Source of the DNA: Neoroseomonas lacus
Lineage (GTDB): Bacteria; Pseudomonadota; Alphaproteobacteria; Acetobacterales; Acetobacteraceae
Direction: 5' to 3'
DNA length: 64,000 bases
Assembly (NCBI RefSeq): GCF_014644535.1
Contig: NZ_BMKW01000002.1
Location: 459,034 to 523,033 of the forward strand
In this document: positions 1 to 64,000 of the stretch, piece after piece
Numbering within the stretch: position 1 is the first letter of the stretch
How the letters are laid out: every line of letters begins with the position of its first letter
Made by a program: the position numbers and the translations under genes
The notes under the pieces: model-generated
Seen by the model: the letters and a program-made list of their open reading frames with translations, nothing else
Told to the model about the DNA's origin: nothing
The model's database searches: none

Positions 1-468
1 AGCTTCGCCGTGGTGGTCGGCGAGACGATGCAGATCGCGCAGGAGAAATACGCGCATCTGCAGTCGCTGATCGACCCCGAGGCGCAGCTGATGCTGAACT
101 CCTCCCTGATGGGTGCCGACCTGTCCCGGCATCGCGACGTCGCGAGCTTCGCCGCCGCGCAGGGCAACCAGGGCATCAGCGGCTCGATCGACCGCGTCAT
201 GCAACTGATGCAGCAGGAAGGCATCAGCTTCACCGAAGCGGCGAGCAAGCCCCGCGGGCTGCTGGTGGGCACGCCGCAGTCCATCGCCGATGAGCTGGAG
301 GATTTCTTCACCGCCGGCGCCTGCGACGGCTTCATCATCTGGCCCACCATCCACCCCCGCATGTTCGAGGATTTCGGCCGAATGGTGGTGCCGGAACTGC
401 AGAAGCGCGGCCTGTTCCGCAAGGAGTATGCGGGCACGACGCTGCGGGAGAACCTGGCCAACCCGTGA
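1..468 (+). CDS. LLM-class flavin-dependent monooxygenase, C-terminal part
   Basis: This is the last 155 codons of a gene that begins upstream of the window; the frame is open from base 1. The segment resembles the C-terminal part of NtaA/SnaA/DmoA-type bacterial luciferase-like monooxygenases, with the family's late motif around VGTPQSIADELEDFF and the GACDGFIIWPTIHP strand before a proline- and arginine-rich end. Such enzymes use FMNH2 from a partner reductase and O2 to attack C-S, C-N or similar bonds of small organic substrates in the cytoplasm. The substrate cannot be told from this fragment. The N-terminal half of the TIM barrel is outside the window. Confidence 0.8.
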   Translation, partial: SFAVVVGETMQIAQEKYAHLQSLIDPEAQLMLNSSLMGADLSRHRDVASFAAAQGNQGISGSIDRVMQLMQQEGISFTEAASKPRGLLVGTPQSIADELEDFFTAGACDGFIIWPTIHPRMFEDFGRMVVPELQKRGLFRKEYAGTTLRENLANP

Positions 469-497
469 CGGGCGCGCCGGGAGATTGTCTTGAAATC

Positions 498-560
498 CCG
501 GCGCCGGCCCGGCCACCCAACGACCGTATCCGTGGCCGGGTCGAGGTGCGAACCGCTGCC
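498..560. repeat. Dispersed hairpin repeat, family B (copy B1, degenerate)
   Basis: Just after the monooxygenase gene lies an imperfect inverted repeat whose left arm contains CCGGCCCGGCCACCCA and whose right arm contains TGGCCGGGTCGAGGTGCG. The core GGCCCGGCCACCCA and its partner recur at 26.9, 33.3 and (altered) 50.7 kb. It occupies the space between a + gene and a convergent - gene, so it may end transcripts from both. Confidence 0.5.
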
Positions 561-574
561 GGCGAGACACACCC

Positions 575-1006
575 TCAGCCGGGCGGCTCGCCTTCATTGG
601 GCCAGATCCCCGGCGTCGCGAATTCGCCCAGATGCCCGTCGGGGTCGCGGAAATACAGGCTGATGCCGCCGCGCGGCCACCGTGTCCGCCCTTCCTCGGC
701 GATGCCATGCTCGGCGAGCCGCGCGGCCCAGGCCGGCAGGTCCGCCGCAGCAATCGACAGGGCGTAGTGAATGCGCCCTGCCGCGTCATGCGGCGGGAGG
801 ATCCCGCCCGGCATCACCACCGGCTCCGTCGTCCCGCCGCGCAGGAAGACCAACAGCACTGAGCGGCCCACCGCATAGGCCACCAGGCGATGATCGGTGA
901 AAACCGGCGCGAGACCCAGCACCCCTTCATAGAACGACCGGGCGCGCGCCAGGTCGGCGACGTAGATCGCGGTCTCGAGGACACCGGCGATGGGCGGAGT
1001 GCTCAT
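575..1006 (-). CDS. VOC (glyoxalase/bleomycin-resistance) family protein
   Basis: A 143-residue single-domain protein of the vicinal oxygen chelate superfamily. The opening TAIYVADLARARSFYEGVLG is the typical first beta-alpha unit, and the end FRDPDGHLGEF carries the usual last-strand metal ligand context (Glu in LGEF). The His near HRLVAYAV and the IHYAL segment fit other ligand positions. Members are metal-dependent isomerases, dioxygenases or antibiotic-binding proteins; the role here is not determinable. ATG at 1006 is preferred because the upstream in-frame start at 1027 adds only seven unconserved residues. Divergent from the aldolase gene at 1075. Confidence 0.85.
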   Translation of the reverse strand: MSTPPIAGVLETAIYVADLARARSFYEGVLGLAPVFTDHRLVAYAVGRSVLLVFLRGGTTEPVVMPGGILPPHDAAGRIHYALSIAAADLPAWAARLAEHGIAEEGRTRWPRGGISLYFRDPDGHLGEFATPGIWPNEGEPPG

Positions 1007-1074
1007 GGCCGCATCTTGCTCCCGCACCGCCGCTGGGGGAACCTCCGCGCGACACCCCCAGGAGAGATACCGCC

Positions 1075-1863
1075 ATGGCCCATGCCCTGGGCGCGCCCGC
1101 CGCCCCCGCCATCCTGCGCAACACCGAGCTCGACGCCGACACGGTGCGCCAGGCGCGGGTCGACCTCGCCGCCTGTTTCCGCATGGCCGGGCGCCTCGGC
1201 ATGCATGAAGGCATCTGCAACCATTTCTCCTTCGTGGTGCCCGGCCGCGACGACCTGTTCCTGGTGAACCCCTATGGCTGGGCGTTCAGCGAGATCACCG
1301 CCTCGCGCCTGCTGGTGTGCGACTTCAACGGCCATGTCGTGGCCGGCGACGGCGTGCCGGAAGCGACAGCCTTCTTCATCCATGCCCGCGTGCATAAGAA
1401 TGTCGGGCGCGCCAAGGCCGCCTTCCACACCCACATGCCGAATGCGACGGCGCTGGCCATGCTGGAAGGCCCGCCGCTGGTCTGGGCAGGTCAGACCGCG
1501 CTGAAATTTTATGGCCGCACCATGGTCGACGAGGAATATGGCGGCCTCGCGCTCGATGAGCAGGAGGGCGACCGCATCGCGGCGAGCATTGGCGACGCAG
1601 ACATCGTCTTCATGAAAAATCACGGGGTGATGGTGGTCGGCGGTTCGGTCGCCGAGGCGTGGGATGACCTGTACTACCTCGAACGTGCGGCCGAGGTGCA
1701 GCGCATGGCCATGGCGACCGGCCGCACCCTGAAGGTCGTGCCGGAGGCGATGGCGGCGCGCACCTACGCCCAGATGCGCGAAGGCGACCGCGAGAGCGCA
1801 CGGCTGCATCTGGAAAGCGTGAAGCGCATTCTCGCGCGCGAGGAACCGGACTTCATGCATTGA
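1075..1863 (+). CDS. Class II aldolase/adducin family protein
   Basis: A 262-residue cytoplasmic protein of the class II aldolase (fuculose-1-phosphate aldolase/adducin) fold. The metal-binding HTHMPNATAL motif and the later KNHGVMVVGG motif supply the His ligands that hold the divalent metal; MHEGICNHFS near the N-terminus is the characteristic Asn/His loop. Members cleave or decarboxylate sugar-type substrates, and this soluble group is often annotated by similarity only. The start is supported by GGAGAG upstream of the ATG. It is followed by an EamA transporter 76 bp downstream, which could be co-transcribed. Confidence 0.85.
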   Translation: MAHALGAPAAPAILRNTELDADTVRQARVDLAACFRMAGRLGMHEGICNHFSFVVPGRDDLFLVNPYGWAFSEITASRLLVCDFNGHVVAGDGVPEATAFFIHARVHKNVGRAKAAFHTHMPNATALAMLEGPPLVWAGQTALKFYGRTMVDEEYGGLALDEQEGDRIAASIGDADIVFMKNHGVMVVGGSVAEAWDDLYYLERAAEVQRMAMATGRTLKVVPEAMAARTYAQMREGDRESARLHLESVKRILAREEPDFMH

Positions 1864-1939
1864 CCCTGCCCGAGGCGCGCCGCGGTCGTCCCGGCAGCGC
1901 GGCGGCGAGCAGGTCGAGCGTCGCCACACGTGACGCGTC

Positions 1940-2827
1940 TTGAGCGCGCCCGGACGGTCGGGGCCGGATGGGGCCGGGTTGGCGCTGCTCGCCGTCACCA
2001 CGCTCGGCTGGGGCCTCAACTGGCCCGCCATGAAGGTGCTGCTGGCTGAATGGCCGGTGCTGACGACGCGTGCCTCGGCTGGCGCGTTGGGGCTCACGCT
2101 ACTGCTGACGGTCGCGCTGGTGCGGCGGGAGAAGCTTACGGTGCCGCCCGCACTCTGGCCGCGCCTCGTGCTGACCGCGTTGCTCAACGTCACCGCCTGG
2201 ATGGGGCTTGCCTCCTTTTCGCTGCTGTGGCTGTCGGCGGCCGAGGCAACCATCATCTGCTACACCATGCCGGTCTGGGCGACGCTGATGGCCTGGGCGA
2301 TCCTGGGTGAGAAGCCCCACCCGGCGCGCCTCGCCGGGCTGGCGCTGGCGCTGTCGGGGCTGGTGGTGCTGGTGCTCGGCCACGGCGTCGCGGTGGGGCT
2401 GGAAAAGGCCCCGGGCGTCGCCTTCGGGCTTGGCTCGGCCATCCTGTTCTCGCTGGGCACGGTGGTCACCAAGCGCTGGCCGCTCGGCCTGCCGCCGACC
2501 AGCGCGACGGTGTGGCAGGTCGGCATCGGCATCCTGCCATTGGCGGTGCTCGCGCTCATCTTCGACCGGCCCGAGGTCGGACGGCTGTCGGTAGGCGACT
2601 GGGCGCTGCTCGCCTATGGCGGGGTCTTCGCGCTGGGGCTCTGCTACCTGTCCTGGTTCGCCGCGCTGCGACGGCTGCCGGCCTCGCTCGCCTCTCTCGG
2701 CACGCTGCTCACGCCCATGGTCGGGGTGGCGAGCGCCGCGCTGTTCCTGGGCGAGCCCTTCGGTTGGCGGGAGGCGACAGCACTGGGGCTGACGTTGTCA
2801 GGCGTCGGGCTGGCGGTGCGGGGGTGA
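1940..2827 (+). CDS. EamA/DMT-superfamily exporter
   Basis: A 295-residue inner-membrane protein made of about ten hydrophobic segments in two EamA repeats, as in RhaT/YdcZ-type drug/metabolite transporters. The first repeat opens with the typical TLGWGLNWPAMKVLL and the second with FGLGSAILFSLGTVVTKRW. Substrates of this family range from amino acids to purines and cannot be read from sequence. The start used is TTG at 1940, which places the first helix normally behind a 13-residue cytoplasmic lead; no better ATG lies nearby. The 260 bp after it, up to panC, show no gene. Confidence 0.8.
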   Translation: MSAPGRSGPDGAGLALLAVTTLGWGLNWPAMKVLLAEWPVLTTRASAGALGLTLLLTVALVRREKLTVPPALWPRLVLTALLNVTAWMGLASFSLLWLSAAEATIICYTMPVWATLMAWAILGEKPHPARLAGLALALSGLVVLVLGHGVAVGLEKAPGVAFGLGSAILFSLGTVVTKRWPLGLPPTSATVWQVGIGILPLAVLALIFDRPEVGRLSVGDWALLAYGGVFALGLCYLSWFAALRRLPASLASLGTLLTPMVGVASAALFLGEPFGWREATALGLTLSGVGLAVRG

Positions 2828-3088
2828 GCCTCGTTCAGGGATCTTGCGGCGGCGGTATGCGGATATCGGGCACGACGTCGCGCAGGTCTGGTGCCGCGAT
2901 GCGCGCCCAGACCGGCGATCGCCACCGCCACACGTCACCCGTCGGCCGGCACGCCGCAATCCATCGCGCCGAGGAAGCACCACGCATCTGGTGGCTGGAG
3001 CATTTCCCGATCAGACGGTGCCGGCCCACATCCCTCGGGCCGGGAAGTGCCCTGAACTGACAATATCAGCACCGAAAGATGCGCAAGT

Positions 3089-3931
3089 TCAGTCCACCGG
3101 GACGTTGTCCAGCAGCCGCACCGTGCCGAGCCTCGCCGCAGCCACCAGCCGCATCGGGCCATCCACGCGCCGCGCCGTCAGTGACTTCAGCGTCTCGGCC
3201 TCGACCAAGGCGAGGTAATCGGGCGCGAAGCCATGATCGCGCAGCGCCTGCACACCTTCGCCAAGCGCCGCCGCCACGTCGCTGCCGGCCGCGATCGCCG
3301 CCGCGGCCTGCGTCATCACGCGCAACAGCACCGGGGCGGTGGCGCGATCCTCGGGCGAGAGGAAGCGGTTGCGCGAGGACATCGCCAGCCCATCGGCCTC
3401 GCGCACCGTCGCGACCGGCAGGATGCCGATGGGAATGTCGAGATCGGTCGCCATGCGCGTGACGACCTGCAATTGCTGCCAGTCCTTTTCGCCGAAAACG
3501 GCAACGTCGGCCTGGCATTGTAGGAACAGCTTGCAGCAGACAGTTGCCACGCCGCGGAAATGACCCGGCCGCGCATCGCCTTCCCAGCCGTGAGTCGGGC
3601 CGGCGACCTCGATCACCGTAGCGCTGCCCGGCGGGTACATCGCCTCGACCGGCGGCATCCAGACCAGGTCGCAACGGGCGCTGCGCAGCTTGGCGAGGTC
3701 GCCTTCCTCATCGCGCGGATAACGCGACAGGTCCTCATTCGGATTGAACTGCAGCGGATTGACGAAAATCGAGGTGACGACGGCATCGGCCGCCTGGCGC
3801 CCGGCGGCGACCAGGGCCAGATGCCCGTCATGCAGCGCGCCCATGGTAGGCACCAGGGCGAGGCGCTTGCCAGCCGCGCGCAGGGCGGCGGTGGCGGTGC
3901 GGAGGGAGGGCAGGTCTCGGCAGATCAGCAT
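3089..3931 (-). CDS. panC: Pantothenate synthetase
   Basis: A 280-residue cytoplasmic enzyme that condenses pantoate and beta-alanine with ATP to form pantothenate, the coenzyme A precursor. The ATP-binding PTMGALHDGHLALV (HIGH-like) motif is at residues 26-39, FVNPLQFNPNEDLSRYPR forms the pantoate site, and VFGEKDWQQLQVV and the KMSKS-like MSSRNRFLS motif follow. Length is normal for PanC. The ATG at 3931 (MLICRDLP) is chosen over longer upstream starts because family similarity begins there. It lies 37 bp downstream of a small three-gene set on the same strand; panE lies at 30.5 kb, so the pathway genes are scattered. Confidence 0.95.
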   Translation of the reverse strand: MLICRDLPSLRTATAALRAAGKRLALVPTMGALHDGHLALVAAGRQAADAVVTSIFVNPLQFNPNEDLSRYPRDEEGDLAKLRSARCDLVWMPPVEAMYPPGSATVIEVAGPTHGWEGDARPGHFRGVATVCCKLFLQCQADVAVFGEKDWQQLQVVTRMATDLDIPIGILPVATVREADGLAMSSRNRFLSPEDRATAPVLLRVMTQAAAAIAAGSDVAAALGEGVQALRDHGFAPDYLALVEAETLKSLTARRVDGPMRLVAAARLGTVRLLDNVPVD

Positions 3932-3968
3932 GGCCGGTTTGTAGTCCGGATTGCGATCCGCCGGAATC

Positions 3969-4295
3969 TCAGCCGCGGCGCATGGATGCCTGCATCGCGC
4001 GGGGCGACGCACCAGGTGTCGGGTCCAGGATGTCGTCCTCCCAGATATGGAGGATGCCAAGCGGCGGGCTCGATCGTTCGCGCAGCTTGGCATGGGCTGC
4101 GGCCTCGATGCGCGGGCGCGCCTCGGCGAAGCGCGTCATCAGGTCGGTGCCGTGGAATGAACCGCCACCGCTGACGCCCAGCAAGGCGAGGCGCGAGATG
4201 GCGCAGCGCACCAGCGTGCCGTCATCCATGTTCAGCTCGAAGATCAGCCGCTGGCCATCCCAGCGTGGTGGCGCCGGGGTTTCCATCTCGGTCAT
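3969..4295 (-). CDS. DUF1488-like small protein
   Basis: A 108-residue protein whose middle section (DGTLVRCAISRLALLGV and IEAAAHAKL) resembles the DUF1488 family of small proteobacterial proteins of unknown role. It has no signal peptide or membrane segment. Its ATG overlaps the stop of the preceding 88-residue gene (ATGA), so both are translated from one message. The next gene downstream is panC. No function is proposed. Confidence 0.7.
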   Translation of the reverse strand: MTEMETPAPPRWDGQRLIFELNMDDGTLVRCAISRLALLGVSGGGSFHGTDLMTRFAEARPRIEAAAHAKLRERSSPPLGILHIWEDDILDPTPGASPRAMQASMRRG

Positions 4296-4558
4296 GACTG
4301 TGGCCTTCCATTGTCGGCGAGCGCCGCGGCGAGTTCCGCCGGCGTGATCGCCAGCGCCTGCACCAACCGCCCGGAGGCGAGGCCATGCCGCGCGATCGTC
4401 AGGCTGATTCGCCGCCAGGCGGGGAAGGAGAGGCTCTCGATCATCTCCTCCTCCGTCTCGACCCGGTACTGACCCGCGGGCAGCGGGCCGGAACGGGAGG
4501 AGACGAGGAACGGATGATGGAATTCCATCACCTCGCTCGTCGTGCGGGCTTCCATCAA
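4292..4558 (-). CDS. Conserved hypothetical protein, 88 residues
   Basis: The protein starts MMEARTTSEVMEFHHPF and continues with a beta-rich stretch (FLVSSRSGPLPAGQYRVETEEE) that looks like a short surface or binding domain, then an amphipathic C-terminal half. I recognise this layout from small alphaproteobacterial hypothetical proteins but know of no assigned function. It is sandwiched between the DUF1488-like gene (ATGA overlap) and a one-helix membrane protein 3 bp upstream, so it is almost certainly part of a three-gene transcript. Confidence 0.65.
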   Translation of the reverse strand: MMEARTTSEVMEFHHPFLVSSRSGPLPAGQYRVETEEEMIESLSFPAWRRISLTIARHGLASGRLVQALAITPAELAAALADNGRPQS

Positions 4559-4561
4559 GGG

Positions 4562-4921
4562 TCACCGCGCCAGAAGATCCGCGCAGGCGCGTGCCACATC
4601 GGGGTCGATATTGGTGCCGCCGGCCGGGTTGGTGGCGAAGCGACGCGACAGCGTGTTGCGGGCCGACCAGTCGAGTTCCTTGGCGCCGGGCGTCTCCACC
4701 CGCGCACGATCGGCGCAATACATCGCCTGCTGTGCGACGACGCCATTATGGGCGAGGGTCTGCGCCGTGCTGGTGCGCATCTGGAAACCCACCATGCCGG
4801 AGATGATCGGCCCGGCGACCAGCCCGACGCCGAGGGCGAGCAGCAGGGGCTTGGCTTTCGTCCAGCGCGCGCCGCAATCAGCGGAGAAACGGGCGAAGGC
4901 GCTCGGGGTGCCAGCCGACAT
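4562..4921 (-). CDS. Hypothetical single-pass membrane protein
   Basis: A 119-residue protein with one hydrophobic segment (LLLALGVGLVAGPIISGMVGF) near residues 25-45, preceded by positive charge, so the C-terminal 75 residues probably lie in the periplasm. That part holds two cysteines (MYCADR and ARACADLL) that could pair. The last motif, DPDVARACADLLAR, recurs in small alphaproteobacterial membrane proteins. First gene of the small set 4921-3969; the AT-richer region to its right (around 5030-5080) probably carries its promoter and that of the divergent rlmI-like gene. Confidence 0.6.
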   Translation of the reverse strand: MSAGTPSAFARFSADCGARWTKAKPLLLALGVGLVAGPIISGMVGFQMRTSTAQTLAHNGVVAQQAMYCADRARVETPGAKELDWSARNTLSRRFATNPAGGTNIDPDVARACADLLAR

Positions 4922-5148
4922 GGTTGATGCTCCTGGCGACCATATCGCGCAGGTAAAACTGCCGGCCCTGCGGAGACGGGAAAAGTATTCCTGATCAATT
5001 CCGCAGGCATGGTCGCAACATTCAGATGGCAATTTTCTTCCGGATATACAATGTTTGATTTGAAATTATTTCGGCATTCGAGCCCTGGCGGGCATGGCCG
5101 ATCCGGCCACAGACTTGCCCGTAACGACGGGAAGGATTAGGCGGCGGC

Positions 5149-6336
5149 ATGTCCCTCGACCGCATGACCCTCCGCCTGCAAGCCGGCCGCGACCGTCGCA
5201 TCAAGGCCGGCCACCCGTGGGCCTTCTCCAACGAGATCGTCATGACGCCGGCGGCCAAGGCGCTGCCGCCGGGCAGCGTCGTGCGCCTCGAAGGTGATGA
5301 CGGGATGAAGCACGGCACCTTCCACTTCAACCCGCATTCGCTGATCGCCGCGCGGCGGCTCTCCACCGATCCCGATGCGGCCTGCGATGCCGGCTGGTAC
5401 CGCGCCCGCCTCGGCGAGGCGCTGGGTCTGCGCGACCGGCTGTTCGACGCCCCGCACTACCGCCTGGTGCATGCCGAGGCCGACGGCCTGCCCGGGCTGG
5501 TGATCGACCGCTATGGCGATGTGGTGGCGTTGCAGGCCAATACCGCCGGGATGGAGGCCGCGACACCGCTGATCGTCGAGGCGCTGACCGACCTGATCGC
5601 CCCGCGCGGCATCGTCGCCCGCAACGACAGCGCCGTGCGTGCGTTGGAGGGCCTGCCCGAGGCAACTTCTCTGCTGCACGGCGATGCCGCCGGCGCGGTG
5701 GTCGAGGAGAATGGCCGTCGTTTCCCCGTCGATCTGCTTAGTGGGCAAAAGACAGGCTGGTTCTTCGACCAGCGCGAACACCGCGCCCGCGTGTCACGCC
5801 TCGCCAAGGGGGCGACGGTACTCGACGCCTTCTGCCATACTGGCGGTTTCGGCATCGGCTGCGCGGTCGCCGGGGCGGCGCAGGTCAAACTGCTCGACCG
5901 CAGCGAACATGCGCTGGCCACCGCCACCGAGGCCGCCGCGATGAACGGCGTCGCCGACCGCGTCACCACCCAGCGCGGCGAGGCGATGGAAGCCCTGGAA
6001 CGGCTGGTCGGCGAGGGCCGTCGCTTCGACGTGGTGATCACCGACCCGCCCGCCTTCGCCAAGACGCGAAAGGACCAGCCGGCGGCGCTGCGCGCCTATG
6101 GCAAGCTGGCGCGGCTGGCGGCGACGCTGACCGCGCCGGGCGGCATGCTGTTCATCGCCTCCTGCAGCCATCATGTCGGCCTCGGTGACTTCGCCGATGC
6201 CGTCGCCTGGGGCACGCATCGTGCCCGCCGCGAAGCGCGCATCCTGCACATGGGTGGTGCCGGGCCGGACCATCCGCTGCATCCGATGCTGCCGGAAAGC
6301 CAGTATCTGAAGGGCATGCTGCTGCACCTGCCGTGA
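5149..6336 (+). CDS. rlmI: Class I rRNA large-subunit methyltransferase (RlmI type)
   Basis: A 395-residue protein with an N-terminal PUA-like RNA-binding domain (residues about 5-85, including RRIKAGHPWAFSNEI), a central EEHEH-type domain and a C-terminal SAM-binding methyltransferase domain. GQKTGWFFDQREHR, VLDAFCHTGGFGI (motif I) and the catalytic ITDPPAFAKTRKD are diagnostic of the RlmI/RlmK family that makes 5-methylcytosine in 23S rRNA. Conservation of the DPPAF motif suggests an active enzyme. Its stop overlaps the GTG start of the DUF3293 gene, so 5149-7930 is one operon. A second RNA methyltransferase (RlmM-like) is at 57 kb. Confidence 0.88.
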   Translation: MSLDRMTLRLQAGRDRRIKAGHPWAFSNEIVMTPAAKALPPGSVVRLEGDDGMKHGTFHFNPHSLIAARRLSTDPDAACDAGWYRARLGEALGLRDRLFDAPHYRLVHAEADGLPGLVIDRYGDVVALQANTAGMEAATPLIVEALTDLIAPRGIVARNDSAVRALEGLPEATSLLHGDAAGAVVEENGRRFPVDLLSGQKTGWFFDQREHRARVSRLAKGATVLDAFCHTGGFGIGCAVAGAAQVKLLDRSEHALATATEAAAMNGVADRVTTQRGEAMEALERLVGEGRRFDVVITDPPAFAKTRKDQPAALRAYGKLARLAATLTAPGGMLFIASCSHHVGLGDFADAVAWGTHRARREARILHMGGAGPDHPLHPMLPESQYLKGMLLHLP

Positions 6337-6773
6337 GCCTGCCGCACGTCCGCTTCCTGCACCCCGCGCCATTGCCGGTCGGGCCGCGCCTGGCCCGAGG
6401 CTGGCGCCTCACCGCCTATGCGGCCGGCGGAGCGGCGGTGCGGCTCGGTCGGCGATCGGCGGTGGTGGATGCACTGCTGACCGCTGCCGGCGTTCGGCAG
6501 GGTGCCTTCATCGGGGCGTGGAACCCGTTGAGCCGCGCCATGCCGCGACGCTGGAACGACCGCGCCCTGGCCCGGCTGCGTGGTCTGGCACAGCGTGGCG
6601 GACGCCGCTGCATCGCGGGGCGCGGCCATGCCGCCAAACCGCCCTGGGCGGAGGACCACCTGCTGATGCTCGGCGACCTGCGGCCCATCACCGTCCTGGC
6701 GCGGCGCTTCCGCCAGCACGCCATCCTGCGCGTGCGGCTGCGCGCGGCCTCCCGGTTGCTGGTGTTGCGGTGA
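6333..6773 (+). CDS. DUF3293 domain protein
   Basis: A 146-residue protein matching the DUF3293 pattern: FIGAWNPLSR with the following asparagine (RRWNDRAL), a central glycine-rich turn, WAEDHLLMLG, and a late RFRQHAILRV segment equivalent to the family's FGQ.A motif. The function is unknown; the family is small, soluble and widespread in proteobacteria. It starts with GTG inside the rlmI stop (GTGA) and ends inside the GTG of the MFS gene, so it is translationally coupled on both sides. Confidence 0.8.
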   Translation: MSLPHVRFLHPAPLPVGPRLARGWRLTAYAAGGAAVRLGRRSAVVDALLTAAGVRQGAFIGAWNPLSRAMPRRWNDRALARLRGLAQRGGRRCIAGRGHAAKPPWAEDHLLMLGDLRPITVLARRFRQHAILRVRLRAASRLLVLR

Positions 6774-7930
6774 AGGGCGCGATCGGTTTTCTGGCGGCCG
6801 TCTTCGCGCTGCGCGCCGCGCTCGGCGTGCTGTTCCAGGCGCCGGGCGCCGCCGGGCCGGTGCTCGTGCCGGCATTCGGCATGGACTGGACGCAGTTCGG
6901 CACGCTGGTCGGGCTGTTCTGGCTGCCGGGGCTGGTGATCGCCGTCCCTCTCGGCCTTGTCGCGCCCAAACTGGGCGACCGCGCTGTCGTGCTGTTCGGC
7001 ATGGGGCTGCTGGTGACCGGGGGGCTGGTCTCGGCCATGGCCGGCAGCGGCGTGGCGCTGCTGTATGCCGGGCGATTGCTGATGGGCAGCGGCACCGTGT
7101 TGGTCATCGTGCTGCTGACCAAGATGATGCAGGATCGCTTCAAGGGCGCGGACCTGTTCCCCGCCATGGCGATCTACGTGCTCGGCTGGCCGGTCGGCAT
7201 CGCCGCGGCACAGGCGGTGCTGCCGGGGCTGTCGGTGACGTTCGGCTGGCAGGTACCCTTCCTCGCCGGCGCGGCAGCGATGCTGGTCGCCTCCATCAGC
7301 CTCGCCACCGCCTCAAGGCCGGCCTCGCGCGCCCCGGCGCCGGTCGCCGCCTCGGGTCGGCTGACCGGGCGGGAGATACGGTTGATGTGCCTAGCCGGTG
7401 CCTGCTGGGCGATGGTCAATGGCACCTACATGGTGCTCGTCACCTTCGCGCCACCCTTGCTAGTCGCGCGTGGGCTGTCGGTGGGCGAGGCCGGTTTCGC
7501 GACATCGCTGATGTCCTGGGTGAACCTGATCGCCGTGCCGGCGGGCGCGATGCTGGCACGCCGCCCGGCACTGGTGATGCCAATGGTGCTGGTCTGCATC
7601 ACCGCCTCGGCCGCGCTGGCGGCGGCGCTGCCCTTCGCGGGGCTGGGCTGGGCGGCGGCGATCCTCGCGGCACATGGGCTGTTGTACGCGCTGCCGATCA
7701 CGGTGTTCTCGGCCCTGCCGGCGCTCGCCGTGCCACCGGAACGGCGGGCGCAGGGCCTCGGCGTCTATTTCGTGTGGTTTTATGGCGGCTGCACGGGGTT
7801 TCCGCCGCTTGCCGGATGGCTCGCTGACCGGACAGGCGGCGCGACGGTGCCGGTGATCTTCGCGGCCCTGCTGCTGCTGGCGGCGATGGGCATGTTCCTG
7901 GCGTTCCGGCGGATGGTGGCGCGGGGGTGA
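6770..7930 (+). CDS. MFS transporter
   Basis: A 386-residue inner-membrane protein with about 12 hydrophobic segments, of the CynX/NimT-like MFS type. The start is the GTG overlapping the DUF3293 stop; a longer reading from 6518 in this frame overlaps that gene and has no coding character. The loop after helix 2 (GLVAPKLGDRAVVLFG) corresponds to MFS motif A in relaxed form. The second half opens with RLTGREIRLMCLAGACWAM. Substrate unknown. It is the last gene of the rlmI operon. Confidence 0.8.
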   Translation: MKGAIGFLAAVFALRAALGVLFQAPGAAGPVLVPAFGMDWTQFGTLVGLFWLPGLVIAVPLGLVAPKLGDRAVVLFGMGLLVTGGLVSAMAGSGVALLYAGRLLMGSGTVLVIVLLTKMMQDRFKGADLFPAMAIYVLGWPVGIAAAQAVLPGLSVTFGWQVPFLAGAAAMLVASISLATASRPASRAPAPVAASGRLTGREIRLMCLAGACWAMVNGTYMVLVTFAPPLLVARGLSVGEAGFATSLMSWVNLIAVPAGAMLARRPALVMPMVLVCITASAALAAALPFAGLGWAAAILAAHGLLYALPITVFSALPALAVPPERRAQGLGVYFVWFYGGCTGFPPLAGWLADRTGGATVPVIFAALLLLAAMGMFLAFRRMVARG

Positions 7931-7944
7931 CGCCGCGGCCGCCG

Positions 7945-8691
7945 TCAGTTCACCCCCAGCGCGCCGCCCATCACATCGCCGATCCCGTCATGGATCACGA
8001 GGTCCGCCAAGTCATCGAGCGGCGTCTCCTGCCTGTTCACGATCACCAGCCGCGCGCCGCGACGTTTGGCGATTTCGGGAAAGCCCGCTGCCGGATAGAC
8101 GACCAGCGACGAGCCGAGCACGATGAACAGATCGGCCGCGAGGGTTTCCTCCTGTGCCCGGCGCATCGGTTCTTCCGGCATCGACTGGCCAAAGGAGATC
8201 GTCGCCGTCTTCACCAGCCCGCCGCAGGCCGCACAGGCCGGCACGTCGCCCTCGCGCTCGAACACCGCCCGCAGCGCGCCGATCTCGTATCGCGTGGTGC
8301 AGTCGAGGCAATGGGCGTAGGTCGAATTGCCGTGCAACTCGATCACCTGCGCCTCGGGAATGCCCGAAGCCTGGTGCAGCCCGTCGATGTTCTGCGTGAT
8401 GACGGATCGCGTCTTGCCCTGCCGCACCAGCATCGCCACGGCGCGATGGCCACGATTGGGCTGCGCCGCGCGCATCGTGTCGTCGCCGGCGAAGCGGCGG
8501 CGCCAGGTCTCGCGCCGCGCTTCCGGCGAGGCGACGAAATCCTGGAACAGGATCGGCTGCATCTTGGTCCAAACGCCGTTGGTGCCACGGAAATCCGGAA
8601 TGCCGGATTCGGTGCTGATGCCCGCGCCGGTGAAGACCGCGACGCGCCGCGCCTCCTCGATCATGCGGCGGAGCGTCGCGGCGTCGCTCAC
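7945..8691 (-). CDS. Sir2-family NAD-dependent protein deacylase
   Basis: A 248-residue sirtuin that removes acyl groups from lysine with NAD+. GAGISTESGIPDFRG (NAD site), TQNIDGLHQ and the catalytic ELHGN His are all present, as are four zinc cysteines (CLDC and CAAC) and the late LGSSLVVYPAA and VNRQ motifs. The segment QDFVASPEARRETWRRRF resembles the SIRT4-like (class II) region rather than the Tyr-x-x-Arg of desuccinylases, so acetyl, lipoyl or other activity is open. GTG at 8691 overlaps the tam stop (GTGA); the two genes form an operon. Convergent with the MFS gene. Confidence 0.9.
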   Translation of the reverse strand: MSDAATLRRMIEEARRVAVFTGAGISTESGIPDFRGTNGVWTKMQPILFQDFVASPEARRETWRRRFAGDDTMRAAQPNRGHRAVAMLVRQGKTRSVITQNIDGLHQASGIPEAQVIELHGNSTYAHCLDCTTRYEIGALRAVFEREGDVPACAACGGLVKTATISFGQSMPEEPMRRAQEETLAADLFIVLGSSLVVYPAAGFPEIAKRRGARLVIVNRQETPLDDLADLVIHDGIGDVMGGALGVN

Positions 8692-9458
8692 GGCAGCGTC
8701 GCCAGGATGAACAGGCGACGGAACGGCAACAGCACCACGCCATCGGCCTGCGGCGGATAGGCCGCGCGCATCGCTGCGCGATAGGCGTCGAGGAAGCCGT
8801 CGCGCTCCGCCCCCTGCAACGCATCGAGATAGGGACGCAGGGAGGTGCCCATGGCCCACTGCACCACGGGGTCCTCGCCGCGCAGCACATGGACGTATTC
8901 GGTGATCCACAGGTCCAGTGTCGCAACACGCGGCGTCAGCAGGTCGTAGTAGTCGCCGGGGGTGAGAATCGGCGGTGCGCTGGTCACGCGTGACAGCGTC
9001 GCCGCCCAGGGGCCGTCGCCCGCGATGCGGTCCTGTTGCGCGCGCAGCGGCGCGGCGTGCATCGACGGCATCTGCACGGCCAGCACGCCACCCGGCGCGA
9101 TGCCCGACAGCAGGCGCGAGAACAGCGTGTCGTGGTCACCAAGCCATTGCAGCGCGGCGTTGCTGAACAGCACATCGACCGGTTCGGCCGGTGCCCATGT
9201 GGCGATGTCGGCCTGCGCCGTCGCGAAGCCGGTCGCCGCCGCCTTGGCGAGCATCGCGGCGGAACCATCGACGCCGGTGACCATCGCATCGGGAAAGCGC
9301 GCGGCCAGCGCCGGCAGCGCATTGCCAGCACCGCAGCCGAGGTCGACGACACGCTTCGGCGCCGCATGCGGGATGCGGCCGATCAGGTCGATGGCCGGGC
9401 GCAGGCGCTCGCCCTCGAAGCGCAGATACTGCGCGGCGTCCCAGGTTGAGGCGCTCAT
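8688..9458 (-). CDS. tam: Trans-aconitate 2-methyltransferase
   Basis: A 256-residue SAM-dependent methyltransferase. WDAAQYLRFEGERLRPA at the N-terminus, motif I VVDLGCGAGNAL and the SNAALQWLGDH segment are strongly characteristic of Tam, which methylates trans-aconitate to protect aconitase from this spontaneous by-product. Length equals that of known Tam proteins. ATG at 9458 is chosen because similarity starts at MSASTWDAAQY; the upstream extension reads into repeat A. Translationally coupled to the sirtuin gene. Confidence 0.9.
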   Translation of the reverse strand: MSASTWDAAQYLRFEGERLRPAIDLIGRIPHAAPKRVVDLGCGAGNALPALAARFPDAMVTGVDGSAAMLAKAAATGFATAQADIATWAPAEPVDVLFSNAALQWLGDHDTLFSRLLSGIAPGGVLAVQMPSMHAAPLRAQQDRIAGDGPWAATLSRVTSAPPILTPGDYYDLLTPRVATLDLWITEYVHVLRGEDPVVQWAMGTSLRPYLDALQGAERDGFLDAYRAAMRAAYPPQADGVVLLPFRRLFILATLP

Positions 9459-9480
9459 GCCGAGACCTCCGCGGTTGAAT

Positions 9481-9531
9481 GGAGGGGCGCCGCACCTCCA
9501 AACCACCCCGCCAAAGTGCCGGGCACTTTGG
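9481..9531. repeat. Dispersed two-hairpin repeat, family A (copy A1)
   Basis: Two hairpins follow each other: GGAGGGGCGCCGCACCTCC, then CCAAAGTGC-CGG-GCACTTTGG, a perfect 9-bp stem. The same layout, a GGGGC/GCCCC hairpin then a CCAAAG/CTTTGG hairpin joined by about 10 nt with CCACCCCGC, recurs at 35.8 and 47.5 kb and inverted at 9.65 and 17.26 kb. Compared with the 35.8 kb copy the second stem differs by paired changes (GTGC/GCAC versus GGCC/GGCC). Confidence 0.75.
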
Positions 9532-9641
9532 AATGCCGAATATTGGTGCGGTGCGCGATGGGCGGGATATCTCCCCCACAACGCGTCCGCCGCGCAACAG
9601 GCGTCTCGGCATCGCCCTTGCCCGACGCGCGCGGCACCAAC

Positions 9642-9705
9642 TCAAGGTGTCCAGAGGCCCTTAGGCCTTTGGTGGGGAGGGTCCGGGAGGGGCAAAGCCC
9701 CTCTC
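9642..9705. repeat. Dispersed two-hairpin repeat, family A (copy A2, inverted)
   Basis: This copy is in the opposite orientation to A1. It begins CAAGGTGTCCAGAGGCC, forms CCAGAGGCC/GGCCTTTGG around a CTTA loop, then GGGAGGGGC-AAA-GCCCCTCTC. The leading AAGGTGTCCAGAGGCCCTT is identical to that of the 17.26 kb copy. With A1 it encloses about 110 bp. It sits at the 3' side of the patatin gene (which is on the opposite strand), where it may act as a terminator. Confidence 0.75.
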
Positions 9706-9723
9706 GGTTCCGTCTGCCGCGCA

Positions 9724-10791
9724 TCACAGAAACCTCGCCCTGATATCGACCGAACTCTCCCGCCCCAGCTTGTCGAAATGCTCGCCCAGCCAGGCATCCG
9801 CCGCCTCGCGCCCGTACTGGCGCAGCATGCACAGAAATTCCCAGTCGCCATTGAACTTGGTGGACAGCTTGAACCCGCGCAGCCGTTCCTCATCCTCGAT
9901 CAGGTGGATGAACAGGCGTCGGTAGCGTGGCTGTTCCAGCCGCCCGGTATCGAGCAGCCGCTGCACGAAATCGATGGCGCGCATCTCGGCCATCAGGGAT
10001 CCGTTGAAGGTGATCTCGTTCAGCCGGTTGACGATGTCGGACGCCGAGGTCGGGTGCTCGTCGCGCACCTGCGGGTTCAGCTGGATCAGGATGATGTCCG
10101 GCGGCCCGCCCTGGTCATAGAGCGGCCACAGCGCCGGATTGCCGAGATAGCCGCCATCCCAATACGGCTCGCCATCCACGTCCACGGCCTTGAACACCTG
10201 CGGCAGGCAGGCGGAGGCAAGCAGCGCTTCGACGGTCAGTTCGCGACGGGTGAAGACGCGCGGCTTGCCGGTGCGCACCGAGGTGGCGGAGACGAACAGC
10301 CGCGGCGCCTTGGCCTCCATGCGCAGCCGGTCGAAATCGATGCTGTCCGACAGCGCGTCGCGCAGCGGGTTGAACTCATAGGGGAAGGGGTTGATCTGAT
10401 AGGGCGACAGCACGCGCGAGAGTGTGTCGAAGGTTCGGTAGGCGACCGACCAGGTCAGGTCGTGGCCCCAGACCAGTTTCTCGAGTGGCGTTGACTGGAT
10501 CGGGCTCATCGCCAGGCGGCGCGCCATAGTGCGCCAGAAGCGGTCGAGGGCGGCGATTGCCGCTTCGGGCCCACCTTCCAACAGCCCCTGCACCAGCATC
10601 GCGCCGTTGATCGCGCCGGCCGAGGTGCCGGACAGGCCGTCGATCTCGAGCCGGTCATCCTCCAGCAGCCGTTCCAGCGCGCCCCAGGTGAAGGCGCCAT
10701 GCGTGCCGCCGCCCTGCAGGGCGAGGCTGACGCGGCGCTTGGCCACCGGCCTGGCGACGGCGGGCGTGGCGGGCGTGGTCTCCTCGCTCAC
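9724..10791 (-). CDS. Patatin-like phospholipase with DUF3734 C-terminus
   Basis: A 355-residue acyl hydrolase. The patatin domain has the oxyanion-hole GGGTHGAFTWGAL, the nucleophile elbow GTSAGAING and the catalytic Asp in YWDGGYLGNPAL, so the Ser-Asp dyad is intact. The C-terminal third (SLMAEMRAIDFVQRLL, KLGRESSVDIRARFL) matches the DUF3734 extension common in alphaproteobacterial patatins, some tied to polyhydroxyalkanoate metabolism. The GTG at 10791 (MSEETTPAT) is the likely start; the only longer option is a TTG at 10866 that adds arginine-rich sequence. Function in lipid or polyester turnover is family inference. Confidence 0.85.
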   Translation of the reverse strand: MSEETTPATPAVARPVAKRRVSLALQGGGTHGAFTWGALERLLEDDRLEIDGLSGTSAGAINGAMLVQGLLEGGPEAAIAALDRFWRTMARRLAMSPIQSTPLEKLVWGHDLTWSVAYRTFDTLSRVLSPYQINPFPYEFNPLRDALSDSIDFDRLRMEAKAPRLFVSATSVRTGKPRVFTRRELTVEALLASACLPQVFKAVDVDGEPYWDGGYLGNPALWPLYDQGGPPDIILIQLNPQVRDEHPTSASDIVNRLNEITFNGSLMAEMRAIDFVQRLLDTGRLEQPRYRRLFIHLIEDEERLRGFKLSTKFNGDWEFLCMLRQYGREAADAWLGEHFDKLGRESSVDIRARFL

Positions 10792-11293
10792 GTGGAGGCC
10801 CGGGCCGGACAATCGGTGGGCGCGAACCCCGCGGGCCGGGGAGCGGTGGGGGCGGCCGGGCGGCAATGGCGGGTGCGGTCCATCGACATGGGACCTCCAG
10901 AATTATGTGGGGGTGACGGTGGGCGGGTTGCCGGGCGGCGCATGGTGCCGAAGCGGGCGGTCGCGGGGAAGCCCCACGGTCGTCGGGACGTTAGGCGGAA
11001 TCGTGGCGAGGGCGTACACTCGTCCTTAAGGGTCCAACGGCGCTCATCTGTGCCCCGAGTTGCTTGTCGTCGTCGGCGGCCGTGCGACTGTCGCCATTTC
11101 GTCCCCCAACCGCCAAATCGATCACATCGCCGACAACTGCCTCCCCGCCGTCGAGGACCCCGGGCCCGCCAGGCCGCGCCCCAATCCGACGCCTGCATTG
11201 GGCCGCGGCCGCCAAGGGCGCCGCGTCGTTGCCCGACACGACAGCCGGGTTGCCAATGCCTTGCCCCGGGTCGCCACGACCAGGGGCAAGGCG
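10792..11293. other. Intergenic region without recognised gene
   Basis: About 500 bp between the patatin start and the 3' end of the flavin oxidoreductase gene, both on the minus strand. Short open frames here (for example 10991-11239, minus) show no family resemblance and no convincing ribosome-binding site. The patatin promoter should lie here, but no clear -35/-10 pair was found. Confidence 0.5.
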
Positions 11294-12715
11294 TCAGGGC
11301 AGGTACTTCAGCAGCCCGACCAACCGCTTGACCGGCGCCGAGAGCAGCTTCGGCGTGTAGAATTCCGAGGCGGCGCGCTTGGCCGCCTCCTGCGTTGTCG
11401 GATAGGGCAGCACCGACCCCGCCAACCCCGATAGGCGCTGGCCGATCATCAACACGAACAACCCGGCCATGTCGCCCACCCCCGGCCCAACCAAGGAGAC
11501 GCCCAGCAGCCGCCCCTTGCTGTCCGTCACCAGTTTCACCAGACCTTCGGCGCGACCTTCGGCGACCAGTCGATCATTTTCGGCCAGCGGCCACCGCAGG
11601 ATCGTCAGGTCCTTCCGGCCGGCGGCGCGCAGCTCGGCCTCGGTCGGGCCGATCTGGGCGAGGCCCGGGTCGGTGTAGGTCACCCGCGGCAGGGCGTCGT
11701 AGGACAGCCGCGCCGGCAGGCGGAACAGCATGGACCGCGCGATGATGCCGGCATGCTGTGAACAGACATGGGTGAAGGCGCGCGGCCCCAGCCCCTTCGG
11801 GTCGGCGATGTCGCCCGCCGCCCAGACCCGGCGATTGGAGACGGAACGCAGGGCCAGGTCGGTGGTCACCCCGCGCGGGGTGAAGGCGATGCCGGCCGCG
11901 GCGAGGTCCAGCCCCGCCAGCCGTGGCACGCGCCCCACCGCCAACAGCAGATGCGTCCCGGTCAGGCGCGTGCCGTCGTCCAGCAGTAGCGCCACGCCTT
12001 CGTCATCCGGCTCCACCGCCTGCACCCGGCTGCCCTCGCGCAGCACCACGCCCTCGGCGGTGAGCGCCTCGCGCAGCGGCGGGATGCATTCGGGGTCATC
12101 CCGCCCGGCGATGGCGGCGGCCTCCACCACCGTTACCCGGCAGCCGAGCCGGGCATGCGCCTGGGCCATTTCCAGCCCGATCGGCCCGCCGCCGAGGATC
12201 AGCAGGTGCCCGGGCCGCTCCGTCAGGCTGAACAACGAGTCATTGGTCAGGAAGGGCACCTCGGCGAGGCCCGGGATCGGCGGAATGATGGCGGAAGACC
12301 CGGCGGCGACCACCGCGCGGCGAAAATGGTAGCGGCGCCCGCCGGCCTCAATGACGTCGCGTTCGGCGAAGCGGGCCGAGGCGCGCACCACCGTCACCCC
12401 CATCGCGCCGAATCGTTCTGCCGAATCATTGGGCGCGATGGCGGCGATGGCGCCATCCACATGGGCGCGCACGCCGGCCCAGTCGACCTCGGGGGCCGGC
12501 AGGCGGATGCCGAAGCGATGGGCGCGGCGGGCCTCTGCGGCGGCGTGGGCGGCCGCCAACAGGGCCTTGGAGGGCACGCAGCCGGTGTTGAGGCAGTCGC
12601 CCCCCATCGTCCCGCGTTCGAACAGCGCCACCTTCAGCCCGAGCCCGGCCGATATCGCCGCCACCGAGAGCCCCGCGGCCCCGGCGCCGATCACCGCCAC
12701 ATCGACATCAGGCAT
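11294..12715 (-). CDS. Dihydrolipoamide-dehydrogenase-like FAD disulfide oxidoreductase
   Basis: A 473-residue class I pyridine nucleotide-disulfide oxidoreductase. The FAD motif VAVIGAGAAGLSVAA and the redox-active GGDCLNTGCVPSKALL are intact; LLILGGGPIGLEMAQ is the NAD(P)H fold and WAAGDIAD the second FAD contact. In place of the usual C-terminal HPT-x-x-E dyad it has YPTTQEA, so the active-site-base His is Tyr. The ATG overlaps the stop of the TVP38/TMEM64 gene by 8 bp. Paired or fused TVP38-flavoprotein genes occur in many bacteria, often annotated as mercuric reductase; no metal-binding N-terminal domain is present, so mercury reduction is not supported. Confidence 0.85.
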   Translation of the reverse strand: MPDVDVAVIGAGAAGLSVAAISAGLGLKVALFERGTMGGDCLNTGCVPSKALLAAAHAAAEARRAHRFGIRLPAPEVDWAGVRAHVDGAIAAIAPNDSAERFGAMGVTVVRASARFAERDVIEAGGRRYHFRRAVVAAGSSAIIPPIPGLAEVPFLTNDSLFSLTERPGHLLILGGGPIGLEMAQAHARLGCRVTVVEAAAIAGRDDPECIPPLREALTAEGVVLREGSRVQAVEPDDEGVALLLDDGTRLTGTHLLLAVGRVPRLAGLDLAAAGIAFTPRGVTTDLALRSVSNRRVWAAGDIADPKGLGPRAFTHVCSQHAGIIARSMLFRLPARLSYDALPRVTYTDPGLAQIGPTEAELRAAGRKDLTILRWPLAENDRLVAEGRAEGLVKLVTDSKGRLLGVSLVGPGVGDMAGLFVLMIGQRLSGLAGSVLPYPTTQEAAKRAASEFYTPKLLSAPVKRLVGLLKYLP

Positions 12716-13415
12716 CGCGCTTCCTTTTCCGCCACCAGGCCCCGAGCAGGGACAACGCCGCCAGCCCAAGCAATGGCAGCAGGATTTCCGGCGCCAGGAT
12801 CACGCCAAGGTCGGGCCGGCCACCGGCCGCCAGCACATCCCCCAGCCCCGACCCGATGGCGACGAACACCGCCGTGCCAGGGATGATCCCGATCGCCGTC
12901 GCGGCGACATAGGCGCCGAACGGCATGCCGACCAGGGCCGGAGCCAGGTTGAGCAGCCAGAACGGCACCACCGGGATCAACCGCAACGTCAGCAGGTAGA
13001 AGAAGCCGTCCTTCTCCAGGCCGGGTCGCAGCCGGTCCACCAGCCCCGCCGCCCGCCCCGTCACCAGCGGGGCCAGCGCGCTGCGCGCCACCAGGAACAG
13101 CAGGCAGGCGCCGATGGTCGCCCCCAGCACCGTCAGCGCGGTGCCGAGCCAGGGGCCGAACAGCAGCCCGCCGGCCAGCGAAAGCACCACCGCCCCGGGC
13201 AGCGACAGGGTGACGGCGGTGATATAGGCCACCACATAGCCCACCGCGGCGATGGCCGGATGCGCGGTGACGAGGGCGACGAGGTTCGCCCGGTGTTCGG
13301 CCAGTGCCTCGAATGACAGCAACCGGGTCGCGCCGGAGGCCCAGGCGACCAGCAGCAGCGCCGCGATCAGCAGGATCGGCCAGGAGCGGGCCAAGGTAGG
13401 GTGGGGTCTCAACAT
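12708..13415 (-). CDS. TVP38/TMEM64 (DedA-like) membrane protein
   Basis: A 235-residue inner-membrane protein of the SNARE-associated/DedA superfamily. It has an N-terminal helix, two re-entrant-type segments and further helices. The family hallmark is the SLPGAVVLSLAGGLLFGPW loop followed by a GATIGACLLFLVAR segment and LRLIPVVPFWLLNLAPALVGM, whose Arg and Pro are conserved. Relatives are thought to scramble or transport lipids. It is translationally coupled to the flavin oxidoreductase downstream, suggesting a shared membrane-linked redox role, though the substrate is unknown. Confidence 0.88.
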   Translation of the reverse strand: MLRPHPTLARSWPILLIAALLLVAWASGATRLLSFEALAEHRANLVALVTAHPAIAAVGYVVAYITAVTLSLPGAVVLSLAGGLLFGPWLGTALTVLGATIGACLLFLVARSALAPLVTGRAAGLVDRLRPGLEKDGFFYLLTLRLIPVVPFWLLNLAPALVGMPFGAYVAATAIGIIPGTAVFVAIGSGLGDVLAAGGRPDLGVILAPEILLPLLGLAALSLLGAWWRKRKRDA

Positions 13416-13476
13416 CGATTTGGCCTTCGAACCCCACTACGGAACGGTTACATACAGGAATTGCGGCCCTGCGCGG

Positions 13477-13506
13477 TTGACGGGCGGCGATCCTGCTCCC
13501 TATACC
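13477..13506 (+). promoter_or_regulatory. Probable sigma-70 promoter of the rpmH operon
   Basis: TTGACG at 13477-13482, an 18-bp spacer and TATACC at 13501-13506 form a good housekeeping promoter about 100 bp upstream of the rpmH start. It is the only clear pair between the divergent TVP38 gene and rpmH. Confidence 0.6.
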
Positions 13507-13605
13507 TCCGCCCCTCGCCGGGGCGCCTCTTGAAAGGGGACCGCCGGCGCGTCTTGCTGGCGGCATCGTCCCCGCGCGCCGGCACCGAGGTTCAGGAGAC
13601 CTGTC

Positions 13606-13740
13606 GTGAAGCGTACCTACCAGCCCTCGAAGATTGTCCGGAAGCGCCGGCACGGCTTCCGCGCCCGCCTCTCGACCGTGGGCGGCCGTCGGATTCTGAC
13701 GAATCGTCGCGCCAAGGGCCGCAAGCGCCTTTCGGCCTGA
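13606..13740 (+). CDS. rpmH: 50S ribosomal protein L34
   Basis: A 44-residue, highly basic ribosomal protein reading [20 protein letters not shown] and ending [10 protein letters not shown], the standard L34 sequence. It binds 23S rRNA at the base of the large subunit. The start codon is GTG, preceded by AGGAG at a good distance (AGGAGACCTGTC-GTG). It heads the rpmH-rnpA-yidD-yidC cluster, a conserved order near the replication origin in many bacteria, though no dnaA or DnaA-box cluster is seen here. Confidence 0.97.
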
Positions 13741-13763
13741 CCATCCGCGCCGCGGAGCACCCC

Positions 13764-14138
13764 ATGTCGGGCAGCGCCAACCCGGCCCCGCCCCAGACGG
13801 GTGTTCCAGCCGGACGGCTCAAGAAGCGCCGGGAGTTCCTGCGCGCCGCCTCGCGCGGCAAGCGCGCCGCGCGGCCGGGCCTGGTGCTCCAGGCGCTGGC
13901 CGGCGAGCCCGGATCTCTGCGTCTTGGCTTCACCGTGACGAAGAAGGTCGGCAACGCCGTGGTGCGCAACCGCGCCCGGCGCCGGCTGAAGGAAGCTGCG
14001 CGCCTGTCTCTGCCCAGCCTTGGCCTGTCCGGCTGGGACCTGGTGCTGATCGGGCGTGACGGGACCGGCAAGCGCCCCTTCGGCCAGTTGATCGGCGACC
14101 TTCGTGGGGCGCTGAAGCAGGTCGGTGTGTTGCCATGA
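13764..14138 (+). CDS. rnpA: Ribonuclease P protein component
   Basis: A 124-residue basic protein that binds the RNase P RNA (rnpB at 60.2 kb in this window) and helps it remove 5' leaders from pre-tRNAs. [34 protein letters not shown] (the RNR signature) and GWDLVLIGR are typical. The N-terminus has about 18 extra Pro/Ala/Gly residues before the domain; the ATG at 13764 is the first plausible start after rpmH. It overlaps the yidD start by 4 bp (ATGA). Confidence 0.95.
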
Positions 14139-14368
14139 CCGCCGCGGCCATTGCGCTCAAGGGCTGCGTCCACGCCTATCGCTACACACTGCGCGGGGTC
14201 ATTGGCAGCCATTGCCGCTTCTACCCGTCCTGCAGTGACTACGCGCTTGAAGCCATCACCACCCATGGTGCCGCGCGCGGCGCCCTGATGAGCGCGACGC
14301 GCATCCTGCGCTGCAATCCCTGGAACCCGGGGGGCTACGACCCAGTGCCCCTTCCGCCGAAAGGCTGA
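14135..14368 (+). CDS. yidD: Membrane protein insertion efficiency factor YidD
   Basis: A 77-residue peripheral membrane protein. [20 protein letters not shown] with the paired cysteines, the [11 protein letters not shown] segment and [17 protein letters not shown] are the full YidD signature. It assists YidC-mediated insertion of inner-membrane proteins. It lies between rnpA (4-bp overlap) and yidC (11-bp gap), as usual. Confidence 0.96.
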
Positions 14369-14379
14369 GATTTTCCCCG

Positions 14380-16182
14380 ATGGACCAGAAGCGCCTTTTT
14401 GCCGCGATCGCGCTGTCGATCGGCATCCTGCTGATCTTCGACGTGTGGAACCGCACGAACCGGCCGCCCGCCCCGCTGCCCGCGCTGCCCGCAATGCAGA
14501 CGGCCCCCGCCGTGCCCGTGCCCTCGCCGGCCGCCGCCGGTGGCGTGCCGACACCCGGCGTGACGGCCCCGGTGCAGACCGAGGCTTCCGCCACCGCAGC
14601 GCGGCCGCCCGCCGCGCGCGTGTCGATCGAGAATGCGCGCGTCGCCGGCAGCATCAACCTGCGCGGCGCGCGCGTCGACGACCTGGTGCTGACCACCTAT
14701 CACGAGACGCTCGCCCCTGATTCGCCGCGGGTCCGCCTGTTCGACCAGCGCAGCAGCGCCAATCCCTATTTCGCGCAATGGGGCTGGACCGCGGCGAGCC
14801 CCGCCGTCCGCGTGCCGGACAGCGAGACCGACTGGACCGCGACCCCCGGGCCACTCACCGCCAGCAACCCGGTCATCCTGTCGTGGGATAACGGCCGGGG
14901 GCAGGTCTTCGAGATCGCCCTGTCGGTCGACGACCAGTACATGATCACGGCCGACCAGCGCGTGCGCAACAGCGGCGCCGAGCCGGTCTCGGTGCTGCCC
15001 TGGGCGCGCATCCGCCGCGAGCACACGCCGATCGGCGCCGGCTACTACATCCTGCATGAAGGCTTCACTGGCGTGCTCGGCGACCGCCTGCACGAGATGA
15101 CCTATTCCAGCGCCAAGACGGAGGCGACCCGCCGCTCCGGCGTGGCGCTCGACCAGGAAACCGCGGGCGGTTGGGCCGGCTTCACCGACAAGTACTGGCT
15201 CGCCGCCGTCATGCCAGCCGCGCCCGACCAGACGCTGCGCGCCTCCTACCGCTTCGCCAACGATGGTGGCGGGGATGCCGGCGACCGCTGGCAGGTCGAC
15301 ATGGCGACGCCGCAGCCCATCACCATCGCCCCGGGTGCCACCGGCCAGATGGCGACGCGCGTCTTCGCCGGCGCCAAGGAGGTCCACCTCCTCGACAGCT
15401 ATATGGACCGGCTGCACATCACCGATTTCGACAAGGCGATCGACTTCGGCTGGTTCTACTTCCTGGTGAAGCCGTTCTTCCTGGCGCTCGACTGGATCTT
15501 CCGCCTGACCGGGAATTTCGGCGTCGCCATCCTGATCTTCACCGTGCTGATCAAGGCGGCCTTCTTCCCGCTGGCCAACAAGGCCTATCACTCGATGGCC
15601 CGGATGAAGGCGCTCGCGCCGAAAATGGCCGAGTTGAAGGAACGCCACAAGGACGACCCGCAAAAGGTCCAGTCCGAGATGATGGCGCTGTACCGGTCGG
15701 AAAAAGTCAACCCGGCCTCGGGCTGCCTGCCGATCCTGATCCAGATCCCGGTGTTCTTCGCGCTGTACAAGGCGCTGTTTGTCACCATCGAGATGCGCCA
15801 CCAGCCCTTCTTCGGCTGGATCCACGATCTGTCCGCGCCGGACCCGACCAACCTGTTCAACCTGTTCGGGTTGCTGCCCTTCGACCCGGTGCAGTACAGC
15901 CACTTCCTGCACATGCCGGCCTGGGCGCTCATCATGGGCGTGACCATGTTCGTGCAGCAGAAGCTGAACCCGGCGCCGCCCGACCCGATCCAGGCGAAGA
16001 TCTTCCAGTGGATGCCGATCGTGTTCACCTTCATGCTCGCGGGCATGCCAGCGGGGCTGATCATCTATTGGGCATGGAACAATACGCTGTCGGTGGCGCA
16101 GCAGTATTACATCATGCGGCATGACCGCGCCGCGGCGAAGGCCGCCAAGTCCACGGGCAAGACCGCCAAGGCGAAATCGTAA
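14380..16182 (+). CDS. yidC: Membrane protein insertase YidC
   Basis: A 600-residue insertase of the Gram-negative type. An N-terminal anchor (FAAIALSIGILLIFDVW) leads into a Pro/Ala-rich linker and a large periplasmic beta domain (to about residue 340). The conserved five-helix core follows, including GNFGVAILIFTVLIKAAFFP and the cytoplasmic loop with ASGCLPILIQIPVFFALYK. The hydrophilic-groove Arg equivalent is the Lys/Arg region around FTVLIKAAFFPL. It inserts and folds inner-membrane proteins with or without SecYEG. A strong terminator follows directly. Confidence 0.97.
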   Translation: MDQKRLFAAIALSIGILLIFDVWNRTNRPPAPLPALPAMQTAPAVPVPSPAAAGGVPTPGVTAPVQTEASATAARPPAARVSIENARVAGSINLRGARVDDLVLTTYHETLAPDSPRVRLFDQRSSANPYFAQWGWTAASPAVRVPDSETDWTATPGPLTASNPVILSWDNGRGQVFEIALSVDDQYMITADQRVRNSGAEPVSVLPWARIRREHTPIGAGYYILHEGFTGVLGDRLHEMTYSSAKTEATRRSGVALDQETAGGWAGFTDKYWLAAVMPAAPDQTLRASYRFANDGGGDAGDRWQVDMATPQPITIAPGATGQMATRVFAGAKEVHLLDSYMDRLHITDFDKAIDFGWFYFLVKPFFLALDWIFRLTGNFGVAILIFTVLIKAAFFPLANKAYHSMARMKALAPKMAELKERHKDDPQKVQSEMMALYRSEKVNPASGCLPILIQIPVFFALYKALFVTIEMRHQPFFGWIHDLSAPDPTNLFNLFGLLPFDPVQYSHFLHMPAWALIMGVTMFVQQKLNPAPPDPIQAKIFQWMPIVFTFMLAGMPAGLIIYWAWNNTLSVAQQYYIMRHDRAAAKAAKSTGKTAKAKS

Positions 16183-16184
16183 AG

Positions 16185-16220
16185 GCGGGGGAGAGAACTC
16201 CCCCGCACCCCCTCCTTTTT
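16185..16220 (+). terminator. Rho-independent terminator after yidC
   Basis: A perfect 9-bp stem GCGGGGGAG/CTCCCCCGC with an AGAA loop (16185-16206) begins 3 bp after the yidC stop and is followed, after a C-rich 9-nt stretch, by five T. It should close the rpmH-yidC transcript, leaving yihA to its own promoter. Confidence 0.75.
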
Positions 16221-16280
16221 CTATCCGTCACCAAGGGGCGCCAACGCGACAGGCACGGCCCATCTAGCGAGAGACAAGCG

Positions 16281-16937
16281 ATGACTGGGCTGGCAGAGGC
16301 ACGCAACGACGAGGAACGGGCCGAGTTGATCGAGGCGGGGCGGTTGCTCTTCGCCAGGCCCTGCAACTTCTTCTACGCGGCGCAGAAATCCGATCAGTTG
16401 CCGGAGCCGGGCTTGCCGGAGGTTGCCTTTTGCGGGCGTTCCAATGTCGGCAAGTCCACGCTGGTCAATGCGCTAGTGGGGCAGAAGGCGCTCGCCCGCG
16501 TGTCACAGACGCCAGGGCGCACACGGCAGCTCAACTTCTTCAACCTGGCCGACCGCATCGTGTTGGTGGACCTGCCCGGCTATGGCTACGCCAAGGCATC
16601 GAAGGACATGCAGCGCGACTGGCAAGGCGTGATGTTCGACTATCTGCGCGGCCGGCCGAACCTGATGCGCGTCATCCTGCTCCTCGATGCGCGGGTCGAA
16701 ACCAAGTCATCCGATCGCGCGGCGATGGAACTGATGAACGTCGCCGCCGTCGCCTTCCAGATCGTGCTGACCAAGGCGGATGACGTCGGGCCGGTGAAAC
16801 TGGCCGCCCGAATCAAGGAAGCCGAGGCCCTTGCGCGCGAACATACGGCGGCGCACCCGCTGGTGCTGGTGACCAGCAGCGAAACCGGCCAGGGCATCGC
16901 CGAACTGAGGGCCGAGATCGCGTCGTTGGCCGCGTAG
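16281..16937 (+). CDS. yihA: Ribosome biogenesis GTPase YihA/EngB
   Basis: A 218-residue GTPase needed for late 50S assembly. G1 is GRSNVGKSTLVNAL, G2 the TPGRTRQLNFF threonine region, G3 DLPGYGYA and G4 TKADDV, all intact. The N-terminal lead RLLFARPCNFFYAAQKSDQLP is typical for alphaproteobacterial EngB. The gene follows yidC in the usual alphaproteobacterial order but is separated from it by a terminator and about 100 bp. Confidence 0.95.
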   Translation: MTGLAEARNDEERAELIEAGRLLFARPCNFFYAAQKSDQLPEPGLPEVAFCGRSNVGKSTLVNALVGQKALARVSQTPGRTRQLNFFNLADRIVLVDLPGYGYAKASKDMQRDWQGVMFDYLRGRPNLMRVILLLDARVETKSSDRAAMELMNVAAVAFQIVLTKADDVGPVKLAARIKEAEALAREHTAAHPLVLVTSSETGQGIAELRAEIASLAA

Positions 16938-17353
16938 CGGGCCGGCCGCGCGCGTGAAGGCGGAAGGGCGCTGCCCCTCGGGCACCCCGGCAGGAAACGA
17001 AGGCTTCTGCACCTTCGCTCAATGTCTGTGAAATCGTCGGAGCGGTGCGAAGTCGAGGCACCAGTAATTGCAGCGCCCTCCGTATCTCGCCGCACCAAAG
17101 GCATGAAGCTCTTGGAAACCTCATCCTTGGTGCTGGGCAGAATGGGGCTATCCCCGCGATCGGCACACCCGCACTGCCAAGTGCCAAGCGTCTTGCCGGC
17201 TATCGAGCCCAACTCATCTCTACCGTCCCGGTTCGTCCGGCTGCCCCGCGCCAACTTAAGGTGTCCAGAGGCCCTTAGGCCTTTGGCGGGGTGAGGTTTG
17301 GAGAGGGGCAGAGCCCCTCTCCATGGCCCGCAACGTCGCGCGCTCCTCAGCCA
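16938..17353. repeat. Intergenic region with a degenerate and an inverted family A repeat
   Basis: This convergent 416-bp spacer has no gene. A worn A-type unit (GGGCGCTGCCCCTCGG, then GAAGG/CTTC pairing) lies near 16963-17005 and a well-kept inverted copy at 17258-17322: CCAGAGGCC-CTTA-GGCCTTTGG, then GGAGAGGGGC-AGA-GCCCCTCTCC, a perfect 10-bp stem. The arrangement, forward unit to inverted unit, mirrors that at 9.48-9.71 kb, and the inner DNA shares TTGGTGC and GATGGG/AATGGG blocks with it. Confidence 0.65.
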
Positions 17354-18541
17354 TCAATCTCCCGCGACAGCAACCACCTCTCGCCGCCCCGCCCCGCGCC
17401 GCTCCAGCGCACGGCTGCCGAGCGCCGCGACGAGCGCCACCGCCGGCATCGCTGCCGCCACCCACGTCACCGCACCGAGCCCTGGCCCGTGGTCGATGAC
17501 CGCCCCGCCCAGCCACGCCCCCAGTGCATTGCCGAGATTGAACGCGGCGATGTTCAGGCTAGAGGCCAGGGTCTGCCCGGCCCCGCCCGCCGCTTCCAGC
17601 ACGCGGAGCTGCAACGGCGCGACCGTGGCGAAGGCCGCCGCGCCCAGCAGCCCGACTGCCACCACCGCCGCCACGCGGTCATGCAGCACGAAGGTCGCCG
17701 CGACCAGCACCACCGCCAGTGCCGCCAGCGTGCCGAACAGGGCCGGCATCAGTCGCCAATCCGCCAGCTTGCCACCGACCAGGTTGCCCAGGATCAGGCC
17801 GACGCCGAACACCAGCAGGATCGGCGACACGGCGGCTTCGGAGAAGCCGGTGATCGTCACCAGGATCGGCTGGATGTAGCTGAACACCGCGAAGACGCCG
17901 CCGAAGCCCAGCACCGTCATCAACAGCCCCAGCAACACCTGCGGGCGGCGCAGCACGGCGAGTTCCTCGGCCAGGGGCACGGTATCCCGCCGCGCAGCGT
18001 CCCGCGGCACGATCAGTGCCAGCGCCGCGAAGGCCAGGACGCCGATCGCCGCGACCGCCCAGAAGGTCGCCCGCCAGCCATGGTCGAAGCCCAGCCAGGC
18101 GCCGAACGGCACGCCCAGCAGCGTCGCCACCGTCAACCCGGTGAACATCAGGGCGATGGCCGAGGCGCGACGTTCCGGCGCGACCAGCCCGGCGGCGACG
18201 ACCGAACCGACGCCGAAGAAGGTGCCGTGGGCCAAGGCGGTGACAACACGCGCGGCCATCAGTGCGCCATAGCTCGGCGCGACGGCGCAGGCGATGTTGC
18301 CGATGGTGAAGATCGCCATCAGCGCCATCAGCACGGTCTTGCGCGGCAGGCGCCGCGTCGCGATGGTCAGCACCGGCGCGCCGACGAAGACGCCGAGCGC
18401 ATAGCCCGACACCAGCAGGCCGGCGGCAGAGATCGAGACGCCAAGATCGGTCGAGACCTGCAGCAGCAGGCCCATGATGACGAATTCGGTGACGCCGATG
18501 CCAAAGGCACCCGCGGCAAGGGCATAGACGGCGATGGGCAA
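17354..18541 (-). CDS. MFS transporter, arabinose-efflux (DHA1) type
   Basis: A 395-residue inner-membrane protein with 12 predicted helices. It opens AAGAFGIGVTEFVIMGLL, which is characteristic of the AraJ/YdhP branch of DHA1 drug and sugar exporters. GYALGVFVGAPVLTIATRRL is the motif A region, and FTGLTVATLLGVPFGAWLG is the antiporter motif C-like segment. It likely exports a small molecule with proton antiport. A LysR gene is transcribed divergently 101 bp away and is the obvious candidate regulator. Confidence 0.87.
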   Translation of the reverse strand: MPIAVYALAAGAFGIGVTEFVIMGLLLQVSTDLGVSISAAGLLVSGYALGVFVGAPVLTIATRRLPRKTVLMALMAIFTIGNIACAVAPSYGALMAARVVTALAHGTFFGVGSVVAAGLVAPERRASAIALMFTGLTVATLLGVPFGAWLGFDHGWRATFWAVAAIGVLAFAALALIVPRDAARRDTVPLAEELAVLRRPQVLLGLLMTVLGFGGVFAVFSYIQPILVTITGFSEAAVSPILLVFGVGLILGNLVGGKLADWRLMPALFGTLAALAVVLVAATFVLHDRVAAVVAVGLLGAAAFATVAPLQLRVLEAAGGAGQTLASSLNIAAFNLGNALGAWLGGAVIDHGPGLGAVTWVAAAMPAVALVAALGSRALERRGAGRREVVAVAGD

Positions 18542-18626
18542 GGCAGCCTCCGACGGCTTCAGTTGTGATGCACTGCAACATGGACGCCGCGGAGCTGTGA
18601 ACTATACGGAAGGATGGAACATCACT

Positions 18627-18643
18627 TGTGAGGTGACGTCACA
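18627..18643. promoter_or_regulatory. TGTGA-N7-TCACA inverted repeat at the LysR start
   Basis: TGTGA (18627-18631) and TCACA (18639-18643) form a 5-bp inverted repeat with a 7-bp spacer, abutting the LysR ATG and containing its ribosome-binding site. The spacing (T-N11-A type) fits a LysR-type autoregulatory site. It also includes the palindrome GTGACGTCAC. Assignment is inference. Confidence 0.35.
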
Positions 18644-19548
18644 TGCCCCGCCCGGAGATCAATCGTAGCGCCGAGATGGAGGTCTTCACCCAGGTCGTCG
18701 CCCATGCGGGCTTCTCGGCGGCGGCGCGAGCGCTTCGCATGACGCCCTCGGCAGTCAGCAAGCTCGTGGCGCGGCTGGAGGCACGGCTCGACGCGCGGCT
18801 GGTGAACCGGTCGACGCGGCGGATGCAGCTGACGGCAGAGGGCTTGGCCTTTCACGATCGCTGCCAGCGTATCCTCGCCGATATCGAGGAAGCCGAGCGC
18901 GAGGCGGCCGCCGGCGCGGCGCCGCGCGGGCGGGTGCGCGTCAATGCCAGCGTGCCTTTCGGCACCCATCACCTGCTGCCGCTGGTGCCGGGCTTCTTGG
19001 AGCGCTTTCCCGAGGTGACGCTCGACATCGTGCTGAGCGACCAGGTGATCGACCTGCTGGAACAGCGCGCCGACGTCGCCATCCGGGTCGGGCCGCTGCG
19101 CAATTCGCAGCTGGTGGCGCGCAAGCTCGGCAGCAGCGCGATGGTGGTGGTCGCAGCACCCGCCTACCTCGCCCGCCACGGCATGCCGGGCAGCTTGGCG
19201 GCGCTGACGACGCATAATCTGATCGGCTTCAACTTCGCTCGCAGCTTCGAGGAATGGCCGTTCCTGGAAGATGGCCGCATCGCCACGGTCGCGGCCTGCG
19301 GCAATGCCCAGGTGGGCGACGGCGAATCAGCGCGGCAATTGGCCCTGGCGGGTGTCGGTCTGGCGCGGCTGGCGCATATTCATGTCGGGCCGGACATCGC
19401 CGCGGGCCGGCTCGTGCCGGTGCTGGAGGCGCTCAACCCCGGTGACCGGGAGGAGATCCATGCCATCCACGCCAGTCAGGCCGGGCGCATGCCCAGCCGC
19501 GTCCGCGTCTTCATCGATCATCTGGTGAAAGCGATCCGCCTGGGGTGA
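18643..19548 (+). CDS. LysR-family transcriptional regulator
   Basis: A 301-residue regulator with an N-terminal winged helix-turn-helix (MEVFTQVVAHAGFSAAARAL, TPSAVSKLVARLEARL) and a C-terminal periplasmic-binding-like effector domain. The sequence around RVNASVPFGTHHLLPLVPGF and the late RLAHIHVGPDIAAGRLVPVL fits the large DsdC/CrgA-like group that usually regulates a divergently encoded neighbour. That neighbour is the DHA1 exporter. The ATG is preceded by GAGGT. Confidence 0.9.
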   Translation: MPRPEINRSAEMEVFTQVVAHAGFSAAARALRMTPSAVSKLVARLEARLDARLVNRSTRRMQLTAEGLAFHDRCQRILADIEEAEREAAAGAAPRGRVRVNASVPFGTHHLLPLVPGFLERFPEVTLDIVLSDQVIDLLEQRADVAIRVGPLRNSQLVARKLGSSAMVVVAAPAYLARHGMPGSLAALTTHNLIGFNFARSFEEWPFLEDGRIATVAACGNAQVGDGESARQLALAGVGLARLAHIHVGPDIAAGRLVPVLEALNPGDREEIHAIHASQAGRMPSRVRVFIDHLVKAIRLG

Positions 19549-19563
19549 CCCGGCGGGGCGATC

Positions 19564-20106
19564 TCACTCAGCTGCCTCGGCGAGTTCGACGGGCACCACT
19601 TCGACCTGCGCCACGCCGCTGCGGATCATGTCGAGATTCTGGGCGATGCGCGGGCTGAGGTCGACGATGCGGCCACGCGACCAGGGGCCGCGATCCTGCA
19701 CTGTGCCGGTCACCGACAGGCCGTTCTGCAGATTGGTCACGCGCACAATGGTGCCAAATGGCAGGGTGCGATGCGCGATGGTGTCGGACGCCGGGTCGAA
19801 CCGCCCGCCGCTCGCCATGCGCCGGCCTGTGAAGCGGCGCGAATAGTAGGAAGCCGTGCCAACCTGCGGGTCACCCACGGCGCGGCCGAGATCAGGGGAG
19901 GCCGTGACCGGCCCCGAGGAACCATCGGCGATGCCCTCGGCCGATTGGGCGCAGCCCATGGTCAGCGCCGAGAGGCTGATCACCGCGCAGCTGGCCGCCG
20001 CCCGCAGGGCAGTCGTCCGCATCCGCCCGGCCCGGGATGCGGTCGCGGCGCGGGGGAGCGCAACGCGGCCGTCACGGGCCTGAAGAGAGAAGCTTTGGAA
20101 CCCCAT
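19564..20106 (-). CDS. rlpA: RlpA-like septal ring lytic protein
   Basis: A 180-residue protein with a signal sequence (residues about 35-60, ending LTMGC) that may be a lipobox, although Met at -2 is unusual. The double-psi beta-barrel domain runs from GTASYYSRRFTGRRMASG through TLPFGTIVRVTNLQNG to DRGPWSRGRIVDLS, the RlpA signature containing the catalytic Asp. There is no C-terminal SPOR domain, so targeting to denuded septal glycan would need another route. The start at 20106 is supported by AAGGAG eight bases upstream. Confidence 0.87.
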   Translation of the reverse strand: MGFQSFSLQARDGRVALPRAATASRAGRMRTTALRAAASCAVISLSALTMGCAQSAEGIADGSSGPVTASPDLGRAVGDPQVGTASYYSRRFTGRRMASGGRFDPASDTIAHRTLPFGTIVRVTNLQNGLSVTGTVQDRGPWSRGRIVDLSPRIAQNLDMIRSGVAQVEVVPVELAEAAE

Positions 20107-20516
20107 GAGGGAATCTCCTTGGTGGTCCTGGCTGCGCGAGCCGTTGGGGGGATGCGTCCGGCGACGCACGAGAATCTCCAAAGGGGAGAAAATGACAGAA
20201 ATGATAGACACACCTGCGCCTTGTCCTGCTGCCATGCAACAATTCCTGGCGACTGGCAACAGTCCCGCCCAACCATGGCAACATCAGGGCAGGGGCAACG
20301 CCTCCGCCGACTGGCCGCCCTTCAATCTATTCGTGAAGTACTGACGTCAATTTTATATTGAGACTTGCCCAAGCCGGAATTGAATTGATCGGCATGTATA
20401 TTGTATTCGCACCCAATTCACCGACCCACCGAAAGCCTCGCCCCGCCACCTGTGGACAGCCGCCGGATCAAGGCTTAGTCCCCTGATTTTCCGAAGCAGG
20501 ACGGGCACGACGATCC
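20107..20516. other. 410-bp divergent intergenic region with a candidate small ORF
   Basis: The region separates rlpA (minus) from the amidohydrolase (plus). The part nearest the amidohydrolase (20320-20420) is markedly AT-richer than the rest of the window and probably carries promoters. It includes TGTATATTGTATTCG-like sequence near 20395. A possible 50-residue gene at 20192-20344 is listed separately. Nothing else was recognised. Confidence 0.5.
20192..20344 (+). CDS. Candidate small protein, 50 residues
   Basis: ATG at 20192 follows AAGGGGAGAAA, a strong Shine-Dalgarno with a short spacer, and opens a 50-codon frame beginning MTEMIDTPAPCPAAMQQF and ending ADWPPFNLFVKY. The composition is unlike the Arg/Ala/Pro-rich shadow frames common here, with several aromatic and acidic residues. 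I recognise no family. It could equally be chance; conservation would settle it. Confidence 0.35.
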   Translation: MTEMIDTPAPCPAAMQQFLATGNSPAQPWQHQGRGNASADWPPFNLFVKY

Positions 20517-21761
20517 ATGAGCGGCACCAATCAGCGCATCGACGGAAAGCGGCTGTGGGACAGCCTGATGGCGATGGCCGAGATCGGCGCGACGCCGAAG
20601 GGAGGCGTGAAGCGCCTGACCCTGTCCGATGTCGACAAGAAGGGTCGCGACCAGTTCAAGGGCTGGTGCGAGGCGCTGGGCCTGACGGTGCGCGTCGATG
20701 CCATCGGCAACATGTTCGCCCGGCGCGAGGGGCGCGACCCCAAGCGCCTGCCGGTGCTCCTCGGCAGCCATCTCGACAGCCAGCCCACCGGCGGCAAGTT
20801 CGACGGTGCCCTCGGCGTGATTGCCGGGCTCGAGGTGATGCAATCGCTCAATGACCTGAACATCACCACCGAGGCGCCGATCGAACTGGTCAACTGGACC
20901 GATGAGGAAGGCTCCCGCTTCGGCCATTCGTTGATGGGTTCCGGCGTGTGGGCCGGCATCTACACGCAGGACAAGGCCTACAACCTTCGCGACGTGGATG
21001 GCGTGTCGGTCTCCGAAGCGCTCGACCAGATCGGCTACAAGGGCGAGCACGCGGCGAAGCCTTTCCCCGCTGATGCCTATTTCGAGTTGCATATCGAGCA
21101 GGGTCCGATCCTCGAGCGCGAGGGCAAGCAGGTCGGCATCGTGACCGGAGCGCAGGCGCAGGTCTGGTACGACGCAGTGATCATCGGGCAGGAAAGCCAT
21201 GCCGGCACGACGCCGCCCTCGGCGCGCAAGGATGCTCTGGTCGCCGCCGCCCGGGTGGTGACGTTGGTCGACCAGCTGATGCGCGCGCGCGGTGAAGATG
21301 GCCGCGGGACGATCGGCTTCCTGCAGATCGCCCAGCCCTCGCGCAATGTGGTGCCCGGCGAGGTGCGCTTCTCCGTCGAGTTCCGCCACCCCGACGATGC
21401 CGAGATCAAGACGCTGGCCGCGACCTTCCCGGCCGAGGCGCAGCGCCTGGTGGCCGAGACCGGTTGTCGGCTCGAGCTGACCGAGTTGTTTCACATCCCG
21501 GCGCAGCCTTTCGACCCGTCCTGCGTGGACCTGGTCCGCCAGGCGACGCAGCGGCTGGGCTTCTCCTCGCGCGAGATCATTTCCGGCGCCGGCCACGATG
21601 CGGTCTATGTCGCGCGTTCGGTCCCGACGGCGATGATCTTCACGCCGTGCAAGGACGGCCTGTCCCACAACGAGGCCGAGAGCATCCAGCCCGACGAGGC
21701 CGAAGCCGGCTGCCAGGTGCTGTTCGAGGCGGTCCTCGCCCGCGCCAATCGCCTGCTCTGA
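20517..21761 (+). CDS. M20-type Zn-dependent amidohydrolase (carbamoylase/allantoate amidohydrolase family)
   Basis: A 414-residue di-metal hydrolase of the HyuC/AllC/beta-ureidopropionase group, which hydrolyses N-carbamoyl amino acids or allantoate. The metal ligands are visible in GSHLDSQPTGGKFDGALG, NWTDEEGSRF, FELHIEQG and GLSHNEAE. The dimerisation lid contains SHAGTTP. EGSRFGHSLMGSGVW is typical for the subgroup. There is no adjacent hydantoinase or allantoinase to fix the substrate. The start is ATG after an AT-rich promoter region. Confidence 0.9.
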   Translation: MSGTNQRIDGKRLWDSLMAMAEIGATPKGGVKRLTLSDVDKKGRDQFKGWCEALGLTVRVDAIGNMFARREGRDPKRLPVLLGSHLDSQPTGGKFDGALGVIAGLEVMQSLNDLNITTEAPIELVNWTDEEGSRFGHSLMGSGVWAGIYTQDKAYNLRDVDGVSVSEALDQIGYKGEHAAKPFPADAYFELHIEQGPILEREGKQVGIVTGAQAQVWYDAVIIGQESHAGTTPPSARKDALVAAARVVTLVDQLMRARGEDGRGTIGFLQIAQPSRNVVPGEVRFSVEFRHPDDAEIKTLAATFPAEAQRLVAETGCRLELTELFHIPAQPFDPSCVDLVRQATQRLGFSSREIISGAGHDAVYVARSVPTAMIFTPCKDGLSHNEAESIQPDEAEAGCQVLFEAVLARANRLL

Positions 21762-22224
21762 CGCGCTGGGTCATGCGTACCGCGGCGAACCAGCCCCTCT
21801 GGCGACCACCGGGGCCGGTTCGCGCGCGCATCTGCGAGAGGGGATGACGGCGGTGCGTCCCGGCCGCGCCGAGAGCCTGGCTGACGGGATCGCCCCATGC
21901 CAGGGCCACATCACCGCTTGCGTCAGGAACACGACGCTGCTCGTCCGGACACCGGCCGGCACCCCGACGCAATGCCATCCCCGGAGGCCGAGCTCGACCT
22001 CCAGGGTACGCTTTTCTTCCACGACCGGCCTGAGAGGGTCGCTGGCGGCGCGTGCGTCTTCGGCCCCCCATCGGGGCAAGCCGCTGCCGGCGCCCCGCCG
22101 GCCTTCTGTCCCTTCGCACATGTCGACGCGGCGCAGCAGCCTGGCGCACGATGCGGCCACGCGCGACATGTCTGGTCCGGCCTGGTCCCGCCTGCGCCGT
22201 CAGGCGCCGCCTGAAGGGGGTTCG
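21762..22224. other. Intergenic region without recognised gene
   Basis: About 460 bp before the ABC-type gene. An in-frame ATG at 21844 would extend that gene by 127 residues, but the extension is low-complexity Arg/Ser/Pro/Thr-rich sequence without resemblance to a protein. Frames on the other strand are equally unconvincing. No regulatory element was recognised. Confidence 0.45.
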
Positions 22225-24042
22225 ATGATCGGCACCACCGAGCCAAGCCACCCGCAGCACTTCGTCCGCGACTTCGCCAGGATCGCCGGCCCATACTGGA
22301 CCGGGCGGGGGCGTTGGCGGCCGCGGCTGCTGACCACGATGCTCGCCCTGCTGGTAGTCGCCCAGGTGGCACTCGCGATCCGGCTGAACATCTGGAGCGC
22401 GGATCTGTTCGATGCGCTGGAACGGCGCTCGACTGACCGCGCGATGACCCAGATCGGTATCTTCGGCCTCATCGTGCTTGGCACCATGGCGACCAACACC
22501 GCACATCTCGTCGTGCGACGTCATCTGCAGTTCGATTGGCGACGCTGGCTGACGACGCGGGTGATCGGCGACTGGATGGAGGATGCGCGGCACTACCAGG
22601 CCGACCTCATCCCCGGCGACCACGCCAACCCGGACGGGCGGATCGCCGAAGACGTCCGCATCGCCACCGAAGTCGCCATCGAGCTGGCCAGCACCCTGTT
22701 CTACTGCATTCTCCTGCTGATCACCTTCGTCGGCATCCTGTGGTCGCTGTCAGGCTGGATCAGCGTTGCCGGCCTCGACGTGCCCGGGCACCTCGTCGTG
22801 CTCGCCTTCGTCTATGCCGGCACGGGCGCCGTGGTCGCCTTCCTGCTGGGCCGTCCACTCGTGCGCGCCACCGACACGCGGCAGACGAAAGAGGCCGATT
22901 TCCGCTTCAGCCTGGTGCGCGCGCATGAGAGCGGCGAACCGATCGCCGTCGCGCGCGGCGAACCGCTGGAGCGCGAACGCCTGGAGACGGTCTTCGAGAC
23001 CATCGCGCGATCCTGGTACGACCAGTCCATCGGCCTGGCGCGGTTGCTGGCCTTCTCCTCAGGCTATGTGGCGCTGGCCGGCGTGTTTCCGATCCTGGTC
23101 GGCACGCCGCGCTTCCTCGATGGCTCGCTCTCGCTCGGGCGGTTGATCCAGTCGGGGCAGGCGTTCCAGCAGGTCACCGCCGCGCTGTCGTGGCCGGTCG
23201 ACAACCTTGCCCTGATCGCCGGATGGCGCGCCTCGGTGGAGCGTGTGCTGATGCTCGACGAGGCGGTCCGCATCGTTGCGCTGGAAGCCGCACGCACCGG
23301 GGAGACCGCGCTCAACCTCGACCGCGTGCCGACATCGCAACTCGGGGTCCGCGACCTGTGGGTCGCAACACCCGACGGCACCACCATGCTGTCGAACCTC
23401 ACCTTGCAGGTGGAGCCGGGCCAGCACGTGCTGGTTGACGGCGACCCGGAGGCGGCGAGCGCGTTGTTCCGCGTGCTGGCCGGCATCTGGCCCTGGGGCC
23501 GCGGCCAGGTGGTTCTGCCGGCCGATGCCGGGATGATCGCTGTCGGTCCCTGGCCGTTCCTACCGCAGGGATCGCTGCGCCAAGCGTTGGCCTTTCCGGG
23601 GACGGCGGACCGTCACGATGATGCGGCGCTGCAAGACGCGCTTGCCGGCGTGGGTCTCGCACATCTCGCGGCGCGGCTGGACGAAATGGCCGACTGGACG
23701 CGCGCATTGACCCCGGCGGAAGTGCAGCGACTGTCCTTCGCGCGGATCATTCTGTTGCGTCCGCACTGGATCGTACTGGGCGATGCGACGGATGCGCTCG
23801 ACCCGGACTCAGCCGATGCCATGCTACGCGTGATCGCTGAACGGTTACCGCAAGCCGGCATCGTCCTGATCGGGCGACACCCGGGATCCGCGGAGATCTT
23901 CAGCCGGCGCCTGACGCTGGAGCGTGCTGCCGACGGCGAAGTCCTGCTCAATGAGGTCTACGCAAGGCGGCAGGCGGCCAAGATGCCGCGCCGCCGGCCA
24001 CTCGGCGTGATCGATCGGATGCGAGAAGGGTACGGGCGCTGA
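22225..24042 (+). CDS. SbmA/YddA-type ABC membrane protein with degenerate ATPase domain
   Basis: A 605-residue protein: an N-terminal SbmA/BacA-like membrane domain (about residues 30-330, six helices, with FDALERRSTDRAM, NPDGRIAEDVR and the ADFRFSLVRAHESGEPIA coupling region) joined to a YddA-like nucleotide-binding domain (about 370-580). The core ATPase motifs are lost. Walker A reads GDPEAASALFR, with Ala for the Lys. The signature reads LTPAEVQRLSFAR instead of LSGGE. Walker B reads WIVLGDATDALD instead of LDEATSALD. The switch His is displaced (IGRHPG). The Q-loop (FLPQGSLRQAL) and D-loop remain. SbmA and BacA lack an NBD and run on proton force, so this may be an intermediate form. 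ATG at 22225 follows AAGGGGG. Confidence 0.85.
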   Translation: MIGTTEPSHPQHFVRDFARIAGPYWTGRGRWRPRLLTTMLALLVVAQVALAIRLNIWSADLFDALERRSTDRAMTQIGIFGLIVLGTMATNTAHLVVRRHLQFDWRRWLTTRVIGDWMEDARHYQADLIPGDHANPDGRIAEDVRIATEVAIELASTLFYCILLLITFVGILWSLSGWISVAGLDVPGHLVVLAFVYAGTGAVVAFLLGRPLVRATDTRQTKEADFRFSLVRAHESGEPIAVARGEPLERERLETVFETIARSWYDQSIGLARLLAFSSGYVALAGVFPILVGTPRFLDGSLSLGRLIQSGQAFQQVTAALSWPVDNLALIAGWRASVERVLMLDEAVRIVALEAARTGETALNLDRVPTSQLGVRDLWVATPDGTTMLSNLTLQVEPGQHVLVDGDPEAASALFRVLAGIWPWGRGQVVLPADAGMIAVGPWPFLPQGSLRQALAFPGTADRHDDAALQDALAGVGLAHLAARLDEMADWTRALTPAEVQRLSFARIILLRPHWIVLGDATDALDPDSADAMLRVIAERLPQAGIVLIGRHPGSAEIFSRRLTLERAADGEVLLNEVYARRQAAKMPRRRPLGVIDRMREGYGR

Positions 24043-24387
24043 CGGGGAAGGCTTGCGCTACTGACTGGCCTCACAGGCGAAGCAGCGTCACCGCCGTTCT
24101 GCCCGTCGTGCTTCATCCAGTCATGGCTCGAAGGTCCTGCGATGCGGGAAGGTTCGAACCGAACCGGTTGCATTGCCTGTCAGTGACAGTGGCGCGGCCA
24201 TCCCGCATCGGACGACACCGGTCTGCCATCTACGTCAACAAACGGCGGCGTACCGGGAGGTCTCTCCCCCGCCCCTCCTGCCACTCGATCGTGATTGGTT
24301 CACATTCGTTCACCCACCACGCTCTAACCTATTGTTTGATTGCGCGATTCAGACCTCCGGTGCATTCGCACCCGCGGCCATCACGAT
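24043..24387. other. Intergenic region without recognised gene
   Basis: A 345-bp convergent spacer. The right half is AT-richer and has a TTCACATTCGTTCAC direct repeat. No gene, terminator or RNA was recognised. Confidence 0.45.
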
Positions 24388-24669
24388 CTAGGCTGAAACC
24401 AGCACCTCGCCGCGCGTGACGACCGGCGGCTGTGGCAGCAACTCGGTGAGGTTCGCCGCGACGATGCCGCGCACGGCCTCATGCGCCGCCTCGGCATGTT
24501 CCCGGGTATCGAAGAGACTGACGGAGAACACCCCCTCCTCGCTGCGCCCGGCCCAATAGGCCTGGAAGCCCGGGTGCCCCTTCAGCATCGGCAGGACCAA
24601 GGCTTCGACGTGACGCACGATCTCCTCGACCGATCCGGTCGCGGCGTAGCTGCGGATGGTGACGTACAT
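24388..24669 (-). CDS. ABM-domain (antibiotic biosynthesis monooxygenase-like) protein
   Basis: A 93-residue ferredoxin-like alpha/beta protein. MYVTIRSYAATGSVEEIVR, MLKGHPGFQAYWAGRSE and the FDTREHAEAAHEAV helix fit the dimeric ABM fold used by small cofactor-free monooxygenases and stress proteins. No catalytic residues can be assigned. It is a single-gene unit; the start ATG at 24669 is followed upstream by a GGGAGG-type ribosome-binding site. Confidence 0.7.
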   Translation of the reverse strand: MYVTIRSYAATGSVEEIVRHVEALVLPMLKGHPGFQAYWAGRSEEGVFSVSLFDTREHAEAAHEAVRGIVAANLTELLPQPPVVTRGEVLVSA

Positions 24670-24812
24670 GTTTTTTTCCCTCCCCGTTGCGGTTTGCCGC
24701 CCTGCAGTGCTGCGCCCGCAGCGCGGTCTGCGTCAATCAAACGATGCATCACCGCGGCGGCGAGTTCGGCCCGAGGACCTTGCCGGTTGCCGGCGGCGAC
24801 GCTTCCGGTCGG

Positions 24813-25574
24813 TCAGCCAGCCACAGCCCTGGCCACCATGGCGGCCGCGGCCGCGGCGCTCGCGCCGATCATCACGGCCTGGACGGCCCCGCGCAGCGCC
24901 GGCAGGCCGGTGGCGCAAGCGCGCAGCCAGCCAAGCCCTGCCATCGCGATCCCGGTCAGCGCCGCGGAGATGGCGAGGGCGGTGGGCGCCCCAGTGACCA
25001 GGATGAAGGGCGCGAGCGGCACCAGCCCGCCCGCCACGCTGGCGAAGCCGGTGGTCAGGGCGGCTTGCGCCGCACGCTGCGGCTCGGGTTCCTTCAGGTC
25101 GAGTTCGAAACGCATCATGAAATCGACCCAGCGGCGCTGATCGGCACAGATGGAGTCGACCGACAGGCGCAGCGCATCCCCCCGCACGCCGTAGCGATGC
25201 AGGATGGCGGCAACCTCCCATCGCTCGCGGTCGGCGTACTCGACCGTCTCCTCCTCCTCGCGCCCGCGCTCGGCCAGGTAGTGGTCGGCCTCGTTGCGCG
25301 CATCGAGGTAACCGCGAAGGCTCCGGGCGATGCCGCCGGCGGCGATCACGGCGAGGCCCGCGGTCACCACCAGCGGGTTCGCCGCGCCGGCGCCCGACAG
25401 GCCGGCGGCCAGGGCAAACGGCAGGGTCAGCGCATCCGCCGCGCCGATCACCAGGTCGCGGACGACGGCATTCTGGGCGACGTGCATTTCCTCATGCGGC
25501 GGGCCGGCCGGCATGGCCCAGAGGCCGTCTCGGTTCAGCGTCTCGGCAGCGGGGCTTGGTGCGGGCGTGTCCAT
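24813..25574 (-). CDS. VIT1/CCC1-family transporter
   Basis: A 253-residue membrane protein of the vacuolar iron transporter family. An N-terminal region leads into DLVIGAADALTLPFALAAGL, the substrate-path helix with conserved Asp. The cytoplasmic acidic/helical domain follows (YLAERGREEEETVEY), then three more helices. The Glu-rich segment corresponds to the metal-binding domain of VIT1. It likely exports or sequesters Fe2+ or Mn2+ by proton antiport. It is divergent from the Ca2+/H+ antiporter gene 64 bp away, making this a small cation-transport island. Confidence 0.85.
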   Translation of the reverse strand: MDTPAPSPAAETLNRDGLWAMPAGPPHEEMHVAQNAVVRDLVIGAADALTLPFALAAGLSGAGAANPLVVTAGLAVIAAGGIARSLRGYLDARNEADHYLAERGREEEETVEYADRERWEVAAILHRYGVRGDALRLSVDSICADQRRWVDFMMRFELDLKEPEPQRAAQAALTTGFASVAGGLVPLAPFILVTGAPTALAISAALTGIAMAGLGWLRACATGLPALRGAVQAVMIGASAAAAAAMVARAVAG

Positions 25575-25638
25575 GGCGGGCAGGCTAGCGGATCATCGGC
25601 GGCGCGACAGGTTCGCAACTGCCGGGACCGGCAAGGCC

Positions 25639-26733
25639 ATGCTAGGCACGGTCATGGCCGGCGCACCGACAGACCGAATCCCGCTTCACACCATCCTGCT
25701 GCCCGTGCTGGGCGTGCTGGCCTGGGTCGTTATCGGCAAGGCCGGGCTCGGGCTGGTGGCGCTGCTGCTCGCGATTGTGCTGCTCGGCAGCGTGCTGGCG
25801 GCCGTCCACCATGCCGAGATCGTCGCGCTGCGCGTGGGCGAACCCTACGGCACCCTGATCCTGGCCCTGGCCGTCACGGTCATCGAGGCCGGGCTGATCA
25901 TCTCGCTGATGCTGGGTGGCGACCCCAATCCGGGGCTGATGCGCGATTCGGTGCATGCCGCGGTGATGCTGGTGCTGCATGGCCTGGCCGGCGCCTGCAT
26001 CGTAATCGGCGCCTGGCGCCACCGCGGGTCGGAATTCCGCGTGGACGGGGCGAATTCCTTCCTCGCCGTGCTCATCCCGATGGCGACGCTGGTGCTGGTG
26101 CTGCCCAACCATGTGCTGTCCACCGAGGGGCCCTACCTGACCACAGCGCAGCTCATCTTCATCTCGGGGGCCTGCCTCGCGCTCTATCTCGCCTTCCTGT
26201 TCATCCAGACCAACTGGCATCGCGACTACTTCCTGCCGGTCGGTGACGGTCCCTCGGCCGGCCATGCCCGCCCGGCGGGCCGGATTGCCGCAGGCTCCGC
26301 CGTGCTGCTCATCGTGGCGCTGACCTCGGTGGTCTTGCTGGCCAAGGCCCTGGCGCCGGCGCTGGAGGAAGGTGTCGCCGCCGTCGGCGCGCCGACGACG
26401 GTGGTCGGCGTCATCGTCGCCGCGATCGTGCTGATGCCCGAAAGCGCTGCGGCGATCCGCGCCGCCGCCCATAACCGCCTGCAATCGAGCATCAACCTGG
26501 TGCTCGGCAGCGCCGTCGCCTGCATCGGGCTGACCGTGCCCGCGGTGGCCGCGGTTTCCTTCATGATCGGGCAACCGCTCGCCCTTGGCATTTCTGCCGG
26601 GCAGACGACGCTGCTGGCACTGTCCTTCGCGGTGGCGATCATCACCTACGGCACGGGCCGGACCAATCTGTTGTGCGGGATCGTCCATCTGGTGCTGGCG
26701 GCAACCTACGTCTTCACCGTCTTCGCGCCGTGA
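25639..26733 (+). CDS. Ca2+/H+ antiporter (ChaA/CAX type)
   Basis: A 364-residue inner-membrane cation antiporter. The two CaCA repeats are marked by GTLILALAVTVIEAGLIIS in the first half and GVIVAAIVLMPESAAAIRAA in the second, each with the acidic residue that binds the cation. About eleven helices are predicted. ChaA-type proteins expel Ca2+, Na+ or K+ at high pH. ATG at 25639 is used; 25654 (MAGAPTD) is an alternative, and neither has a strong ribosome-binding site. The open frame upstream overlaps the divergent VIT1-like gene and is not coding. Confidence 0.88.
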   Translation: MLGTVMAGAPTDRIPLHTILLPVLGVLAWVVIGKAGLGLVALLLAIVLLGSVLAAVHHAEIVALRVGEPYGTLILALAVTVIEAGLIISLMLGGDPNPGLMRDSVHAAVMLVLHGLAGACIVIGAWRHRGSEFRVDGANSFLAVLIPMATLVLVLPNHVLSTEGPYLTTAQLIFISGACLALYLAFLFIQTNWHRDYFLPVGDGPSAGHARPAGRIAAGSAVLLIVALTSVVLLAKALAPALEEGVAAVGAPTTVVGVIVAAIVLMPESAAAIRAAAHNRLQSSINLVLGSAVACIGLTVPAVAAVSFMIGQPLALGISAGQTTLLALSFAVAIITYGTGRTNLLCGIVHLVLAATYVFTVFAP

Positions 26734-26766
26734 TCCACCTCGGGCCGGAAGGCCCGAGGTGAGATA

Positions 26767-26902
26767 TTGTTTGTCCCTCAGGCGGCGGGCGCCGGCCATC
26801 CGGCCGGCTTGCCTCGCGCCCTGCACGGCTGCGCTGGACGCTTCTCTCGGTCTGGGCGCGGTGGCGCCGTGCGCTCCCGGACCGAGGCTGCGCCTCGATC
26901 CG
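26767..26902. repeat. Dispersed structured repeat, family C (copy C1)
   Basis: About 135 bp strongly similar to 60608-60751. The first hairpin is GCCGGCC-ATCC-GGCCGGC; in the other copy it is GCCGCGC-ATCC-GCGCGGC, two fully compensated base pairs with an identical loop. Shared blocks then follow: GGCTTGCCT, TCTGGGCGCGGT, GCGCCGT, GAGGCTGC and CCTCGATCCG, the last forming GAGGC-TGC-GCCTC. It lies after the antiporter gene and directly before repeat B2. Confidence 0.7.
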
Positions 26903-26938
26903 AGGCATCGTCTGCCCCTCGGAGACCGTTCGAAAAGC

Positions 26939-27051
26939 CCGGCACCGGCCCGCACCCCCACCCGGCCACCCACGTCAGTATCCTGGAATGGGTGGCCGGG
27001 TGGGGGTGCGGGCCGGTGCCGGACCTCAAAATGCGCCCCCTGGCGCATTTT
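26939..27051. repeat. Dispersed hairpin repeat, family B (copy B2, perfect 34-bp inverted repeat)
   Basis: Positions 26939-26972 and 26989-27022 are exact reverse complements (34 bp), separated by 16 nt (CGTCAGTATCCTGGAA). A second perfect hairpin, AAAATGCGCC-CCCT-GGCGCATTTT, follows at 27028-27051. The outer arms include CCGGCCCGCACCCCCAC. This is the best preserved B unit; related copies are at 0.5, 33.3 and 50.7 kb. Confidence 0.85.
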
Positions 27052-27166
27052 CAATCGGTCTCTCGGACCGCGAGCGCCGAGCGCGTGCCTTCTCCCCGCG
27101 CAGCGGCGGCCCCATTGGTCTGCCGGCGCGTCCCGCCTATCCTCGCTGCCTCTGGAGGATCCCGCC

Positions 27167-27931
27167 ATGCCCAACCCGACCGCCTGCCTGCTCATCATCG
27201 GCAATGAAGTGCTGTCGGGCCGCACGCAGGACGCCAACCTGAAATTCATCGCCACCCGCCTCGGCGAGATCGGTATCCCGCTGCGCGAGGTCCGCGTCAT
27301 CCCCGATGTACCGGCGACCATCATCGGCACGGTGAACGAGGTGCGTGCCAAATACGACCACGTCTTCACCACCGGCGGCATCGGCCCGACGCATGACGAC
27401 ATTACCAGCGAATGCGTCGCCGCGGCCTTCGGCGTGCCCTGGGAACCGCATCCGGAAGCCTGGCGGCGGCTGGAATCCCATTATGCGCGGCAGACGCCGC
27501 CGGGCGATTTCAACGCCGCCCGCCAGCGCATGGCGACGATGCCGCGCGGGGCGACGCTGATCGACAACATCATCTCCATCGCCCCCGGCTTCACCATGGG
27601 CAATGTCCACGTCATGGCCGGGGTGCCGCGCATCATGCAGGCGATGTTCGAGGCGCTCGCCCCCACGCTCCAGGGCGGCCCGCCCATCGTCTCGGCCGCA
27701 GTGCACGCCAACGGGCTGATGGAAGGGCGGATCGCCGAAGGCCTCGCCGCCATCCAGGCGCGCTACCCGGACATCGATATCGGCTCCTACCCCTATTACC
27801 GCGCGGGCGGCGGCGGTGTCGCGGTGGTGGCCAAGGGCATCGAACCCACGGCAGTGAAGCAGGCCGCGCATGACGTGCTGGTATTCATGCGTGCCTGCGG
27901 CGGACAGCCGATCGAAGGCGAACCGGGTTGA
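27167..27931 (+). CDS. Molybdopterin-binding (CinA N-terminal type) domain protein
   Basis: A 254-residue protein with a MoCF/MogA-type domain at residues 1-170: LIIGNEVLSGRTQDANLKF and VFTTGGIGPTHDDITSECVA are the signature loops. It corresponds to the N-terminal half of CinA (competence/damage-inducible protein) without the nicotinamide-nucleotide deamidase domain. The C-terminal 80 residues form a separate small domain. The nucleotide or cofactor handled is unknown. The ATG follows GGAGG. The ACR3 gene starts 16 bp downstream. Confidence 0.88.
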   Translation: MPNPTACLLIIGNEVLSGRTQDANLKFIATRLGEIGIPLREVRVIPDVPATIIGTVNEVRAKYDHVFTTGGIGPTHDDITSECVAAAFGVPWEPHPEAWRRLESHYARQTPPGDFNAARQRMATMPRGATLIDNIISIAPGFTMGNVHVMAGVPRIMQAMFEALAPTLQGGPPIVSAAVHANGLMEGRIAEGLAAIQARYPDIDIGSYPYYRAGGGGVAVVAKGIEPTAVKQAAHDVLVFMRACGGQPIEGEPG

Positions 27932-27947
27932 TGTCGGGGCGCTTGGC

Positions 27948-29009
27948 ATGAGCACCACCGCCGTCGCACCCGCGCGTCTTGGGCTGTTCGAGCGCTACCT
28001 CTCCCTCTGGGTCGCGCTGTGCATCGCGGTGGGCATCCTGCTCGGCCATCTCGCGCCGGGCGCCTTCGCCATGGTGGCGCAGGCCGAACTCGCCAAAGTC
28101 AACCTGCCGGTCGCCGCCCTCGTGTGGCTGATGATCGTGCCGATGCTGCTCAAGATCGATTTCGGCGCCCTGGGCGGCGTGCGGGAACACTGGCGCGGCA
28201 TTGGCGTGACGCTGTTCGTCAATTGGGCGGTGAAGCCGTTCTCGATGGCGCTGCTCGGCACGGTCTTCATCGGCTGGCTGTTCGCCCCGCTGCTGCCGCA
28301 GGCGCAGATCCCGTCCTATATCGCCGGGCTGATCCTGCTCGCCGCCGCGCCCTGCACGGCGATGGTCTTCGTCTGGTCCGAACTCTGCGGCGGGGAACCC
28401 CACTACACGTTGAGCCAGGTGGCGCTGAACGACGCCATCATGGTGGTGGCCTTCGCGCCGCTGGTCGGGCTGCTGCTCGGCGTGGCCTCCATCACGGTGC
28501 CGTGGGACACGCTGTTCCTCTCCGTGGTGCTGTACATCATCGTGCCAGTGGTGGTGGCGCAGGTCTGGCGGCGGTCGCTGCTTGCCGGTGGTGGCGCAGC
28601 GGCACTGTCCAGCGTCCTTGCGCGGCTGCAGCCGGTCTCACTGTTGGCGCTGCTGGCGACGCTGGTGTTGCTGTTCGGTTTCCAGGGCGAGCGTATCCTG
28701 GCGCAGCCGCTGGTGATCGCGCTGCTGGCCGTGCCGATCCTGCTCCAGGTCTATCTCAATGCCGGACTCGCCTATTGGCTCAGCCGGCGCTTCGGCGTCG
28801 CCTGGTGCGTCGCCGCGCCGGCGGCGCTGATCGGCGCGTCGAATTTCTTCGAGCTGGCGGTGGCGGCGGCGATTTCACTGTTCGGCATCGATTCCGGCGC
28901 GGCGCTGGCGACGGTGGTCGGCGTGCTGGTGGAAGTGCCGGTGATGCTCTCCGTCGTGCGCATCGTCACCGCGACGCGCGGCTGGTACGAGGCCGGCGCG
29001 ACGCGCTGA
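27948..29009 (+). CDS. arsB: ACR3-family arsenite efflux transporter
   Basis: A 353-residue, ten-helix inner-membrane carrier of the BART superfamily. VNLPVAALVWLMIVPMLLKIDF, AAAPCTAMVFVWSELCGG (with the Cys essential in ACR3 proteins) and LIGASNFFELAVAAAISLFG are family signatures; the last holds the conserved Glu. It exports As(III), possibly Sb(III), using proton force. No arsR or arsC lies nearby, which is unusual for ars genes, and it directly follows a MoCF-domain gene. The start at 27948 was chosen over an upstream start inside that gene. Confidence 0.9.
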   Translation: MSTTAVAPARLGLFERYLSLWVALCIAVGILLGHLAPGAFAMVAQAELAKVNLPVAALVWLMIVPMLLKIDFGALGGVREHWRGIGVTLFVNWAVKPFSMALLGTVFIGWLFAPLLPQAQIPSYIAGLILLAAAPCTAMVFVWSELCGGEPHYTLSQVALNDAIMVVAFAPLVGLLLGVASITVPWDTLFLSVVLYIIVPVVVAQVWRRSLLAGGGAAALSSVLARLQPVSLLALLATLVLLFGFQGERILAQPLVIALLAVPILLQVYLNAGLAYWLSRRFGVAWCVAAPAALIGASNFFELAVAAAISLFGIDSGAALATVVGVLVEVPVMLSVVRIVTATRGWYEAGATR

Positions 29010-29157
29010 GGTCTCGGGCCAACCGGGACGACAAGCGTACCGGGAATGCCCGTGCCAACAGCCGTGGCGGGCGCCGGCTTCCGGACAGAATCCTCGTCGC
29101 GCGCACGGCTCGACCGTACCCGGGCGACACAACCACGTCGCTCCAGACAAGAAGAAA

Positions 29158-30198
29158 TCAACCGGCCAGTTCGAACAACAGCATCAGGCTGCGCTGATTC
29201 GGCATGTGGTTGTCGTCGGCGACGATGGCGACCAGGGTTCGCCCGTCATGGCGGCGCGCCGTGACGCCCTCGAAATTCTCCGCCGGCACGGGGTTGCCGT
29301 CGATGCGCAGGATCTCTTGCCCCTCCAGCACCGCGCCCGGCCTCATGGCGCCGGCGGGCAGGCGGACCAGGCGGCCGGAAAAGCCGCTGTACCAACGAAA
29401 GCGGCGCTCCAGGACCAGCGCCCCGCCATCCGGTAAGCCGGTGGCGTCAACCGGCACGAAGCCCTCTGCCGGGCGATAGGTGAGCGGCGCCCAGAGTCCC
29501 GGCCCGCCAACCCAACCCTGACGCAGGGAAGGGCTGCCGGTCGGCTGCAAATCCTCGGCAATGGCAAGCAGGCGGCCATCGGCCAGCAGGGCCAGCGATT
29601 CCAGCCCGCCATTCGCTGGTGCACGATCGAGGCCGGTCGGGGCCTCGACATAGAGGCCCGCATCGTCAAGCCGACGATAGGCGCGGATGCGATGCCATCG
29701 TTCGAAAGCGACCAGCCAAGTGCCGTCGGGCAGGCGCGTCAGCGCCTCCGCGTCGCCACCAAAGCCGCCCGGCAGAGGCCGTCCGCCGCCATCATTCAGG
29801 GGACCGGACGCGATCGGCGCAAGTCCCGCCGGAAGCCCGTCCCGCAGCACAAGGCGGGCCTGCGCCCAGCGCGTTCGGTCATCGACGAATGTCGCGACCA
29901 GGCCGTCATCCAGATACAGCCCGGACAGGCCACCGGCCCCAAGGTTGGCATTGTCGATATCGAGGCCGCCCAGGCTGCGCAGCGGGCCAGCGAGCGGCAG
30001 GGGCGGCAGGGCATTGGCGGCACCGCCTGCGGGGGGCGTCGGGTAGGGGTGGAGGCACCCCGTCGTGGCCAGTGCCGCGGCGAGCGCGGCGCGTCGGGAG
30101 AGGCCCTTGCCCTGCCCTGTCTCCCCACTAACCGGAGGCCTGGCGCATGATCGCCAGGTTTGGTGGTGAAGTCGTTTCCAGGGCACGGAAGGAGGCAC
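29158..30198 (-). CDS. Esterase-like phytase-family protein, probable lipoprotein
   Basis: A 346-residue exported protein. An SRRAALAAALATTGC stretch (residues about 34-48) combines a twin-arginine-like pair, a hydrophobic core and a lipobox ending in Cys. The rest matches the esterase-like activity of phytase domain, a beta-propeller: GGLSGLYLDDG, DAEALTRLPDGTWLVAFER, NGGLESLALLADGRLLAIAED and NFEGVTARRHDGRT are the repeated blades. The start is uncertain: GTG at 30198 is the only in-frame start codon found, and it gives a long 33-residue n-region. Substrate unknown. Confidence 0.75.
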   Translation of the reverse strand: MPPSVPWKRLHHQTWRSCARPPVSGETGQGKGLSRRAALAAALATTGCLHPYPTPPAGGAANALPPLPLAGPLRSLGGLDIDNANLGAGGLSGLYLDDGLVATFVDDRTRWAQARLVLRDGLPAGLAPIASGPLNDGGGRPLPGGFGGDAEALTRLPDGTWLVAFERWHRIRAYRRLDDAGLYVEAPTGLDRAPANGGLESLALLADGRLLAIAEDLQPTGSPSLRQGWVGGPGLWAPLTYRPAEGFVPVDATGLPDGGALVLERRFRWYSGFSGRLVRLPAGAMRPGAVLEGQEILRIDGNPVPAENFEGVTARRHDGRTLVAIVADDNHMPNQRSLMLLFELAG

Positions 30199-30529
30199 GA
30201 CGGGCCGGGTTCTCCGCGTCAGCGTCGCGCCGACACAGGCGGTCTGTCGCCCGGCCCAACATAGTCAGAGGAGCCTGGGTGTCCATCGGCGCAAGGGTGA
30301 AGCCGACCGTCGAGAGCCACCACCGCGTCGAGCCCGGGTACGGCGGGCAGCGCCTCGACGGCTTCATCGGCCCCTGAAACGCCGGCCAAGGCGCCGGCGA
30401 GGCCTCGCACCCGACGCACTCATCCGCAGGACGCGGCAAACGGAAATCCGGGGCCTCAACGCACATCCGCACCACCGAATGTCCACGCAAGGATCTAGTG
30501 TCCTGCGCGAAGAATCGAGAGGAAACGAC
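30199..30529. other. Divergent intergenic region without recognised gene
   Basis: A 330-bp spacer between the phytase-like gene (minus) and panE (plus). Open frames here have no recognisable product. The promoters of both neighbours must lie here but no clear pair was seen. Confidence 0.4.
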
Positions 30530-31471
30530 ATGCGTGTCCTGGTGCTGGGGGCCGGTGCCCTGGGTGGCTATTTTGGCGGGCGGCTTGCCGAGGCCGGTAC
30601 GGCGGAGGTCGCCTTCCTGGTCCGCCAGGCGCGCCAGGCAGTGCTGGAGCGCGACGGCCTGGTCATTGAAAGCCCGTTCGGCGCCTGGCGCGGCCCCGTC
30701 GCCACGATCGGCGCCGAGCGGGTCGGGCCGGGATGGGACGTGATCCTGCTCTCCTGCAAGGCCTATGACCTGGACGATGCGATTGCCGCCATCCGCCCGG
30801 CCGTGGATGGTCGGACCGCCATCCTGCCGGTGCTCAATGGCCTGTCCCATATTGAGAGGCTGGGCGAGGCCTTCGGCGTCGATCGCGTCCTTGGCGGTCT
30901 GGCAAAGATCCAGGCGACGCTAGCCCCCGATGGGATGGTGCGGCAGCTCAATGACTGGCGCTGGATCACCTTCGGGGAAACCGGCGGCGGGCTGTCCGAC
31001 CGTGTCCGCGCCATCGAAGCCGCCTTCGCGCCCGCCCGCGGCGTGGTCGCACAGGCAGTGCCCGACATCATGGCACGGATGTGGGAGAAGCTGGTGCATC
31101 TGGGCACCAGCGCGATCGGCACCGTGCTGATGCGCGCCAATGTGGGGGAGATCGTGCGCGGCGGCGGCAGCGCCTTCCTGCACCGCCTGCTCGAACGCAA
31201 TGCGGCCATCGCGGCCGCCCATGGCTTTCCGATGCGCGAGGCCTTCATGGCCGAATACCGCACGCTGTTTGCCGACCCGGCGAGTGCCTATGCCACCTCG
31301 ATGCTGCGCGATATCGAGGCCGGCGGGCGGATCGAGGCCGACCACATCCTTGGCTTCCTGCTGGCGGCCCTCCGGCGCGCCGGCCTGCCCGAGGAGGTCC
31401 ATGAAGCCGCTTTGCTGCATGCCCACGCCTATGAGCAGCGCCGCGCGGCCGATCGACTGCCACGAGGCTGA
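30530..31471 (+). CDS. panE: 2-dehydropantoate 2-reductase
   Basis: A 313-residue NADPH-dependent reductase of the ApbA/PanE family, which reduces ketopantoate to pantoate for coenzyme A synthesis. VLVLGAGALGGYFGGRLAEAG is the Rossmann motif. LLSCKAYDLDDAI holds the conserved catalytic-region Lys, and WEKLVHLGTSAIGTVLMRAN the second Lys/Asn region. The C-terminal domain has the usual SMLRDIEAGGRIEADHILG. Several bacteria carry paralogues that act on other 2-ketoacids, so the in vivo role is not certain. ATG at 30530 follows GAGAGGAAA. Confidence 0.88.
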   Translation: MRVLVLGAGALGGYFGGRLAEAGTAEVAFLVRQARQAVLERDGLVIESPFGAWRGPVATIGAERVGPGWDVILLSCKAYDLDDAIAAIRPAVDGRTAILPVLNGLSHIERLGEAFGVDRVLGGLAKIQATLAPDGMVRQLNDWRWITFGETGGGLSDRVRAIEAAFAPARGVVAQAVPDIMARMWEKLVHLGTSAIGTVLMRANVGEIVRGGGSAFLHRLLERNAAIAAAHGFPMREAFMAEYRTLFADPASAYATSMLRDIEAGGRIEADHILGFLLAALRRAGLPEEVHEAALLHAHAYEQRRAADRLPRG

Positions 31472-31546
31472 GAGACGCACCCATCATATTGCGACGCACA
31501 AACGATCGTCTCAAACTGGCACCGAGGCACCGATAATGCCGCACGC

Positions 31547-31595
31547 GGACCTGCATCACGAAATATATGCATGCAATGCGAGACATCGCAGGTCC
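31547..31595. promoter_or_regulatory. Inverted repeat upstream of the MarR gene
   Basis: GGACCTGC (31547-31554) and GCAGGTCC (31588-31595) are perfect 8-bp inverted arms 33 bp apart, enclosing AT-rich DNA (AAATATATGCATGCAATGC) that contains the palindrome TGCATGCA. It lies 40-90 bp before the MarR start and could be its autoregulatory site or a transcript hairpin. Confidence 0.35.
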
Positions 31596-31635
31596 GAAAT
31601 GGTTAATGTACCGCCTTCCATCGGGGTGGATCGCC

Positions 31636-32091
31636 ATGGACACGGAACACACATCGCCTCGCTTTGTAGATGATTATCTACTTTCGCTACTTGCGCGTGC
31701 ATCGCATGTCGTTTCCGCGGAGTTCCACGACCGAATTCGCGCGCGTGGGGTCTCGGTTCCGGTGTGGCGTGTGTTGGGCACGCTGTCAGGCGGGCCCGAG
31801 ACCGTGACCGTGCTCGCCGACGCGTGCCTCCTGCAACAGCCGACCATGACCAAGGTGCTCGACCGCATGGAGCGCAGTGGCCTGGTGACACGCCAGCAGG
31901 ATGCGCGGGACCGGCGGCTGGTACGGGTGCACCTCGCCCCCAAGGGAGAGACGATGCTGGCCGAATTGCTGGTCGCCGCGCGTGCCCATGAGGCCGAGGT
32001 TGTCGCCCGCCATCCCGATGCGGCCGCGATCAAGGACCTGCTGCGTGCGCTGATCGCCCGGCAAGGGCGCAAGCACCGACCCCGCGCCTAG
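31636..32091 (+). CDS. MarR-family transcriptional regulator
   Basis: A 151-residue winged-helix regulator. VPVWRVLGTLSGGPETVTVLA leads into the helix-turn-helix QQPTMTKVLDRMERSGLV, and the wing TRQQDARDRRLVRVHLAPKG has the MarR signature DxRDxR. It probably represses a nearby gene and is released by a small ligand; the candidates are panE upstream or the dehydrogenase gene downstream. ATG at 31636 is preferred to 31567 as family similarity starts near SPRFVDDYLLS. Confidence 0.88.
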   Translation: MDTEHTSPRFVDDYLLSLLARASHVVSAEFHDRIRARGVSVPVWRVLGTLSGGPETVTVLADACLLQQPTMTKVLDRMERSGLVTRQQDARDRRLVRVHLAPKGETMLAELLVAARAHEAEVVARHPDAAAIKDLLRALIARQGRKHRPRA

Positions 32092-32232
32092 AACAGGCTC
32101 CGGTCGAGAGGCCGCCGCCTGGTCGTTCGATTGAGTATCGTCAGGCCGAACAATGATGCCAGCCTCGGCCGATCTGCTCTAGGCTTCGGGCAGTGCCGTC
32201 CTGACGCCGGCACTGTTCAAGCCGAGACCGCC

Positions 32233-32322
32233 ATGCCTTCCATCCATCGCCTGCGGCAAATCGCGCTGCTGCTCATGGTCGTCTTCGCCGTCGTCCAGTT
32301 GCTGGTCGCGATGACGCGTTGA
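32233..32322 (+). CDS. Candidate 29-residue membrane peptide
   Basis: A short frame reads MPSIHRLRQIALLLMVVFAV and ends QLLVAMTR: a positively charged lead, one hydrophobic helix and a charged end, as in small inner-membrane proteins. It lies 50 bp before the dehydrogenase gene. The ribosome-binding site is weak (GCCGAGA), so the call is tentative. Confidence 0.3.
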   Translation: MPSIHRLRQIALLLMVVFAVVQLLVAMTR

Positions 32323-32372
32323 CCGCCCGCCGTGACGACGCCAGCTTGCGCCCCTCACACGGGGTCAAAGAC

Positions 32373-33272
32373 ATGAAGGTCGGCGTCATCGGGTTGGGCA
32401 GCATGGGCATGGGCGCGGCGCTGAGCCTGTTGCGTGCCGGGCATGACGTGACCGGCTGTGACATGCGGGAGACCGCGCGGGCGGAATTCGCCGAGGCCGG
32501 CGGCGGCGTCGCGGCCAAGGCCTCCGAACTGCCGCAGGGGCTCGAGGCGCTCGTCGTGCTGGTGGTCAATGCCGCCCAGACCGAGGCGGCGGTGTTCGGC
32601 GCCGATGGCGCGCTGCCGCGCCTGGCCCCGGGCGCTGTGATCGTGAGTTCCGCCACCATGGGGCCGGATGCGGCGCGCGCCCTGGCCGAGCTGGCGGCGG
32701 CGCGACAGTTCCTGTTCCTCGACGCGCCGGTCTCGGGTGGCGCGGTCAAGGCGCGGGCGGGCGAGATGACGGTGATGGCCTCCGGCAGCGCGGCCGCCTT
32801 CGCGGCGGCGGAACCGGTGCTCGGCGCGGTCGCCGCCAAAGTGTGGAACCTCGGCGAGGAACCCGGGATCGGCGCCACGGTGAAGGTGGTGCATCAGTTG
32901 CTCGCCGGCGTGCATATCGCGGTGGCGGCGGAGGCGATGGCGCTGGGCATCCGCGCCGGCGCCGATCCGCAGCAGCTTTACGACGTCGTGACGAGCGCGG
33001 CCGGAAATTCCTGGATGTTCGAGAACCGCATGGCCCGCGTACTCACCGGCGATGACGAACCGCGATCAGCCGTGGACATCTTCGTGAAGGATCTTGGCCT
33101 GGTCGCGGACATGGCGCGCGGGCTGAACTTCCCGGTGCCACTGGCCTCCCAGGCGCAGCAGCTGTTCACCGCGGCGCGGGCGATCGGCCAGGGCGGCAAG
33201 GATGATGGTTTCGTCATCCGGGTGTGGCAGGCGATGACCGGGATCAAGCTGCCGGGCGACGGCAAGGGCTGA
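32373..33272 (+). CDS. NAD(P)-dependent beta-hydroxyacid dehydrogenase (HIBADH family)
   Basis: A 299-residue oxidoreductase of the 3-hydroxyisobutyrate/L-threonate dehydrogenase family. VGVIGLGSMGMGAALSLLRAG is the Rossmann motif and DAPVSGGAVKARAGEMTVMA the substrate-binding signature. VKVVHQLLAGVHIAVAAEAM supplies the catalytic Lys (KVVHQ in place of KLxNN), and VDIFVKDLGLV is the late conserved motif. The KVVHQLLAG form is typical of the LtnD (L-threonate dehydrogenase) branch, but the expected LtnK/LtnI/LtnH partners are not adjacent. Confidence 0.87.
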   Translation: MKVGVIGLGSMGMGAALSLLRAGHDVTGCDMRETARAEFAEAGGGVAAKASELPQGLEALVVLVVNAAQTEAAVFGADGALPRLAPGAVIVSSATMGPDAARALAELAAARQFLFLDAPVSGGAVKARAGEMTVMASGSAAAFAAAEPVLGAVAAKVWNLGEEPGIGATVKVVHQLLAGVHIAVAAEAMALGIRAGADPQQLYDVVTSAAGNSWMFENRMARVLTGDDEPRSAVDIFVKDLGLVADMARGLNFPVPLASQAQQLFTAARAIGQGGKDDGFVIRVWQAMTGIKLPGDGKG

Positions 33273-33288
33273 GAGCCTGTTGGAAAGT

Positions 33289-33408
33289 CCGGCAGCGGCC
33301 CGCCCCGGCCCGGCCACCCACGCCAGCATCGTGAAATGAGTGGCCGAGGGGCGGGCCGGTGCCGTACGTGGAAACGCACCGGAAGGCGCGTTCCCAAACG
33401 GACTCTCG
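33289..33408. repeat. Dispersed hairpin repeat, family B (copy B3)
   Basis: Left arm CCGGCAGCGGCCCG to CGGCCACCCA and right arm GAGTGGCCGAGGGGCGGGCCGG pair imperfectly around a 16-nt spacer, CGCCAGCATCGTGAAA, close to the B2 spacer. A second GGAAACGCACC/GGCGCGTTCC hairpin follows, as in B2, then CGGACTCTCGG (CGGTCTCTCGG in B2). It fills the convergent gap between the dehydrogenase and cupin genes. Confidence 0.75.
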
Positions 33409-33411
33409 GCC

Positions 33412-33738
33412 TCACGGCAAGTGCACCGCCAGCCAGATCGCCTCCACCGCCGGGTCGGTCCAGACGACGCGATGTCGGCAGCAAGCCGGCAGATGCACCC
33501 AGTCGCCAGGGGCGAGCGGGTGTTCGGTGCCATCGGCGAAGCCCAGCCGCGCCGCCCCGGCGACGAGCAGGACGAATTCCGCCCAGCCCTGTTCGTACCA
33601 GTCGCCGTCGCGGACGGCGCGGGAGGCGATGCGTTCCACCCGCGCTCCGCCGGCACGCAGCAATTCCGTGAAGGTTTCCGCCCCCGGCGCGGCGGGGGCG
33701 GGCCCGTCATGCAGGCTGCCGAAGCGCGGTGCGCTCAC
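33412..33738 (-). CDS. Small cupin-domain protein
   Basis: A 108-residue single beta-barrel cupin. FVLLVAGAARLGFADGTEHPL and GDWVHLPACCRHRVVWTDP carry the second cupin motif; only one clear metal-type His (CCRHRV) remains, so metal binding is doubtful. The GTG start overlaps the amidase stop, so the two are co-translated. The family term DUF-like cupin is as far as the sequence goes; a regulatory or isomerase role would be guesswork. Confidence 0.75.
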   Translation of the reverse strand: MSAPRFGSLHDGPAPAAPGAETFTELLRAGGARVERIASRAVRDGDWYEQGWAEFVLLVAGAARLGFADGTEHPLAPGDWVHLPACCRHRVVWTDPAVEAIWLAVHLP

Positions 33739-35081
33739 GCCGCCAGCACTGCTTCCACCGAAGCCGCCGCCTGGAACAGCCGGGCATCGCCCATGTGTTC
33801 GCCGGTCAGCATCAGCCCGACAGGCGCCTCACCCGGCGCGTGGCAGGGGATGCTGATCGAGCAGAGGTCGAGGAAATTGCCGACACTGGTATTGCGCAGC
33901 AGCATCATGTTGATGCGGTTGTAGTCGGCCTCGTCCTCCACCTCGGCGATGCGCGGCGGGATGATCGGGCAGGTCGGGCAGATCACCGCATCGAAGGGCG
34001 CGGTGCGCGGGGCGGCGGCGGCAATGATGCGCGCGCGGGCCTGCAGCAGATCCACGTAATCCGCGGCGGACATCTGCTCGCCACGACGGATGCGCTTGAG
34101 GATGCGCGGGTCGTAGTCATCGGCCTTGGCGGTGATCAGCGAATGGTGCCAGGCCCAGGCCTCGCTGGCCGCGAAGCCACCGGCGGCATTGGCAACGGGT
34201 ATCTCGGCCAGCTCCGGCAAGTCGAATTCGATGATCTGTGCCCCCGCGGCGGAAAGACGCGTGAGGGTGCGGCCGAACACCGCCGCGACGGTGCCGTCCA
34301 TGCCATCGGTCAGGAAGGTGCCGCGCGGCAGGCCGAGGCGCAGGCCCTTGATCGGCAGCTTCTTCGGCGCGACAGGGTCCTCGGCGCCGGCCATCAGCGC
34401 ATCGACGACGGCGCAATCCGCCACGCTGCGCGCCAGCGGACCGGCCGAATCGAGGGAGGTGGCGAGCGGCAGGATACCGGTGATCGGCACGCGCTTGGCC
34501 GTCGGCTTCCAGCCGACCACACCGCACAGCGCGGCCGGGATGCGGCAGGAACCGCCGGTATCGGTGCCGAGGCCGGCGAAGCCCATGCCATCGGCCACCG
34601 CGACGCCGGCGCCGGAGGAGGAACCCCCCGGCAGCCGCCCGCTGGCCCGGTCCCACGGGCTGCGCGGTGTGCCGAAATGCGGGTTCACGCCGAGGCCGGA
34701 GAAGGCGAATTCCACCATGTTGGTGCGGCCGAGGATCACGAAGCCGGCGCGGATCAGCCGCTGCACGGCGGGCGCGGTGGCCTTGGCCGGCGGCGCACCC
34801 TTCAACGCCATGGAGCCCGAGCGCGAAGTGACGCCCGCCTCGTCGTACAGGTCCTTGATGCTGATCGGGATGCCGGCATAGGCCGAGGGCGCTCGGCCGG
34901 CGACGCGCAGCGCATCCATCGCGGCGGCGGAAGCGCGCGCGGTCTCCGCATGCACGGCAATGAATGCCCGTGCGCCCTCGCCTTCAGGCGCGGCGATGCG
35001 GGCCAGCGCGGCATCCGTCAGCGCGGCGGCGGTGGTGTGGCCGGCCGCGAGTGACGCGGCGGCCTCGACAAGCGTTTTCAT
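33735..35081 (-). CDS. Amidase-signature family amidase
   Basis: A 448-residue amidase with the complete Ser-cisSer-Lys triad: Lys in GIPISIKDLYDEAG, cis-Ser and nucleophile Ser in GGSSSGAGVAVADG and GTDTGGSCRIPAAL. The family includes aryl-acylamidase, allophanate hydrolase and GatA, but no gatB or gatC is nearby and GatA-specific features are missing, so a catabolic amidase is most likely. ATG at 35081 follows AGGAG; upstream in-frame starts lack this. It is coupled to the cupin gene downstream. Confidence 0.9.
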   Translation of the reverse strand: MKTLVEAAASLAAGHTTAAALTDAALARIAAPEGEGARAFIAVHAETARASAAAMDALRVAGRAPSAYAGIPISIKDLYDEAGVTSRSGSMALKGAPPAKATAPAVQRLIRAGFVILGRTNMVEFAFSGLGVNPHFGTPRSPWDRASGRLPGGSSSGAGVAVADGMGFAGLGTDTGGSCRIPAALCGVVGWKPTAKRVPITGILPLATSLDSAGPLARSVADCAVVDALMAGAEDPVAPKKLPIKGLRLGLPRGTFLTDGMDGTVAAVFGRTLTRLSAAGAQIIEFDLPELAEIPVANAAGGFAASEAWAWHHSLITAKADDYDPRILKRIRRGEQMSAADYVDLLQARARIIAAAAPRTAPFDAVICPTCPIIPPRIAEVEDEADYNRINMMLLRNTSVGNFLDLCSISIPCHAPGEAPVGLMLTGEHMGDARLFQAAASVEAVLAA

Positions 35082-35249
35082 GCTGGCGCTGCTCCTGAAC
35101 CTGGCGGGCATTCTTCCGCCCTGCTCGAGGATCGACAAGGGCGCTCGGGCAGGCGAGAATTTGGCGTGCGCCGCCATCGGCGGAGGCGTAACTTCTCAAT
35201 CAGGCTCCGCGTAGGGATTGCAATGTCCCGCCAGCAGGGAGGCACCCCC

Positions 35250-35807
35250 ATGTTCGATCTCGACCGCTTCATCGCCGATTGCCGCGAGGCCATCGCGCAG
35301 GACAGCAGCCACAAATCGGTGCGCGAGGTCGTCGCTCGCGCCGTCGCCGACCATGCCTCGGTCATCAAGGCGCTGGGCGAACCGACCAAGGCCGGGCTGG
35401 TGCCGCTGTACCGCTCACCGGAACTGACCATCCTGAACCTGGCCTGGGGGCCGCTGATGACGCTGCAGCCGCATGATCACCGCATGTGGGCGTGCATCGG
35501 CATCTATGGCGGGCGCGAGGACAACATCTTCTGGCGCCGCATCGCCGAGGGCGACGGGCACCGCATCGAGGCGGCCGGCGCCAAGGCCCTCGGCACCGGG
35601 GATTGCACGGTGCTGGGCAAGGACATCATCCATTCGGTGACCAACCCGATCCCGCGCCTGACCGGGGCGATCCATGTCTATGGCGGGGATTTCTTCGCCG
35701 CGCATCGCAGCGAATGGGACCCGGAGACGCTGGAGGAAGGGCCGTATGATTCGGCCAAGGTGATGCAGCGGTTCGAGGACAGCAACGCGATGCTGGCGCA
35801 TCGGTGA
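35250..35807 (+). CDS. Cysteine-dioxygenase-like cupin protein
   Basis: A 185-residue cupin. LQPHDHRMWACIGIYGG holds the two metal His of cupin motif 1, and DIIHSVTNPIPRLTGAIHVYGGDF the His of motif 2. This layout matches predicted cysteine or 3-mercaptopropionate dioxygenase-type thiol dioxygenases (three-His Fe2+ site). The substrate is not known. ATG at 35250 is preceded by AGGGAGG; an alternative ATG at 35223 is less well placed. Its 3' end meets repeat A. Confidence 0.8.
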   Translation: MFDLDRFIADCREAIAQDSSHKSVREVVARAVADHASVIKALGEPTKAGLVPLYRSPELTILNLAWGPLMTLQPHDHRMWACIGIYGGREDNIFWRRIAEGDGHRIEAAGAKALGTGDCTVLGKDIIHSVTNPIPRLTGAIHVYGGDFFAAHRSEWDPETLEEGPYDSAKVMQRFEDSNAMLAHR

Positions 35808-35815
35808 CGGTGGGC

Positions 35816-35872
35816 GGAGAGGGGTGCTGCCCCTCTCCGGACCTCACCCCGCCAAAGGCCCGGGGCCTTTGG
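35816..35872. repeat. Dispersed two-hairpin repeat, family A (copy A5)
   Basis: GGAGAGGGG-TGCTG-CCCCTCTCC and CCAAAGGCC-CGG-GGCCTTTGG are both perfect 9-bp stems, separated by GGACCTCACCCCG. The tail GGAAACCGATACTTGGCGCTG continues the similarity to other copies. The unit starts 9 bp after a stop codon and sits between convergent genes, so it is well placed to terminate both. Confidence 0.8.
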
Positions 35873-35953
35873 AAACCGATACTTGGCGCTGCAGATGACA
35901 TCTGCGCCAGGAGGTCGGAAGCTGGCTTTACCCAGTTCTGATTCGCCCAGGCG

Positions 35954-36418
35954 CTACTGGCGAACGACTTCGGTCCAACGGTTCCACGGCTCCGCTACTC
36001 CCGGCGGCGTCGGCACGAGCATATCCCGCACGTTCACGGGACACAGCCTGACCAGCCCTCGTGAAATGCCCGCGGCGATCAGCCATTCGGCAACGGCTCT
36101 GGCGCGTTGCTCCCCAACGATCGAGAGCCCGCGCTGCACCTCGGCACCGTCGATATGTCCGATCACGTCAACCCGACCCATCTGTGCCGGTGCCATTGTG
36201 CCGTCCGATGGAATCCGCGCCGGTGCTCGCCCGTCCCGACGGCGTTCCCATAGCGCCAATGCATCCCGCAGGACTTGCTCGCACCGCGCGTCGATAGCGT
36301 CGCTTTCGGGTTCAAAGAAGCAGCGATGGTTGATTTGCTCGGCGGATGCCTCCATGCGGGCCGAGAACAAGCTGACGCCAACAACGAGGATCGCAAAAGC
36401 GGCCCGACAGCCCTTCAT
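35954..36418 (-). CDS. Exported protein with OmpA-like C-terminal domain
   Basis: A 154-residue protein with a signal peptide (AAFAILVVGVSLFSARMEASA). The rest resembles a compact OmpA/MotB peptidoglycan-binding domain: VDVIGHIDGAEVQRGLSIVGEQRARAV aligns with the GHTD...N..LS..RA motif, and PTPPGVAEPWNRWTEVV with the final NRRV region. The GHTD Asp is kept (GHID) but the Asn is replaced, so binding may be weak. Two cysteines (RCFFEP, ARCEQV) could form a disulfide. Confidence 0.65.
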   Translation of the reverse strand: MKGCRAAFAILVVGVSLFSARMEASAEQINHRCFFEPESDAIDARCEQVLRDALALWERRRDGRAPARIPSDGTMAPAQMGRVDVIGHIDGAEVQRGLSIVGEQRARAVAEWLIAAGISRGLVRLCPVNVRDMLVPTPPGVAEPWNRWTEVVRQ

Positions 36419-36591
36419 GCGCGTTGCCCTTCGTGGACACGTGCCAGGACGCACCGCAGCACGTGCGACGGGTCGTCCTTGATCGGATGTGAGCACGTGC
36501 CGGTATCTCTCCAGTCCGGCTCGGCTTGTCGAACGAGCCGGGAGCCCCGTCCCGCAATTGACCAGGCCGGCAAAGCTTCTCTCCGCGTCCC

Positions 36592-38319
36592 TCAGTAGAT
36601 ATCCGGCTCCGGCGTCGGCGTCGTCCCTTCCAGGAACTTCATGTCGCAGCCCTCATCCGCCTGGGTGACGTTGTCGAGATACAGCGACGTCCATCCACGC
36701 CCATAACGCCGTGCAGGCGGCGTCCAGGCGGCGCGGCGCCTTTCCATCTCCGCCTCATCCACCAGCACGTCGAGCCGCCGCCCCGCCACATCCAGCCTGA
36801 TCAGGTCGCCATCCTGCACGAAGGCCAGCGGCCCGCCGACATGGCTTTCCGGCGCCACATGCAACACGCAGGTGCCGTAGGAGGTGCCGGACATGCGCGC
36901 ATCCGACAGCCGCACCATGTCGCGCACACCCTGCTTCAGCAGCTTCTGCGGCAGCGGCAGCATGCCCCATTCCGGCATGCCCGGCCCGCCCTGCGGCCCA
37001 GCCTGCTTCAGCACCAGCACTGAATCCGCCGTGACGTCGAGATCGGGGTCGTCGAGACGCTTCTTCAGATCAGCATAGTTTTCGAACACCACCGCCGGGC
37101 CGGTGTGCTGCAGCAAACGCTGCTCGGCCGCGCTGGTCTTGATGACCGCGCCGTTCGGCGCCAGCGAGCCCTTCAGCACGGCAAGCCCGCCCTCGGCCTG
37201 CAACGGCTTGTCGACCGGCAAGATAATCTTGTCATCGAAGACCTCGGCGCCCTCGATGTTCTCGCCCATCGTCCTGCCGGTGACGGTGCGCGCGGACAGG
37301 TCGAGATAGTCGCGGATGCGGTTGAGGAAGGCGCGCGCTCCACCGGCGTAAAAGAAATCCTCCATCAGATATTCACCGGCATTGGGGCGCAGGTTCGCCA
37401 CCAGCGGCACGCGTCGCGACAGCGCATCGAAGCGTTCGAGATCCAGCATCACCCCCGCGCGCCGCGCCATGGCGATCAGATGCGGGATGGCGTTGGTCGA
37501 ACCGCCGAAGGCCATCGCTGCGGTGACGGCATTATCCACACTGCCCTCGGTGATCAGCGATTGCGGCGTCGCATCCTCCCACACCATCTCGACGATGCGG
37601 CGGCCGGTCTCGGTCGCCATGCGCGGATGGGCGGAGTCAGCGGCGGGGATGGACGACGCCCCCGGCAGCGTGAAGCCGAGCGCTTCCACCGCCAGCATCA
37701 TCGTCGCCGCCGTGCCGGCCGTCATGCAGGTGCCGAAGGACCGCGCGATGCCGCCTTCCATGTCCTTCCACTGCGCCGGGGTGATGTTTCCCGCGCGCAA
37801 TTCGGCATGGTATTTCCACACATCGGAACCGGACCCCAGCGTCTTGCCGCGCCAATTGCCGCGCAACATCGGCCCCGCCGGCACCATGATCGACGGCAGA
37901 CCCGACGAGATTGCCCCCATCATCAGCCCTGGCGGCGTCTTGTCACAGCCGCCCAGAAGCACCAGCCCGTCGCAGGGATGGCTGCGCGCGAGTTCCTCCG
38001 TCTCCATCGCCAGCATGTTGCGATACAGCATGGAGGTCGGCTTCTGGTACTGCTCGGTCACCGGATGCGCCGGCAGTTCGACCGGGAAGCCACCCGCCTG
38101 CCACACCCCGCGTTTCACTTCCTCCGCCCGGGTACGGAAGTGGAAATGGCAAGGGCTGAGTTCGGACCAGGTATTGATGATGCCGATCACCGGCTTGCCG
38201 CGGAAATCCTCCTCGGCATAGCCGGCCTGCAGCATGCGCGACCGATGGCCGAAAGCGCGCAGGTCATCCACGCCGAACCAGCGATGGCTGCGCAGTTCCT
38301 CGGGGCGTTTGCGGGTCAT
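36592..38319 (-). CDS. IlvD/Edd-family sugar-acid dehydratase (L-arabinonate dehydratase-like)
   Basis: A 574-residue Fe-S dehydratase. RSHRWFGVDDLRAFGHRSRM and GKPVIGIINTWSELSPCHFHF at the N-terminus are hallmarks of the pentonate dehydratase branch rather than IlvD or Edd proper. Cluster cysteines are in SPCHFH, GGCDKTPPG and FGTCMTAGTAATM. SDARMSGTSYGTCVLHVAPES is the C-terminal signature. It should dehydrate an aldonic acid to a 2-keto-3-deoxy acid for the DapA-family enzyme at 39.1 kb. GGAG precedes the ATG. It is transcribed divergently from GntR with a palindromic operator between them. Confidence 0.88.
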   Translation of the reverse strand: MTRKRPEELRSHRWFGVDDLRAFGHRSRMLQAGYAEEDFRGKPVIGIINTWSELSPCHFHFRTRAEEVKRGVWQAGGFPVELPAHPVTEQYQKPTSMLYRNMLAMETEELARSHPCDGLVLLGGCDKTPPGLMMGAISSGLPSIMVPAGPMLRGNWRGKTLGSGSDVWKYHAELRAGNITPAQWKDMEGGIARSFGTCMTAGTAATMMLAVEALGFTLPGASSIPAADSAHPRMATETGRRIVEMVWEDATPQSLITEGSVDNAVTAAMAFGGSTNAIPHLIAMARRAGVMLDLERFDALSRRVPLVANLRPNAGEYLMEDFFYAGGARAFLNRIRDYLDLSARTVTGRTMGENIEGAEVFDDKIILPVDKPLQAEGGLAVLKGSLAPNGAVIKTSAAEQRLLQHTGPAVVFENYADLKKRLDDPDLDVTADSVLVLKQAGPQGGPGMPEWGMLPLPQKLLKQGVRDMVRLSDARMSGTSYGTCVLHVAPESHVGGPLAFVQDGDLIRLDVAGRRLDVLVDEAEMERRRAAWTPPARRYGRGWTSLYLDNVTQADEGCDMKFLEGTTPTPEPDIY

Positions 38320-38364
38320 GGGCTTTCTCCTCCTGGCGTCGGCTTGGCTTCCGCCGGAGGCTGC

Positions 38365-38382
38365 CAACTGCTATGGCAGTTG
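38365..38382. promoter_or_regulatory. Palindromic operator, probable GntR site 1
   Basis: CAACTGC-TATG-GCAGTTG: two perfect 7-bp arms with a 4-bp spacer, lying 46 bp upstream of the dehydratase start and 3 bp before the GntR ATG. The size and symmetry suit a GntR/FadR-type dimer. The same geometry recurs before dctP (40031-40048). Confidence 0.7.
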
Positions 38383-38385
38383 TCC

Positions 38386-39099
38386 ATGGCCGCTGCGAAG
38401 ACAGCCCGAGGGAGGATCGCGCCGCTCGCCGAGGAGGATACGCTCTCCCTCGGGGAGCGCGCTTATCGACGCCTGCGCGAATCCATCGTGCAAGGCGTGC
38501 TGCCCGCCGGACACAAGATTTCCGAACGCAGCCTGGCCGTGGAACTCGGCATCTCCGCCCAGCCGGTGCGCGAGGCGCTGCGCCGGCTCGAACAGGATGG
38601 CATGGTCGTCACCCTGCCCCGCCGCGGCACGGTGGTGGCCGAGGTCGGCCCGGCCCAACTCGGCGAACTCGGCCGCATCCGCGCCGCGCTGGAGGGCGTC
38701 GCCACCGCGCTCGCGGCGGAACGCATGGATGCCGGCTCGATCGCCGCCATCGCCGCCATCCTCAAGCGCATGCAGGCCGGCACCGAGGCGCGCGACACCG
38801 ATGCCCTCGATGAGGCGAATGAGGAATTCCACGCCCTGATCCATCGCGCGACGGGCAATCTGTTCCTGATGCGCTCGCTGGGGTCGCTGCGCGCCTACGA
38901 CAACCTTGGCCGGCACCGTGCGGTGGGCAGCACGCCACGCGACCTGCCCAAGGCGCTGGCCGAGCACAAGGGCATCGTCGCCGCGCTGAAGAAGCGCGAC
39001 CCCGCACTCGCGGAGGCACGCATGCGCCATCATGTGCTGCGCTCGCTGGTGACCAATGGCGTGCTGCCGCCACCACCTCGAAAGGAACGCCGGACATGA
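38386..39099 (+). CDS. GntR-family (FCD) transcriptional regulator
   Basis: A 237-residue regulator. The N-terminal winged helix runs from GERAYRRLRESIVQG to PRRGTVV, with ISAQPVREALRRLEQDGMV as the recognition region. The C-terminal all-helical FCD domain has Asp and His ligands in DEANEEFHALIHRATGN and the late MRHHVLRSL. FCD regulators bind sugar acids or organic acids, often via a metal. Its start lies only 3 bp after the palindrome, so its own message may have little or no leader. It overlaps the DapA-family gene (ATGA). Confidence 0.9.
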   Translation: MAAAKTARGRIAPLAEEDTLSLGERAYRRLRESIVQGVLPAGHKISERSLAVELGISAQPVREALRRLEQDGMVVTLPRRGTVVAEVGPAQLGELGRIRAALEGVATALAAERMDAGSIAAIAAILKRMQAGTEARDTDALDEANEEFHALIHRATGNLFLMRSLGSLRAYDNLGRHRAVGSTPRDLPKALAEHKGIVAALKKRDPALAEARMRHHVLRSLVTNGVLPPPPRKERRT

Positions 39100-39983
39100 C
39101 CTTGGAACAGGCACTGACCGGCATCTCCGGCATTCTGGTGACACCTTTCGACAGCGACGACGCGATCGTCCCCGCCCGCCTCGCGCCTATCGTCGGGCGC
39201 TGCGCCGCGGCCGGCGTCGATGCGCTGACGGTGAATGGCAATACCTCGGAATTCTATGGCCTGACCTTCGCCGAGGCCGAACGCATGCAGGCCGAGGTGC
39301 CGGCCATCGTCGCCGGTCGCGCCCGCGTGGTCGCCGGCATCGGCCGGTCCGTGAACGAGGCCGTGCGCCTTGCTGCGCGCGCGAAGGCCGATGGCGCCGA
39401 TGCGGTGATGGTCCACCAACCGCCCGACCCCTTCGTCAGCCCGCGCGGTGTCGCCGAGTATGTGCGGCGCATCGGCGACACGGCCGGGCTGCCGGTGGTG
39501 CTGTATCTGCGCAATGCCGGCATTGGCGACGCCGCCATCGCGGCGCTGACCGCCATCCCCGGCGTCGTCGCGGTGAAATGGGCGAGCGTCGACCTGATGG
39601 CCCTGGCGCGCGCCATCCGCGCCGCGCCAGGCATTCGCTTCGTCTGCGGCCTCGCTGAACCCTGGGCGCCGCCAATGACGGCGTTGGGTGCGCAGGGCTT
39701 CACCTCCGGCCTGATCAATGTCGCGCCCGAACGGTCCGTTGCCATCCTCGCTGCGCTGCGGGCGGCGGATTTCGCGACCGCGAATGCGCTGATCGGGGAA
39801 ATCGGCCCCTTCGAAGCCCTGCGCTCGGAGGAACAGAACGGCGCCAATGTCTCGATCGTGAAGGCGGCGCTGGCACTGGCGGGCAAGGATGTCGGCCATG
39901 CCCGCCCGCCCGCCGCCTGGCCGGTCGCGCCGGATTCCCTCGCAAGGCTGCGGGCGCTCATGGCAGGCTGGTCATCGGTCTGA
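39096..39983 (+). CDS. DapA-family (DHDPS-like) lyase for a 2-keto-3-deoxy sugar acid
   Basis: A 295-residue TIM-barrel enzyme. GILVTPFDSDDAIVPARL and DALTVNGNTSEFYGLTFAE are the usual DHDPS-family opening, VVLYLRNAG has the catalytic Tyr, and VVAVKWASVD the Schiff-base Lys. The TSEFY in place of GTTGE sets it apart from true DapA and resembles 2-keto-3-deoxy-L-arabonate or 5-keto-4-deoxyglucarate dehydratases and aldolases. It would act on the product of the dehydratase at 36.6 kb. It is coupled to gntR and is followed by the TRAP genes. Confidence 0.85.
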   Translation: MTLEQALTGISGILVTPFDSDDAIVPARLAPIVGRCAAAGVDALTVNGNTSEFYGLTFAEAERMQAEVPAIVAGRARVVAGIGRSVNEAVRLAARAKADGADAVMVHQPPDPFVSPRGVAEYVRRIGDTAGLPVVLYLRNAGIGDAAIAALTAIPGVVAVKWASVDLMALARAIRAAPGIRFVCGLAEPWAPPMTALGAQGFTSGLINVAPERSVAILAALRAADFATANALIGEIGPFEALRSEEQNGANVSIVKAALALAGKDVGHARPPAAWPVAPDSLARLRALMAGWSSV

Positions 39984-40016
39984 CGGGGCCGTTGACGGCT
40001 GCCTGAAAGACGCCCC

Positions 40017-40048
40017 AATCTGCTATCTGCTATCTGCTATTGCAGTTA
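40017..40048. promoter_or_regulatory. Second GntR-type operator with heptamer repeats before dctP
   Basis: TATCTGC-TATT-GCAGTTA (40031-40048) matches site 1 in arm length, 4-bp spacer and the GCAGTT half-site, with one mismatch between arms. The left arm is the third of three tandem heptamers, AATCTGC-TATCTGC-TATCTGC, from 40017. It ends 44 bp before the dctP start. Confidence 0.65.
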
Positions 40049-40092
40049 ACCACCCGAGGAGCGGACCACCGCCCCCGTTCGAGGAGACTTCC

Positions 40093-41094
40093 ATGCCCCC
40101 CAAGACCACGCGGCCCCGCCGCGTCCTTTTCGCTGCCGTCGCCGCCGCGGCGCTCGGTATGCTCGGCCTCGGCGCCGCCCCCGCTGCCGCGCAGGAATGG
40201 CGCGGCTGGAACATCCATGCTGCCGACTACCCCAACGGCATCGGTATGGATGCCTTCACCCGGATCGTCGGCGAGCGCACCAACAACCGCATCCGCATGC
40301 GCACCTTCCATTCCGCGCAGCTCGGCCAGCAGGACGAGGCGATCCAGCAGATGCGGCTGGGCACCATCGACTTCGCGAACTTCAACCTCTCGCCCTTCAA
40401 CAACCTGGCGCCGACGACCAATGTCGTGACGCTGCCCTTCCTGTTCCGCAATGTCGCGCACATGCAGGCGGCGATCGACGGGCCGGCCGGCGAGGCGATT
40501 GCCGCCGATCTCGAGAAGATCGGCATCATCGCGCTGTCCTGGTACGACGCCGGGGCGCGCAGCATCTACACGACGCGCCCGGTGCGCACGCCGGCCGATC
40601 TGCGCGGCATGAAGATCCGCGTGCAGACGTCGGATCTGTGGATCGACCTGATGCGCAACCTCGGCGCCAACCCGACGCCGCTGCCCTTCGGCGAGGTCTT
40701 CACCTCCCTGCAATCGGGCGTGATCGACGGGGCGGAGAACAACTGGCCGTCCTATGAATCGACCCGCCACTTCGAGGTGGCGCGCTTCTATTCCACCACC
40801 GAGCATTCCAACGTGCCGGAAGTGCTGGCCGTCTCGGCGCAGCGCTGGGGTCGGCTGAGCCCGGCGGACCGCACCATCCTGCGTGAGGCAGCGCAGGAAT
40901 CCGCACGCATCCAGCGCGCTGCCTGGGCGGAACGCGAGCGCGTGTCGCGTGAGCGCGTGGTCGCCGCCGGCGTGACAGTCATCGAGATCACCGACCGCTC
41001 CCCTTGGGCCGCACTGATGGAGCCGGTCTACGCGAAATACGCCTCGGAAGCGCGCCTGGCCGCCCTGGTGCGCCAGATCCGCGAAATGCCGTGA
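40093..41094 (+). CDS. dctP: TRAP transporter substrate-binding protein
   Basis: A 333-residue periplasmic protein with a signal peptide cleaved after AAPAAA. The DctP family pattern is clear: FHSAQLGQQDEAIQQMRLGTIDF, LPFLFRNVAHMQAAIDGPAG, the substrate-carboxylate Arg region LRGMKIRVQTSDLWIDLMRNLGANPTPLPFGEVFTSLQSGVIDGAENNW and a late helix. It captures a sugar acid or other carboxylate and passes it to DctQM. Genetic context (uronate dehydrogenase, epimerase, aldonate dehydratase) points to a uronate or aldonate. ATG at 40093 follows GAGGAG. Confidence 0.92.
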   Translation: MPPKTTRPRRVLFAAVAAAALGMLGLGAAPAAAQEWRGWNIHAADYPNGIGMDAFTRIVGERTNNRIRMRTFHSAQLGQQDEAIQQMRLGTIDFANFNLSPFNNLAPTTNVVTLPFLFRNVAHMQAAIDGPAGEAIAADLEKIGIIALSWYDAGARSIYTTRPVRTPADLRGMKIRVQTSDLWIDLMRNLGANPTPLPFGEVFTSLQSGVIDGAENNWPSYESTRHFEVARFYSTTEHSNVPEVLAVSAQRWGRLSPADRTILREAAQESARIQRAAWAERERVSRERVVAAGVTVIEITDRSPWAALMEPVYAKYASEARLAALVRQIREMP

Positions 41095-41657
41095 GCACTG
41101 CGGACACCACGGCGCCGCGGGCCCGTCAGGAGCCCGCGGCGCTACGCGCCTTCTCCCGTGCCTTGGGCTGGCTGTCCGCCCTGACCATCACCCTGGCCGG
41201 CATCGCCCTGGTCGGGCTGGTGGCGATGATGGGCTGGCTGGTGTTCGGCCGCTACGTGCTGAACGACACGCCGACCTGGATCGAGCGCGCCGCGACGCTC
41301 GCCATTCTCGCCATCGCCATGCCGGTGGCGGCGGTGGGGGTGCGTGAACGCTTCCACCTCTCGGTGCTGGGCCTGCGTGAGATGCTGCCGCTCGGCATGC
41401 AGCGCTGGGTGGCGCTGGGCTGCGATGTGCTGATGGGCGCCTTTGGCGCGGCCATGGCCTGGTGGTCGTGGGAACTCGTGTCGATGGTCGGCGCCTTCAA
41501 GATCCCGCTGCTCGGCATCAGCCAGGGCTGGACCTATGCGCCCATGGTCGTCGGCGGCGGGCTGATGGTGCTCTACGCCATCGAGCAGGTGCTGCACGAC
41601 ATCTTCTCGCCGGAGGGACCGGAACAGCGCGGCATCTCCGCCGCCTTCCTGGAGTAG
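41091..41657 (+). CDS. dctQ: TRAP transporter small permease
   Basis: A 188-residue four-helix membrane subunit. LVAMMGWLVFGRYVLNDTPTWIERAATLA is the family signature with the conserved Arg-Tyr and Trp-Ile-Glu. The extra start length (30 hydrophilic residues) is modest. GTG at 41091 overlaps the dctP stop (GTGA). It forms the stator of the transport complex with the large subunit 5 bp downstream. Confidence 0.92.
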   Translation: MSTADTTAPRARQEPAALRAFSRALGWLSALTITLAGIALVGLVAMMGWLVFGRYVLNDTPTWIERAATLAILAIAMPVAAVGVRERFHLSVLGLREMLPLGMQRWVALGCDVLMGAFGAAMAWWSWELVSMVGAFKIPLLGISQGWTYAPMVVGGGLMVLYAIEQVLHDIFSPEGPEQRGISAAFLE

Positions 41658-41662
41658 TCTGC

Positions 41663-42961
41663 GTGGAACCGGGTCTCCTGCTGATTTTCGCGATCTTCGG
41701 CATCGGCATCGTCGCCGGCGTGCCGGTGGCCTTCTGCCTCGGCATCGCCGCCGTGGCGGGCTTTCTGTATGAAGGCCTGAACCCCGCTGTCGCCTTCCAG
41801 CAGATGGCGAGCGGGATGAGCATCTTCTCGCTTCTCGCCATCCCATTCTTCATCTTCGCCGGCGAATTGATGCTGCATGGCGGCATCGCGCGGCGGCTGG
41901 TCGCGCTCGCCTCGGCCGCCGTCGGCTGGATGCGCGGAGGGCTCGGGATGGTCGATGTCTCGACCTCGATGCTGTTCGGCGGCATCTCCGGCTCCGCCGT
42001 GGCCGATACCTCGGCGACCGGCGTCATCCTGATCCCGGCGATGAAGGCCAAGGGCTATGGCGTGGACTATGCCGTGTCCCTGACGGTGACGTCGTCGATC
42101 GCCGGCATCCTGATCCCGCCCAGCCACAACATGATCCTGTATTCGCTGGCGGCTGGCGGCGGCATCTCGGTTACCGCGCTGTTCATCGCAGGCATCGTGC
42201 CGGGCATCCTGATGTGCCTGCTGCTCGCCGTCGCGGCCTATGTCATGGCGGTTCGGCGAGGCTACCCGGCCGATGGTTGGCAGGGCTTCCGCCACCTGGC
42301 CTGGGCCTTCGTCGATGCGCTGCCCGGGTTGCTCACGGCGGTCATCATCCTGGGCGGGGTGTTGAGCGGCATCTTCACGGTGACCGAAAGTGCCGCCTTC
42401 GGCACGATCTGGGCGCTGCTCGTCACTGTCTTCGTGTATCGAGCACTCAGTTGGGAGAGCTTCGTGGTCGCCGTGCGCGCCTCGGTGCGCACCACGGCGG
42501 TGGTGTTCCTGCTGGTCGGCACCGCCACCGCCTTCGCCTGGCTGCTGGCGATGTACCGCCTGCCGGACCTGCTGACGGAAGGGATGCTCGCGATCAGCGA
42601 CAACCCGATCGTCATCCTGCTGATGATCAATGTGTGCCTGCTGCTGCTCGGCTGCGTGATGGACATGGCGGCGCTGATCCTGATCACCACGCCGATCTTC
42701 CTGCCGGTGGTTGTGGCGATCGGCATGGACCCCGTGCAGTTCGGCATGGTGATGATGATGAATCTCGGCCTCGGCCTGACCACGCCGCCGGTCGGGGCGG
42801 TGCTGTTCGTCGGCTGCGCGATCGGCAATATCCGCATCGAGCACATCATGAAGACCATCATCCCCTTCTGGGGGGCGATCCTTGTCGCGCTCGCACTCAC
42901 CACCTATTGGCCTGCGGTGTCCTTGACCCTGCCGCGCCTGCTGCTCGGCTACGGAGGCTGA
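41663..42961 (+). CDS. dctM: TRAP transporter large permease
   Basis: A 432-residue, 11-12-helix transport subunit. GIVAGVPVAFCLGIAAVAG, LLAIPFFIFAGELMLHGGI, the SMLFGGISGSAVADTSATG hairpin motif, GILIPPSHNMILYSLAAGG and TTPPVGAVLFVGCAIGNI are DctM family signatures, including the two hairpins that bind Na+. The start codon is GTG at 41663. It couples substrate uptake to the Na+ gradient. The dehydrogenase gene follows in 4 bp. Confidence 0.93.
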   Translation: MEPGLLLIFAIFGIGIVAGVPVAFCLGIAAVAGFLYEGLNPAVAFQQMASGMSIFSLLAIPFFIFAGELMLHGGIARRLVALASAAVGWMRGGLGMVDVSTSMLFGGISGSAVADTSATGVILIPAMKAKGYGVDYAVSLTVTSSIAGILIPPSHNMILYSLAAGGGISVTALFIAGIVPGILMCLLLAVAAYVMAVRRGYPADGWQGFRHLAWAFVDALPGLLTAVIILGGVLSGIFTVTESAAFGTIWALLVTVFVYRALSWESFVVAVRASVRTTAVVFLLVGTATAFAWLLAMYRLPDLLTEGMLAISDNPIVILLMINVCLLLLGCVMDMAALILITTPIFLPVVVAIGMDPVQFGMVMMMNLGLGLTTPPVGAVLFVGCAIGNIRIEHIMKTIIPFWGAILVALALTTYWPAVSLTLPRLLLGYGG

Positions 42962-42965
42962 TGCC

Positions 42966-43808
42966 ATGACCGCACCCACCAAACCCGTCCTGCTGACGGG
43001 CGCTTCCGGCAATCTCGGCCGCCATCTGGCGAAGACGCTGGGCGACCAAGGCTGGCGGCTGCGCCTGACCGACATCACGCCCTTCCCCGACCCGTTGCCC
43101 TCCGGCGCGTCCTTCGTGAAGGCGGACATCAACGACGGCGTGGCGCTGCTGCGCCAGGCCGAAGGCTGCGGCGCCATCCTGCATTTCGGTGGCGTCTCGG
43201 TGGAACGGCCGTTCGAGGAAGTGCTCGGCCCGAACCTGCGCGGCCTCTATCACGTCTATGAGGCCGCCCGCCGTGAAGGTGCGCGCGTGATCTTCGCCAG
43301 TTCCAACCATTCCATCGGCTTCCACGAACGGCCGAGCGGCAATGCGGAGCGGCTGGACTACGACTGCGCCTTCCGCCCCGACGGCTATTACGGCCTGTCC
43401 AAGGCCTATGGCGAACTCATGGGCCGGATGTACTGGGACAAGCACGGCGTCGAGAACGTCAACCTGCGCATCGGGTCCTGCTTCCCCAAGCCGGTCGACC
43501 GGCGGATGCTGTCCACCTGGCTGTCCTATGCCGACCTGACGCGGCTGTGCGAACGCTGCGTGCTCGCCGAGCGCGCCGGCCATGCGGTGATCTGGGCCTG
43601 TTCCGACAACCCCGCCTCCTATTGGGGCCGCGACCACCGCGAGCGCATCGGCTGGGCGCCGCAGGACTCCGCGGAGCCATACCGCGCCGAGGTCGGCCAC
43701 ATCACCGCCGACCCGATCACCGAGCGCTACCAGGGCGGCGGCTTCCCGACGATGGAGTATTCGCGCGCCACGCCCTCCCCGCGCGACCCCTTCGCGCTCG
43801 AGGACTGA
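42966..43808 (+). CDS. udh: Uronate dehydrogenase-like SDR
   Basis: A 280-residue extended short-chain dehydrogenase. LLTGASGNLGRHLAKTLGDQG binds NAD+, ILHFGGVSVERPFEEVLGPNLRG and FASSNHSIGFHERP place the substrate loop, and YGLSKAYGELMGRMY is the catalytic YxxxK. These stretches match the Udh family, which oxidises D-galacturonate or D-glucuronate to the aldarolactone. The C-terminus is longer than in some homologues. It fits the TRAP importer directly upstream and the epimerase-like gene downstream. Confidence 0.85.
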   Translation: MTAPTKPVLLTGASGNLGRHLAKTLGDQGWRLRLTDITPFPDPLPSGASFVKADINDGVALLRQAEGCGAILHFGGVSVERPFEEVLGPNLRGLYHVYEAARREGARVIFASSNHSIGFHERPSGNAERLDYDCAFRPDGYYGLSKAYGELMGRMYWDKHGVENVNLRIGSCFPKPVDRRMLSTWLSYADLTRLCERCVLAERAGHAVIWACSDNPASYWGRDHRERIGWAPQDSAEPYRAEVGHITADPITERYQGGGFPTMEYSRATPSPRDPFALED

Positions 43809-43809
43809 G

Positions 43810-44652
43810 GTGGCGCTGAGCCTCGATGGCGGCGGCTGGTCCGCCTGGCTGGCACCGGAGGATGGCGGCGGCATCACGGCGCTGCGCTTCAGCGGCCAGG
43901 ACATCCTGGTGCCGGCGCCGGTTGGCACCCCGCTCGGCGGTCCTTTCGGCGCCTTCTGGATGATCCCCTGGGCGAACCGCCTCGATGGCGGGCGGCTCGG
44001 GCCGCATCGCCTGCCGATCAACCGGGCGCAGGACGGCACCGCCATTCACGGCCTGTCGCGCGACCGACCCTTTCTGGTCGAGGGCCAGGCACCGGACCGC
44101 GTCCTGCTGACCCAACAGGTCGATGCCGCGCCTTATCACTACGAGACGCTGCTCGCCGTCATGCTTGATGCGGCGGGTTTCTCGCTTGACTTTACCGTGA
44201 CCAATCGGGGCGAGGCACCGATGCCCTTCGGCGCCGGCTGGCATCCCTGGTTTGTCCGCCCGCCCGGCACGCTTCTGTCCTTCCGCGCCACCCATCGCTG
44301 CACCCATGACGAGCGCTGCCTGCCTGTCGCCGCGACGCCGAGTCACGGGCTGGATGGCGGGGAGGACGCGTTTCTCGGCCTCGACACCCATTTCGCCGGA
44401 TGGGACGGGGTGGCGACCATCACCTGGCCGCACCTCACCCTGCACATGCGGGCGACCGGGGCGCTGGCGGGCAACCTGCAGGTCTATGCCCCGCCCGCGC
44501 TTCCGGTGCTGTGCGTCGAGCCATCCTCCCACTTGCCCGATGTGGCGAATCGGCCGGCGATGGCGTCGCTCGGCCCGATGCGGCAGCTCGCCCCGGGTGA
44601 ATCCATGACCGGACGCATCACGTTGCGCGCGGAGAGTTCACACCAGCCCTGA
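43810..44652 (+). CDS. Aldose 1-epimerase-like protein
   Basis: A 280-residue galactose-mutarotase superfamily protein. GPFGAFWMIPWANRLDGGRL holds the NRL Asn-Arg of the substrate site, and INRAQDGTAIHGLSRD and GAGWHPWFVRP hold the catalytic-type His residues. The late VEPSSHLPDV Glu is the usual base. It would interconvert anomers of a sugar or uronate ahead of the dehydrogenase. The GTG start is 1 bp after the udh stop, so translation is coupled. Confidence 0.85.
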   Translation: MALSLDGGGWSAWLAPEDGGGITALRFSGQDILVPAPVGTPLGGPFGAFWMIPWANRLDGGRLGPHRLPINRAQDGTAIHGLSRDRPFLVEGQAPDRVLLTQQVDAAPYHYETLLAVMLDAAGFSLDFTVTNRGEAPMPFGAGWHPWFVRPPGTLLSFRATHRCTHDERCLPVAATPSHGLDGGEDAFLGLDTHFAGWDGVATITWPHLTLHMRATGALAGNLQVYAPPALPVLCVEPSSHLPDVANRPAMASLGPMRQLAPGESMTGRITLRAESSHQP

Positions 44653-44673
44653 GGCACGGCATAGGATGGGGGC

Positions 44674-45837
44674 ATGGGAACGCCTCGCACCGCCCTTGTC
44701 CTGGGCGCCGGAATCATGGGCCTGTCCGCTGCCTGGGCGCTCACGCGCCAGGGCTTCGCGGTACGCATCGTCGAACAGGACCCGGTGCCGAACCCGCGCG
44801 GCGCCTCGGTAGACCACCACCGGCTGATCCGCCACGCCTACGGGGCGCAAGCTGGGTACATGCGCATGATCGACCCGGCCTATGCCGCCTGGGACCAGGT
44901 CTGGCGCGAATTGGGCGAGGTGCTGCACATCCCGACCGGGGTGCTCGCCGTCTCCGGCACCGCCTCGGGCTGGCTGGGCGACAGTCGCGCCACGCTGCGG
45001 GGCGATGGCCACGCCGTCACCGACCTGACGGCGGAACAGGTCGCCAGCCGCTTCCCGATCTTCACCGAGGCCGGCATCGGCGCCGCCTTCCACATGGCCA
45101 GCGGTGGCGTGCTGCTGGCCGAGCGCATCATCGCAGGGCTGGTGCGCGCCTGCGCTGACCGCGGCGTGGAGATCGAGCAGGCCCGCGCCGCCTCCGTCGA
45201 CCCGACCCGCGCCACGTTGCTGCTGGAGGACGGCAGCGAGCGCGCCGCCGACCTTCTGGTCGTCGCCGCCGGTCCCTGGGCGCCACGCCTGCTGCCGGCC
45301 GCGCTGGCACCGCGCGTCGTCGCCTCGCGCCAGATCATCGTGCGGCTGGAACCGCCGGCGCCGCACCGCGAGGGCTGGTCGCGCGCGCCCATGTTGCTCG
45401 ACCTGGCGGAGGATGGCGGCTTCTACGCCGTGCCGCCGGTCGCCGGCACGCCGCTGAAGATCGGCGACCATCGCTTCTCCCGACGCGGTGATGCGCAGGC
45501 CGACCCGCGCGAGGCAACGGCGGATGAAGCCGAGGAAATCCTCGCCTTCGCGCGCCCTCGCCTGCGGGACATGGCGGGCTACCGCATCCTCGGTGCGCGG
45601 GCGTGCTACTACGATGTCGAGGATGGCGAGCGCTTCGTCATCGAACCGCTGAGCGAGCGCTGCCTGGTGATGTCCGGCTTTTCCGGCCATGGCTTCAAGT
45701 TCGGGCCTCTGCTGGGCCTGGCCCTGGCCGCCGCTGTCGCCGATCCCGCGCTGATGCCCGCTCTGCCCGGCTGGGCGGCGGGCGAAGCACCCCCTGCCCC
45801 TGGCCTGCTCGCCGCCCTGGAAGGTGCCACCGCATGA
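44674..45837 (+). CDS. FAD-dependent amine/amino acid oxidase-like protein (DAO family)
   Basis: A 387-residue flavoprotein of the DAO/sarcosine-oxidase superfamily. VLGAGIMGLSAAWALTRQGF binds the FAD ADP part, and SVDHHRLIRHAYG is the conserved loop with His-Arg-Leu-Ile-Arg seen in MSOX-type oxidases. FSGHGFKFGPLLGLALA is the C-terminal FAD-contact motif with the Lys that activates O2 in sarcosine oxidase. It likely oxidises an N-methyl or amino acid. It overlaps the acyl-CoA dehydrogenase start (ATGA). Confidence 0.87.
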   Translation: MGTPRTALVLGAGIMGLSAAWALTRQGFAVRIVEQDPVPNPRGASVDHHRLIRHAYGAQAGYMRMIDPAYAAWDQVWRELGEVLHIPTGVLAVSGTASGWLGDSRATLRGDGHAVTDLTAEQVASRFPIFTEAGIGAAFHMASGGVLLAERIIAGLVRACADRGVEIEQARAASVDPTRATLLLEDGSERAADLLVVAAGPWAPRLLPAALAPRVVASRQIIVRLEPPAPHREGWSRAPMLLDLAEDGGFYAVPPVAGTPLKIGDHRFSRRGDAQADPREATADEAEEILAFARPRLRDMAGYRILGARACYYDVEDGERFVIEPLSERCLVMSGFSGHGFKFGPLLGLALAAAVADPALMPALPGWAAGEAPPAPGLLAALEGATA

Positions 45838-47450
45838 GCTCCACCGCCGCCACCGACCTGATCTTCGGCCTGACCCGCGTGGTCGGCCTGCCGGCGCTGA
45901 CCGAACAGGCCGGCGCGCCGCTCGGCGCCGAGGACATCGCCCAGATCGTCACCGAGGCCGACCGCTTCTGCACCGAGGTGCTGCTGCCCAACGCCGCCGC
46001 CGCCGACCGGCATGGCGCGATCTACGCCAATGGCGTCGTCACCACGCCGCCTTCCTATCCGGCGTCCTACGCGCAATGGGTCGAAGGCGGCTGGCAATCC
46101 CTCGCTGCACCCGAGGCGCATGGCGGGCAAGGCCTGCCGGCCTCGCTGTGGATCGCGATGACCGAGCTCGGCATGGCGGCGGATACCTCCTTCATGCTCG
46201 GCCCGCTGCTGACCGCGGGCGCGATCGACTGCCTGGTGCACTACGCGACGCCGGACCAGGCCGACCGCTGGCTGCCGAAGATGGTGACCGGCGAATGGAC
46301 CGGCGCGATGTGCCTGACCGAACCCGGCGCGGGCAGCGACCTCGGCGTGCTGAAGACGCGGGCGGAGCCGCTCGGCAACGGCAAATACGCCCTGCGCGGC
46401 GAGAAGATCTTCATCACCTGGGGTGAGCACGACTGCACCGACAACATCGTCTACCTGGTGCTCGCCCGCCTGCCCGATGCACCGCCGGGCTCGCGCGGCA
46501 TCAGCCTGTTCGTCGCCACCAAGCTGAAGGAGGACGGCACGCGCAACGACCTCCGCTGCGGCGGCATCGAGCGCAAGATGGGCATCCACGCCTCGCCCAC
46601 CTGCGTCATGCTGTTCGAGGGCGCCGAGGCCGAACTGGTCGGCGAGCCGCATCGCGGCCTGAACGCGATGTTCGCCATGATGAACAATGCGCGGCTTGGC
46701 GTCGGCACGCAGGGTGTCGCGCATGGCGCGGCCGCGCTGCGCCTCGCCGAGAGCTACGCCGAGATGCGCGTGCAGGGCGGCCGCCCGATCGCCCAGCACC
46801 CCGATGTGCAGCGCATGCTGATGGAAATGCGCGCCATCACCCTCGCCGGCCGACTGCTGGCGCTGGAGACCGCGCTCTGCGTCGACCGTCACCGCTTGCT
46901 GGGCGACGAACATGCACAGACGCGCCTCGCCCTGCTGACGCCGATCCTGAAGGCCTGGTGCACCGATCGTGGTGTCGAGACAGCGTCCACCGGCATCCAG
47001 GTGCATGGCGGTATGGGCTTCGTCGAGGATACCGGCGCGGCGCAGATGCTGCGCGACGCGCGCATCGCCCCGATCTACGAAGGGACCAACGGCATCCAGG
47101 CGATCGACCTGCTGGTGCGCAAACTCGCGAAGGATGGCGGCGCGGAGATGCGCGTCCTGCTCGACGAGGTCCGGCGCCTCCCCGACCCCCGGCTGCGCAC
47201 CGCCGCCGACCGGCTCGACACCGCGACGACCCTGGTGCTGGACGCGCAGGGGCGCGATGCGGAGGCGGCGCAGTCGGTTGCCGTCACGTACCTTGAAGCG
47301 GCAGGCTGGCTGCTCGGCGGCTGGATGCTGGCGCGGGCGGCGGCCGAGGACGGCAAGGCATATGGCGCTCTGGCGGAATTTTATCTGCGCCGGTTGCTGC
47401 CGCGCACGGCAGGGCGCATCGCGGAGATCGAGGGGGCGCTGGCGGCTTGA
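45834..47450 (+). CDS. Acyl-CoA dehydrogenase
   Basis: A 538-residue FAD flavoenzyme of the long (AidB/DmdC-like) acyl-CoA dehydrogenase group. MCLTEPGAGSDLGVLKTRA and GIERKMGIHASPTCVMLFEGA line the FAD and substrate sites. QVHGGMGFVEDTGAAQMLRD and APIYEGTNGIQAIDLL carry the late signature, with the Glu of YEGTNG in the catalytic-base position. The C-terminal 120 residues fit the extra helical domain of this group. The order with an amine-oxidase-like gene is unusual for beta-oxidation, so the acyl substrate remains open. Confidence 0.9.
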   Translation: MSSTAATDLIFGLTRVVGLPALTEQAGAPLGAEDIAQIVTEADRFCTEVLLPNAAAADRHGAIYANGVVTTPPSYPASYAQWVEGGWQSLAAPEAHGGQGLPASLWIAMTELGMAADTSFMLGPLLTAGAIDCLVHYATPDQADRWLPKMVTGEWTGAMCLTEPGAGSDLGVLKTRAEPLGNGKYALRGEKIFITWGEHDCTDNIVYLVLARLPDAPPGSRGISLFVATKLKEDGTRNDLRCGGIERKMGIHASPTCVMLFEGAEAELVGEPHRGLNAMFAMMNNARLGVGTQGVAHGAAALRLAESYAEMRVQGGRPIAQHPDVQRMLMEMRAITLAGRLLALETALCVDRHRLLGDEHAQTRLALLTPILKAWCTDRGVETASTGIQVHGGMGFVEDTGAAQMLRDARIAPIYEGTNGIQAIDLLVRKLAKDGGAEMRVLLDEVRRLPDPRLRTAADRLDTATTLVLDAQGRDAEAAQSVAVTYLEAAGWLLGGWMLARAAAEDGKAYGALAEFYLRRLLPRTAGRIAEIEGALAA

Positions 47451-47757
47451 ACGGCCCAGCGCGGGAACTGGAGGGGCGTCGCCCCTCCAAGCCACCCCAC
47501 CAAAGGCCTAAGGGCCTTTGGAAACCTCCTTCGGGCGTTGGGCAGGACTGTCGCGGTGGCCCGCATCGCGGACGCCGCGCACCGAGGCGGGTCACGGCGC
47601 CGGTCCTGGCCGTGAAGAACGGCGCCGACAGAAGTGTGCACGGCACGTTCAGGACCCGATCGGGGATGCGCAGCATTGTCGATAGGAGCGTGAAGCCGTG
47701 GTCTGAAGGGGCAGCGCTCCTCCAAGGCTGCCGCGCCCGCCCCGAGCCAACGACACC
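47451..47757. repeat. Intergenic region with family A repeat (copy A6)
   Basis: At 47470-47521 lie GGAGGGGC-GTC-GCCCCTCC and CCAAAGGCC-TAAG-GGCCTTTGG, perfect 8- and 9-bp stems, joined by AAGCCACCCCA. The tail GAAACCTCCTTCGGGCGTTGGGCAGG continues the family similarity. The remaining 230 bp up to hpnCD show no gene; the hpnCD promoter was not identified. Confidence 0.75.
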
Positions 47758-49395
47758 ATGACCCTCGCCGCCACCCCCCCAACTCGCGATGCGGGCAGCG
47801 AGAACTTCCCCGTCGCCTCGCGGCTCATTGCACCTGCGCTGCGCCCGAAGGTGCTCGGCTTCTATCGCTTCGTGCGCACCGCCGACGACATCGCCGACAG
47901 CCCCGCGCTGACATCCGACGAAAAGCTCGCCCGCCTCGACGCGCTGGACCGCGCGCTGGATGACCCCGCCACGACCGAACACGCCGCGCAGGTCCTGCAC
48001 GCCAACGCCGCCGGCACGGCCGAAGCGCGCCGCATGCTCCATGCCTTCCGCCAGGACGCGACGCAGCATCGCTACGCCGATTGGGCGGCGCTCGAAGCCT
48101 ACTGCGCGGCATCGGCCAATCCGGTCGGGCGGATGCTGCTGCGCCTGCATGACGAAGCGGCGCCTGACGCGGCAGAGGCCGCGGATGCGCTCAGCACCGC
48201 CTTGCAGATCCTCAACCATCTGCAGGATCTGGTGCCGGACCTCGCCGCGCTGGACCGCGTCTATCTTCCCACATCCTGGGTCGCGCTGTCCGGGGGCGAG
48301 GCCGCCTTCTTCGCCCCTGCCAACATCGCACCGCGCCGCGCCGTGCTTGATGCCGCGCTGGACCGCGTGGCCGAACGGCTCGACGCGGCCGCCGCGCTGC
48401 CGCGCCTGGTCGCCTCGCGCCGCCTCGCCATGGAAGCCGCCGTCACGCTGGCGATGGCGCGTCGGCTGCTGGCGCGGCTGCGCGCAGCGGACCCCGTCAC
48501 CACGCGTGTCGCACTCACCAAGGCCGATGCGCTGCGTGCCTTCCTCGCTGCGCCCTTCCGCGGGCGTTCCGATGCCGCGCTGGTGCGTGCGCGTGTCGCC
48601 GCCGCCGGGTCGTCCTTCACCCGCGGCATGGCCGCGCTGCGCGGCGACCGGCGTCGCGCGCTCTGGGCGGTCTATGCCTTTTGCCGCGTGGTGGACGACA
48701 TCGCCGACGGCGCCATGCCCGATGCCGAGAAGCAACGCTTCCTCGCAGACTGGCGCCGCAAACTTGCGCGGCCAAACTGCGCCCTGTCGCGCGAGCTCGC
48801 CCGCGCGCGCGACCGTTACGCGCTGCCGGTCGAGGAATGTCACGCGATGATCGACGGCATGCGGACCGATGCCGCGCCCATCGTCCGCCTCGCCGATTCC
48901 GCTGCGCTGGCGCTGTATTGCCGCCGCGTCGCCGGCAGCGTCGGTGCGATGGCGGTGCGTATATTCGGCGCGCCCGAGGCGGTCGCGTTTGGCCACGCCC
49001 TCGGCCAGACGCTGCAATTGGTGAACATCCTGCGCGACCTCGACGAGGATGCGACACGCGACCGGGTCTATCTGCCACTCGACATGCTGGCGGCGCAGGG
49101 CATCGACGATGGACCGGCCGCGCGCATCCTCGCCGCGCCCGGCATCGCCTCCGTCGCGCGGCAGATTGCCGCCCGGGCGGAAGCCGGTTTCGGGCTGGCA
49201 GAGGCGGAGTTGCACCGTCTCGGCAGCCCCGCGCTGCTGCCGGCGCGCATCATGATGTGGGGTTATCGCAGGCTGTTCGACCGGCTGGTAGCGCGCGGCT
49301 TCGCCCCACCCCGCGCGCGGCCGCGCCTGACCACCGCCGAGAAGGCGCGCATGGCCGCCTTCGCCCTGCGCCTGGCCCCGATCGCCGCGCGATGA
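47758..49395 (+). CDS. HpnC-HpnD fusion (presqualene diphosphate synthase plus hydroxysqualene synthase)
   Basis: A single 545-codon frame encodes two squalene-synthase-fold domains. Residues 1-270 are HpnC-like: NFPVASRLIAPALRP, FYRFVRTADDIAD (first Asp motif, 43-47) and LQDLVPDLAALDRVYLP (second, 155-171). Residues 283-545 are HpnD-like: SSFTRGMAALRGDRRRALWA, VVDDIADG (312-318) and ILRDLDEDATRDRVYLP (424-440). HpnD makes presqualene diphosphate from two farnesyl diphosphates, and HpnC converts it to hydroxysqualene. They are normally separate genes; here a linker of about 15 residues joins them with no frameshift. hpnE follows with an ATGA overlap. Confidence 0.9.
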   Translation: MTLAATPPTRDAGSENFPVASRLIAPALRPKVLGFYRFVRTADDIADSPALTSDEKLARLDALDRALDDPATTEHAAQVLHANAAGTAEARRMLHAFRQDATQHRYADWAALEAYCAASANPVGRMLLRLHDEAAPDAAEAADALSTALQILNHLQDLVPDLAALDRVYLPTSWVALSGGEAAFFAPANIAPRRAVLDAALDRVAERLDAAAALPRLVASRRLAMEAAVTLAMARRLLARLRAADPVTTRVALTKADALRAFLAAPFRGRSDAALVRARVAAAGSSFTRGMAALRGDRRRALWAVYAFCRVVDDIADGAMPDAEKQRFLADWRRKLARPNCALSRELARARDRYALPVEECHAMIDGMRTDAAPIVRLADSAALALYCRRVAGSVGAMAVRIFGAPEAVAFGHALGQTLQLVNILRDLDEDATRDRVYLPLDMLAAQGIDDGPAARILAAPGIASVARQIAARAEAGFGLAEAELHRLGSPALLPARIMMWGYRRLFDRLVARGFAPPRARPRLTTAEKARMAAFALRLAPIAAR

Positions 49396-50630
49396 GCGTG
49401 CATGTCGTCGGCGCCGGGATTGCCGGGATGGTCGCGGCTCTCGCCCTGTCCCGCGCCGGCCATGCGGTGACGCTGCATGACGCTGCCCCGTTGGTCGGCG
49501 GCCGCTGCCGCGCGCTGCCGGACGGCACCGACAACGGCACCCATGCGCTGATGGGCGCGAACCACGCGGCGCTGGGCTTCCTCGACGCCATCGGCGCGCG
49601 GGAAGGCTGGGTCGAGCCCGAGCCAGACGGGTTGCCGCTGCTCGACCTGGCGGATGGTGCCGCGCGCCGCATCGCCGCCGCGCCGCTGGCTTGGCGGGAC
49701 CCAGCGCGACGGCCGCCGGGGCTCAGCTTCGGTGGCCTGCTGGCGCTGGGCTCCATGGCGGCGGGGATCACCGACCGGCCGGTGGCGGCGGTGATGGCCA
49801 GGCACCCGGCGCTGCTGCGCGGCTTCGTCGAACCGCTGACCGTCGCCGCGCTGAACACGCCGGTCGCCGAGGCCTCCTCGGCCCGGCTCGGCCAGGTATT
49901 GCGGCGCCTGGGGGGCGCCGGAGCGGCACGGCTGTTGGTGGCGCGCGACGGGTTGGGACCGAACCTCATCACTCCGGCCATGGCGGCGTTGGAGGCCGCC
50001 GGCGTGGCGCTGCGCCTCGGCGCCCGGCTGCGCGCGATCACCACGGCCGAGCAGCAGGCCGTCGCGCTGCATATCGGCGGCGAGACGCTGACGCTGGGCA
50101 CCGGCGATACCGCCATCCTCGCGATGCCGCCGTGGGAAGCCGCGCGGCTGATCACCGGCCTGCGCGTGCCGGAACGCCACGCGCCGATCCTGAACCTGCA
50201 CTTCCCCCGCGCCGGGGTGGGGCCGGTGCGTTTCCTCGGTGTGCTCGGCGGGCTGGTGCAATGGGTGCTGGTGCGGCCATCGGGCATCAGCGTCACGGTC
50301 AGCGCCGCCGATGCGGAGGCCGACGAGGCAATCGAGACCCTCGCGCCGCGTGCCTGGGCGGAGATCCGCACCGCCGCCGCCGCCTTCGGCCTGCCGGGCG
50401 ATTGGCCCAAGGCGCCACCGGGCTGCCGGGCGGTGAAGGAACGCCGGGCCACGCCGCGCCACGGCGTCGGCTTTCCGCCGGTCGCACCGCGCCTGCCACT
50501 GCGTAACCTGGCCCTGGCCGGGGACTGGACCTGGCCCGGCCTGCCCGCAACGATCGAGGCCGCGGCGCTGTCGGGCGAGGCGGCGGCGACGGCCATTGGC
50601 CGCCAATTGACACGTGGTCGCCGGGGGTAA
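49392..50630 (+). CDS. hpnE: Hydroxysqualene dehydroxylase
   Basis: A 412-residue FAD amine-oxidase-fold enzyme that reduces hydroxysqualene to squalene, the substrate for hopanoid cyclisation. HVVGAGIAGMVAALALSRAGH is the dinucleotide motif, LVGGRCRALP the GG-doublet loop, and LALAGDWTWPGLPATIEAA the C-terminal FAD motif typical of HpnE. It is coupled to the hpnCD fusion. No shc or other hpn genes are in the window. Confidence 0.92.
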   Translation: MSVHVVGAGIAGMVAALALSRAGHAVTLHDAAPLVGGRCRALPDGTDNGTHALMGANHAALGFLDAIGAREGWVEPEPDGLPLLDLADGAARRIAAAPLAWRDPARRPPGLSFGGLLALGSMAAGITDRPVAAVMARHPALLRGFVEPLTVAALNTPVAEASSARLGQVLRRLGGAGAARLLVARDGLGPNLITPAMAALEAAGVALRLGARLRAITTAEQQAVALHIGGETLTLGTGDTAILAMPPWEAARLITGLRVPERHAPILNLHFPRAGVGPVRFLGVLGGLVQWVLVRPSGISVTVSAADAEADEAIETLAPRAWAEIRTAAAAFGLPGDWPKAPPGCRAVKERRATPRHGVGFPPVAPRLPLRNLALAGDWTWPGLPATIEAAALSGEAAATAIGRQLTRGRRG

Positions 50631-51005
50631 TCCCGGTCAGGCCTGCATCGCCGGGCGCTGGCGCAAATTCCGCCCAAGCTGAGTCTGTACCGGCCCGCAC
50701 CCCCGCGCGGCCATCCATTCTCAATGCTGTCGTTGGGCGGCCGCGCGGGGGTGCGGGCCGATTTCGTCCGATCAGGATATGCGCGACGTCGGCCATCCCG
50801 ACGCCCCAGCCTCGGCTGAGGTCAGTCGTTCAGGCGAGGAACGCATCCAGCCAGGGCAAGGATTTCATACCGGCACGACCTTGCGGCACGGGTCCGGCAT
50901 GGTGGGCTATCGCCGCCACGGTTATTTGACCCGTCACGACAGGCGATTGCCGAGAAATTGCTCAACTTTCTGGTACCATAATCCTGAAAAAGGCACTCTC
51001 ACCAT
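50631..51005. repeat. Intergenic region with family B repeat (copy B4)
   Basis: A perfect 22-bp inverted repeat, CGGCCCGCACCCCCGCGCGG-CC at 50691-50712 with its complement at 50739-50760, encloses 26 nt. Against B2, the stem has two compensated pairs (CACCC/GGGTG versus CGCGC/GCGCG). It lies after hpnE. The region from 50780 to 51005 grows AT-richer toward the GNAT gene and has no other recognised feature. Confidence 0.8.
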
Positions 51006-51593
51006 ATGGTCGTGGCTACGCAAACACTTCCGCCCGTTGATACGGAACGGCTTCGCTTGCGCTGCGCTGAAGAGCGCGATGCGATGTCGCTCGCCGCGCT
51101 CATGAGCGAGGCTATCAGCCGACGCTTGGCCTCCTGGCCGGTGCCGTACACGCCCGTCATGGCGTTAGACCGCATCTCCGGCGTGCGCATGGCGGCGGCA
51201 GAGCGCCGGTCCCTGCCACTGATCGTCGAACGGCGCGCCGATGGTGCCGTGATGGGTTGGATCAGCATCTCTCGCGCGCCGGGCGCTCCGGAGACCGGCT
51301 TGATCACCTATTGGCTCGGCGAAGGCTTCCATGGTCACGGCTATATGCGCGAGGCCGCGCCGGCGGCGATGCGCGAGGCCTTCGCACTGATGGATATCCA
51401 GCGGCTGCGCGCCGCGGTGCAGGGGGACAATGCGCCGTCTCTCGCGGTGGTCCGGCTGCTCGGCATGGCGCCGATGGGCGAGGGGCGCATCTGGTGCCCC
51501 GCGCGAGGGCGGGACGAGCCCTGCCTGTGGTTCGAATTGCCGCGCGAGCAGGCGCTGCTGGGGCAGACGGCCGGCGCCGAGGTGACGCCATAG
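51006..51593 (+). CDS. GNAT-family N-acetyltransferase (RimJ/RimL type)
   Basis: A 195-residue acetyltransferase. TERLRLRCAEERDAMSLAAL opens the RimJ/RimL-like domain. LITYWLGEGFHGHGYMREAA is the acetyl-CoA pyrophosphate loop (motif A) in the common form of this branch, and RLRAAVQGDNAPSLAVVRLLG is motif B with the conserved Asn. It would acetylate a protein N-terminus or small amine. Only the hypothetical region lies upstream; a tRNA gene follows on the opposite strand. Confidence 0.88.
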   Translation: MVVATQTLPPVDTERLRLRCAEERDAMSLAALMSEAISRRLASWPVPYTPVMALDRISGVRMAAAERRSLPLIVERRADGAVMGWISISRAPGAPETGLITYWLGEGFHGHGYMREAAPAAMREAFALMDIQRLRAAVQGDNAPSLAVVRLLGMAPMGEGRIWCPARGRDEPCLWFELPREQALLGQTAGAEVTP

Positions 51594-51610
51594 CCCGGCA
51601 TCGAAGGATT

Positions 51611-51693
51611 TGCCCGCCGCCGGACTCGAACCGGCATGTCCTTGCGGACTGCGGATTTTAAGTCCGCTGCGTCTACCATTCCGCCAGGCGGGC
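51611..51693 (-). tRNA. tRNA-Leu (anticodon UAA)
   Basis: The minus strand folds as a class II tRNA. The acceptor stem is GCCCGCC/GGCGGGC, the D arm GCGGAATGGTAGACGC, and the anticodon stem GCGGA/TCCGC with loop CTTAAAA, so the anticodon is UAA. The long variable arm is GTCC-GCAA-GGAC and the T arm CCGGTTCGAGTCCGG. The 3' CCA is not encoded. The anticodon lies at 51658-51660. Confidence 0.95.
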
Positions 51694-51758
51694 GCTGTAG
51701 ATCCCCTCGGCAGCACGATCAGCCCCGACCGAATCGCCGAAGAAGGGAAGTATCCCCG

Positions 51759-53495
51759 CTAACCCCGCTCTGTCACGGGGCCATGGCCCGGCACCTCGAT
51801 CCGCTGCGGTGCAAGCAACACCAGACCGCCATCGGCCGCCGGCGCCAAGGCATGCAGCCAGAAATATCGCGCTTCATGGTCCAGCGCGCCCATCACCGGT
51901 GAGGGTCCCGAGATGATGCGCAACGCCCCGCTGCGGCCCATCCAGTCATAATGCCGGTGGCCGTGCAGTACCACGATCCGCCGCGCATGCCGCCGCAGCC
52001 GCCGCAGCACCCAATGTCCGTTGACCAGCGCGGTACCGATGCGCTCCGCGAGCGACGCCCCGGGGCGCGGATATTCCACCAGGTGATGATGCAGCGCGAC
52101 CAGCCAGCGCGCCTGCGGCCACTCGCGCATCGCCGCCTCCGCCGCGCGCAGCTGGCTCATGCCGAGGATGCCGAGCGCGTTGGTGAAGGAAAAATGCGTC
52201 TCGGCATTGGAATCGAGCAGCACCACGCCGAGCCCATCGGGCGTCGGCGGCGGGGCGATCAGCGGGAAGGCCTCGTTCCAGGTCGCGCGCGCGGCGAGGC
52301 CGGCGCGCAGCCCGCCATCATCCATGAAGCGCGCCAACGTCTCGCCGCGGCCATCCTGCGCGAGCCAGGCATCGAAGGTCGGACCGACGCGCTTGCTGTC
52401 ATGGTCGACGACGCGCACCCGCCGCCCCTGCAGCCGCGCCATGGCCGAGAGGAAGCGCAGCCGCCGCAGCGGCCCGCCCGGCGCGATCGGCAGTTCCAGC
52501 CGCGACGGATTGGCACGATCGACGATGTTCACGTCGTGATTGCCGGGGATGATCAGGATGCGGTCGCGCAGCGACGGGTGGCGCGCGAGGGCTTCCTCGA
52601 AGGCGATGAACTCGGCATTGCGAGCGGCATCGGTGATGTCGCCGGTGATCAGCACGACATCGAGGCGCTGCACGGCATCCTCCGCCTCCAGCAATTCCAG
52701 CACCCGGTCGAACCGCTCATTGCCGCGCGGCCCGTCGCGCCCGCATTCAAGTCGAAAGCCGAAGGCATCGCCAACGAGGTGGATGTCCGACAGATGCGCG
52801 ACACGCCAACGCGGCTCGCCAATATCGGGTGGGCCGATGTCCTGTGGCGTGCCGGCGAGCGCCTCGGCAATGCTCCAGGCCGGCGCGCCGACCATCAGAT
52901 AGACCGCGATGACCCAGACGCCGTTGCGGATGGCATCGAGCGCGATGCCCACGAGATCACCGGCACCGAAGGCAGCGACGCGCAGGGTGGGCAGCGGCCC
53001 CGCCCACCAGGCGACGGCGGCGCCCAGCAGCGCGATGATCACGCCGGCGACGAGCCCCGCATCGCGCCGCGTCGTCGCGAGCGGGCGGTCGGGTGCGGCA
53101 GATTCCAACGCGAGGCGCGTCGCTTCCCGCAGTGCCGTGTAGAGCGGCTGCACCAGGCCCGCATTGAGCGCCCAGAAATTGCGCTCGACGACACGGAACA
53201 ACGTCCGGCCCCAGCGCCAGACAGCGATGCCGGCGATCAACGTGAAGCTGACCAGGGCGATGATCACCCCGAAACGCGCGACACCATGCCAAGCCGTCTC
53301 GGTCACCCACAGCACGAGTTTCGGCACGGCGCCGAGAAACAGTGCCGGCACCACCAGCAGCATGACCGCCGCCAAGGCGAGCTTGGGCAGGCTGATCTCG
53401 AGCAGCATGCGCGAGGCATGGCCGAGCAGCGAATGACGCGAGGTGCTGGAGGCGTCGTCCTCGAGGTCGCCGTCCCGCGGGTCGATGAAGCTCAC
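51759..53495 (-). CDS. Membrane-anchored metallophosphoesterase
   Basis: A 578-residue protein. The N-terminal third has about four hydrophobic segments (for example LALAAVMLLVVPALFLGAV). The rest is a calcineurin-like phosphoesterase with all five motifs: LSDIHLVGD, ITGDITD, PGNHDVN, ALHHHLVE and HGHRHYDW, giving a full dinuclear metal site. Icc-like soluble members cleave cyclic nucleotides; membrane forms act on lipids such as UDP-diacylglucosamine, but the substrate here is unknown. The GTG start overlaps the upstream dehydrogenase stop. Confidence 0.88.
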   Translation of the reverse strand: MSFIDPRDGDLEDDASSTSRHSLLGHASRMLLEISLPKLALAAVMLLVVPALFLGAVPKLVLWVTETAWHGVARFGVIIALVSFTLIAGIAVWRWGRTLFRVVERNFWALNAGLVQPLYTALREATRLALESAAPDRPLATTRRDAGLVAGVIIALLGAAVAWWAGPLPTLRVAAFGAGDLVGIALDAIRNGVWVIAVYLMVGAPAWSIAEALAGTPQDIGPPDIGEPRWRVAHLSDIHLVGDAFGFRLECGRDGPRGNERFDRVLELLEAEDAVQRLDVVLITGDITDAARNAEFIAFEEALARHPSLRDRILIIPGNHDVNIVDRANPSRLELPIAPGGPLRRLRFLSAMARLQGRRVRVVDHDSKRVGPTFDAWLAQDGRGETLARFMDDGGLRAGLAARATWNEAFPLIAPPPTPDGLGVVLLDSNAETHFSFTNALGILGMSQLRAAEAAMREWPQARWLVALHHHLVEYPRPGASLAERIGTALVNGHWVLRRLRRHARRIVVLHGHRHYDWMGRSGALRIISGPSPVMGALDHEARYFWLHALAPAADGGLVLLAPQRIEVPGHGPVTERG

Positions 53496-54412
53496 GCGCC
53501 CTCGCGCAGGATCCGTCGGCAGTGTTCCAGCGAGGCCTCCAGCAGATTGTCCGTCGCTTCCGGCGTGCGGAAGGCGGAATGCGAGGTCAGCGTGACATTG
53601 GGCAGCGCGGCGATCGGATGCCCCGCCGGCAGCGGCTCCTCGACGAACACATCGAGCCCGGCGGCGCCCATGCGCCCGCTGCGCAGCGCCTCGATCAGCG
53701 CGGGCTCATCGACGATCGCCCCGCGCGCGGTGTTCACGAACAGCGCGCCGGGGCGCATCTTCGCGAGACGTTCCGCGGAGAGGAATCCGCGCGTCTCGTC
53801 ATTCAGCAGCAGATGCAGCGAGACGACATGGCTTTGCTCGAGCAGCGTGTCGAGATCGGTGAAGGTCACGCCCGGATGCGTCTTTGCCGTCCGGTTCCAG
53901 GCCAGCACTTTCATGCCGGCTCCGTTGCACAGCCGCGCCATCTCCGCACCGATGCCACCGAAACCGACGATGCCGACAGTCTTGCCGGTCAGTTGCATGC
54001 CCTCGTCGCGCGGCCAGCCGCCGCCGGTCATCGCATGATGGGTGGGACCGATGCCCCGTGCCGCCGCCCACATCAGGGCGAAGGCCATCTCAGCCACAGC
54101 CGTGTCGCCATAGCCCTTGATGATGTGGACCTTCACGCCGCATTCGGCCTCCAGCGCCTCGGGGTCCATGTAGGACCGCGCACCGGTGCCAAGGAAGACG
54201 ATGTGCTTGAGGTCCGGACACCGCTTCACGACATCGACGGGGAAATGCGTGTGGTCGTCGATGGCGATCTCGACACCCTTCAGCAAGGCGGGCAGCGCCT
54301 CGGGCGCGATGTCGGGGTCTTCATGGATGGCGACAGGCAGGTCATCAGCGCGGTGCAGGCGCCGCATGATGGCGGCGAGTGAGGCATTGGCATCGACGAA
54401 AGCGGCACGCAT
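53492..54412 (-). CDS. D-isomer-specific 2-hydroxyacid dehydrogenase
   Basis: A 306-residue NAD-dependent dehydrogenase. VGIVGFGGIGAEMARL is the Rossmann motif, NTARGAIVDEPAL carries the catalytic Arg, VEEPLP the Glu, and TSHSAF the His, so the triad is intact. The ATG at 54412 follows AGGAG. It lies 13 bp after the enolase-superfamily gene, and the two may be steps of one acid-sugar pathway: the enolase-fold enzyme yields a 2-keto acid that this enzyme could reduce, or the reverse. Confidence 0.9.
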   Translation of the reverse strand: MRAAFVDANASLAAIMRRLHRADDLPVAIHEDPDIAPEALPALLKGVEIAIDDHTHFPVDVVKRCPDLKHIVFLGTGARSYMDPEALEAECGVKVHIIKGYGDTAVAEMAFALMWAAARGIGPTHHAMTGGGWPRDEGMQLTGKTVGIVGFGGIGAEMARLCNGAGMKVLAWNRTAKTHPGVTFTDLDTLLEQSHVVSLHLLLNDETRGFLSAERLAKMRPGALFVNTARGAIVDEPALIEALRSGRMGAAGLDVFVEEPLPAGHPIAALPNVTLTSHSAFRTPEATDNLLEASLEHCRRILREGA

Positions 54413-54425
54413 CGGGCTCTCCTGT

Positions 54426-55514
54426 TCACACATCCGCGGCGTGCTGCGTCAGCGCCGCCTCATTCCACACAATGCCCATGCCGGGCCGGTCTGCCACCAG
54501 CGCCATGCCGTCGCGCACCGCCAGCGGTACATCGAGCAGCGGCGCCGCCACGTCCAGATGTTCCAGCAGATGCGCCGTCGGCGTCACATTCAGCAGATGC
54601 GCGCTGGCCTCGATGAAGATGTGGGAGGACATCGGCACGCGATGCGCGGCCGCGATCGCCGCCGCGCGCATCCAACCCGTCACGCCGCCGATCTTCATCG
54701 CATCCGGCATGCACAGATCGACCGCGCCGGCGGCGAGCGCGCGCTGCATGCTCGCCGGTCCCCACCAATTCTCGCCGCCCTGCACCGGCACGGTCAGCCG
54801 CCGCGCCAGTTCCGCCAGCCCGGCGTCGTCCTGCACGGGCAGCGGTTCCTCGAGCCAGCGAATATCCAGCGCCTCCAGCGCGCGGCCGCGTCGTTCAGCC
54901 TCAGGCAGCGACAGCGCCTGGTTGTAGTCCACCAATATGCCGACTTCATCGCCGACGGCCTCGCGCACCGCGCGCACCGTGTCGAGGTCATCCTCCAGCC
55001 GCGCATGGCCGATCTTGAACTTCAGCCAGCGCGCACCGAGCGTCGCCACCGCTTTGCCGGCCTCCTCGGCCAGCATCGCCGGGCCCCAGCCACGCAGGGA
55101 CGCATAGATCGGCACCGGCCGCGCTTCGCCACCCAACAACGTACAGAGCGGCAGCCCGGCACGCACCGCCAGCGCATCCCACATCGCCATGTCGAGCGCC
55201 GAGAGGGCGATCTGCACAAGCCCCTCGGTGCCAAGGATGCGCCCAGCATCATGCAACTCGCGCCAAATCGTCGCCGGCGCCAGCGTCCGTCCGACCAGGC
55301 CGGCACCGAGGCTGCGCGCCAGCGCGGCGGTCGGCCCCAGCGCCGCCGGCGTATAGGGAAACACATAGGCCGTGCCGGCGGCACCGCAGGCCGTCCGCAC
55401 ATCGACGATCACCAGAGGCGCGCGCGGGATGACGTTGAGGCTGTTGCGCAGCGGCGGGTCGAGCGGTGCGTCCACCGCGCGCACGCGGATTTCGGCAATG
55501 ACCGGCAGCGTCAT
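54426..55514 (-). CDS. Mandelate racemase/muconate lactonizing enzyme family protein
   Basis: A 362-residue enolase-superfamily enzyme. LKFKIGHARLEDD has the KxK catalytic motif. Metal ligands are ILVDYNQAL (Asp), WLEEPLP (Glu) and VQGGENWW (Glu); PDAMKIGGVTGWM and MSSHIFIEAS give the Asp-His dyad region of the mandelate racemase subgroup. Such enzymes racemise or dehydrate acid sugars and alpha-hydroxy acids via an enolate. GGAGGA precedes the ATG at 55514. It is the first gene of a three-gene minus-strand operon reaching 51759. Confidence 0.9.
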   Translation of the reverse strand: MTLPVIAEIRVRAVDAPLDPPLRNSLNVIPRAPLVIVDVRTACGAAGTAYVFPYTPAALGPTAALARSLGAGLVGRTLAPATIWRELHDAGRILGTEGLVQIALSALDMAMWDALAVRAGLPLCTLLGGEARPVPIYASLRGWGPAMLAEEAGKAVATLGARWLKFKIGHARLEDDLDTVRAVREAVGDEVGILVDYNQALSLPEAERRGRALEALDIRWLEEPLPVQDDAGLAELARRLTVPVQGGENWWGPASMQRALAAGAVDLCMPDAMKIGGVTGWMRAAAIAAAHRVPMSSHIFIEASAHLLNVTPTAHLLEHLDVAAPLLDVPLAVRDGMALVADRPGMGIVWNEAALTQHAADV

Positions 55515-55549
55515 GATGATGTTCCTCCGGCCGCGATCCTGCCCGCCCC

Positions 55550-56422
55550 TCAGCCCGGCGTCGAGGCGCGCAGCTCCGACAGGGCGACATTCAGCTCCGC
55601 CCCCAACAGCACGACATAGACCGACACCCAGAACCACATCAGCAGCACCACCACGGCGCCGAGCGGCCCGTACATCAGGTCATAGGTCGCGAAGTTCGAC
55701 ACATACAGCGTGAACCCGAAGGAGGCCGCCGCCCAGATCAGCGTCGCCACCACCGCGCCAGGCAAGGTCCACAGCAGTCCAGGATGCTGGCCCGAGGGGC
55801 CCAGCCGATACACCACGATCAGCCCGACAAAAACGAACAGCAGCAGCGTGGCCATCGACGTGCCGCGCAACGCCCAGGCCTGCGGTGCCGGCAGGCCGAG
55901 CAGCGCCGCCACCCCCGGCAGCGCCACCAGCGACGCGATGGCGAGCGTCGCCGCCAGCGTCACCGCCAGGGTGATGCCGATGGCCAGCGAATGGTAATGC
56001 AGGAAGCGGCGCGTCTCGGCGACGTTGTGCGCCATGTTGAGCGCACCGAGCATCGCCCGCGTGCCGGCCGAGGCCGACCAGATCGCCACGCCGCCCGAGA
56101 CGATCGCCCCCCAGTTCATCGCCGGTCGCGGCTGCGCGACCAGCGCATGCAGCCGGTCGGCGATCAGCAGATAGGTCTCGGCCGGCACCAACTCCCGCAA
56201 CACTTCGAGCTGCGGTTCCACGGTCGCGCTGTCGAACGCCAGGCCGTAGATCAGCACCAGCAGGAAGATGCCGGGGAACAGCGCCAGCATGGCGTAGAAG
56301 GCGCAGCCCGCGGCGGTGAGGGAAATGCGGTCGGACGCGGCAGCGTGCATCACCCGCCGGCCGATGGCGATCGCGCCCCGGCGACGAGACCTTCGCGGAC
56401 GAACCGGCGGCATCACATCCAT
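55550..56422 (-). CDS. YihY/BrkB-family membrane protein
   Basis: A 290-residue inner-membrane protein with six helices. ISLTAAGCAFYAMLALFPGIFLL, the conserved WSASAGTRAMLGALNMAHNV and PGAVVATLIWAAASFGFTLYVSNF, ending GPLGAVVVLLMWFWVSVYVVLLGAELN, are the family blocks. The role of the family is not settled; it was once wrongly named RNase BN. ATG at 56422 is used, with 56413 as an alternative, after an Arg-rich lead (RPRRSRRRG). Confidence 0.88.
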   Translation of the reverse strand: MDVMPPVRPRRSRRRGAIAIGRRVMHAAASDRISLTAAGCAFYAMLALFPGIFLLVLIYGLAFDSATVEPQLEVLRELVPAETYLLIADRLHALVAQPRPAMNWGAIVSGGVAIWSASAGTRAMLGALNMAHNVAETRRFLHYHSLAIGITLAVTLAATLAIASLVALPGVAALLGLPAPQAWALRGTSMATLLLFVFVGLIVVYRLGPSGQHPGLLWTLPGAVVATLIWAAASFGFTLYVSNFATYDLMYGPLGAVVVLLMWFWVSVYVVLLGAELNVALSELRASTPG

Positions 56423-56588
56423 GCCGTCACAGCTAGAGCAGATCACCGTTGGATGGAAACTTCCGAACGCGTGAAGATGCTCGTCAGGGAACGCCCGGAG
56501 CAGGCGGCGTGAACCCACGTGAGCGTCGCACGCTCTCGGCCTGAATCAGGCAGGAAGGAATCGTCGCGGCGCCATCTCGCCTTGACGT

Positions 56589-56897
56589 CTACGGCTCCCG
56601 CGTGGTCCCGGCCGCTTTCGGCGGTTCCTGCCCGTCAGAAGCGGCGCGCAGCTCCAGCGACGTGATCCGTCCATCCTGGTCGGTGTCCAGTCGCTGGAGC
56701 AGAGCGGCGAGCGTGTTGCCCGTGGATGTACCTGGCCCCGCCATATTGGCGGGACGTTGCTGCAATGTTTGCAGCCTGGCGGCGAATTCCTGTGCGCCGC
56801 CTTCAGCCTGAAGCCGAGCCGCATCCTGCTGGCTCTGCATGCGGAAGGCCCGGATCGCCTGTGGCGCTGTCAGCGAACGTTCCGGGATGATCTGCAT
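56589..56897 (-). CDS. Small EF-hand protein
   Basis: A 102-residue protein with a Gln-rich helical first half (MQSQQDAARLQAEGGAQEFA) and one EF-hand loop, DTDQDGRITSLE, with Asp at positions 1, 3 and 5, Gly at 6, Ile at 8 and Glu at 12, so a complete Ca2+ site. There is no signal peptide, which differs from most alphaproteobacterial EF-hand proteins. AAGGAG lies 8 bp before the ATG at 56897. The C-terminus is Pro/Lys-rich. Function unknown; Ca2+ buffering or sensing is inference. Confidence 0.75.
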   Translation of the reverse strand: MQIIPERSLTAPQAIRAFRMQSQQDAARLQAEGGAQEFAARLQTLQQRPANMAGPGTSTGNTLAALLQRLDTDQDGRITSLELRAASDGQEPPKAAGTTREP

Positions 56898-56993
56898 GGC
56901 TGCATACTCCTTGTTGGTCTGTCGCCCGTCCTTCTGTCGGGCCACGCCGTCCTGGCGCGGACAGGGCATTGCAGCCGCCGTGCCAGAGCGTAC

Positions 56994-57902
56994 TCAGGCG
57001 AGCAGCGCGAAGGTCAGTTCATGCTTGTTGTGGAAACCGTGGAACAGGCAAGCTCCTGGAATCGCGGCGAATTCCGCGGCGGTGGCGTGATCGGTCTCGC
57101 CCTGGAACTTCAGCGTGCAGACGAAATTGCGCGCCGCGCCGGCCTCCATCCACCGCCGCACGAGGCCGAGCAGGCGGTCCGGATAACAAATGATGTCCGA
57201 GAACAGCCAGTCGACCGGCACTTCCTGCCGGGGGTCGAGGCCAAAGGCGCTTTCCTGCCGGCAGGAAACGCCGGGCATGGCGGCGATGGCAGCATCGAGT
57301 GGCGCCTTGTCCACCGCGGTCACCCGCGCGCCAAGCCGCGCCAACACCCAGGTCCAGCCACCCGGCGAGGCGCCGAGATCGAGGCAGGTCTCGCCCGGGC
57401 CGGGATGCCGGCCGATGCGGGTCAGCGCTTCCCACAGCTTCAGATAGGCGCGCGAGGGCGGGCCTTCGCGGTCTTCGGCGAAATGCACCTCGCCATTGAC
57501 GAAGGGGCTGGTCTTGGTCGGGCTGGCCAGCATCCGGTCGGTGGCGAGCAACGTCCAGGCACCGAGATGCCCGGTCGGCGCCGGTTCGGGAAACACCAGC
57601 GGACGCGCCTTGACCGGCGGCAGGCGCTCGGCCAGCAGCATCGAGCGGCGATGATGCAGCAGCGGGTAATGGGCCCAGTTGCGCTGGATCGTCCGCAGCG
57701 CATCGGCGCCGGCCTTCACGGACGGAACGGCGATCTCGCGCGCATCGGTCCAGGCCTCCAAGGCCCAGGGAGCGGTGACCGGCAGGTCTGGCGAGAGCGC
57801 CAGTCGTCCATGCCAGGTGTCGATGCGGGCGCCGGCGCGGTGGAGATCCTCGGCGAGGTCAGCCTCGAACCCCTCGGCGGCGAGATAGGCGCTGCGGATC
57901 AC
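56994..57902 (-). CDS. RlmM-like SAM-dependent 2'-O-methyltransferase
   Basis: A 302-residue RNA methyltransferase. The first half is a THUMP-like region, and the second an FtsJ/RrmJ fold with motif I ETCLDLGASPGGWTWVLA and VDWLFSDIICYPDRLL. CTLKFQGETDH holds the catalytic Lys of the K-D-K-E tetrad. The pattern GASPGGWTW with CYP is characteristic of RlmM, which methylates C2498 of 23S rRNA, and of alphaproteobacterial relatives. GTG at 57902 overlaps the DUF423 stop (GTGA). Confidence 0.85.
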   Translation of the reverse strand: MIRSAYLAAEGFEADLAEDLHRAGARIDTWHGRLALSPDLPVTAPWALEAWTDAREIAVPSVKAGADALRTIQRNWAHYPLLHHRRSMLLAERLPPVKARPLVFPEPAPTGHLGAWTLLATDRMLASPTKTSPFVNGEVHFAEDREGPPSRAYLKLWEALTRIGRHPGPGETCLDLGASPGGWTWVLARLGARVTAVDKAPLDAAIAAMPGVSCRQESAFGLDPRQEVPVDWLFSDIICYPDRLLGLVRRWMEAGAARNFVCTLKFQGETDHATAAEFAAIPGACLFHGFHNKHELTFALLA

Positions 57903-58261
57903 CGCTTCAGCGCCGCGACGGCGAGCAACGCCCAGCCGGCCATCAGCGTCATCCCCCCGGTCGGGGCCACCGGCCCCAGCGAGGGATGCCCCAGCACCCC
58001 CCACCACACCGCCCCGCAAAACAGCGCGGTGCCGATGGCAAAGGCCGCGCCGGCGAGATGCGCGAGGCGGCTGCCGCGCTCGGCCATCAGGCCGGCGGCG
58101 AGCAGCGCGAAGGCATGCCAGCCCTGGATCATCAGTGCATTGTCCACCGCGCGGCGCGGTGTGGTGGCGAAGCCTGCCGGCGCGCCATGCGCCGCCCAGG
58201 CGGACAGGGCGACGGCGGCAAGGCCCACGAGGGCACCAAGGAACAGCCAGAGACGATGCAT
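57899..58261 (-). CDS. DUF423 membrane protein
   Basis: A 120-residue, four-helix inner-membrane protein. ALSAWAAHGAPA near the N-terminus, the middle MIQGWHAFALLAAGL and the end APTGGMTLMAGWALLAVAAL match DUF423 (YgdD). In proteobacteria it commonly neighbours rlmM, as it does here by translational coupling. Function unknown. Confidence 0.9.
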   Translation of the reverse strand: MHRLWLFLGALVGLAAVALSAWAAHGAPAGFATTPRRAVDNALMIQGWHAFALLAAGLMAERGSRLAHLAGAAFAIGTALFCGAVWWGVLGHPSLGPVAPTGGMTLMAGWALLAVAALKR

Positions 58262-58366
58262 GGGTGAGCCTTTAGATCAGATCGCCGGGGCCTGAAATCA
58301 GCCATCGGCGTGACCATGCGCGGCCTGGCGGGCTCAGGCATTGCCGATCAGACGCAACCGCGCCTG

Positions 58367-58648
58367 TCACGGCCGGCTGAACAGCCGCCACACCCGCTCG
58401 CGGGCGCCGGCGAGACGGCGGCCGAGAGACGCCTCCATTTCCTCGATGCGGGTGACCTGCTGCGGCCAGCGCCCGGCCACCCAGCCCCAGCGCCGTGCCG
58501 CCCAGATATGCTGGTCGCGCAGCACGAACACGCCCATCGCGAGGAACAGGAAGCCCTGCAGGAAGGGTAGCACCAAGCCGAGCGCGCCAATCGTGAGCAA
58601 CGACCAGCCGAACGTCTTGCGGGAGAGTGAGGGGCGCAGGATGACCAT
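58367..58648 (-). CDS. Small two-helix membrane protein (PGPGW-like)
   Basis: A 93-residue protein with TFGWSLLTIGALGLVLPFLQGFLFLAMGVFVL, an arrangement of two helices around a Pro-x-x-x-Gly turn seen in small putative transmembrane proteins (PGPGW family). The Leu-Gln-Gly replaces the usual Pro-Gly. The C-terminal 45 residues are basic and likely cytoplasmic. ATG at 58648. Function unknown. Confidence 0.65.
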   Translation of the reverse strand: MVILRPSLSRKTFGWSLLTIGALGLVLPFLQGFLFLAMGVFVLRDQHIWAARRWGWVAGRWPQQVTRIEEMEASLGRRLAGARERVWRLFSRP

Positions 58649-58771
58649 GCGGACGCAGATGGGCCGCGGCACAGGCTGGCGCAATGTGCGGCCGCAATGG
58701 TGCGTCGGAGAGGGGGCTTCCTCGACCCCTCCCCGACCCTCAGCCCAGGCGTCGTGGCCTGACGCCGGCCC

Positions 58772-59023
58772 TTATTGGCCCCACCACGGCTGCACTGGCG
58801 CGCCGTGGTCGCGCCCCTGTCGAATTGCGCGCTCGGTATCGCCGCGATGGATGCCGATGTCGCGCAACATGCGGTCATCCATCTGGCCGACCAGTTTACG
58901 TGCCTGGCGACGCTCGATCGCGACCACAGCCGTGAACCAAAGGCGCGTCATGAGCCCCGGCGCCGCGGCCGAAACCCGGTGCCCTGCGGTCCGGAGGGGG
59001 TTGGCGATGCGGTCGACGGACAT
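58772..59023 (-). CDS. DUF1127 domain protein
   Basis: An 83-residue protein ending in the DUF1127 pattern: RKLVGQMDDRMLRDIGIHRGD, with the Asp-x-x-Leu-x-Asp-Ile-Gly core and a following ERAIRQGR. Such small Arg-rich proteins include RNA-linked regulators of phosphate and carbon use in rhizobia. The N-terminal half is longer than in the minimal 45-residue form. AGGAG precedes the ATG at 59023. Divergent from a LysR gene. Confidence 0.85.
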   Translation of the reverse strand: MSVDRIANPLRTAGHRVSAAAPGLMTRLWFTAVVAIERRQARKLVGQMDDRMLRDIGIHRGDTERAIRQGRDHGAPVQPWWGQ

Positions 59024-59139
59024 GATCTGCTCCTGCGGCGCGGGGTTGCGGAAGGCGCCGTGCCGACAAGCCTTGCGCACATGGCATGGCTCACGAAAGA
59101 GCCTCGCATTCACGCCAGAGGTGAGGAATACTCACGGCC

Positions 59140-60045
59140 ATGCGCCCGACCCGCCTGCCGAGCATGGAGCAGCTTCGCGCGCTCGATGCCGCGTTGCGCG
59201 CCGGCAGCTTCGGGCGGGGCGGCGCCGCGCTCGGCCTGACGCACGGCGCGGTCAGCCGGCACGTCGCGGCGTTGGAGACGATGCTTGGCGCGCCGCTGTT
59301 CCTGCGCAGCCCGCGCGGTGCCGAGCCGACCGCCCTCGCCACGCGGTACCATGCCGAGGTCGCCCCCTTGCTCGCCGGCATTGAGGAAGCGACACGCCGC
59401 GCCGCCTCGCGCGGTCGCCGGCGCGGCCAGGAGGGCGCCGGGGAGGTGCGGGTCGGCGTCGTGCCGACCTTCGCCGCGCGCTGGCTGCTGCCGCGACTGG
59501 CCGGCTTCACTCGGTCGCATCCCTCGATCCGCGTCGAGGTGGTGGCCACCACGGCGTTGCAGGACGCGCAGCGTGACGGGCTCGACTTCCTGGTGCGGCA
59601 CGGCCTGCCCCCCTGGCCGGGGCTCGAGGCCGAGTTGTTGATGGCCGAGACCCTGCGCCCGGTGTGCTCGCCGCAGTTCCGTCTGCGCGGCACGCCCTCG
59701 CTCAAGGCGATCGCCGAGCGCCTGCCGTTGATCTTCGACGTCAATCGCGACCATTGGGCGGGCTGGCTCGCCGCCGCCGGCTGGCGCGGGGAGGCGCCGA
59801 CCAACGGCCTGGTATTCAGTGATTTCGGCCTGACGCTCGAGGCTGCGGCGGCGGGGCTGGGCCTCGCCCTGACGCGCGGGGATCTGGCGGAACGCGAGAT
59901 CGCCTCGGGTCGGCTGGTCTATGCACATCCCTTCGCCGCACCAGGGCCGCGCGCCTTCCATCTGGCGCGGCCGGTCGGTCCGCTGCGTCGCCCGGCGAAA
60001 TTGTTCTGGGACTGGATGCGCGCCGAAGCTGCCGGGGTCGCTTGA
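59140..60045 (+). CDS. LysR-family transcriptional regulator (GcvA-like)
   Basis: A 301-residue regulator. LPSMEQLRALDAALRAGSFG and LTHGAVSRHVAALETMLGAP form the winged helix-turn-helix, and GEVRVGVVPTFAARWLLPRL opens the effector domain. EAAAAGLGLALTRGDLAEREI is the usual GcvA-type late motif. Its targets are unknown; the divergently transcribed DUF1127 gene is the nearest candidate. The start ATG lies 116 bp from that gene. Confidence 0.88.
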   Translation: MRPTRLPSMEQLRALDAALRAGSFGRGGAALGLTHGAVSRHVAALETMLGAPLFLRSPRGAEPTALATRYHAEVAPLLAGIEEATRRAASRGRRRGQEGAGEVRVGVVPTFAARWLLPRLAGFTRSHPSIRVEVVATTALQDAQRDGLDFLVRHGLPPWPGLEAELLMAETLRPVCSPQFRLRGTPSLKAIAERLPLIFDVNRDHWAGWLAAAGWRGEAPTNGLVFSDFGLTLEAAAAGLGLALTRGDLAEREIASGRLVYAHPFAAPGPRAFHLARPVGPLRRPAKLFWDWMRAEAAGVA

Positions 60046-60159
60046 GTCGCGGCGCCGCCCTGGTCGATCAGAGCGCGGCTCCAACATGCTCGATTGAAGC
60101 GCGGCTCCGCCGCGACAGCTTGACGGGCGGGCGCACCACGGCGCACAGGAGCCCCGCGT

Positions 60160-60569
60160 CAGACGGCCGGACGGCCGCTGGTGCGGGAGCGATCCCGCAC
60201 TGGAGGAAAGTCCGGGCTCCACGGGACTACGGTGCCGGTCAACGACCGGCGGGGGCGACCCCAGGGAAAGTGCCACAGAGAACAGACCGCCGCGGCGTAT
60301 TGCCCCTCGGGGCAACACCCCGCGGCAAGGGTGAAACGGTGGGGTAAGAGCCCACCGCGCTTCCGGCAACGGCGGCGGCACGGCAAACCCCACCGGGAGC
60401 AAGGCCGAATAGGGGTGGACGGCGAGGCGCCTTCGGGCGTTGTCGCAGGGGCGGTCCCGCCTCTCCACCCGGGTTGGCCGCGCGAAGCCCGCAGCGATGC
60501 GGGTTCCAGAGGAATGGCCGTCCATGCCCGGCAACGGGTGTGACAGAACCCGGCTTACAGGCCGTCTGA
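60160..60569 (+). ncRNA. rnpB: RNase P RNA, bacterial type A
   Basis: The terminal helix P1 pairs AGACGGCC at 60161-60168 with GGCCGTCT at 60560-60567. The universal GAGGAAAGTCCGGGCTCC core appears as GGAGGAAAGTCCGGGCTCCA, followed by CAGGGAAAGTGCCACAGAGAACAGACCGCC and GGTAAGAGCCCACCGCG. The conserved 3' core is CCAGAGGAATGGCCGTC and ACAGAACCCGGCTTACAGGCC. The length of about 410 nt suits an alphaproteobacterial type A RNA. The catalytic RNA pairs with RnpA (13.8 kb). A TTGACG at 60120 may be its -35 box. Confidence 0.97.
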
Positions 60570-60577
60570 CGCTACTC

Positions 60578-60603
60578 CACGGCCTCGCGGCAGCGAGGCC
60601 GTG
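60578..60603 (+). terminator. Probable terminator of rnpB
   Basis: CACGGCCTCG-CGGCAG-CGAGGCCGTG is a perfect 10-bp hairpin starting 9 bp after the RNA end, followed by CGGTTATTGTTGTTG, a broken T run. It is well placed to end rnpB transcription. Confidence 0.7.
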
Positions 60604-60607
60604 CGGT

Positions 60608-60751
60608 TATTGTTGTTGATGCCCTCAAACGGCGGGCGCCGCGCATCCGCGCGGCTTGCCTTCGCGCCATCCGCTGTCGTTCTTTCGGCGGTTGATTGTC
60701 TGGGCGCGGTCGCGCCGTACGCTCCTGGATGGAGGCTGCTGCCTCGATCCG
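60608..60751. repeat. Dispersed structured repeat, family C (copy C2)
   Basis: The second copy of the element at 26767-26902. It begins TTGTTGATGCCCTCAAACGG, then GCCGCGC-ATCC-GCGCGGC, GGCTTGCCT, TCTGGGCGCGGTCGCGCCGT and GAGGC-TGCT-GCCTC before CGATCCG. It lies directly after the rnpB terminator and before the DCC-family gene, 56 bp from its start codon. Confidence 0.7.
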
Positions 60752-60807
60752 CTGTGTTCGGCATGCCGCGAGCGCGCCTCTGCCCGCGGATCGGCTATCG
60801 TCGCTTC

Positions 60808-61239
60808 ATGGATGCCGATGGGCCCATCCTCATCTTCGACACCGACTGCGTGCTGTGCAGCCGTATGGTCGTCTTCATCCTCGCCCATGAGCGGTCACCG
60901 ACGCTGCGCTTCGCCGGCGCCTGGTCCGACGAAGGCTTGGCGCTGGCCGCACGGCACGGCTTCACCCGCGCCGACCTCAACGAGACCTTCCTGCTGCTGA
61001 ACGGAAGCCAGGTGTTGGTGCGCTCGGATGCCGCCATCGCGCTGCTGCGCCATCTGCGACGGCCCTGGCGATGGCTCGCGGCCTTGGCCGTCCTGCCCAG
61101 ACCACTGCGCGATGCCGCCTATGGCGTCATCGCCCGGCGCCGCTACCGGTGGTTTGGCCACCGCACGAATTGCACCCTGGTTCCGGCCGACCACCGGCAC
61201 CGCTTCACCGGCCTGCCGGCGTCGTCAACGCGACGCTGA
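60808..61239 (+). CDS. DCC-family (DUF393) thiol-disulfide oxidoreductase-like protein
   Basis: A 143-residue protein with the family motif at its start: ILIFDTDCVLCSRMVVFILA, a CxxC preceded by Asp-Thr-Asp rather than the usual Asp-Gly. AAIALLRHLRRPWRWLAALAVLPRPLRDAAYGVIARRRYRWFG is the characteristic C-terminal segment. The family is predicted to be a thioredoxin-like oxidoreductase. ATG at 60808 is chosen because a longer frame reads through repeat C2 without protein character. Confidence 0.85.
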   Translation: MDADGPILIFDTDCVLCSRMVVFILAHERSPTLRFAGAWSDEGLALAARHGFTRADLNETFLLLNGSQVLVRSDAAIALLRHLRRPWRWLAALAVLPRPLRDAAYGVIARRRYRWFGHRTNCTLVPADHRHRFTGLPASSTRR

Positions 61240-61612
61240 CCGCGGCATGTGGCCGCACCGCCGCAGCGCCTTGATGCGTCGGCTCGCGGCCGGGTGGGCC
61301 CCGCAGGACACACCATTCCAAAATTCGTCGCAATTGCTGAACAAATGCTGCAAGCTCTGCTCGCAAGCATCCGTATTCACTATGTTTTTTCGATAATATC
61401 TGAATGCCGCAATGATTCTTCTCCCTTGCTGTCCCGTGTTTTCCCATGTTATCCCATGTCATCCCGTGAGGATCCCAGTACGCTCGGGGGGGCGAGAGGG
61501 TTTCGGAGCGGGATGGTCGGGCGAGCCGGCGAGGTCGGGGGGCCTCGCCGGCCGCTGATCCGGAACGGAACAGATTTCAATCGCGGCATCGCGGGGCCGT
61601 CAGCGGGGGGCG
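61240..61612. other. Promoter region of the division and cell-wall cluster
   Basis: A 373-bp spacer, AT-rich between 61320 and 61430. CGATAATATC at 61391-61400 resembles a -10 element, followed by the period-10 repeats listed separately and a G-rich leader of about 130 bp before mraZ. No gene was found. Confidence 0.6.
61422..61478. promoter_or_regulatory. MraZ operator array (period-10 direct repeats)
   Basis: On the plus strand TCCC-TTG, TCCCGTG, TCCCATG, TCCCATG and TCCCGTG start at 61422, 61432, 61442, 61452 and 61462, exactly 10 bp apart, with a sixth TCCCA at 61473. On the minus strand these read (T/C/A)GGGA separated by 5 nt. MraZ is known to bind TGGGN repeats with 5-nt spacers in its own promoter, so autoregulation of the dcw cluster is likely. 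Confidence 0.75.
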
Positions 61613-62092
61613 ATGACCCAGTTCCTGGGCACGCACAAGGGCAAGTTGGACAAGAAGGGCCGCATCTCGGTCCCGGCCTCGTTCCGCGCTGTCCTCGAAG
61701 CCCTGGGAACCAGTGACATCGTGCTTTTTCCGTCCTTCCGGCATCCTTGCATCGAGGTCTGGCCGCAGCCGGCTTTCGCCGTGCTGTCGAGCGGCCACAG
61801 CAGCCTCGACATCTTCTCCGACGCTTCCGACAACCTCGGCGCCGCGCTCTTCGCGACCGCCCACGCCGCCCGCCCCGATGGCGAGGGCCGCATGGTGCTG
61901 CCCGAGGACCTGATCGAGGAAGCCGGCCTGTCCGACACCATCGCCTTCCTCGGCGCCAATCAGAGCTTCCAGATCTGGAATCCCGAACGCGCCGCCGCCC
62001 ACATCCGCGACGCCCGTGCCAGTGCCCGCAATGCCCGCCTGACGCTGCCCTCCCCCGCCGCTGTCTCCCGCTCCGAGGGAGGCGCGGCATGA
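61613..62092 (+). CDS. mraZ: Transcriptional regulator MraZ
   Basis: A 159-residue AbrB-fold DNA-binding protein that forms ring-like oligomers and represses the division cluster. The two half-domains carry the DxxGR pattern: [17 protein letters not shown] and [20 protein letters not shown]. The ATG follows GGGGGG. It overlaps rsmH by 4 bp. The repeat array 135 bp upstream is its probable binding site. Confidence 0.95.
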
Positions 62093-63027
62093 GCGGCCAC
62101 CTCCCCGTCATGCTCGCCGAGGTGATCGCCACTCTCGCCCCGCGCGATGACGCAACCTATCTCGACTGCACTTTCGGCGGTGGCGGCTATGCCACGGCTA
62201 TCCTCGACTCCGCGCCACGCTGCACGCTCTTCGCCATGGATCGCGACCCCGACGCCATCGCCCGCGGCGCCGCCCTCGCCGAACGCTACGCGCCGCGGCT
62301 GCACCTCATCGAAGGCCGCTTCGGCGACATGCTCGGCCACCTCGCCGAGCGCGGCGTCACCGCGCTCGACGGCGTGGTGATGGACCTCGGTGTCTCCTCG
62401 TTCCAGATCGACCAGCCAGAGCGCGGCTTCTCCTTCCGCGCCGACGGCCCGCTCGACATGCGCATGGAAAAGCACGGTCCCTCCGCCGCCGACATCGTCA
62501 ACACGCGCTCAGAGGCGGAGATCGCCGACATCCTCTACCATCTCGGCGAGGAACGGTTCTCCCGGCGCATTGCCCGCGCCATCGTCGCCCGCCGCGCCGA
62601 GCAGCCCTTCACCACCACCGGCGACCTCGCTGCCCTGGTGCGTTCCAAGGTGCCGCGCGACCCCTCCGGCATCGATGGCGCCACGCGCTCCTTCCAGGCA
62701 CTGCGCCTCGCCGTGAATGACGAACTCGGCGAGGTCGAGCGCGGCCTGGCCGCCGCGGCGCAACTGCTCGCCCCGGGTGGGCGGCTGGTCGTCGTCGCCT
62801 TCCATTCGCTCGAGGACCGCATCGCTAAGCGCTTCATGGCCGAAGCCACGGGCCGCGCCGGCGGTGCCTCCCGTCACGACCCCGGCGCACTCGCCGCGCG
62901 CGTCGCGCCGCGTTTCCGCATCCTCACCTCGCGCGCGCTGCGCCCGGGTGGGGCCGAGACCACGAACAATCCCCGCGCGCGATCGGCCCGGCTGCGCGCC
63001 ATGGAACGACTGGAGGAGGCCGCATGA
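62089..63027 (+). CDS. rsmH: 16S rRNA (cytosine1402-N4)-methyltransferase
   Basis: A 312-residue SAM-dependent methyltransferase. [28 protein letters not shown] (motif I), [21 protein letters not shown] and GPLDMRMEK are diagnostic, and [17 protein letters not shown] and RALRPG near the C-terminus complete the set. It modifies the ribosomal P site. The ATG at 62089 lies within the mraZ stop; a longer frame overlapping mraZ is not coding. It also overlaps ftsL. Confidence 0.96.
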
Positions 63028-63860
63028 TCCGCCCCCTGACCCTCATCACGCTCTGCGCCGCCGCCGGTGCGGGCCTGTATCTGTACCAAGTCAAGCACTC
63101 GGTCTCGGAGCTTGACCGCGAGCTGCGCGACGTCAATCGCCGCACCGAACAGGCGCGCGAGCGCACCCAGGTACTGCGTGCCGAATGGGCGATGCTGAAT
63201 GAGCCGGACCGACTGCGCCAGGTTGCCCAGCGCTATCTGCCGCTCGATGCCATGATGCCGACGCAGTTCGTCCGCCTCAGCGAAATCGAGCGCCGCCTGC
63301 CCAATGCCCGGCAATTCGCCGGGCCGCCGTCGCTTTTCATGCCCACCGAGCCTGCCGGCGACGGCAGCGCGACCATGATGGCGATCGCCACCGCCCAACC
63401 GCGCACACTGCCGGCCGCGACCCTCGCCGCCGCGGCAGCAGCCGTCGCCACGTCCGAGCCTGCCGCCGCACCGGTCCGCGCGCCGGTCGCCGCGACCCCC
63501 ACCCCGGTCACCGCCGCCCCGATGATGGCCGCGGTCGAACCTGCGCGCGTCGAGCCTGCGCGCGTCGAAGCGGCCCGCGTCGAGCCCGCGCGTACCCCGC
63601 CGCCGGCCACCCCTCGCGCGGCCGCCCCGACGCGCGTCGCTGCGGCGGTGCAGCCGGCCGTGCATGTGGAACATCGCCCGGCGCCGGCGCGGCCGCCCCG
63701 GGCGCCGCAGGCGCAGACTGTCGCCGCCAATGTCGTGCGGCCGACGGCCTCCGCGGTCAGCTTCTCCTCGCTCGGCGGCAGCGGCATGCCCGCCCTCGCG
63801 CCGCCGGTGCCGATCGCCCGCGCCGCGGCCTCGACGCTGCCGGCCGGCATGACGCGGTAG
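63024..63860 (+). CDS. ftsL: FtsL-like cell division protein with long Ala/Pro-rich tail
   Basis: A 278-residue protein. The first 100 residues fit FtsL: a short cytoplasmic end, one helix ([17 protein letters not shown]), a coiled coil ([20 protein letters not shown]) and [19 protein letters not shown]. FtsL bridges FtsB, FtsQ and FtsWI in the divisome. About 180 further residues, rich in Ala, Pro and Val, form a periplasmic low-complexity tail. It contains four tandem VE(P/A)AR units at residues 171-190, encoded at 63534-63593. Ordinary FtsL ends near residue 110-120. Position between rsmH and ftsI supports the call. Confidence 0.85.
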
Positions 63861-63875
63861 GGCCGCACTCCGCCG

Positions 63876-64000
63876 ATGACCGACCTCCCACCCAGCGCGA
63901 CGATCCGCCCGCCGCAACCGGATTCAGTCCCGGCCAGCAATTACGGCTTGCACCGGCCGGTGGCCGTCGATGCCGGCCCGCGCGCCCTGGTGCGCGTCAC
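63876..64000 (+). CDS. ftsI: Peptidoglycan transpeptidase FtsI, N-terminal fragment
   Basis: The first 41 codons of a gene that runs off the window: MTDLPPSATIRPPQPDSVPA, then a short stretch ending ALVRV. This is the cytoplasmic lead only, so there is no FtsI motif to see. The call rests on position, as ftsI follows ftsL in the alphaproteobacterial division cluster. Confidence 0.6.
   Translation, partial: MTDLPPSATIRPPQPDSVPASNYGLHRPVAVDAGPRALVRV

Follow-up and report, generated by a model that had tools for sequence, protein, structure and literature searches.

The half-transporter gene at positions 22225..24042 (+) of the window (the whole stretch of 64,000 nucleotides of Neoroseomonas lacus DNA that was analysed) encodes a member of a single clade of YddA/BclA-type proteins, in which the P-loop is one residue short and the C-terminal nucleotide-binding domain (NBD) has lost ATP motifs, keeps its predicted fold and evolves under purifying selection. 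The explanation that best covers these findings as a whole, and that can be regarded as moderately probable, is a clade with a single-origin loss of the P-loop, whose members would act as homodimers with dead NBDs and would transport their substrate independently of ATP.

The frame is open throughout, as the original prediction stated, and codes for 605 amino acids from an ATG at 22225. This ATG is taken as the start because it is directly preceded by AAGGGGG, a likely ribosome-binding site (22214..22220, +) that is exact in six of the nine loci whose start regions were compared, with a similar purine-rich site in the remaining three. The assignment of the whole gene draws on the ORF, the Pfam matches and the relatives, which are of similar length. 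The transmembrane domain (TMD, residues 13-345, 22261..23259, +), delimited by Pfam and the AF2 model and carrying clade-specific residues (H94, R99, H189, Q267, and P324), is of the YddA/BclA type, matching ABC_membrane_2 (PF06472) at 4.7e-38 and 131.6 bits (cut-off 24.4). The match to SbmA_BacA (PF05992; 6e-18, 65.8 bits) is lower than in the intact paralogues (114.6 and 140.3 bits), and that to ABC_tran (0.091, 13.8 bits) falls under its cut-off of 25. The NBD fold without ATP motifs (residues 372-568, 23338..23928, +) is delineated by AF2, Foldseek, motif columns and conservation; it is followed by a C-terminal tail (residues 569-605, 23929..24039, +), which is conserved in Roseomonas-type members and has a low pLDDT (about 43-56 from residue 571). 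The AF2 model (pTM 0.80) has block mean pLDDT values of 83-96 over residues 361-560, and a C-terminal NBD fold of the kind present in YddA/BclA-type half-transporters is thereby predicted. Rv1819c (PDB ID: 6tqe) is both the best solved relative by sequence (1.3e-59) and the best fold match in the PDB (Foldseek E 1.2e-23, TM-score 0.65, 591 alignment columns).

The window protein lacks the motifs of ATP drive (Walker A, Walker B, signature, and switch His), as is apparent from its alignment to intact relatives. The P-loop GxSGxGKST corresponds to GDPEAA-SA within the shortened loop GDPEAASALF (residues 406-415, 23440..23469, +), where the Walker A Lys column is gapped; the exact position of the gap depends on the alignment, the shorter loop itself does not. 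The Lys had been thought to be replaced by Ala: its loss holds, a simple replacement does not, the loop being one residue short and the Lys column empty. Nor is the Q-loop kept, as had been claimed, with Pro in the Gln column of AVGPWPF (versus FLPQRPY; residues 439-445, 23539..23559, +). The former signature LTPAEVQR (residues 495-502, 23707..23730, +) reads LTPAE in place of LSGGE. In the former Walker B and catalytic Glu segment (residues 518-522, 23776..23790, +), LDEAT of intact relatives is LGDAT, with Gly for the Walker B Asp and Asp for the catalytic Glu, while the former switch GHR is GRH (residues 550-552, 23872..23880, +), with Arg in the His column and His one place later. For the signature, Walker B, the catalytic Glu and the displaced switch His, the alignment thus agrees with the predicted ATPase domain devoid of catalytic motifs.

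Relatives of the protein were sought at several levels. A scan of one genome per species (84,980 species, with a profile alignment of 18 members) confirmed at least 427 relatives, of which the best 80 were kept and named; the named near matches among these best 80 of at least 427 are Roseomonas and Neoroseomonas records. In an order-level sample of 150 genomes, at least 13 carry a pseudo member (i.e., one without Walker A), namely 11 at 50% identity or above plus L169 and L172, all 13 being motif-checked; 63 of the 150 have some match at 1e-60, with motifs checked in part of them. A phylum-level sample contains a related gene at 1e-50 in 81 of 398 genomes, and two of the 30 loci fetched are pseudo, one of them from the window's own genome. 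Altogether, the collection amounts to 171 near-full-length sequences, of which 103 lack Walker A, 55 have it and 13 are SbmA/BacA (some organisms occur twice). Five fragments (L005, L021, L031, L077, and L080) were left out before motif counts, and dereplication at 97% gave 78 pseudo, 54 intact and 12 SbmA/BacA sequences. Pseudo members come from records of Neoroseomonas, Roseomonas, Roseococcus, Elioraea, Caldovatus, Thauera, Ferrovibrio, Desertibaculum, Magnetospirillum, Azospirillum, and Methylomonas; the 78 comprise 41 Roseomonas-type sequences and 37 more distant ones, the latter being grouped by identity and not forming one clade.

The P-loop is one residue short, with a gapped Walker A Lys column, in 78/78 pseudo members, and the Lys is present in 54/54 intact ones. 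The loss of the ATP motifs is beyond chance or sequencing error, because the same lesion recurs in all 78 relatives without Walker A and in a second full copy in the source genome (6.4 Mb), which is 89% identical and has lost the same motifs; the sequencing-error reading is ruled out by this copy and by the many species that carry the same loss. As for related Acetobacteraceae, in which the original prediction proposed to look for the same loss, the P-loop deletion is common to all pseudo members examined. No close orthologue with intact Walker A and Walker B was found among the sequences fetched: intact relatives within the genus are separate paralogues (35-41% identity), and two paralogues in the source genome (39% and 35% identity to the window protein) keep intact ATP motifs.

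A tree of 67 rows was built from the columns of the membrane domain alone and rooted, by choice, on SbmA/BacA. In it, the 33 pseudo rows form one clade at 100/99, which spans Roseomonas-type Acetobacteraceae, Magnetospirillum, Azospirillum, Methylomonas, and Thauera; L056 and L119 are absent from it as near-copies at 97%. On this rooting the clade nests among intact YddA/BclA/Rv1819c-type members, forming with 12 intact rows a group at 100/99, the nearest forks between being weaker (91/68 and 87/57). As the deletion is common to all members examined, it most likely arose once, in the common ancestor of the clade. At the base of the clade stand L169 and L172, a sister pair from two genomes of the same family with the same shortening of the P-loop and other loop letters. 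Walker A status changes once on the tree, the Walker B Asp column eight times and the catalytic Glu column 12 times, counts that include the intact rows. Both Walker A and the Walker B Asp are lost in 41/41 Roseomonas-type sequences, with Gly replacing the Asp in 40 and Asp replacing the catalytic Glu in 27. Among the 37 distant sequences, the residue at the Walker B Asp position is Gln (22), Glu (10), Asp (3) or His (2), and the catalytic Glu is retained in 27. Since the states of Walker B and the catalytic Glu differ between the two sets, the P-loop loss is, as read from the aligned sequences, the shared earliest step, the other motifs having decayed later by different routes.

Could the domain still use nucleotide in some unusual way, binding it or another ligand to gate the membrane part? 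The fold is predicted to be intact, conservation persists at G406 and L414, which lie around the P-loop, and at R502 and R507 past the signature, and two of the three distant members that keep the Walker B Asp also have the catalytic Glu (LDEAT) and the signature LTLGEQQR. The switch column itself contains His in 11/37 distant and 3/41 Roseomonas-type members (23/37 and 40/41, respectively, have His one place past it), and distant members that keep the Walker B Asp or the switch His may preserve a trace of nucleotide use. Nevertheless, the P-loop Lys, glycines and Ser/Thr, the Q-loop Gln and the Walker B Asp are gone in the window protein and in nearly all Roseomonas-type members, and nucleotide use as a general explanation is highly improbable.

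Purifying selection on the NBD, which the original prediction had suggested looking for, is evident from dN/dS values obtained by a simple counting method at fairly high dS. The NBD value is below 1 in every pair counted, and its median in the window's group (28 pairs) is 0.185 versus 0.128 for the TMD. The corresponding NBD/TMD medians are 0.186/0.151 and 0.327/0.254 in two other pseudo groups, and 0.337/0.289 and 0.109/0.057 in intact control groups. A decaying pseudogene or a sequencing error can practically be dismissed: a third copy in the source genome is indeed truncated, yet two full copies there are open, as are orthologues across many species, the ribosome-binding site and start are similar across loci, and dN/dS is well under 1. 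The pseudogene reading is refuted by this conservation across species.

Of the 195 NBD columns, conservation extends to both groups in 32, is confined to intact members in 25 and to pseudo members in 16; by inspection, 19 of the 25 intact-only columns lie in the P-loop, Q-loop, signature, Walker B, D-loop or switch. Within the pseudo clade, conservation is lower in the NBD (0.486) than in the TMD (0.587), the reverse of the intact relatives (0.507 versus 0.444), and for this reason the constraint on the pseudo-clade NBD, as estimated from these sequences, is called relaxed but real. The lower NBD conservation across the clade also fits a slow relaxation. The TMD carries residues of its own: R99, G138 and Q267 occur in 78/78 pseudo members, H94 in 96% and H189 in 92%, and none of them in the 54 intact ones. 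Position 138, Gly in the pseudo clade and Gln in most intact members, belongs to the segment NPDGRIAED, which is invariant except for Pro136 in 51 aligned members. The single clade, the NBD dN/dS below 1, the confidently predicted NBD fold and the loss of conservation mostly at ATP-site columns support the proposed maintained pseudo-ATPase.

A departure from ATP use within this family has been described for the SLiPTs (the secondary peptide transporters SbmA/BacA). According to the available part of Ettema et al. (2026, PMC13316013), these transporters gave up ATP from a YddA-like ancestor, have no NBD and carry a glutamate ladder (E193, E203, E269, E276, E287, and E378); TM0 helices and the absence of coupling helices are named there as SLiPT features, and only E203 and E287 are given as ladder gaps in YddA. 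The window protein had been proposed as a link between ATP-driven YddA and proton-driven SbmA, which the data do not support. Its ladder consists of E193 and E276 only, both of which are common in intact ABC members too. Among 32 pseudo members aligned with SbmA, E193 and E276 occur in 32/32, E203 and E287 in 0/32, and E378 in 24/32, being absent from the window's subgroup; E269 occurs in 0/32, in an unsure column where the aligned YddA shows Asn too. Eight aligned intact members have E193 in five cases, E276 in eight, E378 in seven and the other three ladder residues in none. In the TMD tree (67 rows), SbmA/BacA form their own clade with the window protein outside it and intact ABC rows between it and the pseudo clade, and joining the two clades is weakly rejected (AU p = 0.0376). 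The SbmA-intermediate reading is rejected on the tree, the AU test and the ladder residues, with two reservations, the length of the SLiPT branch and the modest AU p of 0.0376. The pseudo clade seems to have departed from ATP use separately, as the second such case in the YddA-like family. Like SbmA/BacA, it would have given up ATP from a YddA-like starting point, and the TMDs of the two are related, whereas the SLiPTs lack an NBD and the pseudo clade keeps a predicted NBD fold on a separate branch. Because E203 and E287 are missing, the proton route of the SLiPTs would be unavailable as such.

Another reading takes the protein as the degenerate side of an asymmetric exporter, whose other half would be an intact ABC half-transporter from elsewhere in the genome. 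According to the available part of a review (PMC7756269), heterodimeric exporters commonly have degenerate sites, and a fair signature in some distant members could serve the site of a partner. An intact paralogue served as the query in 15 distinct carrier genomes, each counted once. Eight of them have at least one further YddA-type match, as would suit a heterodimer, but seven have none: G004, Roseococcus suduntuyensis and Caldovatus aquaticus (completeness 98-100%), and Methylomonas sp. LW13, Paramagnetospirillum caucaseum, Azospirillum agricola and Thauera sp. 2A1 (no completeness figure; the record of Methylomonas sp. LW13 is titled complete genome). An obligate partner of the same family is ruled out for these seven and, given their gene content, is unlikely for the clade. 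In the flanks of 81 loci, many of them short, no YddA-type partner was found either; 11 of the 81 contain a weak match to some ABC NBD at least 2.5 kb away, and a partner from another ABC family may be involved. In TM287/288, TmrAB and ABCC1, degenerate ATP-site motifs have likewise been kept in evolution (PMC7756269, available part), but one consensus site remains there, whereas both would be dead in a pseudo homodimer, and no half-transporter of the same family that could be the intact-site partner defining an asymmetric exporter was found in the seven genomes. The heterodimer is, overall, very unlikely.

The preferred reading, that of an ATP-independent homodimer, can be outlined as follows. 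An ancestral half-transporter of the YddA/BclA/Rv1819c type would have suffered the one-residue P-loop deletion, leaving its NBD unable to bind and split ATP normally, after which Walker B, signature, Q-loop and switch His would have eroded differently along the branches. The two dead NBDs of the homodimer might serve as a structural clamp or hinge, and the substrate might move without ATP, either down its own gradient or with an ion gradient as the driving force; the residues involved would differ from the full glutamate ladder of SbmA (the clade-specific H94, R99, H189, and Q267 being candidates). Compared with YddA, BclA and Rv1819c, type IV half-transporters of similar length, TMD family and predicted NBD fold, the pseudo clade differs by its missing ATP motifs, the one-residue P-loop deletion and its own TMD residues. 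Transport by pseudo members, if any, probably proceeds without their own ATP, because relatives in many bacterial species have lost the same ATP parts.

An experimental parallel is provided by LmrA, for which the available text of PMC6155054 reports that deletion of the Walker A Lys leaves 4% of the ATPase activity and that transport without nucleotide depends on ion gradients. The deletion mutant is inhibited by ATP, and its cells show no ethidium efflux (same source); the loss of Lys alone thus gives no working ATP-independent pump. ATP binding, too, would be expected to disappear in a natural protein that took this route, and the missing P-loop glycines fit that expectation. The LmrA Lys deletion and LmrA-MD resemble the pseudo clade in the lost Lys and in the reported ion-coupled transport by the membrane domain, but they are laboratory constructs in another ABC family, and ATP still binds to the mutant and inhibits it (PMC6155054, available part).

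Genomic neighbourhoods point to a possible substrate in the distant members. Neighbour genes were called by a codon-position score in G+C-rich contigs, and some calls are doubtful. A GH1, GH4 or GH5 glycosidase gene flanks 24 of the 37 loci L079-L116 (one fragment omitted, near-copies not yet removed); in 19 of the 24, the match edges are no more than 200 bp apart. GH1 lies upstream on the same strand in Desertibaculum and most Azospirillum and downstream in convergent orientation in Magnetospirillum types, while GH5 lies downstream on the same strand in Methylomonas. The called frames of GH1 and transporter share four bases (GTGA) in Desertibaculum, and in L098 the GH1 product scores above the NCBIfam threshold for beta-glucosidase. 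No glycosidase was found near the 41 loci L037-L078, near the window's gene or near 32 intact controls, all of which carry Walker A; among eight further pseudo stretches one has a glycosidase, L200, which is the same place as L093. The contrast of 24/37 with 0/32 corresponds to a Fisher p of 2e-9, which is not clean, as the loci lack independence and the pattern had already been seen in them when the test was devised. The adjoining glycosidase genes suggest a glycan substrate for distant members, potentially beta-glucoside or glucan-like.

These neighbours also bear on the idea that the protein does not transport at all but acts in the membrane as a sensor, a scaffold or a regulator whose dead NBD binds other proteins. 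The lost ATP site in a kept fold would suit such a role, and no neighbour gene common to the whole clade was found when one was sought. However, the TMD is the more conserved half, with its NPDGRIAED segment nearly unchanged, and many distant members adjoin glycosidase genes, which makes this reading unlikely. The ATP-independent transporter can be extended, tentatively and with more doubt than confidence, to a second independent origin of ATP-independent transport: an old family of alpha-, beta- and gammaproteobacteria with the dead NBD dimer as a mechanical part, driven by ions via H94, R99, H189 and Q267, its glycosidase-linked members carrying beta-glucosides or glucan fragments.

How a primary ABC pump is converted to a secondary transporter is an open question, for which SbmA offers only the end point, with the NBD gone. 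The pseudo clade retains the NBD and forms a graded series, Walker A being dead in all members examined and Walker B alive in few. Natural proteins become available for testing how the conversion proceeds, and for asking what role an NBD has when it is unable to use ATP. No description of this clade was found in the PMC literature (titles and abstract starts, among the matches listed), and the word stem 'degenerat' was not found in PMC13316013. Smith et al. (2025, PMC12003926) report BclA in nine of 30 Rhodospirillales species, the available text containing 'Walker' only as an author's name. Literature matches to 'bacA' in Azospirillum likewise proved to be an author's name.

Several minor observations concern individual loci. 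The first 12 plasmid matches, among the matches listed, are all from Azospirillum (44.6-46.3% identical) and annotated as 'ABC transporter ATP-binding protein/permease'. The Azospirillum loci L101, L109, L113, L114 and L116 lack Walker A, and the annotation of the plasmid copies, which are known by annotation only, may be a naming error. L147 (wider stretch L199, genome G299), counted as intact and as a control, may have decayed independently: its Walker A is intact, but its signature (LALDEQ) is unusual, Asp replaces the catalytic Glu and the switch column contains Arg. In seven of the 41 loci L037-L078 (two being contigs of one organism), the transporter is preceded at 85-118 bp by a VIT1-family gene on the same strand; no VIT match was found in the 32 controls. 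The window has a VIT1-family gene at 24813-25574 (-; PF01988, 1.1e-50), 867 bp from the transporter; it is a different gene from the one in the seven loci (about 31% identical). Three of ten neighbours gave no Pfam match, and none was obtained for the 93-aa window ORF 24391-24669. The third copy in the source genome (contig C2:639290-639718, L207) ends after residue 143 and runs on, close to the contig end, into DNA that does not match the gene. Finally, a short repeat at about 26916-27000 of the window, at the edge of the compared slice ending at 27000, recurs at L204:5361-5455 near the second full copy, where it is present in both orientations.
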